IMG/VR virus record: IMGVR_UViG_3300025120_000156 | Coordinates: 1 to 40,945 of that record | DNA: 40,945 nt | Source of the DNA: a virus | Strand: one strand, 5' to 3' | Shown here: in pieces, positions 1-40,945 of the stretch | How positions within the stretch are numbered: the first letter of the stretch is position 1 | Layout of the letters: the number at the start of each line of letters is the position of its first letter | Program-made: the position numbers and the translations under genes | The notes under the pieces: generated by a model | The model's database searches: none | Seen by the model: only the letters and a program-made list of their open reading frames with translations | What the model was told of the DNA's origin: nothing

Positions 1-1041
1 AGGAGAAAGGTTATCCTTTGCTTCTAAATCAGAAATTTTTTGATAATTAGCCTCTAAACTAGCTTGATTAGAAGTGAAGTTTTTAATAAAAGCAGCTCTT
101 TTGCCCTGTGGCATAGCTTTCGCTAACGTAGCTATTTCGTTTTTACTTAACAATATACTAGGGTCGGCTTGTTGTTTTACCGCCATTTCTGCTGCTTTTG
201 TTATTTCAGGATCGCCGTAGTCTCCTTTTGTGTAGTCTTTTTTTTCAGGTTCCGCAGGAAAAAAAGACTGATTGCCTTCTCCTTCTTTGCTTACAGCCTC
301 TCTTGCTGCAGCTGCTCCTGTTATATCTTCGGCTTCTAGTCCGTCATCCATGTTAGCAATTGCTTCTTTTTCTTCAGGGGGTCTATTTTTATTTATTATT
401 TGAATAATTTCTCCCATACCATTTGAAGTTTGTTCTGGATCATCCACATTTTCATCACCTAACAATTTTCCAGCTGCACCATATGCTTGATCAAATTGGG
501 TATCTAATTGGTTACCTATAGTTTTTCCTACTGCTCTTCCAGTAAGGCCGCCCCTTTGCAATAAATTTTCAGATTGAGCTTCATAAAAAGCGACTAACTC
601 CTCTTTAGTTAAAGTCACCGGCGCGTCATCTGGATCGCCACTTCGTCTCCCTGTTACGGGTTTTATTTTTCCCCTATGGTCTCTAATGTTAAATGTATAA
701 GTACCATCTTTATTTTTAGTAGGGGCTAACAAAGTTCCGCGTTGTTTAGTTCCAAATTGATCTTTAAATTGATTTGCAACAGAAGCGGTGTTTAAAAAAT
801 TAACATACTGACTGGCTATATTTGGGTCATGCATAGCAGATAAACCGCTTGTTTTATTTAAACGCCCTGAAGGGTCAAATATTTTTTCGTTGTTATGTAG
901 TTCACTTATGGTGTCAGAAATTTTATTTTTGTTAACATCCATACGGGCTTGATCAGCTTTTGCTCTATTGTAATTAGATGTGTTTCTTGCACCAATTTGA
1001 TTTGTGTAAGCTGCTAAAAAATCACCAAATTTACTTGCCAT
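1..1041 (-). CDS. Internal virion-like protein, 3' end cut by the window edge
   Basis: An open frame starts at 1041 and runs off the left edge after 347 codons without a stop. The protein is hydrophilic and rich in Ala, Asn, Gln, Lys and Asp, with no signal peptide or membrane segment. It lies 9 bases after two Ala/Gln-rich proteins, at the end of the visible head module, where podoviruses usually encode internal virion (ejection) proteins. I recognise no catalytic motif. The internal-virion role is inferred from position and composition only. If the window were a closed circle, this frame would continue without a stop into the gene at the right edge; a missing segment is at least as likely. 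Confidence 0.6.
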   Translation of the reverse strand, partial: MASKFGDFLAAYTNQIGARNTSNYNRAKADQARMDVNKNKISDTISELHNNEKIFDPSGRLNKTSGLSAMHDPNIASQYVNFLNTASVANQFKDQFGTKQRGTLLAPTKNKDGTYTFNIRDHRGKIKPVTGRRSGDPDDAPVTLTKEELVAFYEAQSENLLQRGGLTGRAVGKTIGNQLDTQFDQAYGAAGKLLGDENVDDPEQTSNGMGEIIQIINKNRPPEEKEAIANMDDGLEAEDITGAAAAREAVSKEGEGNQSFFPAEPEKKDYTKGDYGDPEITKAAEMAVKQQADPSILLSKNEIATLAKAMPQGKRAAFIKNFTSNQASLEANYQKISDLEAKDNLSP

Positions 1042-1050
1042 AATCTATAC

Positions 1051-1629
1051 CTAAATTGCAAACGCTAGAATAGCTGCACTTGCTAATGAACTACCCATCC
1101 CAACCATGTTAGAAGTATGTTGTGCTTTTGCATTTTTATATGCTGCGGCTTTTGATGCAGCGTTTGCAGAAGCAGTGCCTAACCCCTCGATTGAAGACCT
1201 ATTTACGCCCTGTCCTATATTAATTAAGTCTGCTAGCGTGCGTTGGTTAATATCTTTTTGTGCAATACGCGCAGTGTTTAAACCACCAGCTAAGCCAAGT
1301 TGACCCTGTCTTTGATTAGCAACTTGTTGTTGTTGTCTTTGAGCAACACTTAATCCAGCCCCGCCGTAACGAGAGATGTTTCTTTCTTGTACACCCCTTG
1401 CAATTTCTGTTTGTTTAGCTGCGTCTTCCGGTGCTCTATCTACTAAAGAAGTATCATTTCTAGCTTCAATTAATTCTTTTTCAAACCCACTAAAATCTTG
1501 AAGATAACTTTCGTAATCTTGTCTTGTTATATTAGCAAAAGTTTTTTCTGGGTCATCTACACTTGGCAAAGTAGAAGTTGAAAAACTTCTAGTTTGGGCC
1601 ATATTACTTTGATAGTCTTGTAAAGCCAT
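1051..1629 (-). CDS. Ala/Gln-rich putative internal virion protein
   Basis: 192 residues. The start at 1629 overlaps the previous stop by one base (TAATG), so translation is probably coupled. The middle (about 95-125) is Gln-rich and the C-terminus (about 150-192) is Ala/Ser-rich, ending in a hydrophobic stretch that could associate with membrane. This resembles small podovirus internal virion proteins such as the T7 gp14 class in size, composition and place, but I see no diagnostic motif. It belongs to the leftward late operon after the adaptor proteins. Confidence 0.65.
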   Translation of the reverse strand: MALQDYQSNMAQTRSFSTSTLPSVDDPEKTFANITRQDYESYLQDFSGFEKELIEARNDTSLVDRAPEDAAKQTEIARGVQERNISRYGGAGLSVAQRQQQQVANQRQGQLGLAGGLNTARIAQKDINQRTLADLINIGQGVNRSSIEGLGTASANAASKAAAYKNAKAQHTSNMVGMGSSLASAAILAFAI

Positions 1630-2270
1630 TAATAACCACTCCCGCCACCGCTTGAAACCTCTGGTCCCTTTCCTGTAGTATCAATTGACCCATCATTGGG
1701 TTTAAATAGTCTACTAAAAAACCCAGGTTTATTTAAATCAGAAGCTCCACTATAACTACTTAAGTTATCTTGGCCTTGTGCTATTAATGCACTTCCAATT
1801 TGTTCAGCAGCATTAAATTTAGCTTGTCTAACCATTTGTTTAGATTTTGCAGCTTGTAAATCTTTTGTGTTCTGTATTCTTGATGCTTGTGCTAATCCAG
1901 ACATAGCTTCGCCGGCTTGCCCACGTGCGGTTCCCAAAACCCCAGTTTGTTGTTTTCTAGAAGCTGCTAACCCTTGCGCACTTGCAGCGGCCATTTGTCC
2001 AACTGCGGCTGATGCTAAATCAGCGGCTTGGTCTACAGACTTAGTGCCAGCTAAAGACGGGCCTTGGCCTGTTAAAGACTGCATAGTATCAGCACCTGCA
2101 ACTCCACGAGCTACTCCGCCTAAATCTTCTTGCATAGACTGATCACGCATCTCCCTAAGCAAGGGTGCGTAATTTTCATTAAAGTAATTTTTTTCTGCTT
2201 GCGCTACAGAAGCTTGTGTTTTTTCTGCTTCGCTTGCTTTGTACTCTGATGCTTTTGGTTTACTACTCAT
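1629..2270 (-). CDS. Ala-rich putative internal virion protein
   Basis: 213 residues, starting at 2270 with a 4-base ATGA overlap with the upstream GNAT-like gene. It has a Lys/Glu/Ala-rich N-terminus, an Ala/Ser/Gln-rich helical centre (about 80-170) and a Gly/Ser-rich tail. The composition resembles the neighbour encoded at 1051-1629, and both probably belong to the ejection apparatus. No enzyme motif is visible. The role is inferred from gene order: capsid, adaptors, then internal virion proteins. Confidence 0.6.
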   Translation of the reverse strand: MSSKPKASEYKASEAEKTQASVAQAEKNYFNENYAPLLREMRDQSMQEDLGGVARGVAGADTMQSLTGQGPSLAGTKSVDQAADLASAAVGQMAAASAQGLAASRKQQTGVLGTARGQAGEAMSGLAQASRIQNTKDLQAAKSKQMVRQAKFNAAEQIGSALIAQGQDNLSSYSGASDLNKPGFFSRLFKPNDGSIDTTGKGPEVSSGGGSGY

Positions 2271-2710
2271 ACTTCTTTTTTATAAACATAACTTGTTAAC
2301 TTAAATCCATTAGCAGTTGCAGTCTTTGCCCATCCTGGGCGACTTGTGTGAAACTCAATAACCTTCACATTTTTTTCTAAAGCTAGTTTGTCTAAAAAAC
2401 TAAAACCAGCTTTAACATAATTATACTCTGGTTTTTGGTAAGTTGCCCATACAAAAAGCGTAGGTTCTCCACTAGGATCAGCTATAAAAGAACATACTAC
2501 AAATCCAATATACTCATCTTCTTTGTAAAACATATACAAAGTTGCGCTGCTATTGCGCAACGCTAAATATACATCTGCTGGTATCCAGTCTGAGTAGCTT
2601 TTATTTCTTATAACCTGTAAATCAGGTTCTATTGTTGTATATGCATACCCAATTTCATCTACTGGTATTTCTTCAATAGAGATGCCATTAATAGTCAATC
2701 TCTGAACCAT
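2267..2710 (-). CDS. GNAT-like acetyltransferase-fold protein in the head module
   Basis: 147 residues. The layout resembles a compact GNAT fold: strands around 75-85 (EDEYIGFVVCSF) and 96-103, a helix around 113-125, then a strand-helix ending with a 'TATANGFK' segment typical of the last GNAT helix and strand. The acetyl-CoA loop (Q/RxxGxG/A) is not clear, so activity is uncertain. The start overlaps the upstream adaptor gene by 23 bases. GNAT-like proteins occur in this position in several podoviruses, where they are virion-associated rather than metabolic. Fold assignment is by eye. Confidence 0.5.
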   Translation of the reverse strand: MVQRLTINGISIEEIPVDEIGYAYTTIEPDLQVIRNKSYSDWIPADVYLALRNSSATLYMFYKEDEYIGFVVCSFIADPSGEPTLFVWATYQKPEYNYVKAGFSFLDKLALEKNVKVIEFHTSRPGWAKTATANGFKLTSYVYKKEV

Positions 2711-3371
2711 ATCTCTTATATCGTTTACGAGGAGACATTCCTGCTCCTTTATATTTTACAACTCTACGTACTCCTAAATCTCCGCCCCTAGCTTTTAACT
2801 CAGCTTGTATAATTTCTTGATTAAATAAACTTAAATAATCTGCTGCCGCTTGTGGGTCAGTCCAATCTTTTGCCGGTATTCTAAGCAATCTATATAAAGT
2901 TCCATAGACAATCCCATCTCGATAACTGTTAGAAAAAGTTGTATCAATATTACTAGTTGTTCTGCTTGGTTTTAAAGCAACAGCTAGCAAAAGGCCATTA
3001 TTAATAGCACTTCCAGGAATTGGAACTACCCAGAAGGTGTTAGGTGTTTTTTGTAGATACACTTGTGGGAGAGCTGTTTTATCTCTCCAATCGGGATAAT
3101 TTAATTCTAAACTTCTTGGGCTAATAGGATCTAAGTCGTCGCCATCATAGGTCATCCACAATATCTGATGCACATCTGTGCCGGAAGGTTGATCAAATTC
3201 ATATTCGAACACGCCTGTAATAGTTGTAATAGGATCTAAATCATATACATAAGCTTTTGACCTTTCTGCAAACTCTATACAAGCGGACCGTAAAGTAGAC
3301 TCAATTAAAGAGTCCGGACAATTAGGAACATAAGGAAGTATGTCTTTTACTAAAGAATTAAAAGAGGCCAT
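2688..3371 (-). CDS. Head-tail adaptor-like protein
   Basis: 227 residues. It begins with a helical segment typical of podovirus connector or adaptor proteins ('DSLIESTLRSACIEFAERS', about 19-37), followed by a beta-rich middle and a basic C-terminus (ARGG, RKRYKRYG). Proteins of this kind in P22-like and T7-like phages join the portal to the tail tube. It starts 1 base after the upstream 239-residue protein, which has a similar plan, so the two probably form successive connector rings. The assignment rests on layout and gene order. Confidence 0.6.
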   Translation of the reverse strand: MASFNSLVKDILPYVPNCPDSLIESTLRSACIEFAERSKAYVYDLDPITTITGVFEYEFDQPSGTDVHQILWMTYDGDDLDPISPRSLELNYPDWRDKTALPQVYLQKTPNTFWVVPIPGSAINNGLLLAVALKPSRTTSNIDTTFSNSYRDGIVYGTLYRLLRIPAKDWTDPQAAADYLSLFNQEIIQAELKARGGDLGVRRVVKYKGAGMSPRKRYKRYGSEIDY

Positions 3372-3372
3372 T

Positions 3373-4092
3373 TTATACTCCTACTCCTTGAACAGGTAGT
3401 GGTGCAGTGTTTTGTCCATTCCTGTCAAAATTTGGGTTTACTAAATTTTTAGAGTTTATGCCAGTAGATACACTATTTAAAAACAATTGATAATGTTGGC
3501 TGGCTCTTTGTGCATTTCCAGCGAATTCAGCATCTTTTAAATAACATCTGTATAGAACATAGTCTATAAGAGCATTACCATAAATGTCATCCATTCCGAT
3601 AGTACTACTAGTAGAACTTAAGTCTGTAGGAACATCAGAATAAACAATTTCTATGTAAGCATTAACCCCAGATTTAACTCCTGGGTATACATAAAACTTT
3701 TTAGGGTCATCCGGATCAAAAATATAATGTTTTATTACAGTGCCATGCGCAGCATCTCCTGTAACAGTTGGGTTATGCCAGTCAGGTTCTATTGAATTTA
3801 AAATATCTGAATCTACTAATCTAATAGCCCTGCCACCAGTTGCGCCATCTTGATTGCTAGACATATTGCGAACTACTTTAATTAACGTTAAACCAGGAAC
3901 AGTTTGTTCTGTACCAGTAGCAAGTGAATTGTTCACATGTTTTGCTGTTGCTTCTGGTTTAAAATTAACTACTTCTCTTTGTGCATCATTAATATAACGA
4001 AGCAACTCAGCTGAAGTCCAACGAACGCCTGTAGTATCTTGCAGGCTGTCCTGAATTCTAGATATTAAATTTGCGCCCGTTAGTGTGCTCAT
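3373..4092 (-). CDS. Head-tail adaptor-like protein (DUF6682-like)
   Basis: 239 residues. The N-terminal helices 'LISRIQDSLQDTTGVRWTS' and 'ELLRYINDAQREVV' are the signature I associate with the DUF6682 phage family, usually placed next to capsid genes and thought to form the head-tail connector. A beta-rich middle (about 85-170) and a C-terminal helix containing 'YVLYRCYLKDAEFAGN' follow. It overlaps the upstream 95-residue gene by one base (TAATG). Family naming is from memory; the position between capsid and internal virion proteins supports it. Confidence 0.65.
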   Translation of the reverse strand: MSTLTGANLISRIQDSLQDTTGVRWTSAELLRYINDAQREVVNFKPEATAKHVNNSLATGTEQTVPGLTLIKVVRNMSSNQDGATGGRAIRLVDSDILNSIEPDWHNPTVTGDAAHGTVIKHYIFDPDDPKKFYVYPGVKSGVNAYIEIVYSDVPTDLSSTSSTIGMDDIYGNALIDYVLYRCYLKDAEFAGNAQRASQHYQLFLNSVSTGINSKNLVNPNFDRNGQNTAPLPVQGVGV

Positions 4093-4379
4093 TATTTTTT
4101 AGTCGTTTTCTTTACCACTTTTTTCTTTGGGGTTGGCTTCACTGGTTCTTCAACCGGAGTGGGTTCAACTATTACACCCTCAGAAATTTCAAGCTCTTCA
4201 TTAATTGGAGAGCCAATTTTTTTGTTCTTAATATCATTAGGTTTATGTTCTGTGCAACCTTCTTGCAAGCAGAGGTAACCTAAATCGTCTCCAACTTCTT
4301 TCGGTACGCCAGCTTCCAGTCTGATTGATGCGCCCCAGGTTGTTGAAATGTACCTATCTATATCTGATATTACTATCAT
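4092..4379 (-). CDS. Small protein with Pro/Lys-rich tail, next to capsid gene
   Basis: 95 residues. The N-terminal half is folded-looking and contains two Cys (about 37 and 42). The C-terminal half is disordered, with repeated Pro-Val/Glu-Pro and a Lys-rich end. AAAGGAG precedes the start by 7 bases. It is first after the capsid gene, and a terminator-like hairpin (4393-4421) lies just before it, so it may be expressed less than the capsid. It could be a head-completion or decoration protein. I do not recognise the family. Confidence 0.6.
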   Translation of the reverse strand: MIVISDIDRYISTTWGASIRLEAGVPKEVGDDLGYLCLQEGCTEHKPNDIKNKKIGSPINEELEISEGVIVEPTPVEEPVKPTPKKKVVKKTTKK

Positions 4380-4392
4380 AATTTACTCCTTT

Positions 4393-4421
4393 AAAAAGGG
4401 GTGGCCCAACATGAGCCACCC
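4393..4421 (-). terminator. Intrinsic terminator after the capsid gene
   Basis: On the minus strand GGGTGGC and GCCACCC form a 7-bp stem with a 9-base loop, followed by C and five T. It lies between the capsid stop (4434) and the ribosome site of the next gene (4379). It probably makes transcription partly stop after capsid, raising capsid output over the connector genes. Confidence 0.75.
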
Positions 4422-4433
4422 ACAAAAGCATAC

Positions 4434-5579
4434 TTAGTATGCAACATCCAATCTAATGACACCAAAGTCTTCAACGCCACTGTTGTAGTCGCTGTTGAAC
4501 TTAGGCTTCTTAAGACCAAAGATTTTACCAATGGAGATACCATTTTGGTTACCGTAGTCGAAAGTATCTTCAACTATTTGTGGTAAACCAATATCTGCCA
4601 TAGCAAGAGCTTGAGCTCCACAGAATAAACAAGCAGAGCCATTGATGTTAGCATCAGCACCCCATTTGTATCCATTAGAACCGGCGTTAGCAGAAGCTCC
4701 AGAAGTTGCATTCTCTGTATTGAATACATGTCTGAACTCATGAACCATAACACCATCAACCATTAGACTTGAAGAACCTGAGAACAAGCTTGAGCTTGGT
4801 CCTCTGACTCCAGCATTTCTGACGTTAGCCAAGAAATCTGAATCAAGTTTAAGGTCAGCCATTACTTGAGGTGATACAAATAAATGGTATACCTCATCTC
4901 CACCTGCGCCTCTTACTCCACGAATGTAGTTGTCTTTAGCAAAAGCTTTAAGAGCAACAATACACTCGTAAGTGATAGTGTCAGCAGCTGCAACTGCAGT
5001 TACGTCACCAGCAACAAGTTTACTAGTAGCATCCCATCTTCTATGTCTGTTAGAAGTCGGGGCTGTTACGTCTCCACCAAAAACCATGTCGCCAAGATTT
5101 TGTCCTGAATTCAGAACTGGTCTTAAAGCACCACTGTTTTTGAGGGTGTAAGAAATACCAGAAAGCGTTAAGAACGCTAATTGGTCAATACGATCTGCCA
5201 TTGCGTAAGCAAGTGCGTCACGTGAGTTCTCACGGAAATTAACAACTGATTTTTGATCAGCAAGACGACCTGAAAGTCTGTTTGCAAATCTTAATTGATC
5301 GAGTTGTACAACAATGTCGTAGGCTCTTAAAGTCTCTTCATTACCTTCTAAAGTGTTGTCTCCAATGATACCGTCACCAGACATATCGGCAAGAAGAGTT
5401 AAAACCGCTCTTGCTCCTTTTTCTGATTGAGTAAGTTCAGATATTCTCTGAACCATTGCATTAGATCCGCTACCTGCGAATTGGTTAATGAAAGACATAT
5501 TCCTAGCGACACGCCAAAAATCACGAGACCAGATCGTTAATTGTTCGCTGGTCAACGCGCTAAAGTTTGTGTTAGCCAT
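4434..5579 (-). CDS. Major capsid protein (DUF4043 / N4 gp56-like)
   Basis: 381 residues from the ATG at 5579, preceded by GGAGG with 8-base spacing; a TTG five codons upstream is in frame but lies inside that ribosome site. The protein resembles the DUF4043/N4 gp56-type capsid family: an N-terminal 'WSRDFW' helix, the acidic 'DGIIGDNTLEGNEE' loop, a 'VQLDQLRFANRLSGRLADQ' segment, and a late 'HEFRHVF' segment. It forms the icosahedral shell. It follows the scaffold gene after a 198-base structured leader and is followed by an intrinsic terminator, the arrangement expected for a highly expressed late gene. Confidence 0.85.
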   Translation of the reverse strand: MANTNFSALTSEQLTIWSRDFWRVARNMSFINQFAGSGSNAMVQRISELTQSEKGARAVLTLLADMSGDGIIGDNTLEGNEETLRAYDIVVQLDQLRFANRLSGRLADQKSVVNFRENSRDALAYAMADRIDQLAFLTLSGISYTLKNSGALRPVLNSGQNLGDMVFGGDVTAPTSNRHRRWDATSKLVAGDVTAVAAADTITYECIVALKAFAKDNYIRGVRGAGGDEVYHLFVSPQVMADLKLDSDFLANVRNAGVRGPSSSLFSGSSSLMVDGVMVHEFRHVFNTENATSGASANAGSNGYKWGADANINGSACLFCGAQALAMADIGLPQIVEDTFDYGNQNGISIGKIFGLKKPKFNSDYNSGVEDFGVIRLDVAY

Positions 5580-5594
5580 TGGGCTATCCTCCAA

Positions 5595-5792
5595 ATAAAA
5601 TTAAAATAACCAGCCGACTTATTGGAGCGGCTCATTGCCCGTATACCCTTTTTCGTTGGGAAACGTTCTCATAATTTTACGAACATGACGTCGACCAGTT
5701 TTACGCCATGATAGGCGAATACGTTTTTTTACCGTAACGACTCGTGCTAGATATCGGACTAGCGACCGAATACTTATATCTTATACTAAGCC
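5595..5792 (-). promoter_or_regulatory. Structured non-coding leader between scaffold and capsid genes
   Basis: No reading frame of useful size. Short inverted repeats follow one another: TCGG/CCGA near 5754-5769, TACG/CGTA near 5720-5737, CGCC/GGCG at 5704-5717, GTTC/GAAC near 5665-5684, and AGCCG/CGGCT at 5612-5632. On the minus strand the last is followed by a T-rich stretch ahead of the capsid ribosome site. It may be a leader controlling capsid mRNA stability or a weak attenuator. No convincing promoter was seen. Confidence 0.4.
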
Positions 5793-6860
5793 TTAACCAA
5801 AGTCACCACGCATTCTGCGAAGTGTTTCAGCAGGAAGAGCATCAAACTCTTCACTTGATAATAAAGATAAATCAACTTTTTTCTCGCCTTTTGAATTTGC
5901 TCCCTCTCCTTTCATAGCAGGGGGTTGTGATTCTGCGGCTTGTAATTTTTTACTTACAGTAGAAGCTTGTTTTTTTTGTTGTAAAACAGGATCTGATTTT
6001 GTTTCAGGTGCTGCTTTTAACAATTCAGGCTTTTTAACTGCTAAAGTGTATTCTGTTGCTTTTGCTAACGCATCGGCAGCAGTATAACCCTGTACAGTAA
6101 ACGCATCCCGAAGATCTATAACCTCAGCTTGTAAATCAGCATCAAAATCAGCACTATTTTCATTTAAAATAGGAAAAGTAGCTTCAATTTCGGCTGCTTT
6201 AGCTTGCAATTCAGTCATTTCTTGACTTTGTTGCACTGTTTGGCCCATTTTTGCTTGTACTTCGAACATAAACTGTTCTTTTTCAGCATTTCTTATCTCA
6301 CTTCGTAGCGCAACAGCTTTTTCTGTCTCACCATTAAGCACTAAATCTTGATATTCAACCTCTTTTTCATCAAAACTGTACTCAGGAGCGTTTTCTAAAG
6401 CTTGTTTTTCTGCTTCTGTAGCTTCGTTTAGCTTTTTTTGCATTGCTTTGTTTTTAGCCAACACTTCATCGAGTCTAGACTTAGGCACCATAGGTGCTTT
6501 TGGTTCTTCTACTTTGTTTTGTTGAGCAAGGCCTTGCTCGCTTCCTTCAACTGGCTGAATATCTGGTTGTGCAACTTGCTCGCTGTCTTCAACCACTCCT
6601 TCTTCGCTATCAGTTTCTGGTTCTGCTTCTGCTTCTGCTTCTGTTTCTGGTTCTGGTTCTTCTTCAACAACCTCCTCTTCTGGAGCGGCGTCAACTTCTT
6701 GTTCGACTTCTTCATTTTCTTCCTCCGGAACGTCATCAAAATTAAGATCTACTTCAAATGCTTTTGCTTCTTCTTCTGAAACAGGGTCTGCACCCGGCAT
6801 TACATCCATTACCAGTTCTTCGACTTGCGTTTCCGCAGTTGCTTTTTTACTTTTAGCCAT
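5793..6860 (-). CDS. Capsid scaffold (assembly) protein
   Basis: 355 residues. The first 110 residues are extremely acidic with many Glu-Pro and Glu-Ala repeats; the rest is mostly predicted helix or coiled coil rich in Glu, Ala, Lys and Gln (about 120-300), ending in a short C-terminal domain containing 'EEFDALPAETLRRMRGDFG'. This composition, and its place between portal and capsid genes, fits a scaffold that is lost on maturation. The start at 6860 overlaps the portal end by 8 bases and has CAGGAGG upstream. A run of hexanucleotide repeats encoding Glu-Ala lies near 6630. Confidence 0.8.
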   Translation of the reverse strand: MAKSKKATAETQVEELVMDVMPGADPVSEEEAKAFEVDLNFDDVPEEENEEVEQEVDAAPEEEVVEEEPEPETEAEAEAEPETDSEEGVVEDSEQVAQPDIQPVEGSEQGLAQQNKVEEPKAPMVPKSRLDEVLAKNKAMQKKLNEATEAEKQALENAPEYSFDEKEVEYQDLVLNGETEKAVALRSEIRNAEKEQFMFEVQAKMGQTVQQSQEMTELQAKAAEIEATFPILNENSADFDADLQAEVIDLRDAFTVQGYTAADALAKATEYTLAVKKPELLKAAPETKSDPVLQQKKQASTVSKKLQAAESQPPAMKGEGANSKGEKKVDLSLLSSEEFDALPAETLRRMRGDFG

Positions 6861-8970
6861 TCTTATTACCTCCTGTAGGTTTCATGGCGGCAGTTGCCAA
6901 TTTAGCGGCTGCCTGGGTTTCAGTTTGTCCTCTACGGACTTCATTTGTCATTCCTGACAATCTTTCTCTCAATTCAAGCTCTTCTTGCTTCATTTGAATT
7001 TTACTTTGTAGCTCAGCCACTTTAAGTTGTGGATCTGCAGCTTCGCCTTGAGCCTTAGCCATATTAAGTTGGGCAGTAGATTCAAGAGTTTTAACTTCTG
7101 CTTCAAGTTTGGCAATTTCAAGTTGTGTTTGTCTAATTCTAGATTCCATTTCAAACTGAGCCAACTGCGCTTGTTCTGGAGTTGGTGGTTCAGTACCTTG
7201 CATCTGTCTAATACGTTGTGCAATATCTCCTTTACGTGCAAGATGTGAGTAATCAACAATTAAATCATCTGGTATTGGTACGCCCGCTTGACGTAATTGA
7301 ATTGCTTCAGCAAATTGAACTTCGTCAAAGTTATCTCTAGATGGAGCAGTTGCAATAACAACATCATACTCTCCCAAAGTTAAATCATTTATGATTTGCC
7401 CTTCAGGAGTGACTTGATTTACTGCCATCGGTTCTCTTGGTTTAAATGGATTTGACTCATCGGTAATTTGGATAACTCGCTCTTCGGTATAATACCGTTG
7501 TACAAGGTTCAATACTTTTTCTGCCAAGTATTGTCTTGTCTTTTTCAAATTATCCAAAGGAACTTGAATCATTAAAACGCCACGATTTTGTTTTGCTTGA
7601 ATTGCAACGCCCGATACTTCGGCCCCATCTGTTCCTAACATAGCGTCACTTATGCCACTAATTTGTTTTATATTGGAAGCAGCTTTTTGTGCAATTCTAT
7701 CTAGACCAGTTGGTATTTGGTTGGGTGGTATTTTACCTGGAGGAGTACTTCCTCGATTAAACTCAAGTACTAGTCCAGTTTCTGCGCCGTGTTCTTCTAG
7801 ATCATCCGCGTTCATTCCGGTTAAAGAACCAGATTCTACAATCCAACCACTGTTAGCAGTTGTATTTACTATGTGTAACTCTTGAGATGAAATTTTGTTT
7901 AGTTGTTCTTGAGGTGATATTAAGTTTCGCACCATGCCAAAAGGTTTACCTCTTCTCCAATACGGAAAATAAGGAACTAAAGTAAAATGTTCATAAGGAG
8001 ACCAGTCGTCGTGTAGTACTACTGTGTCTGCTGTTACCGTCCAGCGAACCGCTCGCATTTTTTTCTCTACTATATAGAGACCATAATCGTCAGCAAATTT
8101 TTCTCTTTTCTTTTTAGTCCAGTCATATGGTACGGGTCTTTGGTCCCCAGATACCGGATCAACATAAAGTATGCAATCTTTTAATTTATAGTGTTGTCTT
8201 TCAACAACTCGTATAGATCTTAAAGCTCTCGCATCCTCTGGGTTATTTGGATAGTCGCTACCATGATAATTTTCTTGATCAGTGTCTCCATAAGTTTCTT
8301 CTTCATACTCCATGGAATCTGCACCAAGAGTTGTACCAACCTCAGCAATCATTCTTAACTTATCTGCTTTGTCTTGCCCGTATGTTTCTTCTATCTCTTC
8401 AAGACTCATCCACTTACTTTCAAATATTTCATTCCAAGTTCTTGGATCATATTCTTTAGCATCAGGGTCAATAATAATATCTAAAGGATCTTTAGTTTCT
8501 ATTCTTACTTCGCCATTTATGTGATCAGAAAAATCTACTCGTACATCAAACCAACCACGGTCTTGAATTAACCCATCAGAAAAAGCTTGGCTTTCTAACC
8601 ATTCTAGTTTGTTGTTATCTGAAATTTGCATGTATAACCGTGTTAATACATCAGCTATTTCTTGATTGCCAGTTCCTCTAGGTTTAAATTGTACATCTGC
8701 TCTTCGCGTACTTTGTTCACCAAGAACTGTGTTAACTGTAGGTAAGATTGTGTTGATTGTTAATGCTGGTCGACCCTGGTCGTCGAGCGCTGATATATCA
8801 GCTTCGTCCCATTGTTCGCCGCGATAAAACGCGTCGCATTTTTGTGCCATGTCGACGTAGTCTAAATGCCCATGATCTCTGGCTCGGGTATAGGCTTCCC
8901 ATTGCCGTTTAGCAAGAGTCTGTTCTTCCCCTGCGCTAAGATTCTTTTTCTTTTTTTTATAATCTGCCAT
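6853..8970 (-). CDS. Portal protein (P22-like family)
   Basis: 705 residues, similar in length to the P22 portal. After a Lys-rich start it shows the 'AFYRGEQW' and 'RPALTINTILPTVNTVLGEQ' region (about 47-90) typical of P22-family portals, then 'DPLDIIIDPDA' (about 160-170). The C-terminal 120 residues (about 580-690) form a long Gln/Glu/Lys-rich helix consistent with the portal barrel. Twelve copies form the DNA channel and docking site for terminase. The start is coupled to the terminase stop through TAATG at 8970. Confidence 0.85.
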   Translation of the reverse strand: MADYKKKKKNLSAGEEQTLAKRQWEAYTRARDHGHLDYVDMAQKCDAFYRGEQWDEADISALDDQGRPALTINTILPTVNTVLGEQSTRRADVQFKPRGTGNQEIADVLTRLYMQISDNNKLEWLESQAFSDGLIQDRGWFDVRVDFSDHINGEVRIETKDPLDIIIDPDAKEYDPRTWNEIFESKWMSLEEIEETYGQDKADKLRMIAEVGTTLGADSMEYEEETYGDTDQENYHGSDYPNNPEDARALRSIRVVERQHYKLKDCILYVDPVSGDQRPVPYDWTKKKREKFADDYGLYIVEKKMRAVRWTVTADTVVLHDDWSPYEHFTLVPYFPYWRRGKPFGMVRNLISPQEQLNKISSQELHIVNTTANSGWIVESGSLTGMNADDLEEHGAETGLVLEFNRGSTPPGKIPPNQIPTGLDRIAQKAASNIKQISGISDAMLGTDGAEVSGVAIQAKQNRGVLMIQVPLDNLKKTRQYLAEKVLNLVQRYYTEERVIQITDESNPFKPREPMAVNQVTPEGQIINDLTLGEYDVVIATAPSRDNFDEVQFAEAIQLRQAGVPIPDDLIVDYSHLARKGDIAQRIRQMQGTEPPTPEQAQLAQFEMESRIRQTQLEIAKLEAEVKTLESTAQLNMAKAQGEAADPQLKVAELQSKIQMKQEELELRERLSGMTNEVRRGQTETQAAAKLATAAMKPTGGNKNG

Positions 8971-10616
8971 TAAGCGCTCATTGATGATTTACGTTTTTCG
9001 CCTTTTACTAAATGTTTTAATCCATCTCTCCATGACGGAATATGCTCGGGTCTTTCATAAAACGTAGCAAACTCTGTCATCATTAAACCAATCCACGCCA
9101 AGGCATCTACCTGGTCGTCATGTGTACCATTTGGGAAACGTAAAAGTTCTGCAACCATAGGTCCAGTCCAAACGGCGTCTTGTGGAAAGTATACCATACC
9201 TTGTTGCATTCTACCCTGGATCGCTCGAGCACGTAACTCCTTATCTCGCCTACCAACTTTTAAGTCTTTAAAGTACGCTTCGTTAAGGCCCCGTTCGCGT
9301 GTTCTTTTTTCTAGAAACGGACCCAAGGCCATCTCAATATGACCCCTTTCTATTCCCACTATACCTGGGCGCCATAATTCGTACAAGTCTAAAATTTGCT
9401 CTACTAACTCAAAGCCGTCGTATCTACCGCGAACGACATCAACAATAAATAAATTATCATATTCATCGACACCGACAACAATACCAACTGAGTAATCGTT
9501 CCTGTCACGCTGTCCGATCGCAAGATCCCACGCGCAGTAATATTTAAGTTTTGAAGTATCGATTTCATCGAAGTCGTAATAAGCGATCATGTCGCGGTTA
9601 AAATAGTCGCCTTCGTCAGATACAGGATTCTGTTGGTATAGAGCAGACCAATCGCGCGGGCCGATGGCTTTCCTTATCTGCTCGAGAGCGTCCACATTAT
9701 ATCTCTCTGGGTGTAAACTTTCACCTGTTTTCCTAAAACTTTCGTCTTCTTCTGCAATTGCTGGGTAGCGAATCACTTCCCATTCATCTGCGCCCTCTTC
9801 TGCTTGGGTTAACAAGCGCCCGGCCAAGTCGTCGTCGTGCCAACGCGTAAGAATAACTAGTATGCCTCCACCTGGGGATAACCTTGTATAAGCTGTGGAT
9901 GTATACCAATCCCAGGTCGCATCTCGGTTGTTATCGGATTCTGCATCTTCTCTGTTTTTTACCGGATCATCAATAACCATAACGTGCGCACCCTTACCAG
10001 TAATACCACCACCAACACCCGCTGCAACATACCCGCCGCCTTCTGTTGTTTGCCATGATTCTACTGACTGAGAATCTTTATCTAGTCTAGATTTTTCGAA
10101 GACATTTTTGTATACTGGTTCTCTTAGCAGTTGACGTACTTTTCTTGAGAAACTCATAGCTAACGACCCAGAATAAGAACAACTTATAAACTCGTGTTCA
10201 GGATGCCGGCCCAAGTGCCAAGCTGGAAATGCAATACTAGCAAGAGTAGATTTACCATGTCGAGGTGGCATGAAGAGCATCAATCTTGGTGACTCTTTAT
10301 TTGCTACCTGTTCGCTGAACTTTTCTAGCCGTTGGCAAATATCTTTGTGTACCCAACCTGCTTGGTAGTCAGTATTAAATCGTTCAACAAATGGGAGTAA
10401 CCTTTTACGTGCTAAAACTCTTTTCGCTAGCTCTTGTTCTGCTTTTACTTGCGCAGACAGTTCTGCTTTTTGTGACTTCTGATCAATCAGTTTTTGGGGC
10501 TCGGGTATTGCTTCAGCTTCGTCAGCTCGACAATATACACAGATCTCGTCTATAAGAACTAAGTTCTCCGGGTAGAGCCCTCGGCATTTTCTACACTCAG
10601 TCTTTGTTACTTCCAT
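8970..10616 (-). CDS. terL: Terminase large subunit with N-terminal zinc ribbon
   Basis: 548 residues from the ATG at 10616, with GGAG four bases upstream; an in-frame upstream start at 10649 has no ribosome site. The packaging motor shows Walker A PPRHGKS (117-123), Walker B 'VMVIDDP' (about 212-218), the coupling motif 'TRWHDDD' (257-263), and a nuclease domain starting 'WDLAIG' (D364), then 'GIERGH' (E423) and a late 'HDDQVDA'. Ahead of the ATPase there are two CxxC pairs (C8, C11, C26, C29), a zinc ribbon that is unusual for terminases. It overlaps the small-subunit gene by 20 bases. Confidence 0.9.
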   Translation of the reverse strand: MEVTKTECRKCRGLYPENLVLIDEICVYCRADEAEAIPEPQKLIDQKSQKAELSAQVKAEQELAKRVLARKRLLPFVERFNTDYQAGWVHKDICQRLEKFSEQVANKESPRLMLFMPPRHGKSTLASIAFPAWHLGRHPEHEFISCSYSGSLAMSFSRKVRQLLREPVYKNVFEKSRLDKDSQSVESWQTTEGGGYVAAGVGGGITGKGAHVMVIDDPVKNREDAESDNNRDATWDWYTSTAYTRLSPGGGILVILTRWHDDDLAGRLLTQAEEGADEWEVIRYPAIAEEDESFRKTGESLHPERYNVDALEQIRKAIGPRDWSALYQQNPVSDEGDYFNRDMIAYYDFDEIDTSKLKYYCAWDLAIGQRDRNDYSVGIVVGVDEYDNLFIVDVVRGRYDGFELVEQILDLYELWRPGIVGIERGHIEMALGPFLEKRTRERGLNEAYFKDLKVGRRDKELRARAIQGRMQQGMVYFPQDAVWTGPMVAELLRFPNGTHDDQVDALAWIGLMMTEFATFYERPEHIPSWRDGLKHLVKGEKRKSSMSA

Positions 10617-11118
10617 CTGGCTCCAAATAGTTTGTATCATTACCAGCAAGTTTTAAAAGCTGAGCATCGGTTAACTTCTCTAATTGTTCTACTTTCTCTA
10701 CATTTATATTAATCAGCGTGGCTTGTTCAGGAATGTGTAGACCGTGGAGCTTGCATAACGAATCGACGACGTTCTTTTCTTCGGTCGAGTTGGCTGCTTT
10801 TGAATGAGCTTCCAGGTACATGCCAGTTGCTGTGTTCTTGTCGAACTTTATCTCTTCGCGCATTTCATTACGGAAGTAGGTCAGAGCGGTTTGCATTTTA
10901 GGAGTCTTAAATATCTGATAGACGCGGTCCATATCCTTGTACCCCGCAGCACGGCCCGCGGCCGCTTTGCTCATTCCTCTTAAATGGAACAATACTAATC
11001 GCTCTTCTTGAACGGAGAGTTCGTTTAATTGTAATCCGGCATAAGGAAGGTGAGATTGTAACTCGTTTCTATCGGCTTCACTCATGTCAGTTGGTCTTTC
11101 TTCATCTAGTAATCGCAT
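10597..11118 (-). CDS. terS: Terminase small subunit
   Basis: 173 residues, directly upstream of and overlapping the large subunit gene. A helix-turn-helix-like segment ('GMSKAAAGRAAGY', about 48-60) would recognise the packaging site, followed by helical oligomerisation segments and a C-terminal part rich in Leu, Glu and Lys ('VEKVEQLEKL') that would contact the large subunit. Another ATG at residue 12 (11085) is possible, since the ribosome site before 11118 is poor. Its target site is likely nearby, possibly in the structured region 11640-11905. Confidence 0.75.
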   Translation of the reverse strand: MRLLDEERPTDMSEADRNELQSHLPYAGLQLNELSVQEERLVLFHLRGMSKAAAGRAAGYKDMDRVYQIFKTPKMQTALTYFRNEMREEIKFDKNTATGMYLEAHSKAANSTEEKNVVDSLCKLHGLHIPEQATLININVEKVEQLEKLTDAQLLKLAGNDTNYLEPDGSNKD

Positions 11119-11132
11119 GCTCGGGGATTATA

Positions 11133-11588
11133 TTAAAAATTTTCCTTGTGTGTAACTATATTTTTACACCACCAATACAGCTCATCTTCTGACATTGTAT
11201 GCTTAATTAAGTTAACACGCCAACATACGAGTTGAATGTTAGTAAGTATGTACTCTATGTTTGGATCTATTCTGTCAATCGACACGTTCGTGTTCCGTTT
11301 ATCGCCACCCTTGTGCCACGTCATGAAGGCCCCGGACAACGCGCAACGGCCGTCTTGTTTGTCCCACAATTCATTAAGTTGTTCTGGTGTTATCTCAAAT
11401 AACATGCCTTCTTCTTTTCCTCTCGAGTACTTTAAATGGTTATATAAATTTTTTAAATATTTATACGGACTAGAAGATTTATTTATATTGCTCTGAGCTA
11501 AAATGCATTGGCGACATGTTGTTCGTGCATTTTCAAAGTGAGCTTTTGGTAAGGTCTTCTTACACCGCTCACACATTCTATCCGCCAT
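11133..11588 (-). CDS. HNH endonuclease-like protein with zinc-binding N-terminus
   Basis: 151 residues. The N-terminus has a CxxC…CxxC zinc ribbon (C6, C9, C24, C27). The HNH core follows: 'DGRCALSG' then 'VSIDRIDPN' and 'LTNIQLVCWRVN' near 100-125, matching the HNH pattern in which the first His is often replaced. HNH proteins beside terminase are known to assist packaging or site-specific cleavage in many phages; a homing endonuclease is the alternative. It is the first gene of the leftward late operon, and the ATG has an A/T leader with no Shine-Dalgarno sequence. Confidence 0.75.
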   Translation of the reverse strand: MADRMCERCKKTLPKAHFENARTTCRQCILAQSNINKSSSPYKYLKNLYNHLKYSRGKEEGMLFEITPEQLNELWDKQDGRCALSGAFMTWHKGGDKRNTNVSIDRIDPNIEYILTNIQLVCWRVNLIKHTMSEDELYWWCKNIVTHKENF

Positions 11589-11619
11589 AATTTTTTTGTA
11601 AAAATTTTTTAGTAAAAAA

Positions 11620-11628
11620 ACTATACCA
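11620..11628 (-). promoter_or_regulatory. Extended -10 promoter for the leftward late operon
   Basis: On the minus strand TGGTATAGT is an extended -10 (TGnTATAAT-like), 31 bases before the HNH start. No TTGACA-like -35 was seen. The transcript would have a short leader made almost only of A and T. Confidence 0.4.
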
Positions 11629-11691
11629 TATCACACTCTCATTCTCCCCCCTCCGCGCTGGTCAGCGCACCGTCACCCCGATTCTGTTTAT

Positions 11692-11731
11692 GGAACCTTG
11701 TTTCTAATTTACTGGCCAGGAACCTTGTTTC
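11692..11731. repeat. 13-base direct repeat pair
   Basis: GGAACCTTGTTTC occurs at 11692-11704 and 11719-11731, 27 bases apart start to start, in the non-coding control region. It could bind a protein, possibly terminase or a repressor. Confidence 0.6.
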
Positions 11732-11854
11732 AGTTTTACCTGACCACGCTCCAGGCAGAAGAGCTTCGCTCCGCCGAGGCGTCGCTACGCCAGCGCACTC
11801 AGCGCCGACGTGTCGTCGCTTCGTACTCCACTCGCTGGCGCTCGTGGTTTAATA

Positions 11855-11875
11855 AACCAGTAACCAGTAACCAGT
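11855..11875. repeat. Three tandem copies of AACCAGT
   Basis: AACCAGT is repeated head to tail at 11855, 11862 and 11869, directly after a small hairpin and before another. Its function is unknown; it is probably part of the same control region. Confidence 0.7.
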
Positions 11876-11879
11876 AGAC

Positions 11880-11905
11880 ATGAACGAACGCAAGCGTTAG
11901 TTCAT
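11880..11905 (+). other. Stem-loop before the first early gene
   Basis: ATGAAC-g-AACGC, loop AA, GCGTT-a-GTTCAT: an 11-bp stem with one mismatch. No T-run follows, so it is not a classical terminator. It may be an operator or an early leader structure. Confidence 0.5.
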
Positions 11906-11958
11906 GTAAGTCTTAGGTTAGTGTAATCAATAAAGGTTACACATTATAGGATATAGAT

Positions 11959-12225
11959 ATGGATATAGAATTACTAATAAACAAAGCTAATAAAGAAATG
12001 GAAAGGCTATCTAAGATTGCTTCATCAGATAACCCAGACCCCAGTCCATCTGACATTAGCATGGCTAACGAAGAGTATGACTTACTAGAACATCTTCTAG
12101 AAACACATGACTATAAGTCATTAGAAGAATATCTAGAGCTAGACGCGGACGAGTCACAGTCTATCCCAAGACAGATGGAGTTAGATCTACAAGATTGCAC
12201 TCACCTGCCTGTCTGGAATGTATAG
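11959..12225 (+). CDS. Small acidic hypothetical protein, first early gene
   Basis: 88 residues, strongly acidic (many Glu and Asp), mostly predicted helix, with no Cys cluster or membrane segment. AGGA lies about 8 bases before the ATG. Small acidic proteins at the start of early operons often inhibit host functions or mimic DNA; nothing here proves that. It is separated from the next gene by the iteron-like region. Confidence 0.6.
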   Translation: MDIELLINKANKEMERLSKIASSDNPDPSPSDISMANEEYDLLEHLLETHDYKSLEEYLELDADESQSIPRQMELDLQDCTHLPVWNV

Positions 12226-12286
12226 ACGGACTACTATCATCACATGTGTGGACAACATTCAACTGTTGTTCACACTGTGAGAAATA

Positions 12287-12576
12287 TGTTCCACATGTTC
12301 CACGGTCTAATCACCTTGTGGAACATTTACGTGGAACACAGATTTCGTTATAACAACGCACGTTTACAGATGGTATTGGCACGAATGTTCCAATGTTCCA
12401 TCAAAAACAGAACTTGCGTAAGACTGACCGTCGACCGTTGTTCGTTGTTATTGATATTTTATTAACCAAAAAGTACTGGAACACATGGAACATTTCCCAT
12501 TTGCCCAGTAACCACGCACCTTTCCAGTGTTCCACGAGGCCTATTTTACGTGGAACATTGTGGAACACGTGGAACA
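12287..12576. repeat. Iteron-like array: 12 copies of TGTTCCA/TGGAACA
   Basis: The 7-mer TGTTCCA or its complement TGGAACA begins at 12287, 12296, 12319, 12332, 12386, 12394, 12477, 12486, 12528, 12551, 12561 and 12570. Most come in pairs 8-10 bases apart, about one helical turn. Copies at 12528-12536 and 12549-12557 extend to a 9-bp inverted repeat (TGTTCCACG/CGTGGAACA). The region has no credible gene. Such arrays are typical of replication origins or multi-site operators; with the palindrome that follows, an origin is the favoured reading. Confidence 0.8.
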
Positions 12577-12580
12577 TTTA

Positions 12581-12622
12581 ACAACGGCTAACTAAATCGA
12601 AGCGATTCACGTTAGTCGTTGT
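12581..12622. other. Large imperfect palindrome, possible part of the origin
   Basis: The 12-base arms at 12581-12592 and 12611-12622 pair (one G-T wobble), and an inner stem AATCG/CGATT (12595-12599/12603-12607) closes a 3-base loop. It directly follows the iteron-like array and could form a cruciform or a primer-type hairpin during replication initiation. Confidence 0.6.
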
Positions 12623-12684
12623 AAGTCTTTAATAGTTGTATTCAATTCCGAATGCAACACATTGCTCATTGAGCAGGATATATC

Positions 12685-12894
12685 ATGGATAACTTTAAGT
12701 TATTTCTTCTTGGTTCAGTATTCACTGGCTCTATTATTCACACACGCAATTATATACAAACTATATTTGCAGGCGAGTGGATATCACCAGCCTATGCACT
12801 TAGCGCATGCGTAACATCAGCTCTAATGCTTGGCTCAATCATCATGTTCTTACTTATAGCAAAGAGAGAACGTGAAGAAACATGGAGGGACTAA
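12685..12894 (+). CDS. Small two-helix membrane protein
   Basis: 69 residues with two hydrophobic segments (about 5-22 and 38-60), the second ending in a Lys/Arg/Glu-rich tail, so both ends probably face the same side. AGCAGGA precedes the ATG, and a small hairpin (TGCTC-ATT-GAGCA) lies just upstream of it. It is early by position, so it is more likely a host-membrane or superinfection factor than a holin, but size and topology would also fit a holin. Confidence 0.6.
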   Translation: MDNFKLFLLGSVFTGSIIHTRNYIQTIFAGEWISPAYALSACVTSALMLGSIIMFLLIAKREREETWRD

Positions 12895-12933
12895 TGACTA
12901 GAAGAGAATTCTTAAGAATCTTATTAGGTCTAT

Positions 12934-12959
12934 CAACCGACGCCTAACGGCGTTGGTTG
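12934..12959 (+). terminator. Strong hairpin, possible terminator or processing site
   Basis: CAACC-G-ACGCC, loop TAAC, GGCGT-T-GGTTG: 11 pairs including one G-T wobble, 40 bases after the membrane protein gene. No real T-run follows, so rho-independent termination would be weak; RNase III-type processing is possible. Confidence 0.45.
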
Positions 12960-12989
12960 TAGGTTCTATGCGAGTATTAATAACTAAAA

Positions 12990-13006
12990 TATACCAAGGA
13001 GGTATA
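12990..13006 (+). promoter_or_regulatory. Ribosome site displayed in a hairpin loop (for 13011)
   Basis: TATACC-AAGGA-GGTATA is a perfect 6-bp stem with AAGGA in the loop, overlapping the Shine-Dalgarno sequence AAGGAGGT five to seven bases before the ATG. A GGA in a hairpin loop is the core of CsrA binding sites, and the phage encodes CsrA at 24389. Confidence 0.65.
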
Positions 13007-13010
13007 CATC

Positions 13011-13244
13011 ATGGCTAAATCATTTATAGCTAAAGTGGCCAGAGGCACTTTCAAAAACTCTGACGGCGAAGAGAAAACTAACTTTGTAGAGATTGGAAGA
13101 GCAGTAGCTCATGCCAACGGCACAGGGTTGGATTTCTATCCTAACTTTGCACCTATGGCGGTGAATGGTTCATTTGAAAAGATTAGTCTTTTCCCAATCG
13201 AGCCTAAACCACAGCCAATGGGTGGAGATTCGGCTTCAGCATAA
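13011..13244 (+). CDS. Small hypothetical early protein
   Basis: 77 residues, probably one small beta-rich domain ('FIAKVARGTF', 'TNFVEIGRAVAHANGTGLDFYPNFAP', 'EKISLFPI') with a flexible Pro/Gly/Ser tail. Its strong ribosome site lies inside a perfect hairpin (12990-13006), suggesting controlled, high translation. It stands alone between two hairpins. The family is not recognised. Confidence 0.65.
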   Translation: MAKSFIAKVARGTFKNSDGEEKTNFVEIGRAVAHANGTGLDFYPNFAPMAVNGSFEKISLFPIEPKPQPMGGDSASA

Positions 13245-13324
13245 CGAACCTCGCCAGTGGTTTATTACTCAAACTGGCATTTAATTTCAACCGATGATAA
13301 CAGCGAAAGCGGGAGGACATTAAT

Positions 13325-13552
13325 ATGTTCGATTCATCAATAAGACTTCTTGGAAATATATCCGAGAAAACAGTAAATCTAGTTAAACCAATAACTAGAT
13401 CAGTAAAAGGTATGCCTAATGCATTTGCAATTGGTTATACCCAAAGCAAAATCAACAGGCACGCGAGAAAAGCTTTTAAAGCTACGCAATCTTCTGTTGA
13501 AGTTGCAAATGAGCATCAAAGACCAAAACAAATGGAAATTGATTTCAGTTAG
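13325..13552 (+). CDS. Small basic hypothetical early protein
   Basis: 75 residues, N-terminal part amphipathic, centre basic ('SKINRHARKAFKA', about 41-53), ending 'KQMEIDFS'. The C-terminus resembles a QxxIDF beta-clamp-binding peptide (Q-M-E-I-D-F), so it might contact a host sliding clamp, but a single short match is weak evidence. GGGAGGA precedes the ATG. Family unknown. Confidence 0.6.
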   Translation: MFDSSIRLLGNISEKTVNLVKPITRSVKGMPNAFAIGYTQSKINRHARKAFKATQSSVEVANEHQRPKQMEIDFS

Positions 13553-13559
13553 AACTATT

Positions 13560-13582
13560 GGGGGCTTCGGTCCCCATAGGGG
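13560..13582 (+). promoter_or_regulatory. Two mutually exclusive hairpins sharing CCCC
   Basis: GGGGGC-TTCG-GTCCCC (13560-13575, stable UUCG loop) competes with CCCC-ATA-GGGG (13572-13582) for the same CCCC. It lies 8 bases after the preceding stop. The arrangement resembles an attenuator or a compact terminator/antiterminator switch. Confidence 0.4.
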
Positions 13583-13613
13583 TAACCTGTGCGTGCTTTT
13601 TGTGCCGAAACTT

Positions 13614-13638
13614 CAACCAATACTTACAGTATTGGTTG
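13614..13638 (+). terminator. Stem-loop with short T-run
   Basis: CAACCAATAC and GTATTGGTTG pair perfectly over 10 bp around loop TTACA, followed by GTGGTTTT. It probably terminates or slows transcription leaving 13552. Confidence 0.5.
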
Positions 13639-13702
13639 GTGGTTTTGTGTGAGTAATTGTATATAAGCGAGTTGTTGCTTGTGTATTAAAGTAATTGGTT
13701 TT

Positions 13703-13720
13703 TATATTATAGGAGATATA
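13703..13720 (+). promoter_or_regulatory. Ribosome site in hairpin loop (for 13722)
   Basis: TATAT-TATAGGAG-ATATA: 5-bp all-A/T stem with the common loop TATAGGAG. It is the weakest in stability of this loop class but has the same geometry as those before 13862, 14869 and 16991. Confidence 0.45.
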
Positions 13721-13721
13721 T

Positions 13722-13865
13722 ATGCCAGAACACGTAAACATTGACGAAGATATTCGTCAACAAGCGGTAGCCTACATGCACATATCTGAAGATAACTATT
13801 CAGATATAAAGCGAGTAGTTACTAATAGAAATGAAACTCAAGACACTATAGGAGGTGCTAAATGA
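13722..13865 (+). CDS. 47-residue hypothetical protein coupled to 13862
   Basis: A short acidic helical protein with no Cys or membrane segment. AGGAG is 6 bases before the ATG, and the stop overlaps the next start (ATGA at 13862-13865), so it may act as a leader for the 265-residue gene. The next gene's ribosome site is inside its last codons. Reality of the gene is supported by ribosome site and coupling; function unknown. Confidence 0.6.
   Translation: MPEHVNIDEDIRQQAVAYMHISEDNYSDIKRVVTNRNETQDTIGGAK
13844..13857 (+). promoter_or_regulatory. Ribosome site in weak hairpin loop (for 13862)
   Basis: CAC-TATAGGAG-GTG: a 3-bp stem with the same loop as at 13708, 14853 and 16978. Alone it would be negligible; it matters as a member of the set. 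Confidence 0.35.
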
Positions 13866-14659
13866 GTAAGAAAAAAAGTAGCAATGCTACATTTGTAGAT
13901 CCATCCGATTTCGTAAAAGAAATCGATATAGCAAACGGTGAGACCGGCGAACTAGTCAACGGTCAACACACACCAGAAAATGCTTGGTTGCCAGATACTA
14001 ATGGTGATCCAGTAGGTTCTGAGAAACGTGCAGAACAGGATCCTGTTCAACTTCCAAACCACTACTACGACAAGTATGGGTTAAACGGCGAAGGCAAACC
14101 AATATTTCAAGCTTTCAGAGTCAAAGAGATTATGAAAGTCTTTGCAGATAAAAAGTTATCTCCAGTTGCTTTTGCTACTGACGATGACAAAACTGCATCT
14201 AAGCTACAAGAAAAGTATGACTTAGAAGTAGAGTTAGTTGTATCTGGTATCAAGCCTCTGCTTGATATAGACGCACCTACTACTGGTTACAATTATCTTA
14301 CATTGGCAACCAGAACGTGGGCTGAGTTCGTAAGTATCGCTTACGAGTACAACGAGTCTATGCAACGCGTTAATCCAAAAGACGAGCTACCAACATGGCT
14401 CATCGAACGTGAGGCAAAAATGTGGGCACTTGGTCGCAAAGCAAGACTGATTAGAGACGCTATCAAAAGCATCGACAATCTGTTTGGTATTGGTGACCTA
14501 GGCGTTCAAGCTATGCGAGTACAGACTGAGGTCGAAAGACGCCAGCAACGCATGGCAGAATGGAATTACAACAACTTAGCTGACGCATCAGTCAAAGTTG
14601 CGAGTGATTTGAATGGTGCTACATTGGAACACGCTAAGCAAGTCTTTGCTAACGCTTAA
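13862..14659 (+). CDS. Conserved-looking hypothetical early protein, 265 residues
   Basis: Lys/Ser-rich start, then a largely helical, charged soluble protein. Segment 165-260 is a long helical region with 'WLIEREAKMWALGRKARLIRDAIKSIDNLFGIGDL' character and 'VERRQQRMAEWNYNNLADASVKVASDL', suggesting an oligomer or a nucleic-acid-associated protein. No catalytic motif is evident. It is translationally coupled to the 47-residue gene and followed by three terminator-like hairpins, so this short operon seems to end here. Confidence 0.65.
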   Translation: MSKKKSSNATFVDPSDFVKEIDIANGETGELVNGQHTPENAWLPDTNGDPVGSEKRAEQDPVQLPNHYYDKYGLNGEGKPIFQAFRVKEIMKVFADKKLSPVAFATDDDKTASKLQEKYDLEVELVVSGIKPLLDIDAPTTGYNYLTLATRTWAEFVSIAYEYNESMQRVNPKDELPTWLIEREAKMWALGRKARLIRDAIKSIDNLFGIGDLGVQAMRVQTEVERRQQRMAEWNYNNLADASVKVASDLNGATLEHAKQVFANA

Positions 14660-14671
14660 TTCCTAATGGGG

Positions 14672-14694
14672 TGGAGAGTAAATATCGCTCTCCA
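14672..14694 (+). other. Stem-loop in the 14660-14868 gap
   Basis: TGGAGAG and CTCTCCA form a perfect 7-bp stem with a 9-base loop, 13 bases after the preceding stop codon. It has no T-run. It may protect the 3' end of the upstream mRNA. Confidence 0.5.
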
Positions 14695-14748
14695 TCGCCC
14701 GTTGTTCGTGATACGTTAATCATGAAAGGTTGCTGACCTAACAGCCAC

Positions 14749-14775
14749 GCAGGGATGAAAAGCCCTGCACTTTTT
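14749..14775 (+). terminator. Intrinsic terminator 1 of a tandem
   Basis: GCAGGG and CCCTGC pair across an 8-base loop and are followed by AC and five T. The GC-rich stem and T-run make a standard rho-independent terminator. Confidence 0.65.
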
Positions 14776-14781
14776 AGACAG

Positions 14782-14803
14782 GGCCAACGTGCTGGCTTTT
14801 TTT
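14782..14803 (+). terminator. Intrinsic terminator 2 of a tandem
   Basis: GGCCA-ACGTGC-TGGCT (outer pair G-T) is followed directly by a run of T (seven including the pairing T). Short stem but a strong T-run. Confidence 0.5.
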
Positions 14804-14810
14804 GATGTCT

Positions 14811-14848
14811 TTGAAGTGCAGACATTGTCGAAAGCACTTCACCTTTTT
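14811..14848 (+). terminator. Terminator 3 and copy 1 of a repeated stem-loop
   Basis: TGAAGTGC (14812-14819) and GCACTTCA (14834-14841) form an 8-bp stem; inner GAC/GTC can extend it; CC and five T follow. About the same 34-base element recurs at 15932-15965, with changes confined to the loop. Confidence 0.6.
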
Positions 14849-14864
14849 ACACTATAGGAGGTGT
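14849..14864 (+). promoter_or_regulatory. Ribosome site in hairpin loop (for 14869)
   Basis: ACAC-TATAGGAG-GTGT, extendable by one T-G pair, with the Shine-Dalgarno sequence in the loop. Same loop as the sites before 13722, 13862 and 16991 but a different, complementary stem. Confidence 0.55.
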
Positions 14865-14868
14865 GCTA

Positions 14869-15273
14869 ATGAATAAAACAGAATATGTATATTTAATCGA
14901 TCCTTTCAAGAAGGATATAACGCTAGTTCATTTGCCTACTGGCAAGTTAGAACTAGAAACTATTTATGACCTTGTGCAATGTGCCACTATCGATATGTAT
15001 GGCTTGACACACGACACCGATTTAATTATCGATGACGAAGGGTTGTTTGTAGAGGACCAAAAGTTCTTTGTTATAGAAGACAAAGTATTTGCAGGCCGAG
15101 CGTTGATCGTTGGCGCAGCCAATGAAGACGGACATTCAACCACCCCAACATACCCAATGGACTTCTTGCCAGTGGTTTACACTAACGAGCATCCAGAAGT
15201 GGGCGTTGCTGAATTTAAAGTAACGTCATGGGAAACAGGCGAATCACCTGTTGATGTACAATTAGTGGAGTAA
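14869..15273 (+). CDS. Hypothetical acidic protein, 134 residues
   Basis: Starts at the ATG at 14869, 7 bases after GGAGG; an in-frame GTG two codons earlier lies inside the ribosome site and is unlikely. The protein is acidic and beta-rich ('EYVYLIDPFKKDITLVHLPTG', then 'LIIDDEGLFVEDQKFFVIEDKVFAGRALIVG', about 62-92), suggesting a single beta-sandwich or barrel domain. The family is not recognised. It begins a new run of small genes after three tandem terminator-like hairpins. Confidence 0.65.
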   Translation: MNKTEYVYLIDPFKKDITLVHLPTGKLELETIYDLVQCATIDMYGLTHDTDLIIDDEGLFVEDQKFFVIEDKVFAGRALIVGAANEDGHSTTPTYPMDFLPVVYTNEHPEVGVAEFKVTSWETGESPVDVQLVE

Positions 15274-15276
15274 CTT

Positions 15277-15510
15277 ATGAAAATACTAAAAAATATACCA
15301 ATACCTGTAGCATACAACTGTTTTGAACCATTGCTTAAAATGGAAATAGGAGACTGTGTTGAATTTACAGACAATTATAACTTGAGAGCAGCAACCCGAT
15401 ATTTAAGAAGCAGACACTTTAAAATTAAAACAAAAACAATAAAAAAACATACTTTTGGCGTTTTAGATTTTGAAAATGGGTATTTAGGTAGACTTTGGAG
15501 AGTGGAGTAA
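15277..15510 (+). CDS. Small basic hypothetical protein
   Basis: 77 residues, basic, with 'VEFTDNYNLRAATRYLRSRHFKIKTKTIKK' in the centre, which resembles a small helix-strand DNA- or RNA-binding module, ending 'GRLWRVE'. It follows the previous stop by 3 bases with GGAGTAACTT before the ATG; the same ribosome-site wording precedes the next gene, so the two starts may be duplicated. Function unknown. Confidence 0.6.
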   Translation: MKILKNIPIPVAYNCFEPLLKMEIGDCVEFTDNYNLRAATRYLRSRHFKIKTKTIKKHTFGVLDFENGYLGRLWRVE

Positions 15511-15513
15511 CTT

Positions 15514-15648
15514 ATGTCAGCATGGAGATGTAGTGAATGTGGTTCTAAAGACAATGAACCAACAAAAGTAACAGACGAAACATATGGAAACTTAACAGAT
15601 TCCGATATATGCATTGAATGCTCAGGAGAAAACGATGACACAACATAA
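15514..15648 (+). CDS. 44-residue zinc-ribbon mini-protein
   Basis: Contains two CxxC pairs: C6-x2-C9 and C33-x2-C36, the plan of a zinc ribbon, followed by an acidic tail. GGAG is 6 bases before the ATG and the previous stop is 3 bases upstream. Its end overlaps the next gene by 14 bases. Such mini zinc ribbons in phages are often regulators or host-protein inhibitors; nothing more specific can be read here. Confidence 0.65.
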   Translation: MSAWRCSECGSKDNEPTKVTDETYGNLTDSDICIECSGENDDTT

Positions 15649-15805
15649 AGATAAAGTACAACAACGAAAAATAGAAATAAACAAAGAAAAACTAAATCAA
15701 ACAGTTGTTAGTTGGGAATACCAAAAAGGTGCTGACTTACATTTCAGAAAAGTAACCTATGCCAGTGGCAGAGTTGTTACTACTGATTTGGGAAATAAAG
15801 AATAG
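15635..15805 (+). CDS. Small basic hypothetical protein, 56 residues
   Basis: The start ATG at 15635 has CAGGAG 5-8 bases upstream and lies inside the end of the zinc-ribbon gene. The N-terminus is Lys/Gln-rich and helical; the C-terminus is a short beta hairpin ('LHFRKVTYASGRVVTTDLG'). An in-frame TTG seven codons upstream is less likely. Function unknown; last gene before a 300-base non-coding gap. Confidence 0.55.
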   Translation: MTQHKDKVQQRKIEINKEKLNQTVVSWEYQKGADLHFRKVTYASGRVVTTDLGNKE

Positions 15806-15931
15806 TTGACCAACTCGGGGCCTATGCGCGCGCGATACGTTGTCCTAATCTAAAAGAGCCGAGACATATAGACTGTTCAGATACTATTCTTTACTGGCAA
15901 CAGGTGTTCAACAACATCTGTCCCCCCATCC

Positions 15932-15965
15932 TTGAAGTGCGGATGTTGCCAAAAGCACTTCACCT
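15932..15965 (+). repeat. Copy 2 of the repeated GAAGTGC stem-loop
   Basis: TGAAGTGC (15933-15940) and GCACTTCA (15955-15962) flank a 14-base loop. The stem and flanking ACCT are identical to the copy at 14811; five or so differences all lie in the loop. Here no T-run follows, so conservation is not explained by termination. Confidence 0.65.
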
Positions 15966-15976
15966 AACATTACTTA

Positions 15977-15990
15977 ATTCCGTACGGAAT
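15977..15990. other. 14-base perfect palindrome
   Basis: ATTCCGTACGGAAT is fully self-complementary, in the non-coding gap. It may be an operator for a dimeric repressor or a simple hairpin. Confidence 0.5.
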
Positions 15991-16083
15991 AGAGGTTGCG
16001 TCAAAAAAGACTGACTAGCACGCATTAATTATATAGTCATAAGGGTTTGATTCCCTGAATGAACAATATTCCTCGCTTTTTAA

Positions 16084-16098
16084 CACACAGGAGGTGTG
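16084..16098 (+). promoter_or_regulatory. Ribosome site in hairpin loop (for 16105)
   Basis: CACAC-AGGAG-GTGTG is a perfect 5-bp stem with AGGAG as the loop, 7 bases from the ATG. An 18-base stretch around it is identical to that before 16468. Confidence 0.65.
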
Positions 16099-16104
16099 CT
16101 TATA

Positions 16105-16449
16105 ATGTATACAATTACACAAGTAAGAGATCTTGTTTTTAAATACAAATGTTCTAATGGTGACACACTAGAAGAAGTTCTTGATTTTTGCGAATCTATT
16201 ATATTTGATACTAGTTATTCCAAAGAAGAACAACAAGAATATGAATCTCTATATAAATTGTTATTGTTTGGTCGTCTTCGTTTACACAGTAAAAGAATGC
16301 AAGATGGAACTAACAACCCTCAAAGTCATTTTGATACCCCTCACCGAGTAGCTAACGATTTTTTTGCTAAATTAAATCAAGCAAACGGACTTATAAAAAA
16401 CAATAACGATCGCAAATACGCTTATAACAAAAAACGTTACAACTTTTAA
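16105..16449 (+). CDS. Hypothetical early protein, 114 residues
   Basis: Begins at the ATG at 16105; an in-frame GTG nine bases earlier lies in the ribosome-site hairpin. The first 75 residues are helical and acidic ('DTLEEVLDFCESIIF', 'YSKEEQQEYESLYKLLLFGRL'); the C-terminus is basic and Asn-rich. No motif recognised. Its leader is a near-copy of that of the next gene, so both should be controlled alike. Confidence 0.6.
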   Translation: MYTITQVRDLVFKYKCSNGDTLEEVLDFCESIIFDTSYSKEEQQEYESLYKLLLFGRLRLHSKRMQDGTNNPQSHFDTPHRVANDFFAKLNQANGLIKNNNDRKYAYNKKRYNF

Positions 16450-16464
16450 CACACAGGAGGTGTG
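16450..16464 (+). promoter_or_regulatory. Ribosome site in hairpin loop (for 16468)
   Basis: Second copy of CACAC-AGGAG-GTGTG, directly at the stop codon of the upstream gene and 3 bases before the ATG. Confidence 0.65.
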
Positions 16465-16467
16465 CTC

Positions 16468-16779
16468 ATGGAAATAGGTAAAATACACATACAAGTCTCT
16501 ATAACTCCAGAAGACGTTGTGTGCAAAGAAACCAACTTTGAAATTCTAGGACAAGTAACAGAATACTGTTTAGGTTGGAAACACGATGTGTTAGAAGAAA
16601 AAGATTTAACTGCACAACTTGCTACTGTAGTACAAGCTTACAGAGATCATAACGAATTAGAACCCCATGTTCCTTTACGAGTAGGAGTATGGTTTGAAAC
16701 TCCAATCCCAGAGCCAGTTATAGAATGGAAACCATTTTTTAAACCAGAACTAGAAGTTTTACAAGGAGGTAAAGAGTGA
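16468..16779 (+). CDS. Hypothetical early protein, 103 residues
   Basis: Start at 16468, 7 bases after GGAGG. An acidic, mixed alpha/beta protein with a Pro-rich C-terminal third ('PIPEPVIEWKPFFKPELEVLQGG', about 78-100). No signal peptide or metal motif. Its stop overlaps the GTG start of the next gene, and the last codons contain that gene's ribosome-site hairpin. Family unknown. Confidence 0.6.
   Translation: MEIGKIHIQVSITPEDVVCKETNFEILGQVTEYCLGWKHDVLEEKDLTAQLATVVQAYRDHNELEPHVPLRVGVWFETPIPEPVIEWKPFFKPELEVLQGGKE
16757..16774 (+). promoter_or_regulatory. Near-consensus CsrA-type hairpin at the 16776 start
   Basis: TTTAC-AAGGAG-GTAAA (5 bp plus a T-G pair) overlaps the Shine-Dalgarno sequence. 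Read as RNA from 16759, it agrees at 10 of 12 positions with the reported CsrA consensus RUACARGGAUGU, with GGA in the loop. It is the best candidate CsrA site in the window. Confidence 0.6.
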
Positions 16780-16982
16780 ATCAACTAATTAAATGGCGTG
16801 CTACTTTTAACTACCAAAACCAACAGGTTACTGTTGAGTTTAAAGCACCCAGTTACAACCCAAACATAAACTACACGCACTTAGCGCGAGTAGAATTTGT
16901 ACGTATGCTTGCAGACAGGAAGTCGCAAGTGACAATAACTAATGTTGAGCCTATTGAAAGATATGCTTATGAAAATCTATAG
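16776..16982 (+). CDS. Small hypothetical protein with GTG start
   Basis: 68 residues. The GTG at 16776 overlaps the previous stop (GTGA) and has AAGGAGGT 5 bases upstream, better than any nearby ATG. It looks like a small beta-alpha domain: strands 'WRATFNYQNQQVTVEFKA', helix 'HLARVEFVRMLADR', strand 'SQVTITNVEPI'. This beta-beta-alpha-beta plan resembles small phage accessory proteins, but I cannot name a family. Confidence 0.6.
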   Translation: MNQLIKWRATFNYQNQQVTVEFKAPSYNPNINYTHLARVEFVRMLADRKSQVTITNVEPIERYAYENL

Positions 16983-16990
16983 GAGGATTT
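16973..16990 (+). promoter_or_regulatory. Ribosome site in hairpin loop (for 16991)
   Basis: AAATC-TATAGGAG-GATTT: perfect 5-bp stem, loop identical to those before 13722, 13862 and 14869, ending immediately at the ATG. Confidence 0.6.
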
Positions 16991-18013
16991 ATGCAAAACA
17001 TTAACCCAAACGATCTCAAAGCCGAGATTAAAGATAACATCCGTATCGGACTTAACACCATGATATGGGGTGGGCCTGGCATCGGTAAATCAGACATACC
17101 ACAACAAGTGGCTAATGACTTAGATGTACCATTGCTGGACTTTCGTGCCAACTTATTCGACCCAGTCGATGTGCGTGGCATACCTCACATCATGCAAGAA
17201 CAGGAGACAGGGAAGCGTTACACGCGTTGGGCAGTGCCTGATGTGTTTCCTATTGCATCACGCGATGGCGAAACGGGGATTCTCTTTATAGATGAATTGC
17301 CAACTGCACCACCAGCTACACAAAACGCTTTCCTGCAACTCTTGTTGACCAGAGAAATTGGTGACTACAGAATGCCTGATGGCTGGTCTATTGTTGCTGC
17401 AGGTAACAGACTAACTGACTCAGCTGCTGTATTCCAAATGCCTAGTCCAGTACGTAATCGTTTATTGCATTACGAACTCGAAGCAAGCATTGATGACTGG
17501 GTTGAGTGGGCTTTCAAAGCTGGTATTAACTCAGAAGTTATTGGCTTCTTGCGTTACAGACCTGCGTTACTTAACAGTTTCAAAGCTGACGAGTATGCAT
17601 TTCCAACACCACGTTCATGGGCGTTTGTTGACAAGAAATTGTCCAATCGACCGTCGACCACTAGCGACGAATCGTTGTTCTTTGGTGTTGCAGCAACAGT
17701 CGGCGACGGCCCAGCGGGTGAGTTTATTGCTTACAAACAAATAGCTGACAAGCTTCAGGATGTAGACGCACTCATCAAAGAACCTGGCAGTTACAAGAAA
17801 GATGACAACCCAGCTGTCTTGTACGCATTATCAACATCTATTGCCACTCGTGCAAATGATGAAACCCTCGAAAATATTATCAAAGTATGCAACAAACTCC
17901 CATCAGAGTTTCAAGTAATACTAATGAAAGGTATTTTTGCAATCAACAAAGAGTTTATTAAGAATCAATTTTGTACTAAATGGATTCAAAATAATCACGG
18001 CTTATTATCATAG
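16991..18013 (+). CDS. MoxR-type AAA+ ATPase
   Basis: 340 residues. Walker A GGPGIGKS (27-34), Walker B 'ILFIDE' (97-102), sensor 1 Asn in 'AAGNR' (N139) and an arginine finger candidate in 'PSPVRNRLLH' (R155/R157) identify a MoxR-like AAA+ ATPase. Such ATPases work with VWA-domain partners as chaperones that remodel or activate target complexes. A VWA/metallopeptidase is encoded two genes downstream (19119), so the pair probably acts together. The C-terminal 100 residues are helical. Its ribosome site is in the hairpin 16973-16990. Confidence 0.85.
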   Translation: MQNINPNDLKAEIKDNIRIGLNTMIWGGPGIGKSDIPQQVANDLDVPLLDFRANLFDPVDVRGIPHIMQEQETGKRYTRWAVPDVFPIASRDGETGILFIDELPTAPPATQNAFLQLLLTREIGDYRMPDGWSIVAAGNRLTDSAAVFQMPSPVRNRLLHYELEASIDDWVEWAFKAGINSEVIGFLRYRPALLNSFKADEYAFPTPRSWAFVDKKLSNRPSTTSDESLFFGVAATVGDGPAGEFIAYKQIADKLQDVDALIKEPGSYKKDDNPAVLYALSTSIATRANDETLENIIKVCNKLPSEFQVILMKGIFAINKEFIKNQFCTKWIQNNHGLLS

Positions 18014-18020
18014 GAGGTAA
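18005..18020 (+). promoter_or_regulatory. Ribosome site in weak hairpin loop (for 18023)
   Basis: TTAT-CATAGGAG-GTAA: four pairs including a T-G, with an 8-base loop differing by one base from TATAGGAG. Confidence 0.4.
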
Positions 18021-18022
18021 AC

Positions 18023-18745
18023 ATGAGCACAGTAAGAATGTCAGATCAACTACAGCGTGACATTACGCGTAAAGCAGAGGATATGTACGACAAAGCACAT
18101 CCTTATCAAGAGTATCCAGAATATCTGGGTAATAAAATATACACTAAGTATCTTAAAGACGACTTAGAATCTCTCAGTTCACACATTTTATCTAATGTAC
18201 CTGACGAAATCTCTAATCGTAAACTACAAATGAGTGAAGTAACTGATCTTAGTATTAGATCTACTTATTGTATTCACAAAAACCCAACTGATAATCCACA
18301 AGATTACGATGGCGAACCAGAGTTTGGTGAGTATCGCTTTGAGTTAAAAGTAATTGGTGGTTACCAAATATTAAAACTATTTAACACAGGCAGTAGTTAC
18401 AGCGATGACACGCAAGTTGATTTAGTAATCAATACAGACAAAGCTGTACCTGATTGTGAATTAATGGCTCAGTTGTACAGACTAAAACGTGACAACGACA
18501 AACGTGCTGACGAACGTAACAACTACAGACGTACAGTTCGCAACACTATTGAGTCTTTTACTACGCTTAATCAAGCACTTAAAGCTTGGCCTGCACTTAA
18601 AGATCTTGTTCCACAAGACAAGATAACTAAAGTCTACGAAAAAGTAGAACGCAAAGCTAAGCAACAACAACAGCGAGAAGCTATTGAAGTGCAAGAGCAA
18701 GAACTTAACTCAGTTATTTTAACTGCATCATTACTAGGAGATTAA
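18023..18745 (+). CDS. Nmad5-like protein (paralogue 1)
   Basis: 240 residues. The N-terminus 'STVRMSDQLQRDI' and the end 'LNSVILTASLLGD' match in plan those of the 278-residue protein at 20800, and both carry an '…LKAWPALKDLVPQ' / 'LDTWPAGKDSVPQ' segment near the C-terminus. This arrangement, helical N-terminus, beta middle, basic helix (about 155-180), then a Trp-Pro segment, recalls the Nmad5 family, predicted to take part in modified-base systems. The assignment is from memory and no active site is known. It sits between the MoxR ATPase and its VWA partner. Confidence 0.6.
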   Translation: MSTVRMSDQLQRDITRKAEDMYDKAHPYQEYPEYLGNKIYTKYLKDDLESLSSHILSNVPDEISNRKLQMSEVTDLSIRSTYCIHKNPTDNPQDYDGEPEFGEYRFELKVIGGYQILKLFNTGSSYSDDTQVDLVINTDKAVPDCELMAQLYRLKRDNDKRADERNNYRRTVRNTIESFTTLNQALKAWPALKDLVPQDKITKVYEKVERKAKQQQQREAIEVQEQELNSVILTASLLGD

Positions 18746-18747
18746 TT

Positions 18748-19122
18748 ATGGAAATAGGCCCCCCTAAATATAAACAAGGCGATTACGTACGAGCATGCTT
18801 TGGTGGCGGACACGTCAAATGTGTTATCAATGGCGTTAAACGTAACAAACGTGTTGACGCAGCATTACGTGACGGATCTATGAGTCCGTGGTTTCTTAGA
18901 CATAACCCTAATGGTTGGTACTACCAAGTAGCAAAACATTACGGTACTGGTACAAAAGACATACCTGATCTAAGTAAAGCTCACTGGTCTGATAACTTAA
19001 AACTAGTAATCAGTGAAGGTGAAATAATAAAAGCTATACCTGCAGATAGTGATTTTAAAATTAGACATCTTACAACTGGTATGACTGACGAAACAGAACA
19101 ACTAATACGGAGTAACCGATGA
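18748..19122 (+). CDS. Hypothetical protein, 124 residues
   Basis: Soluble basic/mixed protein; 'YKQGDYVRACFGGGHVKCVINGVKRN' near the start suggests a small SH3-like barrel. No catalytic motif. TAGGAG lies before the ATG within a possible hairpin (ATTA/TAAT, 18730-18746), a weak member of the ribosome-site set. Its end overlaps the VWA gene by 4 bases, so it may be part of the MoxR-VWA unit. Confidence 0.6.
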   Translation: MEIGPPKYKQGDYVRACFGGGHVKCVINGVKRNKRVDAALRDGSMSPWFLRHNPNGWYYQVAKHYGTGTKDIPDLSKAHWSDNLKLVISEGEIIKAIPADSDFKIRHLTTGMTDETEQLIRSNR

Positions 19123-20216
19123 ATCAAAACTTTACAAATGCACGTACACAACTTGTGCTTAACCAACCATTCTTTGGCACCCTTTGTCTTCGCCTCAAAC
19201 CCGTTGAACGTGATGACATGGATACAGGTGCCACAGATGGTGTGCATCTTTTCTATAATCCTAAATGGTTTGACAAATTGCAACCACTAGAACGTATTGG
19301 TTTTCTTGCGCACGAAGTTATGCACGTTGTGCTTATGCATATTTTTCGCAGACAAGAACGTCATCCAGAAAAGTGGAACGTAGCTTGTGACTATGCAGAA
19401 AATTATTTACTCAAGCAAGCTAACTTTATATTACCTAAAGGTGCATTGCTTGACGAACAGTACAACGACATGAGTGCAGAAGAAATCTACAACTTGCTTC
19501 CTGAACCTGACAAAGGTTGGGATTCAATATCTGTAGACTTTGGTGGTTGCGGTGGCGTGCTTGATCATCCTGGTACCGACGACGGTACTATAGGTAAATC
19601 AAAAGCAGAACTTAATGTTGCAATTAATCAAGCAGCAGAAAGTGCACGCAAAGCTGGCAAGCTACCTGGCAGCTTAGAATCTATACTTGGTGAGATTGCT
19701 GACCCTAAAGTATGTTGGAAACAAGTACTTGCTAGATTCTTGCGTTCTAATAACAGTGCTGACTTTAGTTGGCAAAAACCAAACCGTAGATTTATTGCTG
19801 GCGGTTTGTATTTACCTTCTATGTACAACCCATGTATCGATGAAATTGCCGTTGTGTCTGACACATCATGTTCTAGAACTGACGAAGAACTAAATCAAGA
19901 TCTTGCAGAAATTTCTTCTATTATTCTTGATGTTAATCCTAACAAAGTTCATTTTGTAGAAGTTGACACTGAAGTACAAAATTATACTGAATACACGCGC
20001 GAGTCTCTTCCCTTAAAAATGTCAATGATTGGTAGAGGTGGTACTGCATTTTCACCTGGCGTTGAGTACATAAACGAACACTATCCAAATGTTAGTGCTT
20101 TGATCTATCTTACAGATCTTGGCTCTAATGACTTTGGAGAGCGACCAAGTTATCCGGTCTTGTGGATAACAACACACGAAGGAGAAGCACCTTATGGTGA
20201 AATCATCAAAATTTAA
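19119..20216 (+). CDS. VWA-like metallopeptidase (DUF2201-type), MoxR partner
   Basis: 365 residues. The N-terminal domain carries a zinc-peptidase motif HEVMHVVLMH (H65, E66, H69, H74) followed by 'CDYAENYLL' (D91) as in DUF2201 proteins. The C-terminal domain is VWA-like with a MIDAS: DTSCS (D248, S250, S252), Thr in 'GGTAF' (T309) and 'TDLGS' (D333). These proteins are encoded next to MoxR ATPases in bacteria and phages, as here. The target is unknown; acting on host or replication proteins early in infection is plausible. Overlaps 18748 by ATGA and the following membrane gene. Confidence 0.85.
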   Translation: MNQNFTNARTQLVLNQPFFGTLCLRLKPVERDDMDTGATDGVHLFYNPKWFDKLQPLERIGFLAHEVMHVVLMHIFRRQERHPEKWNVACDYAENYLLKQANFILPKGALLDEQYNDMSAEEIYNLLPEPDKGWDSISVDFGGCGGVLDHPGTDDGTIGKSKAELNVAINQAAESARKAGKLPGSLESILGEIADPKVCWKQVLARFLRSNNSADFSWQKPNRRFIAGGLYLPSMYNPCIDEIAVVSDTSCSRTDEELNQDLAEISSIILDVNPNKVHFVEVDTEVQNYTEYTRESLPLKMSMIGRGGTAFSPGVEYINEHYPNVSALIYLTDLGSNDFGERPSYPVLWITTHEGEAPYGEIIKI

Positions 20217-20379
20217 ACAGACTATCAAAGACTTTGGTGTGTCTGTTTTGACTGGCGGTGCAGTGTTGCTTGGCTTACTAGCTATCGCAACATCTATGCA
20301 TCATTTTCTAATGTTAGTTGCAATCTCAGTATCTCTGGGCGCAGTTATATTTTTAATATGGAGGTTACTAGATGTCTAG
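20194..20379 (+). CDS. Small two-helix membrane protein
   Basis: 61 residues with two hydrophobic segments (about 14-32 and 37-57) and a basic N-terminus. The ATG is inside the VWA gene's last codons with AAGGAG upstream; AAGG and CCTT could pair and partly mask it. It begins a cluster of three small overlapping membrane proteins. Role unknown: holin-like, superinfection-related or membrane anchor of the MoxR-VWA pair are all possible. Confidence 0.6.
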   Translation: MVKSSKFKQTIKDFGVSVLTGGAVLLGLLAIATSMHHFLMLVAISVSLGAVIFLIWRLLDV

Positions 20380-20527
20380 TACTGTAATCACGAGCATTAC
20401 CACAGCTATGTGGATCATGATCGAGTTAATTCAATTTGCCTACATGGCATATCTTATGTGGAGGGACAGAGACAATGTTATTGATAGGCATAATCAGCGC
20501 GCTCGGACTGCTTTTGCTTGCGCTTAA
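20372..20527 (+). CDS. Small single-helix membrane protein, 51 residues
   Basis: The ATG at 20372 follows GGAGG by 7 bases and overlaps the previous stop. A hydrophobic segment (about 9-29, with several Met, Ile and Leu) is followed by a charged cytoplasmic-like tail. Its end overlaps the next gene by 53 bases. Being flanked by two membrane-protein genes in the same strand supports it, but the long overlap keeps confidence modest. Confidence 0.45.
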   Translation: MSSTVITSITTAMWIMIELIQFAYMAYLMWRDRDNVIDRHNQRARTAFACA

Positions 20528-20798
20528 AGCAGGCGGGCGTAAAACAATTGGTAATGACATTTTTATAGATGTCATTATAACAGTTACCCTTATGGTTTGT
20601 TTTTATGGCACTTACAGTGGCATGACTGCAGCTATGGTTGGTGGCTTAACCGCATCCATTATTCTTTTTATTCTTAAAAAGACTATGGTGCATGAAAAAC
20701 TAACTGTTACAAAACAACCTAAAAAAGTTTTTAACAAGTTTGTAATTAATACTCCCACAATTAAGTGGCAAGAAATACAACCAACCTGGAGAAAATAA
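20475..20798 (+). CDS. Membrane protein with three predicted helices
   Basis: 107 residues from the ATG at 20475, preceded by GGAGG with 9-10 base spacing. Hydrophobic segments at about 1-18, 28-46 and 48-67, then a basic cytoplasmic tail. An in-frame TTG 13 codons upstream has no ribosome site. This fits no named family that I can see. It ends one base before the second Nmad5-like gene. Confidence 0.6.
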   Translation: MLLIGIISALGLLLLALKAGGRKTIGNDIFIDVIITVTLMVCFYGTYSGMTAAMVGGLTASIILFILKKTMVHEKLTVTKQPKKVFNKFVINTPTIKWQEIQPTWRK

Positions 20799-20799
20799 T

Positions 20800-21636
20800 A
20801 TGGCTAGTGTAAGAATGAGTGGTGATTTGCGAAATGAAATTTATCAAAATTTTAAAAAACAAATCTATAAAGTGTATGCGAACAACAGTGGTCTTCAAGA
20901 CTATTTACAATCTGTTGCAAAGTCTTTTCATTCAGTTCAAGAAACTGAACTAATGAAAGATTATATGGATTTACATGAACGTTTGTTTAGGTTTAAGCAT
21001 CCTAAATATAAACATGAAGAATTTTCTCCTAGAAAATATTTTGGTAGTTACAACGGACCTAAAGATTTTAATCAAATAAAAGAAATGCATTTTGTTATTA
21101 ATCCAAATCGGCCAGACCAAGAGTCCTTAACTTTTATGAATGGCAGTAATTGGCATGATCAATATACAGATCGTTACGATAGCAAAAGCCACCCAGCAAG
21201 TGATAATTATGTAGATGGTGATCACGCTTTAACACTAAAGTTAGATGAACCTATTCAACTTATACAAAATCATTCTGCAGATAAAATGTGGTCTGCTGAA
21301 AATAATGTTAAACAATATACAAATCCTATAATTGTTTCTTCTTATGTAGATGTAGATAACATAGAAACATTTGCTGAAGGTACTCTAAAGATTAATGAGT
21401 CTAAAGCACAAATTAAACATTTGTTGGCTAGCTGTACAACGCTTAAACGTTTTTTAGATACATGGCCTGCAGGTAAAGATTCTGTACCACAAAAATATTT
21501 AGACAAAATGTTTGCAGAAGCTAAACCAGTTGTACCTTCTAATTTACCTAAGTTTGATCCAGATTCAATATTGCCTGACGAAGTCAAGCAAGAAATGAAT
21601 AGCACTGTGTTAACAAGTAAACTAATGGAGAGTTAA
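20800..21636 (+). CDS. Nmad5-like protein (paralogue 2)
   Basis: 278 residues. It shares its start ('SVRMSGDLRNEI'), the central beta region and the ending ('MNSTVLTSKLMES') with the protein at 18023, and the Trp-Pro segment 'LKRFLDTWPAGKDSVPQ' near 215-232. The two diverged after a duplication. If the Nmad5 link is right, they may bind or help modify phage nucleotides; one paralogue could also have a new role. No classical methyltransferase or glycosylase motif is present. Confidence 0.6.
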   Translation: MASVRMSGDLRNEIYQNFKKQIYKVYANNSGLQDYLQSVAKSFHSVQETELMKDYMDLHERLFRFKHPKYKHEEFSPRKYFGSYNGPKDFNQIKEMHFVINPNRPDQESLTFMNGSNWHDQYTDRYDSKSHPASDNYVDGDHALTLKLDEPIQLIQNHSADKMWSAENNVKQYTNPIIVSSYVDVDNIETFAEGTLKINESKAQIKHLLASCTTLKRFLDTWPAGKDSVPQKYLDKMFAEAKPVVPSNLPKFDPDSILPDEVKQEMNSTVLTSKLMES

Positions 21637-21637
21637 A

Positions 21638-21859
21638 ATGGGTGCTATGAAACGGTGGGCGCAAGACGTCCACGACGATTGTTTAAGTATAGGTGTTCAC
21701 AACACTGCTAAAAAACATGGTATTTCTGACGAAGATGTTAAGACTACAACTATGAACCATTTAGGTTGGGAAGATTCTTGGACTAAGTTTATGATTGAGT
21801 ATGATCTTAAGAAAACTATGCGTAATCTAGATGCCGCAGCAAAAAAAAGGGGCTCATAA
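21638..21859 (+). CDS. Small basic hypothetical protein, 73 residues
   Basis: Helical and charged, with 'TAKKHGISDEDVKTTTMNHLGWED' resembling a helix-turn-helix of a small DNA-binding protein. It follows the previous stop by one base. GGAG lies in a 7-base loop closed by AACT/AGTT (21620-21634). It is the last gene before the inverted structural gene; the terminator at 21841-21870 ends both strands. Confidence 0.6.
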   Translation: MGAMKRWAQDVHDDCLSIGVHNTAKKHGISDEDVKTTTMNHLGWEDSWTKFMIEYDLKKTMRNLDAAAKKRGS

Positions 21860-21870
21860 AGAACCCCTTT
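21841..21870. terminator. Bidirectional terminator at a convergent junction
   Basis: AAAGGGG (21846-21852) and CCCCTTT (21864-21870) form a 7-bp stem. On the minus strand it is followed by eight T in total, a strong terminator for the inverted gene; on the plus strand the T-run is short. Confidence 0.8.
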
Positions 21871-21886
21871 AATTAAGTTAAAAAAC

Positions 21887-22297
21887 TTACGATACGTATA
21901 CCCACATTTCTAATGTCCCTGTTGCGACATCAGTTCCTGGAGCTACAGTACAAAGGATATCGATTGTGTTGTCAGCAGAATATAACTGAGGAACTAAATC
22001 AGCAGCTTCGTGGTCTACACCACCAGCTTGTCCGATTGTTGAACCATCAATATATCTGTCAACATCACCATCGTCACCAACGTCAAATACTAATGCAGTA
22101 CCGGCGTCTAAATCTGAAGATTTAACTTTAACGTCGTGCACTGTTTCACCAGCAAAAATTTGTACCATTTGGTACACGTCTGCTGCATTAACTGCCGCAG
22201 TAACGTTTATTTTTGCATATCTAACCGCTACCATTCCACTTGGAAAAGGTTTAAAAGATTGGTTGCTATCAGCTTGACCACTTGTAAATGTTGCCAT
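21887..22297 (-). CDS. Inverted structural-type protein (putative decoration protein)
   Basis: 136 residues from the ATG at 22297 (AAAGG upstream); a frame 18 codons longer would start inside the leader and has no ribosome site. Beta-rich, acidic, Ala/Val/Gly/Asp-rich, no Cys cluster except one Cys, with 'LDAGTALVFDVGDDGDVDRYIDGSTIG' in the centre. This composition is that of phage head-decoration or fibre proteins, not of early enzymes. It is the only minus-strand gene in the 20-kb early block and has its own promoter (22347-22374) and strong terminator, so it is probably expressed late as an independent unit. Confidence 0.65.
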   Translation of the reverse strand: MATFTSGQADSNQSFKPFPSGMVAVRYAKINVTAAVNAADVYQMVQIFAGETVHDVKVKSSDLDAGTALVFDVGDDGDVDRYIDGSTIGQAGGVDHEAADLVPQLYSADNTIDILCTVAPGTDVATGTLEMWVYVS

Positions 22298-22317
22298 AAT
22301 AATTACCTTTATTGTTA

Positions 22318-22339
22318 TATGACACAAAATTATGTCATA
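22318..22339 (-). promoter_or_regulatory. Operator-like inverted repeat in the leader of 21887-22297
   Basis: TATGACA and TGTCATA, 7 bp each, are separated by 8 bases, between the -10 and the ribosome site. A dimeric protein could bind here, or the RNA could fold. Confidence 0.5.
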
Positions 22340-22346
22340 CTTCAAA

Positions 22347-22374
22347 AACATAAAGCATTCAAGAAGAATGTCAA
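22347..22374 (-). promoter_or_regulatory. Sigma-70-type promoter for the inverted gene
   Basis: On the minus strand TTGACA (22374-22369, perfect -35) is followed after 16 bases by TATGTT (22352-22347). It lies about 50 bases before the ATG at 22297 and is the clearest promoter in the window. Confidence 0.65.
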
Positions 22375-22383
22375 CTGTAAATT

Positions 22384-22593
22384 ATGGACCGATTAATCTA
22401 CGTCAAACGTAATCCTCTCTGCCTTTATAGGTACAACACGCCTGAACATCTTCCGTATATACAATGGAAATTAGTTACACGTGGTGTCGCTTACAACATG
22501 GTGCACAGTAAACAAGTTGGATGGGAACGAGCAAAGAAAGGGGAGTATGAGGAGTGGTCTGCTCAAATGGATAAATTAAAAAAGGAGAATTAA
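22384..22593 (+). CDS. Small basic protein upstream of DNA polymerase
   Basis: 69 residues, rich in Lys, Tyr and Trp, with 'DRLIYVKRNPLCLYRYNTPEHLPYIQWKLVTRG' at the start and a charged helical end. No ribosome site before the ATG, so it may have a very short leader or use another start. The stop overlaps the polymerase ATG (TAATG at 22591-22595), suggesting coupling. Function unknown. Confidence 0.55.
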   Translation: MDRLIYVKRNPLCLYRYNTPEHLPYIQWKLVTRGVAYNMVHSKQVGWERAKKGEYEEWSAQMDKLKKEN

Positions 22594-24392
22594 TGAATTT
22601 ATTATATTTAGATTTCGAAACTTACTACGACGTACAACTGTCCCTGGGTAAAATGACAACTGTACAGTATGTTAATAACCCTGACTTTAAAGTATGGGGG
22701 GTAGGGCTTAAATTTAACGACGGTGAAACAGGTTGGTACTCTGAAGATGAGTACGAAGAAGCTCTTTCACAAATACCTTGGGATGACACAGCTGTTGTAT
22801 GCCACAACACATTGTTTGATGCGTACATACTTACACAGTATTTGGGCCACTACCCTGCGTACTACTACGACACTGCTTCCCTGAGCCGTGGCGTGTACCC
22901 AAACCAACCTGCAAGGTTAAAAGATGTTGCTATGCGAGTCTTTCCAAATGATCCTGCAATGCGTAAAGGAGATGAGCTTGTTAATGCAAAAGGCGTACGC
23001 GACTTAGATCCTGAGCTTGACGCACAAATTGGAGGCTACTGCATACAAGATGTAGATCTTACTTACGCTATCTTTCATCACATGATGCAAGGTTACCCAC
23101 AAGATGAGTTAGATATTATTGATATGACTGTGCGTATGTTTGTAGAACCTAAACTTATTTTAGATAAAGATATGCTTATTGCACATAAAGAAAAGATAAA
23201 ACAACAAACAGCAAAAGCAATTGAAGACTCTGGTACAACACGCGAGATTATGGCATCTCAACAAAAGTTTGCGCAATACATTGAAGAACTTGGTATTAAC
23301 GTACCCACAAAAAAAAGTCCTACAACTGGCAAACAAATACCTGCATTTAGTAAAACCGATTCTGCTTACATACAAATGCAAAATATGTATCCTGAGTACA
23401 AACATCTTTGGGATGGTAGAGAAGCAGTCAAGTCTCGCATAGAAGAAACACGTGCTGAAAGATTTCTTGAAAGCACAAACCCTGACGGAACTTTCTCAGT
23501 ACCGTTACGTTATTACGCAGCACACACTGGCCGCTTTGGTGGTACAGAAAGTATTAACTTACAAAACTTACCCAGGGGATCTGCACTTCGTACAGCAGTC
23601 ATGGCCCCTGCTGGGCAGTATTTGTATATTGTAGATTTATCAAACATCGAAGCCCGCATGCTTGCATGGTTAGCAAAAGAAGCCGATTTACTCGACGCAT
23701 TCGCAGCTGGCCGTGATGTGTATAGTGAGTTTGCATCTCAGATATATGGTTACCCAGTTACTAAAGCAAACAAGCTTGAACGTTACGTAGGTAAAACAGC
23801 TATCTTAGGTCTTGGTTACGGCATGGGTCCTGACAAATTTAAAGACACTCTTAAAAATGGTAAACCTTCTGTAGATATAGGTGAGTCAACTGCTATATCA
23901 ATTGTTGCGCAATACCGAGCTATGTATTCAAACATACCGAGGCTATGGCAACAATGTAAACACGCTCTATTTACAATGAATCACTCAGGAGATCCTGAAG
24001 GTCGTCCGTATGGACCACTTATTATTAAACCTGGCGCAATACAATTACCAAATACAATGTGTCTTAAATACCCACAACTTAGTTTTTCAGATGGTAATTT
24101 TGTATACAACTCAGGCAAAGGTATGATTAAAACGTACGGTGCTAGGTTAACAGAAAATATTGTACAAGCCCTGGCCCGTATTGTTATTGTAGAACAAATG
24201 CTTGAAGTACAACGCTTGCCTGAAGTACAAGTAGTGTTGCAAGTACATGACGAAATTATATCTATTGGTTCTAATTTAGATTCTGACAAGACACTTGATA
24301 AAATACTAGCTATAATGAAAACACCTCCTTCTTGGTGTTCAGATTTACCTCTAGATGCTGAAGGAGGCTATAGCCAAAGATATGACAAATGA
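22593..24392 (+). CDS. Family A DNA polymerase with 3'-5' exonuclease, Leu at position '762'
   Basis: 599 residues. Exonuclease motifs: I DFE (D7, E9), II 'HNTLFDAYIL' (N72, D76), III 'YCIQD' (Y149, D153). Polymerase motifs: A 'IVDLSNIEAR' (D348, E353), B 'RYVGKTAILGLGYG' (R397, K401, Y409) and C 'VHDE' (H552, D553, E554). The residue equivalent to E. coli F762 is L405; Leu here is common in marine phage polymerases and has been linked to altered fidelity and slower, more lysogeny-like lifestyles. No 5'-3' domain. Upstream start is coupled (TAATG); its last codons contain the csrA start. Confidence 0.92.
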   Translation: MNLLYLDFETYYDVQLSLGKMTTVQYVNNPDFKVWGVGLKFNDGETGWYSEDEYEEALSQIPWDDTAVVCHNTLFDAYILTQYLGHYPAYYYDTASLSRGVYPNQPARLKDVAMRVFPNDPAMRKGDELVNAKGVRDLDPELDAQIGGYCIQDVDLTYAIFHHMMQGYPQDELDIIDMTVRMFVEPKLILDKDMLIAHKEKIKQQTAKAIEDSGTTREIMASQQKFAQYIEELGINVPTKKSPTTGKQIPAFSKTDSAYIQMQNMYPEYKHLWDGREAVKSRIEETRAERFLESTNPDGTFSVPLRYYAAHTGRFGGTESINLQNLPRGSALRTAVMAPAGQYLYIVDLSNIEARMLAWLAKEADLLDAFAAGRDVYSEFASQIYGYPVTKANKLERYVGKTAILGLGYGMGPDKFKDTLKNGKPSVDIGESTAISIVAQYRAMYSNIPRLWQQCKHALFTMNHSGDPEGRPYGPLIIKPGAIQLPNTMCLKYPQLSFSDGNFVYNSGKGMIKTYGARLTENIVQALARIVIVEQMLEVQRLPEVQVVLQVHDEIISIGSNLDSDKTLDKILAIMKTPPSWCSDLPLDAEGGYSQRYDK

Positions 24393-24574
24393 GCAATCTA
24401 GTATTAACAAGACGTAAGAATGAATCAATAATTCTGCACCAGGATGGTAAAGAACTTTGCATTATTACAGTCACTTCTTTAGGACCTAAACAAGTTAAGT
24501 TAGGTCTTAATGCAGAAGAATCTGTTAAGATAGACAGACACGAAATATACGAAGCTAAACAAGCAAACAATTAA
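24389..24574 (+). CDS. csrA: CsrA/RsmA-family RNA-binding translational regulator
   Basis: 61 residues, the length of bacterial CsrA, and clearly that family: N-terminal 'LVLTRR' with R8/R9, the 'VTSLGPKQVKLGLNA' strands, and 'IDRHEIYE' containing R50, equivalent to the RNA-contacting R44 of E. coli CsrA. CsrA dimers bind GGA motifs in hairpin loops, usually over ribosome sites, and block translation. The start overlaps the polymerase stop (ATGA) with no ribosome site of its own, so its level should follow polA translation. Several early phage genes have matching hairpins; the host's mRNAs may also be targets. Confidence 0.93.
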   Translation: MSNLVLTRRKNESIILHQDGKELCIITVTSLGPKQVKLGLNAEESVKIDRHEIYEAKQANN

Positions 24575-24588
24575 AACAGGAGAATTAT

Positions 24589-27048
24589 ATGGAATTAGTT
24601 TTCTTAAAAGCAAAGCAACGCCTTGCAAAAGAGATCTCAAACAAAGGTACGACACCTTACCCGCTTACTAAAAACTTTACATCTGAACATGTACAAGTAT
24701 CTAAAACTAAAAAAGGTTTACACGATTTATTAAAACACTTACAAACACAAGCAGCAGCTGGTGCTTGTTTGCACAAAGGTTTATTAAAACGGCCACTTAT
24801 AAACGAATCACGAGCTATGATGGCGGATCGTGTAGCATCAACAGAGTTATTAATCTTAGATATTGATGGCATACAAATGCCTACCAGCCAGTCCCCTGAT
24901 GTACGCACTATCTCAGAAAAAATAATTGCTCAATTACCAGAATGTTTTCAAGATATTAGTTATATTGCACAAGCCAGTGCTTCTCTTGGTTTAAAAAAAG
25001 ATAAAGTATCTCTTCATTTATTCTTTTTATTAGAACAACCAACTCAACCAAAAATATTAAAAGAATGGTTTAAGTTATTAAATTACGAAACAGACATCTT
25101 GTCATCTCAACTAGCTTTATCTGCTAACGGACAAAGTTTGTCATACAAACTAGATCCTAGTGTTGCAGAAAATTCTAAAATTATTTATATAGCACCACCT
25201 ACTTTTAAAGACAACATACAAGATCCTATTTCAGGAGACAGATTTGTATTAATCGAACGTGGGTCGTCAACCTTAGACCCTAGACCTTTATTAATAACTG
25301 TTAACCCAGAACGCGTACATAACTTAGGTGTCCAGATTAAAGATGGCCTGCGTAAAAAACTTAACTTACCTAAAAAAACAGGCAAGTTAAGCACTATAAG
25401 TATAGGAGGCGAAGCTCAAGAAGTATTACAAAACCCTGACAAAATGACTATTGAAGTATCAAGAGTTAATGAACCTTACGTAAACTGTAATGTAAACGGA
25501 GGAGACAGCAACGGATACTACTTTGTACTAACTAACCCACATTACATGTACAACTTTAAGGGAGAACCTGTTTGGGAAATACAAAAAGCAGATCCTGATT
25601 TTTACCGCAACATTTTTGAGATATTTGCTGACAAAATAGACCAAAACAAAAAACTAAGACCAGTCGCTTTGCGAGACTTTTACACTGATACATATTTTAA
25701 CGGAGTATACGATGAATCAATTGAACAATTTACCGACAGTTATCCCCTCACGCCCACCAATAAGCAAGCGATTGATGATTTTATGCGGACTCATAATCGC
25801 CCTTCCTTGGATTACGTTCCTGATGCTAGGGTCGTATTTGATCCAACTAATGATAAAGGCATTCAGTTAGACGAAGCTCCTTATTATGTAAACCTGTACA
25901 GAAAAACTAAGTACATGTTAAATCAAGAAGAACATGTATCTGAGTTAACCTACGGTACAGCTGACAAACTACATACAATAACGCCTCGTATAGCTACATT
26001 GTTATCACATGTGTTAGGTGATGGTAAAACAGAGTTTGAGCATTTTGTTAATTGGCTTGCATACATATACCAAAACAAACAAAAAGCAATGACTGCTTGG
26101 ATTTTTACAGGTGTACCTGGCACTGGTAAAGGTTTGTTAATACACAAAGTATTAAAACCTTTATTTGGAGAACAACAAGTACCTATGCGAGCTCTAGAAA
26201 ACATCGAAGAACAATTCAACTTGTACTTAAGAACTGCTTTATTTCTTGCAGTAGATGAATTTAGAATGGGAGATGCAGGTAGCATTGGCAAAATGGCTGA
26301 CAAACTTAAACACCAAATTACAGAACCTAACTTAACTATTAGAGCAATGCGTTCAAATCAAATTGAACTACCTAGTTTCTGTAACTTCTTGTTTTTAACT
26401 AACAGAGCAGACGCAGTCAAAATAGAAGAGGGCGACAGACGTTACAACGTAGCACCTAGACAAGAAAAAAAACTAGATGTAGTTAATGTAGATCTTATTA
26501 ATAACTTAGGTGATATAGAAAGCGAACTATATATATTTGCAGGAGCCCTAAACAAGTTTCAAGTAGACCATCGTATGGCTCACACAGCATTAGAAAACGA
26601 AGCTAAAATACAAATGAAAAATATATCTATGTCTGTACTAGAAGAGTTTGCAGCAGCTATACGTCAACGTAACTTAGAATACTTTACTGAAGTGTTAGAC
26701 ATTCCGCTAACAAATACTTTTGATGCAGGAGGTATAACTACTGCACAAAGATATTTAAAATATTGGATAGCAGAAGTAGGTAACGAAATAATTATACCTA
26801 TGTCACAACTTAAATTAATTTATGACATCTTAACTGACAGTCGCAATAAATTATCTACAAGAGACTTTACTAAAGCTATGTCACGGTTAAATATAAAAAC
26901 TTCTAGAAAGCGCGTTAGTTCTAACAAAAACGACTCTATACCTAGAGGAGTTGTTTTAACCTGGAAATTAGACGATAATATTCGAAGTTCTTTAATTAAA
27001 GAACATTTTGAAGATAGAGATAATTTACTATTAAAGGAAACTAGCTAG
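24589..27048 (+). CDS. Primase-polymerase/helicase fusion (AEP + DUF5906-type)
   Basis: 819 residues. The N-terminal part has AEP primase motifs: DxD in 'LLILDIDG' (D91, D93) and SxH in 'VSLHLFF' (S141, H143). The C-terminal half is an SF3-like helicase with Walker A GVPGTGK (508-514), a Walker B-like 'FLAVDEF' and a downstream Asn and Arg pair in 'FLFLTNRAD…GDRRYN', as in DUF5906 helicases. It likely primes and unwinds at the phage fork with the family A polymerase. Ribosome site CAGGAG; 14 bases after csrA. Confidence 0.85.
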   Translation: MELVFLKAKQRLAKEISNKGTTPYPLTKNFTSEHVQVSKTKKGLHDLLKHLQTQAAAGACLHKGLLKRPLINESRAMMADRVASTELLILDIDGIQMPTSQSPDVRTISEKIIAQLPECFQDISYIAQASASLGLKKDKVSLHLFFLLEQPTQPKILKEWFKLLNYETDILSSQLALSANGQSLSYKLDPSVAENSKIIYIAPPTFKDNIQDPISGDRFVLIERGSSTLDPRPLLITVNPERVHNLGVQIKDGLRKKLNLPKKTGKLSTISIGGEAQEVLQNPDKMTIEVSRVNEPYVNCNVNGGDSNGYYFVLTNPHYMYNFKGEPVWEIQKADPDFYRNIFEIFADKIDQNKKLRPVALRDFYTDTYFNGVYDESIEQFTDSYPLTPTNKQAIDDFMRTHNRPSLDYVPDARVVFDPTNDKGIQLDEAPYYVNLYRKTKYMLNQEEHVSELTYGTADKLHTITPRIATLLSHVLGDGKTEFEHFVNWLAYIYQNKQKAMTAWIFTGVPGTGKGLLIHKVLKPLFGEQQVPMRALENIEEQFNLYLRTALFLAVDEFRMGDAGSIGKMADKLKHQITEPNLTIRAMRSNQIELPSFCNFLFLTNRADAVKIEEGDRRYNVAPRQEKKLDVVNVDLINNLGDIESELYIFAGALNKFQVDHRMAHTALENEAKIQMKNISMSVLEEFAAAIRQRNLEYFTEVLDIPLTNTFDAGGITTAQRYLKYWIAEVGNEIIIPMSQLKLIYDILTDSRNKLSTRDFTKAMSRLNIKTSRKRVSSNKNDSIPRGVVLTWKLDDNIRSSLIKEHFEDRDNLLLKETS

Positions 27049-27056
27049 GACAGCTA
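27042..27056 (+). promoter_or_regulatory. AGGA-loop hairpin over the primase stop
   Basis: TAGCT-AGGAC-AGCTA is a perfect 5-bp stem. It includes the primase stop codon and lies 9 bases before the start of the nuclease gene, which has no other ribosome site. Confidence 0.45.
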
Positions 27057-27065
27057 ACAACAAAA

Positions 27066-27821
27066 ATGACTGAGCTTGTACAAAACAAGCGCCCAGATCT
27101 CATAAATGTAATAGAGACTGAGGCCCCAAAAGAGTTGGGATTAATCCCAGCTTGGTCTTATTCCGCCTTAAAAACTTACGAAACATGCGCATATCGCTCA
27201 TACATTGGTAAAGTTAAAAAAATAAAAGAAGACTACGGACCAGCTGCAGCACGTGGTACTGACATACATACCCAGGCTGAAGACTACGTACGTGGAGATC
27301 TAGCAGAATTACCTGACACACTTAAAAAGTTTGAAAACCAGTTCAAAGAAATGCGTGAGGGTTTTATAAACGCTACTGTAGAATTAGAAGGCGAGTGGGG
27401 ATTTACTATAGATTGGGAACCTTGTGGTTGGATGGAACGTGGCGTATGGGCAAGAATTAAACTAGACGCATACGTTAACGAAACAGAAACATCAGCTCGT
27501 GTAATAGATTACAAAACAGGTAAACAATACGGTAATGAGATAGCTCATTCACAACAAGCACTTACTTATGCCATTGGTAGTTTTCTACGTTACCCAGACT
27601 TAGAAATTGCAAAAACAGAAATGTGGTATTTAGATCATGGAACTACTATGGAAAAAACATACACACGAGATCAAGCAATGGTCTTTCTTCCTAAGTTACA
27701 AGAGCGAGCAATTACTATGACGACAGCTACTAAGTTTCCGCCTAATCCTTCTAAAAATAGTTGTAGGTGGTGTTCATTTGGTAAAGGAGAAGATCCCTAT
27801 TGCGAATGGGCTATAAACTAG
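27066..27821 (+). CDS. Cas4/RecB-like PD-(D/E)XK nuclease with Fe-S cysteines
   Basis: 251 residues. Motifs: 'RGTDIH' (H68), 'KLDAYVNE' (D134), 'RVIDYKTGK' (D148, K150) and QxxxY ('QQALTYA', Q163-Y168). Four Cys (C41, C233, C236, C246) bracket the core in the Cas4/AddB arrangement and probably hold a 4Fe-4S cluster. It would resect or process DNA ends during recombination or packaging. It lies between primase-helicase and an SNF2-type helicase, a common replication-recombination pairing. Confidence 0.85.
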   Translation: MTELVQNKRPDLINVIETEAPKELGLIPAWSYSALKTYETCAYRSYIGKVKKIKEDYGPAAARGTDIHTQAEDYVRGDLAELPDTLKKFENQFKEMREGFINATVELEGEWGFTIDWEPCGWMERGVWARIKLDAYVNETETSARVIDYKTGKQYGNEIAHSQQALTYAIGSFLRYPDLEIAKTEMWYLDHGTTMEKTYTRDQAMVFLPKLQERAITMTTATKFPPNPSKNSCRWCSFGKGEDPYCEWAIN

Positions 27822-27885
27822 TATAATAACAAAACTTAATATTCAACCAACTAACACCGAATATTAATAACGAGGAAAAATAACA

Positions 27886-29247
27886 ATGAACGACGTACAA
27901 AATATACCCCCACCTTATGAGCATCAAGCTAATACCACCAACTTTATTCTTAACCACCCCAGATGTCTTATTACATCAGATCCTGGTACAGGTAAAACAC
28001 GTGCAGTACTTGACGCCCACATTAACCTATCTGGTAAAACACTTGTACTTGCACCTCTTTCTATTCTGGAAGCAGCATGGGCAGAAGACATACAAAAGTT
28101 CCAACCAGATATTAAATTTGGAGTAGCATATGCTAAAAACCGTAAAAAAATATTTGAAGATGATTCCTTCGACATGGTCATTACTAACTTCGAAGCTGTC
28201 AACTTCTTACGTAAAAATCCACACTATATTAAGCAATTTTCTACAATCGTTATTGATGAGTTCACTGCTTTTAAGAACCAATCAGCACAGCGCAGTAAAA
28301 ATATTAGATCGCTTATCCCACATTTTACTAATAGGGTTGCCATGTCTGGTACTCCTAATAGTAATACGATCCTAGACTTATGGCACCCAGTGCTCCTTGT
28401 AGATGACGGAGAACATCTAGGGGAGCGCTACTGGGCTTTTAGAAATCAAGTATGTACACCCAGATTCAATGGCTTTGCTAATGAATGGGTAGACAAACCA
28501 GGTATAGAAGAAGCAGTCGCTGCTAAACTCAGCGATATAACTATACGATATGCGCTTGAAGATTGTATTGATCTTCCAGAGAACATTGTTCGCACCGTGC
28601 GTACAAAGTTATCCACAAAGGTACAAGCTATGTACGACATATTTGTTAAAGAATCTGTTTTATATACAGAGTCAGGAACTATTAATGCTGTACATGCAGG
28701 AGCTCGTGTAAAAAAACTATTACAACTAGTATCAGGCGGTGTTTACGATGAAGACGGCAACGTCCAGTATTTGCACCAAGAAAGGTATGACATTGTTATG
28801 ACACTAATTGCAGCGCGCAAGCACTCTATTGTTGCTTTTAATTGGAAACACGAACGTGACGCGCTTATTGAACTAGCTAACAAACAAAACATTACATACG
28901 AACTTATAGATGGATCAGTACCTGCACACAAACGCAAAGACATTGTTGAACGTTTTCAAGCAGGCCATGTTCAAGTATTGTTTTGTCATCCACAATCAGC
29001 AGGCCATGGTCTTACTCTTACAAAAGCTACCACAGCTATTTGGTGTAGCCCAACGTACAACGCAGAACACTTTCAACAATTTAATAAACGTATACATAGA
29101 GCAGGACAAAAACAAAAAACCGAAACTATTCTTATAGCAGCCCACAAAACTTGGGAAGAAGATGTATACAAAAAACTAAACAGTAAGTTAGGCAAAATGG
29201 AGAACTTATTGCATATATTAACAAAATTAAATAATGACAAAATCTAA
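27886..29247 (+). CDS. SNF2-type DEAD/DEAH helicase
   Basis: 453 residues, short for the family. Walker A DPGTGKT (32-38), DEAH-type box 'IDEF' (about 123-126), motif III 'SGTP' (154-157), and motif VI 'FNKRIHRAGQ' near 405. This matches phage SNF2-like helicases that remodel or translocate along DNA, such as the UvsW/YqhH types, often paired with the Cas4-like nuclease just upstream. The start has GAGGA 12 bases away. The last 14 bases overlap the next gene. Confidence 0.88.
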   Translation: MNDVQNIPPPYEHQANTTNFILNHPRCLITSDPGTGKTRAVLDAHINLSGKTLVLAPLSILEAAWAEDIQKFQPDIKFGVAYAKNRKKIFEDDSFDMVITNFEAVNFLRKNPHYIKQFSTIVIDEFTAFKNQSAQRSKNIRSLIPHFTNRVAMSGTPNSNTILDLWHPVLLVDDGEHLGERYWAFRNQVCTPRFNGFANEWVDKPGIEEAVAAKLSDITIRYALEDCIDLPENIVRTVRTKLSTKVQAMYDIFVKESVLYTESGTINAVHAGARVKKLLQLVSGGVYDEDGNVQYLHQERYDIVMTLIAARKHSIVAFNWKHERDALIELANKQNITYELIDGSVPAHKRKDIVERFQAGHVQVLFCHPQSAGHGLTLTKATTAIWCSPTYNAEHFQQFNKRIHRAGQKQKTETILIAAHKTWEEDVYKKLNSKLGKMENLLHILTKLNNDKI

Positions 29248-29503
29248 AGACGACTTAGTACATTTTGAATTCTTACAAATAAAAATGAAAGAATACATTT
29301 TAGAACTATTACAACGACCGCCAGAAACTGTAGCTATTGCTTTAGTTTTTGCAATGACTGAACTAATACATTCACGAACAACAAAAGAAACAGAACTACC
29401 ACAGTCGTTAGAAGAACTAATTCAAGAAGCTGGCCAGGAGGCTTTAACTTTAACCGATGAGATATTCCTAGCAAAACCCTCATCTTCGGAGACCATACAC
29501 TAA
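29234..29503 (+). CDS. Small acidic hypothetical protein, 89 residues
   Basis: Helical and acidic with no Cys cluster or membrane segment; its start lies inside the helicase end without a ribosome site of its own. It probably forms a coupled pair with the helicase and the next gene (TAATG-type overlap at 29503). Possibly a cofactor of the helicase-nuclease pair; no motif supports a specific function. Confidence 0.55.
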   Translation: MTKSKDDLVHFEFLQIKMKEYILELLQRPPETVAIALVFAMTELIHSRTTKETELPQSLEELIQEAGQEALTLTDEIFLAKPSSSETIH

Positions 29504-29868
29504 TGAATATGGATGAAATGCTAAATGATTTAGCAATAACCCGACAATCTATTGTCGATATACATGAACAAGAGAAAGTCCTTAAAGCAAAAAAGGACGA
29601 TCTAGAAACACAGATTATTATCAGTCTTAAAGATCAAGGAATTGATCGGGTTGGTAATGACGCGTGTACTGTTTCCATTAAACAGGAAATAGTCCCTACA
29701 GTTCGAAACTGGGACGCGGTGCATGAACACGTACTTGACACAGGTCAGTTCGAGTTAATGCAAAAACGCATGTCAGCAACGGCCTATAGGGAGCTAATAC
29801 AAATGGGACATGAAGTCCCAGGTGTAGAAGCAACTGAACTGACCCGAATGAACTTCAGGTCAAAATAA
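29503..29868 (+). CDS. Coiled-coil hypothetical protein, 121 residues
   Basis: The N-terminal 50 residues form a coiled coil (Glu/Lys/Leu repeats), followed by a beta segment 'DRVGNDACTVSIKQEIVPTVRNWDAVHEHVL' that I have seen in many phage proteins of unknown function next to ssDNA-binding or helicase genes. GGAG precedes the ATG with long spacing. Role in replication is inferred from context only. Confidence 0.6.
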   Translation: MNMDEMLNDLAITRQSIVDIHEQEKVLKAKKDDLETQIIISLKDQGIDRVGNDACTVSIKQEIVPTVRNWDAVHEHVLDTGQFELMQKRMSATAYRELIQMGHEVPGVEATELTRMNFRSK

Positions 29869-29897
29869 TAATATCAACGAAAAACGGAGAAATAACC

Positions 29898-30557
29898 ATG
29901 ACTGATATTACACTAGTAAGCGATAAAGTGCCGGCGCATGTAGAAAAAGGCAGCGGGTTGGGTAACGAGAATGTTACTGCAGCTCATTTACAAACCCCTA
30001 GAGTTAAACAACTCCAACAAATGAGTAATGAGTTGGACGAGCAACACAGTGAGTTTTTTAAAGACGCCAAAGTTGGTGACTTTATTAACACTGTAACGCG
30101 ACAAAACTATGGGCCAGAGATCTACGTTATGAACGTACGATTTGTAGAAGAGTTTGTTGCATGGAGAAAACGTGAAAAAGGAGGAGGACTAGCCGGCACA
30201 TTTGCAAGCAAAGAAGCTGCTATAGAATCTCTAAAATCTCAAGATCTTAATCCAGAGGATTACGATATTACTGAGACTCACTCGCACATGTTAATAAGAA
30301 AAGATCCAGAGTCAGGAAACTTAGATCTACCTTTCTTGTTTGATTGCGCGTCTTCTAAGTTGCGAGTATCCAGAGAATGGAATACCCAAATTGCTGGTTT
30401 AAGCGGAGATCGTTTTTCATCTTTATGGAAAATGGCATCTGTTAAAACAGAAAACAAAATGGGTCAGAAGTTCTATAACATTCAAGTCGAAAGAATTGGA
30501 TGGGCAACAGACGACGATTACAACAGTGCTAAAACAGTATTTGAAAGCATCAAGTAA
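29898..30557 (+). CDS. Putative single-stranded DNA-binding protein
   Basis: 219 residues, beta-rich with a flexible N-terminus (about 1-30) and mixed charge. Placement after helicase and before a VRR-NUC nuclease, plus a compact beta core ('DFINTVTRQNYGPEIYVMNVRFVEEFVAWR', 'SSLWKMASVKTENKMGQKFYNIQVERIGW'), fits an OB-fold ssDNA-binding protein of podovirus type. No acidic C-terminal tail like that of bacterial SSB is present. It has CGGAG before the ATG. The assignment is inference. Confidence 0.5.
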   Translation: MTDITLVSDKVPAHVEKGSGLGNENVTAAHLQTPRVKQLQQMSNELDEQHSEFFKDAKVGDFINTVTRQNYGPEIYVMNVRFVEEFVAWRKREKGGGLAGTFASKEAAIESLKSQDLNPEDYDITETHSHMLIRKDPESGNLDLPFLFDCASSKLRVSREWNTQIAGLSGDRFSSLWKMASVKTENKMGQKFYNIQVERIGWATDDDYNSAKTVFESIK

Positions 30558-30566
30558 GTAGTTTGC

Positions 30567-30601
30567 GTACATGGTGCGACATATACTGTCGCGTCATGTA
30601 C
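30567..30601 (+). terminator. Very stable 35-base hairpin between ssDNA-binding and nuclease genes
   Basis: Arms GTACATG/CATGTAC, then G-T/T-G wobble pairs, then GCGACA/TGTCGC close a 5-base loop: 15 pairs. CACTTTTATAC follows. It is probably a terminator or an RNase III site; alternatively an operator. Confidence 0.6.
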
Positions 30602-30612
30602 ACTTTTATACA

Positions 30613-31011
30613 ATGAAAGAAAAGGACTTCATTAACAAAGTCCACAAAAAACTTCCTAAAGAAGTTTATAAGTGGAAAATCAATGACCCCTACCACGGGG
30701 GCGTACCAGATGCGTTCTATTCTGGTCCAGCAGGTTTTGCTTTTATAGAGTATAAATACACTCAGACGTTACCCGACCGTGGTACGTCAAAAATACCCGT
30801 TAATCTTTCTCAACAACAACGCCTCTGGATTCAGCGAGCGCATACACATAAGTTACCTGCGTACATAGTCCTGGGGTCCCCTGACGGTGTTTGTATTACA
30901 GCAAACCCGCAAGTTGAGTTTTTTTATTTAGATTGCTTTTTAAGGTGTGCCGTGACTTTTGAGGCATATATCGATAAAATAAGCAACATATGTTTAAATA
31001 CGGACAATTAA
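30613..31011 (+). CDS. VRR-NUC-type PD-(D/E)XK nuclease
   Basis: 132 residues from the ATG at 30613; an upstream ATG at 30571 would place the 5' codons inside the hairpin and is unlikely. The core is 'HGGVPDAFY…AFIEYKY' (D of PD near residue 35, E and K of EYK near 48-50), followed by a helix with 'LSQQQRLWIQRAHTH' and strand 'AYIVLGSPDG', the VRR-NUC/Holliday-resolvase-like fold. It could cut branched replication intermediates before packaging. No ribosome site is visible. Confidence 0.75.
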   Translation: MKEKDFINKVHKKLPKEVYKWKINDPYHGGVPDAFYSGPAGFAFIEYKYTQTLPDRGTSKIPVNLSQQQRLWIQRAHTHKLPAYIVLGSPDGVCITANPQVEFFYLDCFLRCAVTFEAYIDKISNICLNTDN

Positions 31012-31033
31012 TCAAATGTATTGGAATTCAAAT

Positions 31034-31246
31034 ATGGATATGGTGAACAAACCGCCTCATTATAATCAAGGCGGTATAGAGTGCATTGACGCAATAGAAG
31101 AAAGTATGAGCAAAGATGCTTTTGCTGGATACTGTAAAGGCAATGTAGTTAAATACTTGTGGAGATATGAGTATAAGAACAAAGTTGAGGACTTAAAAAA
31201 GGCTCAATGGTACTTAGCAAAGCTCGTTACTCTACTGGAGGATTGA
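31034..31246 (+). CDS. DUF3310 family protein
   Basis: 70 residues from the ATG at 31034 (GGA 8 bases upstream); ATG at 31016 is possible but has no ribosome site. The signature 'VNKPPHYNQGGIECIDAIEE', 'GYCKGNVVKYLWRYEYKN' and 'DLKKAQWYLAKL' is diagnostic for DUF3310. The family is widespread in phages and sometimes annotated as nucleotide-kinase related; its function is not settled. It lies at the end of the replication module. Confidence 0.85.
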   Translation: MDMVNKPPHYNQGGIECIDAIEESMSKDAFAGYCKGNVVKYLWRYEYKNKVEDLKKAQWYLAKLVTLLED

Positions 31247-31522
31247 ATGAAAGAAGTTGGAATTTTTACCCAACATTCAAAAACCCTAGGACGATGTACC
31301 AGTGTGGCCGATTGCCCATGCGTTGGCATATGTTCTTGTACTCAATGGGGTGATGATCGATGCAGAGGTTGTGGAAGGACTGCAACTGAAGTTCGGGATT
31401 GGAATACTTTCTCTAAAATGGAAAGAAAACTTATAAATCTACGAAATGCAGCAGAAAATTACTCTATTAGACAGCTAATGAGGGGAAAAGCCGCAGGGCA
31501 CTCTCAGAAAGCGGCTAGTTAA
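31247..31522 (+). CDS. DUF1289-like Cys-rich protein
   Basis: 91 residues with Cys at 17, 23, 25, 29, 31, 39 and 42. The core 'CPCVGICS…DRCRGCGRT…VRDWNTFSKMER' matches DUF1289, a small proteobacterial family thought to bind a metal or Fe-S cluster. Host homologues are unlinked to phage functions, so this could be an acquired regulator. GGAGG lies before the ATG; the gene starts directly after the DUF3310 stop. It is the last plus-strand gene. Confidence 0.75.
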   Translation: MKEVGIFTQHSKTLGRCTSVADCPCVGICSCTQWGDDRCRGCGRTATEVRDWNTFSKMERKLINLRNAAENYSIRQLMRGKAAGHSQKAAS

Positions 31523-31528
31523 TTATTG

Positions 31529-31547
31529 GCCTTACGATACGTAAGGC
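31529..31547. terminator. Hairpin at the end of the early block
   Basis: GCCTTACG-ATA-CGTAAGGC, an 8-bp perfect stem at the convergent junction. No T-run on either side, so it may protect a 3' end rather than terminate. Confidence 0.45.
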
Positions 31548-31560
31548 TTAGGGTAGTACA

Positions 31561-31584
31561 ACAAAAGCGCACCACGGGCGTGCT
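31561..31584 (-). terminator. Weak terminator of the leftward tail block
   Basis: On the minus strand GCAC-GCCCGTG-GTGC is followed by GC and TTTTGTT, 33 bases after the end of the coiled-coil gene. A short stem but acceptable T-run. Confidence 0.4.
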
Positions 31585-31616
31585 GTGAAGCCGTTTTCTT
31601 AAAAAACCTTACAAAT

Positions 31617-31955
31617 TTACCCAGACAGTGGGTTTTTGTTATTCTCTGCTATTTTTTGCTGCAAAGAAGAAATTTCGGCTTTTATTGTTGCTATGTCAGT
31701 TTTTATTTCAGTAACATCTGGTATTTCAATACCATCTATTTCTTTTTCTAAGAATTGCACAGAGGTTTCTATACTTGCAAAACGTTCTTCAATAACTTTT
31801 TGTGCTTGTTCGGTGTCACCTATGCCACCTATTTGTGCTTCTAAGTTATCTAACCTATTTACATACTGAGCGCCTTGATAACCAAAGCCTGCTAAAGTTG
31901 TAACAATGCCGGCAAGTGCTATAAGTTGTGTTGTTTTATTTTCAAACCAGTTCAT
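31617..31955 (-). CDS. Membrane-anchored coiled-coil protein (possible spanin or holin)
   Basis: 112 residues. One N-terminal membrane segment (about 9-27) after a short basic start, then a coiled coil (about 30-105). This is the topology of i-spanins and XhlA-type lysis proteins, so lysis is a reasonable guess, but no partner endolysin or lipoprotein is recognised nearby. TAGGAG lies before the ATG. It is the last gene of the leftward block and follows a secreted acidic protein. Confidence 0.55.
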   Translation of the reverse strand: MNWFENKTTQLIALAGIVTTLAGFGYQGAQYVNRLDNLEAQIGGIGDTEQAQKVIEERFASIETSVQFLEKEIDGIEIPDVTEIKTDIATIKAEISSLQQKIAENNKNPLSG

Positions 31956-31964
31956 ACAGATCTC

Positions 31965-34031
31965 CTATAAAGTTGGTTGCATTTCTTTAAGACTTGTTAA
32001 AGTCCTAATACTAGTTCCCGCTAGCTGATAAAATGCGTTTGTATTATCTTGGATAGTATTAGTAGTATAAATGCTTTTGGGTTCATACCAAACTTCTTTT
32101 TCTGGCAAACTAACTAATCTATAGTTATTAAACCCAGGAACAAAACCCATTACTGCAATGATTGCATTTTCAGATCCATACTCTCCAGTTTCTTCTTGTT
32201 GTGCTTGCACGTCTTCTTGCGCATTTTGTAAGTTTTCTGCAATTATATTTTCTACTGTGGTATCTGTATCAGAATCAGTACTAACAGAATTAACTGCTAT
32301 GTTTATACTGTTTTGACTAGATACAGTTGCTACTGTTGCAACAACAACTTCAGTAGTAGTTGTTTCTGTTTCAACTGTGCTTGTACTTATAGAAGTATCA
32401 GTTACAGACGTGCTACTCATATCAAGCACTTGGTTGGTTTGGGCGGTAGATGATGCAAATTGATCTGACATGCTAGGCGAACTACTGGTGCTAATACCAG
32501 AGTTTGAAGAAGAACTAACGGCATTGCCAGCTGCAGCACTATTACCTGTAGAGTGAACAGATGTGCCTGCTGTTGTACCACTAACACTAGCTTGTGCTGT
32601 AGCTAAGGTAGATGAAACAACATTTAGAGCCATTTCTCTACTTATAGAACTTTTTCCTTCTGAAGCCATAATTACTTCTTCTTCTATTTCTTCTATAATT
32701 TCTTCCTCTTCAACAAGTTCTTCAACGGGTTCTTCCGCCGGCTCCTCTGCATGCGCAAGTTCTTCTTCCATTGCTGTCTCTTCCTCAAACCATTCCTCCA
32801 GTTCTTCAATAGTTTCTAGTTCAATAAATGTTTCAGGCTCTCTAAAGTCTTCTACAAGAAAAGTTTCTTGAAAAATAAACTCTTCAATCATTATATCTTC
32901 TATAGGTAAAAAAACTTCTTCCTCATGCATGGGTAGATCGTGCATAACCTCAAGGGGTTCATAGTATTCTTCTTGTGAAAACATTTGTTCAAAGATTATT
33001 TCTTCTTCAAAAATAAATATAGGGTCTTCAAAATATTGTTCTTCGAATTCAAACACAAAATCTTCGAACATAGGCTCTTCTTCATACCCGAAGTCTTCTT
33101 CTTCGTAGCCATAATCAAAGTATTCTTCTTCTTGAAAATAGGCAATAGAGTCTTCTTGTCTGTAACCCTGGCAAAAAGGCCCATACTGAGGATCTAAATC
33201 ACACTGCAAATCATCATATGCTTCCCAATATAAAGGGCAAGACTCATTATAAAGTTGAGTGATATTACACTGTTGGGTTTGATAAGCTTCAGCGTAACCT
33301 GAACAGCTAGAATCATTTAGCGCGTTGCTACAATCAACACCATTACCACTGCCTGAACCATATAAAGAACCACCATTTTCTAGTGTTGTATTTATAGTTG
33401 TATTGTTCCAATTAGTATTTACACAACTAGAACTATTGGTAGTGCCAGTAGAACATTCATCATGGTAATAATAGGTGTATGAGTTTGTTTTGTTAGAGCC
33501 TACTTCACCTATCAGCACGTCATGGTTGATAATATTAAGTTCACGATAGCGTATATCAAAAGAGTTGTTGTTCCAAAGTATTACTTCAAAGCTATTGTCT
33601 GTATTGCTTCTGTTGTACTCTCTTAAATTATACCAACCAAAGATCATCTTGCTGTTATCACCCCAAGACTTCATACGTGAGCCCGAGTCTCTAATTAAGT
33701 CAGTCCAGAAGGGATATATGGTATAAGTGTGCTGCCCATTGATAGGGTCAGGAGTATAGTCATTACAATAGCTACCACTAGAACCAAAATGGAGACATCC
33801 ATTAGTTGCCATTCTTGCTTGGCTAAATGTAGACCCATAAAAAGTAAAATCAAAAGAAAGGTCAATTGCAGGAGAAATTCCATCATCAGATACTGAGTAA
33901 GCTAACTCGCCCTCAAAGTTGTTTGCGTTAGCATTAAGGTCGTAAAGGTCTTGGTTATTTTCATAAACATATTGGGCTGATAAATTACTTGTAAGTAATA
34001 AACAACCTATTACTTTAAGCCAGCTATGCAT
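31965..34031 (-). CDS. Exported protein with a nidogen-like N-terminus and a very acidic Glu/Tyr/Phe region
   Basis: 688 residues from the ATG at 34031, directly followed by a signal peptide ending 'SNLSA'. A beta-rich domain (about 20-200), with 'NIINHDVLIGEVGS', resembles a NIDO-type domain. Cys pairs follow (about 185-275). Residues 294-450 are about half Glu, with many Tyr and Phe. A Ser/Thr/Ala-rich linker and a C-terminal 70-residue region that looks folded ('GFVPGFNNYRLVSLPEKEVWY') end the protein. An exported or virion-surface role is inferred. It overlaps the preceding Asn/Thr-rich gene. Confidence 0.6.
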   Translation of the reverse strand: MHSWLKVIGCLLLTSNLSAQYVYENNQDLYDLNANANNFEGELAYSVSDDGISPAIDLSFDFTFYGSTFSQARMATNGCLHFGSSGSYCNDYTPDPINGQHTYTIYPFWTDLIRDSGSRMKSWGDNSKMIFGWYNLREYNRSNTDNSFEVILWNNNSFDIRYRELNIINHDVLIGEVGSNKTNSYTYYYHDECSTGTTNSSSCVNTNWNNTTINTTLENGGSLYGSGSGNGVDCSNALNDSSCSGYAEAYQTQQCNITQLYNESCPLYWEAYDDLQCDLDPQYGPFCQGYRQEDSIAYFQEEEYFDYGYEEEDFGYEEEPMFEDFVFEFEEQYFEDPIFIFEEEIIFEQMFSQEEYYEPLEVMHDLPMHEEEVFLPIEDIMIEEFIFQETFLVEDFREPETFIELETIEELEEWFEEETAMEEELAHAEEPAEEPVEELVEEEEIIEEIEEEVIMASEGKSSISREMALNVVSSTLATAQASVSGTTAGTSVHSTGNSAAAGNAVSSSSNSGISTSSSPSMSDQFASSTAQTNQVLDMSSTSVTDTSISTSTVETETTTTEVVVATVATVSSQNSINIAVNSVSTDSDTDTTVENIIAENLQNAQEDVQAQQEETGEYGSENAIIAVMGFVPGFNNYRLVSLPEKEVWYEPKSIYTTNTIQDNTNAFYQLAGTSIRTLTSLKEMQPTL

Positions 34032-35008
34032 TCTCTTTTGAGTTGTGGAGCAGAATGCCAAACTTGTTTACACCTTTGTACTTTTTCTTTGTACCAGACT
34101 TTATAGTCCGGTCGGTCTTGTTTGTTTTCTTCCCAAGCAACTGTTGCTTCTTTACCTATTTTACCTTGGTAAGGACAAGGTGTGCCGGCCATTTCCATTG
34201 CAGCAAACACTCTAGGATCTGCACATAACAATGATATAGAAGCCACTTTCATACCCATATCGTAAAGATATTTAGATAGTTTTAATCTTTCACAGTTTTG
34301 ATCTCTTACTGTTTTACCACCAGAAAAACCAAACACTTGGCCCTGGAACGCGCCCGATCTACCTACGGTACATAAGTCTTGTGAATAAGACATTATAGAT
34401 GGAGCAATAGCTGAAGCAGGTGGAGCTTCAGACTTTACGTTTTGATTGATAGTTTGCGTTGAATTTGACTCGTTAATGTTTCTATTCGTGTTATCAGATT
34501 TGCTGTTATTTTCATTAACATTTTTGTTATCAGTTGTAACATTTGAATCTGACGTTGAAGTATTGACATTTGTATTATTCGAAGTGTTGACGTTAGTATT
34601 ATTCGAAGTGCTTGAATTCGTGACATTTTGATTTACTGTCGAATTAACTGTTGAGTTAGAAGTTGAATTCGAAGTATTAACATTGTTGTTTGTATTAGTA
34701 TTGTTAGAAGTCGACGTATTAGTATTAGTATTATTATTAGTATTATTGTTAGTATTTGTTGCTGTATTTATATTTGTATTTTGATTAGTACTAACATTGG
34801 TATTCGTATTTGTATTTACGTTGGTATTACTGTTGGTATTAGTATTGGTATTTACATTTGTATTTGAATTAGTAGTTGTGGTGTTGTTAGTAGTATCCAA
34901 ACTATTTTGCTCGCAATACTGAGAGCCAGCAGTACAGTTACCTGTCTGGTCCCCATAAGAATTAAATGATAGTACTAACCCTAAAGCTAGAAGTACGCGT
35001 TTGTTCAT
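34010..35008 (-). CDS. Exported Asn/Thr-rich low-complexity protein
   Basis: 332 residues: signal peptide (1-20, ending 'NSYG'), a short Cys pair, then about 140 residues of Asn-Thr/Ser repeats (residues about 38-190), then a C-terminal Cys-containing domain (about 200-332, 5 Cys) with 'QVFGFSGGKTVRDQNCERLK'. The repeats are likely disordered and could be a spacer between membrane and a Cys-stabilised head. Similar proteins are common in marine phage sequences, but function is unknown. Its end overlaps the 688-residue gene by 22 bases. Confidence 0.6.
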   Translation of the reverse strand: MNKRVLLALGLVLSFNSYGDQTGNCTAGSQYCEQNSLDTTNNTTTTNSNTNVNTNTNTNSNTNVNTNTNTNVSTNQNTNINTATNTNNNTNNNTNTNTSTSNNTNTNNNVNTSNSTSNSTVNSTVNQNVTNSSTSNNTNVNTSNNTNVNTSTSDSNVTTDNKNVNENNSKSDNTNRNINESNSTQTINQNVKSEAPPASAIAPSIMSYSQDLCTVGRSGAFQGQVFGFSGGKTVRDQNCERLKLSKYLYDMGMKVASISLLCADPRVFAAMEMAGTPCPYQGKIGKEATVAWEENKQDRPDYKVWYKEKVQRCKQVWHSAPQLKRECIAGLK

Positions 35009-35017
35009 ATTTTTTTA

Positions 35018-35314
35018 TTAACATTTCCAACGTTTTCTAGCCTGCCTTAGCCTTGAGTTTGGGTTTTTTGCAGCTTTAGGGAATTTCTTCATCTGCCCAG
35101 CAGACCTAGCGCAATAAGACTTACGTCTTTTAGCGGCTTTGCTTCCCTTTTTAACTTTTCCTGTTACTGCAGTTTTAAGTTTGGATCCAGGATTTGCTCT
35201 GCGGTGAGCAGCAACGCCCTTCGCAGTCATACCCGCACCCGATTTGGTTTTACGGTAGTTAGCGCCTTTACCCTTTGTTGTTTTTCTTATTGGGTTTTCT
35301 TTTTTGCGGGGCAC
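35018..35314 (-). CDS. Very basic small protein (DUF6321-like)
   Basis: 98 residues with GTG start at 35314; AAGGAAG lies 5 bases upstream. About 40% Lys+Arg, Gly/Ala/Ser-rich, with 'GKGANYRKTKSGAGMTAKGVAAHRRANPGSKLKTAVTG' and a Cys-containing centre and end. It resembles DUF6321 of marine phages and giant viruses (from memory). Possible DNA-condensing or virion-packed protein. It overlaps the upstream membrane-protein gene by 47 bases. Confidence 0.6.
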   Translation of the reverse strand: MPRKKENPIRKTTKGKGANYRKTKSGAGMTAKGVAAHRRANPGSKLKTAVTGKVKKGSKAAKRRKSYCARSAGQMKKFPKAAKNPNSRLRQARKRWKC

Positions 35315-35468
35315 TTTTCTTCCTTATTGGTTTTTCTGGGGTTAAACTTTTTTTAAATAGTTTTGTATAGGCTTTTTTTACCCCATTTAAAAATTTTTCA
35401 ATATATTCTATATACATAATTATACTCATTAGCAATAAAGCTAAAAGAATAGTATAACAAAGTATCAC
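35268..35468 (-). CDS. Small membrane-anchored basic protein
   Basis: 66 residues: one hydrophobic segment (about 3-22), then a very basic tail. The start at 35468 overlaps the upstream gene by 4 bases (ATGA). It could tether the basic proteins or phage DNA to the cell membrane. The C-terminal codons are shared with the 5' end of the next gene in another frame, so one of the two starts may be slightly different. Confidence 0.5.
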   Translation of the reverse strand: MILCYTILLALLLMSIIMYIEYIEKFLNGVKKAYTKLFKKSLTPEKPIRKKSAPQKRKPNKKNNKG

Positions 35469-35758
35469 TTCTTCTTAGCTGTTTTTTTAGATTTTTTAGC
35501 CATAGTCCTTACTCGAGTGGGTTTGCCCCCTACTCCCTGTGCTTTGGCTCTTTTGCGCGTTACTGCGCTTCTTTTTTGTGCAGCTGTCATACTTGCAGCT
35601 TTAGATTTAGGAACACATTTTGGATAACCTTTCTTTTTAGTAGAAGCTTTCTTTCTACCGCATGGCGCGTGTCCACCGCCTTTTTTCTTTCGACCAATAT
35701 CAACCCATTCTTCCTTAAACCATTTTGTTAGGCCACCTTTTGGTTTAGCACTAGCCAT
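35465..35758 (-). CDS. Basic protein, DUF5872-like C-terminal half
   Basis: 97 residues from the ATG at 35758; an upstream ATG at 35806 would place 16 codons inside the previous gene. The 'LTKWFKEEWVDIGRKKKGGGHAPCGRKK' and 'GYPKCVPKSKAASMTAAQKRSAV' segments resemble the DUF5872 family of phages and large eukaryotic viruses. The N-terminal portion of that family seems to be encoded separately by the preceding 46-residue gene. Start overlaps the previous stop (TAATG). Function unknown. Confidence 0.6.
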   Translation of the reverse strand: MASAKPKGGLTKWFKEEWVDIGRKKKGGGHAPCGRKKASTKKKGYPKCVPKSKAASMTAAQKRSAVTRKRAKAQGVGGKPTRVRTMAKKSKKTAKKK

Positions 35759-35898
35759 TACTTCTTGTAGCCCCCGCCCCTTTTCTTGTAAGTTCTGACT
35801 AACCAACCATTTGCATAAGCTGATGGGTAAACTTTAAATTTTCTTTTAGCCTCTGCTTTTACTCTAGAGTATAGTTTTTTATTTGTAGGTGTTGGCAT
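35758..35898 (-). CDS. 46-residue basic mini-protein (DUF5872-like N-terminal half)
   Basis: Contains 'KLYSRVKAEAKRKFKVYPS' and 'YANGWLVRTYKKRGGGY', a pattern I recall from the first part of DUF5872-like proteins. It starts at 35898, overlapping the previous stop (TAATG), and ends at 35758, overlapping the next start (TAATG). The split of a usually joined region into two coupled genes is unusual. Gene reality is supported by the overlaps on both sides. Confidence 0.6.
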   Translation of the reverse strand: MPTPTNKKLYSRVKAEAKRKFKVYPSAYANGWLVRTYKKRGGGYKK

Positions 35899-36143
35899 TA
35901 TGCTCTCCTTGCGTTTTTTGTTCTTTTAAAAGAACGGTTTGATTTTTTTGATTCCATCTTCATATTCTTAGCCACGCTGTTTAAAGGGTTGTTGTCTTTA
36001 TGTGCAACATCTTTACCGTCACCCTTTTTTGCTTTGCCTTTAGCTATCATTATACGACGTGCTTTGTTGCGACCAGCCCTGCGTTTTTTTTGTGCAGCTG
36101 TACCCTGGTATCTATCGTATTCTTGCCGATAATTTCTGGCCAT
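35898..36143 (-). CDS. Small basic HNH-like protein
   Basis: 81 residues. 'KDVAHKDNNPLNSVAKNMKMESKKSNRSFKR' matches the last strand and helix of HNH nucleases (an 'HKDNNPLN' motif), though the upstream Cys/His ligands are missing. Start overlaps the previous stop (TAATG) and it has the same Lys/Arg-rich character as its neighbours. It is probably a DNA-binding derivative rather than an active nuclease. Confidence 0.6.
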   Translation of the reverse strand: MARNYRQEYDRYQGTAAQKKRRAGRNKARRIMIAKGKAKKGDGKDVAHKDNNPLNSVAKNMKMESKKSNRSFKRTKNARRA

Positions 36144-36334
36144 TACTTACCAGTTTTAGCTTGAGCCTTCTTGTGTGCTTGTCTCATAGTATCACCCATA
36201 AGCATACGTCTTTTCATAAAGGCCATATGTTTAGCACTGTGATGCTTACCGTGTTTGTTTAAAGACGTTTGTTGACGTTTAGAAATGCTTTTCTTTTTGA
36301 CCTGTTGAGATGGTCGTTTAGCTTTTCTAGGCAT
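36143..36334 (-). CDS. 63-residue basic mini-protein
   Basis: Lys/Arg/His/Met-rich, with 'HGKHHSAKHMAFMKRRMLMGDTMRQAHKKAQAK', a helical, DNA-binding-looking segment. TAATG overlaps at both ends. It is an unrecognised member of the tail-proximal basic cassette; the cassette order is preserved by coupling. Confidence 0.55.
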   Translation of the reverse strand: MPRKAKRPSQQVKKKSISKRQQTSLNKHGKHHSAKHMAFMKRRMLMGDTMRQAHKKAQAKTGK

Positions 36335-36435
36335 TACTTTTTACTTTTCTTTTTAGCAATCTTTTTTTGTAAAAAAGCAGGCAAAGTTTTTTGTTTTGCA
36401 GTAAGTTTTTTAGCGGGTTTCTTTTTCTTCATCAT
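36334..36435 (-). CDS. 33-residue Lys-rich mini-protein
   Basis: Almost entirely Lys, Ala, Leu, Gln and Thr ('KKPAKKLTAKQKTLPAFLQKKIAKK'). It starts at 36435 with an ATGA overlap with the previous gene, or at 36432, and ends in TAATG with the next. Too short to classify; could be a histone-like or membrane-active peptide. Confidence 0.5.
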   Translation of the reverse strand: MMKKKKPAKKLTAKQKTLPAFLQKKIAKKKSKK

Positions 36436-36632
36436 TTTTTAGGCCTCTTAGGGTTATAAGATATAGAAATTTCTTTAGCTATTTCTTGTGCATTTTTTGT
36501 AGGTAAACCTTCAAAATTTATAGCGTCTTCTGCGCGTTCTCTGTTAGGTACATTAGGCATCATTGTAGTTTCTTCAACTTCTGTGTCTCCAATTTTACCT
36601 TTTGTTGTTGGTCCTGGTGTTCTAGACGCCAT
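36432..36632 (-). CDS. 66-residue acidic hypothetical protein
   Basis: One of the few acidic proteins in this cassette: N-terminal 'TPGPTTKGKIGDTEVEETTMMPN', helix 'AQEIAKEISI', basic end. It overlaps the upstream gene by 11 bases and the following mini-protein by 4. Possibly a partner of the basic neighbours. Family unknown. Confidence 0.55.
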   Translation of the reverse strand: MASRTPGPTTKGKIGDTEVEETTMMPNVPNRERAEDAINFEGLPTKNAQEIAKEISISYNPKRPKK

Positions 36633-36846
36633 CTCTTTTCTCCTGCGTAATTAAAAAATCAACTAACTTTATTTTATCATTAATCTCAACTAATTTACCA
36701 ACCAGCTGGTCTAAATACTCCGTAAAGTTAATATGTTCCGGTATTGAAGTAGGGTTAGAAGTAAGAACTTCTAGGTCTAAAGTGACCTGGGCCCGTTGTC
36801 CTTCAAGCGTTACTTTGTAAGCTTTGTAGATAGATCCTTTATCCAT
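36622..36846 (-). CDS. 74-residue hypothetical protein
   Basis: A mixed beta-helix protein: 'YKAYKVTLEGQRAQVTLDLEVL' strands and 'EYLDQLVGKLVEINDKIKLVDFL' helix. AAGGA is 8 bases before the ATG, so translation here is independent, and it starts the chain of coupled small genes that runs to 35018. Function unknown. Confidence 0.6.
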   Translation of the reverse strand: MDKGSIYKAYKVTLEGQRAQVTLDLEVLTSNPTSIPEHINFTEYLDQLVGKLVEINDKIKLVDFLITQEKRDGV

Positions 36847-36885
36847 ATGTTTTTCCTTAATAGTGGTCTATGTCATCGTCCACGG

Positions 36886-36999
36886 CTAGTAGCCGTATGA
36901 AGATTTCTTCTTACCTTTTTTTGCCGGTTTTTTCTTCTTAACAGGCTTCTTCTTGTACATACCTTTCATTCCCATTTGATTTATACCTCCGCATTTCAT
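36886..36999 (-). CDS. 37-residue Lys-rich mini-protein
   Basis: Starts at 36999 or at a Met 24 bases later (36975), which has GGAGG 10 bases upstream. It is Lys/Gly-rich, ending in 'SSYGY'. The gene lies between the tail chaperone and the basic cassette and looks like its first member. A small hairpin (ACGGCT-AGT-AGCCGT) overlaps the stop codon. Confidence 0.5.
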   Translation of the reverse strand: MKCGGINQMGMKGMYKKKPVKKKKPAKKGKKKSSYGY

Positions 37000-37014
37000 A
37001 ATCTTTATAGTACC

Positions 37015-37362
37015 TTAACTAGGTTCTGTTGGCCAGACTATTGGGTCAGTTGATGGTAAATCTCTTAACGCTTGACGGTACGTGGCCCATTCTGTTTTTT
37101 TAGAGTCTGACAAAGGGCTATCGGCAACCTGTGTCCAATCCGATTTAGCAAGCAGGACATTTCTATTTGCTCGTACTTCATTTAAAACTAAATCCGCTCT
37201 TTCAACAGCGGCACCACTTTGTATTAAGTATCGATTAGCTGAATAAGAGCCTTCTATAATGCTAAAACCACTTGCAAGAGGTATTTCTGATTGATGAGCC
37301 ACACCCGAGGTTGCGTATTCAATTTCACCAGAATCAGTATTATAAACTGTGTATGTGTACAT
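37015..37362 (-). CDS. Tail fibre assembly chaperone (Phage_tail_APC-like)
   Basis: 115 residues. The C-terminal half 'VRANRNVLLAKSDWTQVADSPLSDSKKTEWATYRQALRDLP' is the hallmark of the tail-assembly chaperone family PF16778. Such proteins help fold or trimerise the fibre encoded just upstream; its start overlaps that gene's stop (TAATG at 37362). Confidence 0.8.
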   Translation of the reverse strand: MYTYTVYNTDSGEIEYATSGVAHQSEIPLASGFSIIEGSYSANRYLIQSGAAVERADLVLNEVRANRNVLLAKSDWTQVADSPLSDSKKTEWATYRQALRDLPSTDPIVWPTEPS

Positions 37363-39227
37363 TATTGAGTGTTATCCATAATTATATTTAAAGAAAGCTG
37401 AGTGTGGTTATACCCCCCACTAAAATAAACTCGCCAATAAACAGTGCTTTGAGAAGTACTTAACCCGGTTATCTGACCTGTGTAAACATAGCTATAGCCT
37501 CTATAAGTTCCTGCATTCCAGTAGATATTAGTATTACCACTTGCATTTACCCAAGTAGAATTGTCTAAAGAGTATTGCACTCTTCCGCCATTAACATTAC
37601 CAAGAACACCAGCAAAAATTGCAATGTAAGTGGCATTATTTCTTATTTGTGTAACTGTTACGGGAACAAACGAAGCATTACTGCCTGTGTACGTGCCAGA
37701 ACGTTGTACATAATTCTGTGCGCTTCTGCCTAAAGGAAAAAAAGTACCCGCACTAAGATGACTTTTAATGTCTGTACTAACATTATCAAAATGTTGAACG
37801 TTAAGAGTGTCTGCATTAATCTGCGTTCCTGTAATAGTATTAGCAGCAATTTGGTCAGCTGTAATAGTATTAGCAGCGATTTGGGTAGCTGTAATAGTAT
37901 CAGAGACTATTTGGGTAGCCGTAATAGTATTAGCAGCAATTTGAGTAGCTGTAATAGTATCCGCTATAATCTTTCCACCATTTAAAGTGCCAATTTTAGC
38001 GTCAAGAATTGCAGCATCTTTAATACGCGCTTGGTCTATGTAAACAACCCCACTATCAACAATAAAGGGAGCTATGTTTGAGGACCCACTCCATATAGCA
38101 AACTTATCAGCTTGAAACTGTACGTAGGACTGGGCCCCTGAACCACTGCTCGCGTTTGACCCAATAACCATACCAGCAGCTGACTTGCTGCCATTAGATT
38201 CTGTTGCAACCGTAAGTACAAACATGGCATTTACATCGCCATTAAGATTGGCTGTAGTAGTACTTAAGCTGTTAACACTAGCAGTTAAAGTGTTGTTGTT
38301 ACCAGTAACGGTACTGGTCAAACTGCTTAGAGAACTAGCAGTAGCGTTTTGGGCATTAGTAACTGTAATTACGTCTTGTTGTGCACTAGCCATAGCTGCC
38401 GTAAGAGTACTACCTGTAAAACTAGTAGCTCCAAATACACTTACTAAAGTTGAATCGCGTCCTGCTACCCAAGCATTGTTGGCTGCGTTTCTTGTATAAA
38501 TCTGACTATCATCGGTGTCAAACCAAAAATCATGTACCCCCAATGCAGAACCGTCGGCCCTGACACTTGGAGCGCTGCTTTGTTTAATTACAGTAGCCGC
38601 TGCTGCGCCTGTTGCAATTAAATTATACCCAGGTAGATCTGCTAATGTTTCGCTAAGAGCGGCCATTGTGGCTGCTATGTTTTCAATAGTTGTAGCACTA
38701 GCCATATTAGACCAAGGACCAGGAGTGTTTGAAGTGCTTACAAAACGAACCCAATAGTAATAGGTAAAGTCATACTCAAGTCCTTTGTCGGTATATATAA
38801 AAGCGTTAGTTGTTCCTACAAGAACAGCACTACTTAAATCTTCTGCTTGAGAACGCCAAATTTCAGTAAACGCATGATTACCATAGGGCGCAGTATTAGT
38901 ACTTTGATTCCAAGATAAAAGAACGTCGGTGAATAAGCCACTAGCAGTAAGCGAAGTAGGAGCAGGTGGTACTATTACGTCACCTGGTCTTTCTCTGATA
39001 GGTCCAAAACCTGTTGCGCCGGTGTTAGGGTTGTAAGGGGATTGAGCTAAGTCTGTCGCTAACCCACTGTCTATAAGTTCGCGTAAAGTTACGGCTCTAT
39101 CTTTGGGATCTCCCCTTCTGCCTAGTCGCACTTCTACTGCTTCTTTTATAGACTCTAATGCGAGTTTAGTTTCGGGATCTGTTTTTGCCGGAATATTCTT
39201 AATGGCTGGAACTTTAGTCTCAGGCAT
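37362..39227 (-). CDS. Tail fibre / tip protein with FnIII domain and ITATQIAANT repeats
   Basis: 621 residues. Residues about 84-180 form a fibronectin type III-like domain. A coiled central region (about 200-330) leads to a stalk of 10-residue repeats with the pattern I-T-A-T-Q-I-A-A-N-T (about 416-475), then a C-terminal beta-rich domain (about 490-621) that probably binds the host surface. This plan is typical of trimeric phage fibres. Start overlaps the upstream structural gene (TAATG) and the stop overlaps the chaperone. It should determine host range. Confidence 0.8.
   Translation of the reverse strand: MPETKVPAIKNIPAKTDPETKLALESIKEAVEVRLGRRGDPKDRAVTLRELIDSGLATDLAQSPYNPNTGATGFGPIRERPGDVIVPPAPTSLTASGLFTDVLLSWNQSTNTAPYGNHAFTEIWRSQAEDLSSAVLVGTTNAFIYTDKGLEYDFTYYYWVRFVSTSNTPGPWSNMASATTIENIAATMAALSETLADLPGYNLIATGAAAATVIKQSSAPSVRADGSALGVHDFWFDTDDSQIYTRNAANNAWVAGRDSTLVSVFGATSFTGSTLTAAMASAQQDVITVTNAQNATASSLSSLTSTVTGNNNTLTASVNSLSTTTANLNGDVNAMFVLTVATESNGSKSAAGMVIGSNASSGSGAQSYVQFQADKFAIWSGSSNIAPFIVDSGVVYIDQARIKDAAILDAKIGTLNGGKIIADTITATQIAANTITATQIVSDTITATQIAANTITADQIAANTITGTQINADTLNVQHFDNVSTDIKSHLSAGTFFPLGRSAQNYVQRSGTYTGSNASFVPVTVTQIRNNATYIAIFAGVLGNVNGGRVQYSLDNSTWVNASGNTNIYWNAGTYRGYSYVYTGQITGLSTSQSTVYWRVYFSGGYNHTQLSLNIIMDNTQ
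37831..37970 (-). repeat. Five 30-base repeats encoding the fibre stalk
   Basis: GTAATAGTAT (plus strand) begins at 37831, 37861, 37891, 37921 and 37951; the units are nearly identical over 30 bases except the last, which is partial. Repeat number could vary between relatives. Confidence 0.8.
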
Positions 39228-40945
39228 TAGATTCCTCTTAGTTCATCTATTGATTCAGCAATACAAATTTCATTAACTACTTTCGCAGAAGATACTTCTA
39301 TTGCAAAATCTTTACATACAGTGGCGGGTAGCCTTACAACTGGTTCTTGAATGGTTACAGCACTAAAACTAGGAGTAGTGCCAGTTACAGTAAAAGCGCT
39401 GCCTGCTGCTGCTATAACCGAATGGTATATAACAGCGCCATCCCCGTATAATTTAACAGTAACGGGAAAAGCTTCTGCATCAACTTTTAAAAAACCCATG
39501 CTTGTAGGTTTAGGCGGAACAAAGTCTTTAGACTTCCAAGTATAAGTTTGGTCTGTTGTACCAGCTTGAAACTTTTTAATCTGATTAGCAATAATCAGAT
39601 AAGCGTTACCATCATCAGGATCAGTAAATGTACCTCTAATAAGAGCACTAGCAGTTAAAGTAGTAAAAGCGTTTTGCCCTCCCCTGGGATCAAATACAAA
39701 CCCACCAAAACCAGAACCCGTGTTGTAAAAGCCCAAGTATCTACCTTTCCACAAAGTAGCATTAATAGTTGTGGGGTAATATTGAGCCTGCCATTGATCA
39801 GGAGTAATTAAACCCTCTGTAATAACTTGCACGTCGGTACCAGCAGCTGCAACTAAACCATCTGCTCCTGCGTATATAACAAAAGGACCCATGTCTACCA
39901 TTGATGTTTTACTTAAACAGGCTTGTGTAGATTCAATTTTAATGGCACTCATAGAAGCAGGATCAGTTCCTGCAATTAAATAAGGCGATCCTTCGGTAGT
40001 TACAATTAAACCATTTCCAACAGCTTTCATTCCTATAATATTATCTTCTATTGCCATACGATAAGAAGTAGGCCAAGCATGTGGCAAAAATCTTTCTGAA
40101 AAACACACGCGCTTGCCTGTAAACCCCGCCATTATACCATTTGGCATAGCGGTTAAACCTTTCATAGGGCCATCAGGGTATGTAGAACTATCATCATCTG
40201 GTGGCGCAACCCAAAAATAAGACGGGATAACTTCGGCTAATTCGTCGTTGTTAGATGTATCATCATAACTAGTAGTTGCCATTGCAACTTCCGCAACAAA
40301 CTGAAAAGCTGTGGTATTAGAACCTGTATTAGATCTGTATATGCGTTTTGTACCAGCACTAGAACCAAAATTGTTATTTGATTTAGCACCTGCTGTTGAC
40401 AAGTTGCTTACGGTAATAGTAGCGTTGTCGTCTGTTGTAATTACAGTAGATGCAGCAGAAGGTGGGCCTTCTTCGCCGTACGCACTTACAAAGGTATATA
40501 CATAAGACGTTGAAAAATCAGGTAGTTGGTCTACAAGACCTTTAAATGTAGCCCCGTCGCTAATAGTTCCAGACGTACTTGCACCCGTAGCTGCAATAGC
40601 AGGTTCTACCGTTAAAGTGGTTGTGCTTGGTACTGTAGCTATTTTATGTGTTTGGTTTATATCGTCTGCGGGTACAGCATTTTGAGCACCAAAACCTGCA
40701 AGGGTAACGTATTGGCCTACGGCCGCACCGTGGTTACTGGCCGTGGTCACTGTCAGTACTGACGAACCGCTGGACGTAGTTAAAGTAGCGTTAATAGACA
40801 CTGGTGTTTTAATTGCTACAGCTGGCGTATTTGGAGGGGATTCAATTCCTAACCTAAAAAACGCGTTAGGGTATACAGTCCCCCCTATGACTTGGGTGCT
40901 TCTGCCCATGCGTGGAAAAGATTGACCAGTCCAATAAACAGTGTT
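39227..40945 (-). CDS. Virion tail/stabilisation-like protein, 5' end cut by the window edge
   Basis: At least 572 residues; the frame is open to the right edge and the Met at 40909 is probably internal, since 12 more in-frame codons precede it. Beta-rich with 'GPMKGLTAMPNGIMAGFTGKRVCFSERF' and a beta-propeller-like series of Gly/Ser-rich strands, typical of podovirus tail-tube or tail-stabilisation proteins. It lies upstream of the tail fibre, so it probably forms the tail tube or hub. Exact family not certain. Confidence 0.7.
   Translation of the reverse strand, partial: NTVYWTGQSFPRMGRSTQVIGGTVYPNAFFRLGIESPPNTPAVAIKTPVSINATLTTSSGSSVLTVTTASNHGAAVGQYVTLAGFGAQNAVPADDINQTHKIATVPSTTTLTVEPAIAATGASTSGTISDGATFKGLVDQLPDFSTSYVYTFVSAYGEEGPPSAASTVITTDDNATITVSNLSTAGAKSNNNFGSSAGTKRIYRSNTGSNTTAFQFVAEVAMATTSYDDTSNNDELAEVIPSYFWVAPPDDDSSTYPDGPMKGLTAMPNGIMAGFTGKRVCFSERFLPHAWPTSYRMAIEDNIIGMKAVGNGLIVTTEGSPYLIAGTDPASMSAIKIESTQACLSKTSMVDMGPFVIYAGADGLVAAAGTDVQVITEGLITPDQWQAQYYPTTINATLWKGRYLGFYNTGSGFGGFVFDPRGGQNAFTTLTASALIRGTFTDPDDGNAYLIIANQIKKFQAGTTDQTYTWKSKDFVPPKPTSMGFLKVDAEAFPVTVKLYGDGAVIYHSVIAAAGSAFTVTGTTPSFSAVTIQEPVVRLPATVCKDFAIEVSSAKVVNEICIAESIDELRGI

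Follow-up and report, generated by a model that had tools for sequence, protein, structure and literature searches.

An iteron array around an AT-rich core as the probable replication origin of a phage lineage, with a primase-helicase as its candidate reader

The origins of PICIs contain two sets of iterons around an AT-rich region, a layout that has been described as present in no other known bacterial replicon (PMC6092414). The initiator of PICIs and SaPIs is a helicase, in some cases joined to a primase, that binds DNA through its C-terminal domain (PMC6092414, PMC7581432), and the origin lies immediately downstream of the rep gene of the integrating satellite. In SaPI Rep and in Cch2, a protein of the Staphylococcus mobile element SCCmec, it is the C-terminal domain that binds the iterons, and assembly of two hexamers on the repeats has been suggested; Cch2, the C-terminal domain of which alone binds the AAGTG direct repeats, only three in number, is a proposed self-loading helicase that works with a primase made of a separate protein pair (PMC7581432). 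In the PrimPol of phage NrS-1 (PDB 6K9C, 6K9E, 6LRB), an AEP primase is combined with a hexameric SF3 helicase and with a tail domain reported as novel; the known signal of this enzyme is a priming site on a single-stranded template, TTTGGTTA (PMC8718748) or GTGG, and no iteron array has been described for NrS-1 in the literature covered. In lambdoid phages, the O protein is neither a helicase nor a primase. The lambdoid iterons are part of the O gene itself and flank the AT-rich region on one side. They adjoin this unwinding region (PMC7466680).

Here we describe an iteron array in the window, that is, the whole stretch of 40,945 nucleotides of virus DNA that was analyzed, which is a fragment of a phage with relatives of about 50-64 kb. 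The array has on one side the leftward late genes, of which the first is at 11133-11588 and which encode a P22-like portal protein, a capsid protein and the terminase (small subunit, 10597-11118; large subunit, 8970-10649), and on the other side the rightward early genes, which encode a MoxR-type ATPase/VWA-like pair, a PD-(D/E)XK nuclease, an SNF2-type helicase, a family-A DNA polymerase (22593-24392), a CsrA-like protein and a protein with AEP primase and SF3 helicase domains. The polymerase shares about 35% identity with the enzyme of Pseudomonas phage KPP25 and up to 100% with polymerases of IMG/VR contigs; comparison of the DNA of the array region with known phages gave no match, and the genes examined did not include an integrase.

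Organization and conservation of the array

An earlier note on this DNA had reported 12 copies of TGGAACA/TGTTCCA, mostly in pairs, in a gene-free span between divergent operons. The count holds: 12 exact sites fall within 12287-12576, out of 17 in the whole window (5 in the other 40.6 kb), where about 6 are expected by chance. In 60 simulated genomes (first-order Markov, same dinucleotide make-up), the densest cluster of any 7-mer in 290 bp comprised 3-5 copies, at most 5 compared to the 12 found here, so that the array contains short repeats beyond chance, as an iteron origin should. The pairing is equally real, with starts within pairs 8, 9, 10 or 13 bases apart, and the span is gene-free inasmuch as the two small ORFs that cross it (12244-12465 and 12393-12581) look like chance ORFs because, in the relatives, many indels and substitutions occur there while the sites are kept. 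What the earlier note had missed is the overall organization and the core: the sites, built from tandem pairs, follow the order <<>> << core >> < >>>, with start spacings of 9, 23, 13, 54, 8, 83, 9, 42, 23, 10 and 9. The elements of this region are the following.

12230-12242, plus strand: ACTACTATCATCA, conserved in 1-2 copies immediately to the left of the array in each of the motif classes A to E
12287-12576, unstranded: iteron array of 12 exact sites, as counted, syntenic in relatives
12287-12338, unstranded: left outer iteron module, < < 23 > 13 > (sites 12287-, 12296-, 12319+, 12332+)
12386-12400, minus strand: left inner tandem pair beside the core (sites 12386-, 12394-); KPP25 has the same inner <<
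12401-12476, unstranded: core between the inner pairs, proposed as the DNA-opening region; the KPP25 equivalent is 70% AT
12426-12437, unstranded: core repeat GACCGTCGACCG, of which classes A to E retain a similar version
12438-12472, unstranded: stretch of 80% AT, candidate unwinding element (window overall, 61% AT)
12477-12492, plus strand: right inner tandem pair beside the core (sites 12477+, 12486+)
12528-12576, unstranded: right outer iteron module, < 23 > 10 > 9 > (sites 12528-, 12551+, 12561+, 12570+)

As in the lambdoid O-protein origins, a candidate AT-rich unwinding region adjoins the iterons, both here and in KPP25. Inside the AT-rich stretch, at 12463-12470 on the minus strand, is TTTGGTTA, the octamer used by the NrS-1 PrimPol, which we treat as a lead only because it is not conserved across all relatives. 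The ACTACTATCATCA element is a mirror-symmetric 13-mer that reads the same backwards and stays constant while the iterons switch; in the relatives, it is at times also found a few hundred bases further left of the array, and it is absent from the KPP25 stretch examined.

Conservation in relatives, one of the checks that the earlier note had proposed, is pronounced, with the array found at the syntenic region in 11 of the 11 more complete relatives that hold it. Altogether, about 75 fetched loci carry the array, nearly always adjoining one or two CTACTATCAT elements. The repeat occurs in five motif classes, namely, A (TGGAACA), B (TGGAACC), C (TGGTACA), D (TGGTACM; L037 and L143) and E (TGTAACA; several relatives that have CTACTATCAT but no TGGNAC array), with classes A, B and C all represented among the 11 longer relatives. 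Among the class A relatives, the geometry is kept almost to the base and the spacers have diverged. Between classes, almost all sites of an array change together, with little alteration of their spacing and orientation; many class B arrays contain both A and C at base 7. This near-simultaneous change at nearly all sites implies that the reader of the array is a co-evolving phage protein. We reject a binding site for a host protein on account of such wholesale change of the motif between related phages.

The array extends to a cultured phage, KPP25, in which TCGTRACA sites with the same layout and order surround a 107-bp core that is 70% AT, within a phage stretch of 40% AT. The KPP25 primase-helicase is about 29% identical to the window protein over 86% of the length and has a short wing (see below), and the KPP25 iteron shares GTAACA with class E. 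Neither iterons nor a replication origin come up in the published paper on CRPAP1904, a KPP25-like phage, and a text search of the open-access literature, which given this scope is weak evidence of absence, found no mention of the array. The search for an array was negative in phiA008, the initiator of which is 31% identical, and in a phage contig with 41% identity that is part of a bacterial genome (contig G089).

The primase-helicase and co-variation of its wing with the iteron

The candidate reader of the array is encoded in the early block, with the following relevant parts.

24589-27048, plus strand: proposed initiator of 819 aa, an AEP primase fused to an SF3 helicase, identified by catalytic motifs, homology and co-variation
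26725-26961, plus strand: predicted C-terminal winged-helix domain, approximately residues 713-791 (AlphaFold2 model, pLDDT 90.3)
26908-26943, plus strand: wing loop KRVSSNKNDSIP (residues 774-785), which we propose reads the iteron and in which residue 784 tracks base 4

The AEP motifs D91xD93, S141xH143 and D189 are invariant in 14 relatives, as befits an NrS-1-like enzyme, and the SF3 helicase region (residues 468-701) is homologous to that of the NrS-1 PrimPol (6K9C/6K9E; phmmer E ~1e-28). The C-terminal 138 residues were modelled with a winged-helix topology (pLDDT 90) and the wing at residues 774-785, whereas the tail domain of the NrS-1 PrimPol has been reported as novel; a Foldseek search of the PDB with the C-terminal model yielded no significant match, the weak matches often being winged-helix proteins. 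The model of the full-length protein is poor (pLDDT 56).

The wing sequence varies with the motif class, being RKRVSSNKNDSIPRGV in class A, RKRxSKDRxAGIPRGV in class B, RKRMGEGENRSAPRGV in class C, RKRVSKDRTASAPRGV in class D and VKRIQSKTVRGV in class E. In the 43 phages for which both the array motif and the protein are known (a few of these pairs are linked via shared contig sequence and may come from near-identical but distinct contigs), residue 784, just before PRG, is I or V if base 4 of the iteron is A, and A if base 4 is T, with no exception. This residue is the top column for base 4 among 2,938 columns in 8 proteins. When 18 proteins were searched for single-residue convergent separators of base 4, these were found only in the primase-helicase (residues 258 and 784), among the proteins for which both T lineages are well sampled, that is, L037 plus at least ten T-class members. 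The large terminase subunit and the product of the gene at 20800 show many base-4 separators because only a single T clade is sampled for them. The second separator in the primase-helicase, at residues 258-259 (approximately 25360-25365 in the window), involves a change from L/N/M/S to A at 258 and lies outside the winged helix; it may touch the DNA as well or may merely hitch-hike.

Mapped on the polymerase tree, the motif shows two switches at base 4 and two at base 7. Residue 784 changed with both base-4 switches, and both base-7 switches were accompanied by replacement of K with R at residue 780, with one exception (L304, with R780 and A as base 7). Given only two pairs per base, an independent-pairs sign test cannot reach significance. 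The base-7 association is confounded with phylogeny, as columns of the SNF2 and polymerase proteins separate base 7 too, so the ranking of columns for this base is not our main evidence. The wing was also of predictive value. In the L015 group, for which the motif was not yet known, the shortened wing led us to expect another motif; TGTAACA arrays of the same layout were found beside CTACTATCAT in its relatives L016, L017 and L019, and L254, with another short wing, also has TGTAACA. Furthermore, L299, which was outside the fitting set, combines an SAPRG wing with TGGTACA sites. Co-variation of motif and wing thereby points to the primase-helicase as the likely identity of the phage protein that the earlier note had supposed, without a name, to bind the repeat.

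Probable replication origin and competing interpretations

At the level of sequence comparison, the array, its conserved geometry, the synchronous switching of its motif and the co-variation with the wing are established; the array itself very probably represents the replication origin of a phage of 58-64 kb, with the iterons bound by this phage's own AEP primase/SF3 helicase through the C-terminal winged helix. This reading is favored by the iteron sets around an AT-rich core, the fixed geometry combined with a switching motif, the wing co-variation and the position of the KPP25 array. The GC-skew turning point, which the earlier note had suggested as a check, is near the array, the skew minimum being at most about 2.4 kb away in the complete genomes, but it coincides with the switch of gene direction and is confounded with it.

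The alternative that survives best is a multi-site operator at which a phage DNA-binding protein, possibly the primase-helicase, would repress or activate divergent early and late transcription. The location between the leftward late and rightward early genes, where promoters must be nearby, is compatible with such a function, and the inverted pairs with starts 23 bp apart could suit a dimer. However, the KPP25 array, which has the same layout, is flanked by early genes of one direction and is about 2.6 kb away from the divergent junction, which counts against a purely divergent-operator role; moreover, an operator has no need for an AT-rich core with inward-facing sets, and the co-varying protein is a primase-helicase rather than a regulator. 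As the primary function, an operator appears unlikely, and the evidence favors the first of the two possibilities, origin or operator, that the earlier note had put forward. A secondary operator role, in autoregulation of the early genes, may exist.

Considerably less probable is a packaging (pac) site bound by the small terminase subunit. Both terminase genes are near the array in the window, but in KPP25 about 4 kb separate the array, which is within the early block, from the presumed small terminase gene; an AT-rich core is not usual for pac; and the small subunit contains only one single-residue base-4 separator, a conservative one (column 29, I vs L/V), with 3 T-class members, so that we reject this possibility on account of the little co-variation in few members. 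A partition site can be dismissed with still greater assurance: the TGTTCCACGTGGAACA half-sites resemble chromosomal parS, and GTGGAACA is visually similar to GTGAAACA, the parS half-site, but the change to TGGTACA or TGTAACA abolishes the likeness, an integrase did not appear among the genes examined, and ParB_N (PF02195) had matches in 0 of 12 genomes, the same search being positive in 10 of 14 control genomes. Equally far-fetched is the idea that the GGA in TGGAACA serves, once transcribed, as a sponge for phage or host CsrA, given that a CsrA-like protein is encoded at 24389-24574, since the sites are in both orientations and GGA is missing from the arrays of classes C (TGGTACA) and E (TGTAACA) even though the class C phages still encode CsrA.

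If the array is indeed the origin, the primase-helicase would act as a self-loading enzyme and bind the 7-bp iterons via the C-terminal winged helix, in which the wing would recognize bases 3-4 and 7. As the iteron sets on the two sides of the AT-rich core point toward each other, they could load a pair of helicase rings of opposite direction. These facing rings, once formed on both sets of iterons, would open the core and prime the two strands, resulting in a bidirectional start, after which the family-A polymerase and accessory proteins would extend the primers. The initiator would act in trans, from a gene 12 kb away.

Relationship to known origins and other features of these phages

The likeness to the PICI and SaPI origins lies in the inner << and >> iteron pairs that flank the AT-rich core (PMC6092414) and in the apparent use, as initiator, of a helicase with a C-terminal, here predicted, DNA-binding domain. 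Unlike those origins, which adjoin rep, the array (12.3-12.6 kb) is far from the primase-helicase gene (24.6-27.0 kb); unlike the satellites, the window has terminase, P22-like portal, capsid and polymerase genes of its own, and the phages are of the lytic type, with no integrase seen; and the initiator helicase is of the NrS-1/DUF5906 type, with an unrelated iteron sequence. Accordingly, given the lytic type of the phages and the distance of 12 kb to the initiator gene, this is not a PICI origin by membership, although it would work like one. Compared to Cch2, the putative C-terminal reading of iterons is shared, whereas the number of iterons, the fusion of the primase and the type of element differ. 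From the lambdoid origins, the array differs in flanking the AT-rich region on both sides, and from NrS-1, the homologous helicase notwithstanding, in the nature of the signal.

There is perhaps an even chance that a widespread marine lineage of lytic-type phages, along with KPP25, uses the origin layout hitherto described only for PICIs, with firing in trans by a primase-helicase of the NrS-1 type and with the origin specificity set by a few wing residues. The array extends this layout to dozens of phage contigs and a cultured phage, and suggests where NrS-1-type primase-helicases start replication. If the proposal is correct, the wing would contain a readable code, in which I to A at residue 784 corresponds to A to T at base 4 and wing length corresponds to GTAACA, and the repeated co-switching of origins and initiators would create replication-compatibility groups among co-infecting phages. 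The natural motif and wing variants provide a test bench for origin recognition by a self-loading helicase and bear on the evolution of origin specificity when a dozen sites must change together, and CTACTATCAT plus the array can serve as a marker for finding origins in metagenomic phages.

Several other features of these phages deserve mention. Metagenome-assembled genome bins assigned to Neomarinimicrobiota, Planctomycetaceae and Rhodospirillaceae (L325-L327) contain contigs of these phages, which probably are co-binned rather than indicative of the host. The CsrA-like regulator is encoded between the polymerase and the primase-helicase and shows 40-82% identity in the relatives examined. 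The MoxR-type AAA ATPase (16991-18013) and the DUF2201 metallopeptidase/VWA-like protein (19119-20216) form an early operon pair kept in all relatives tested. The proteins encoded at 18023-18745 and 20800-21636 match Nmad5 (nucleotide modification associated), although the match of the 20800-21636 product does not reach the Pfam cut-off; both evolve fast, with about 25-55% identity between relatives. Finally, 34010-35008 and 31965-34061 encode long low-complexity proteins, one Asn/Thr-rich and one Glu-rich, and these genes give rise to tandem ATTAGTA-type DNA repeats.
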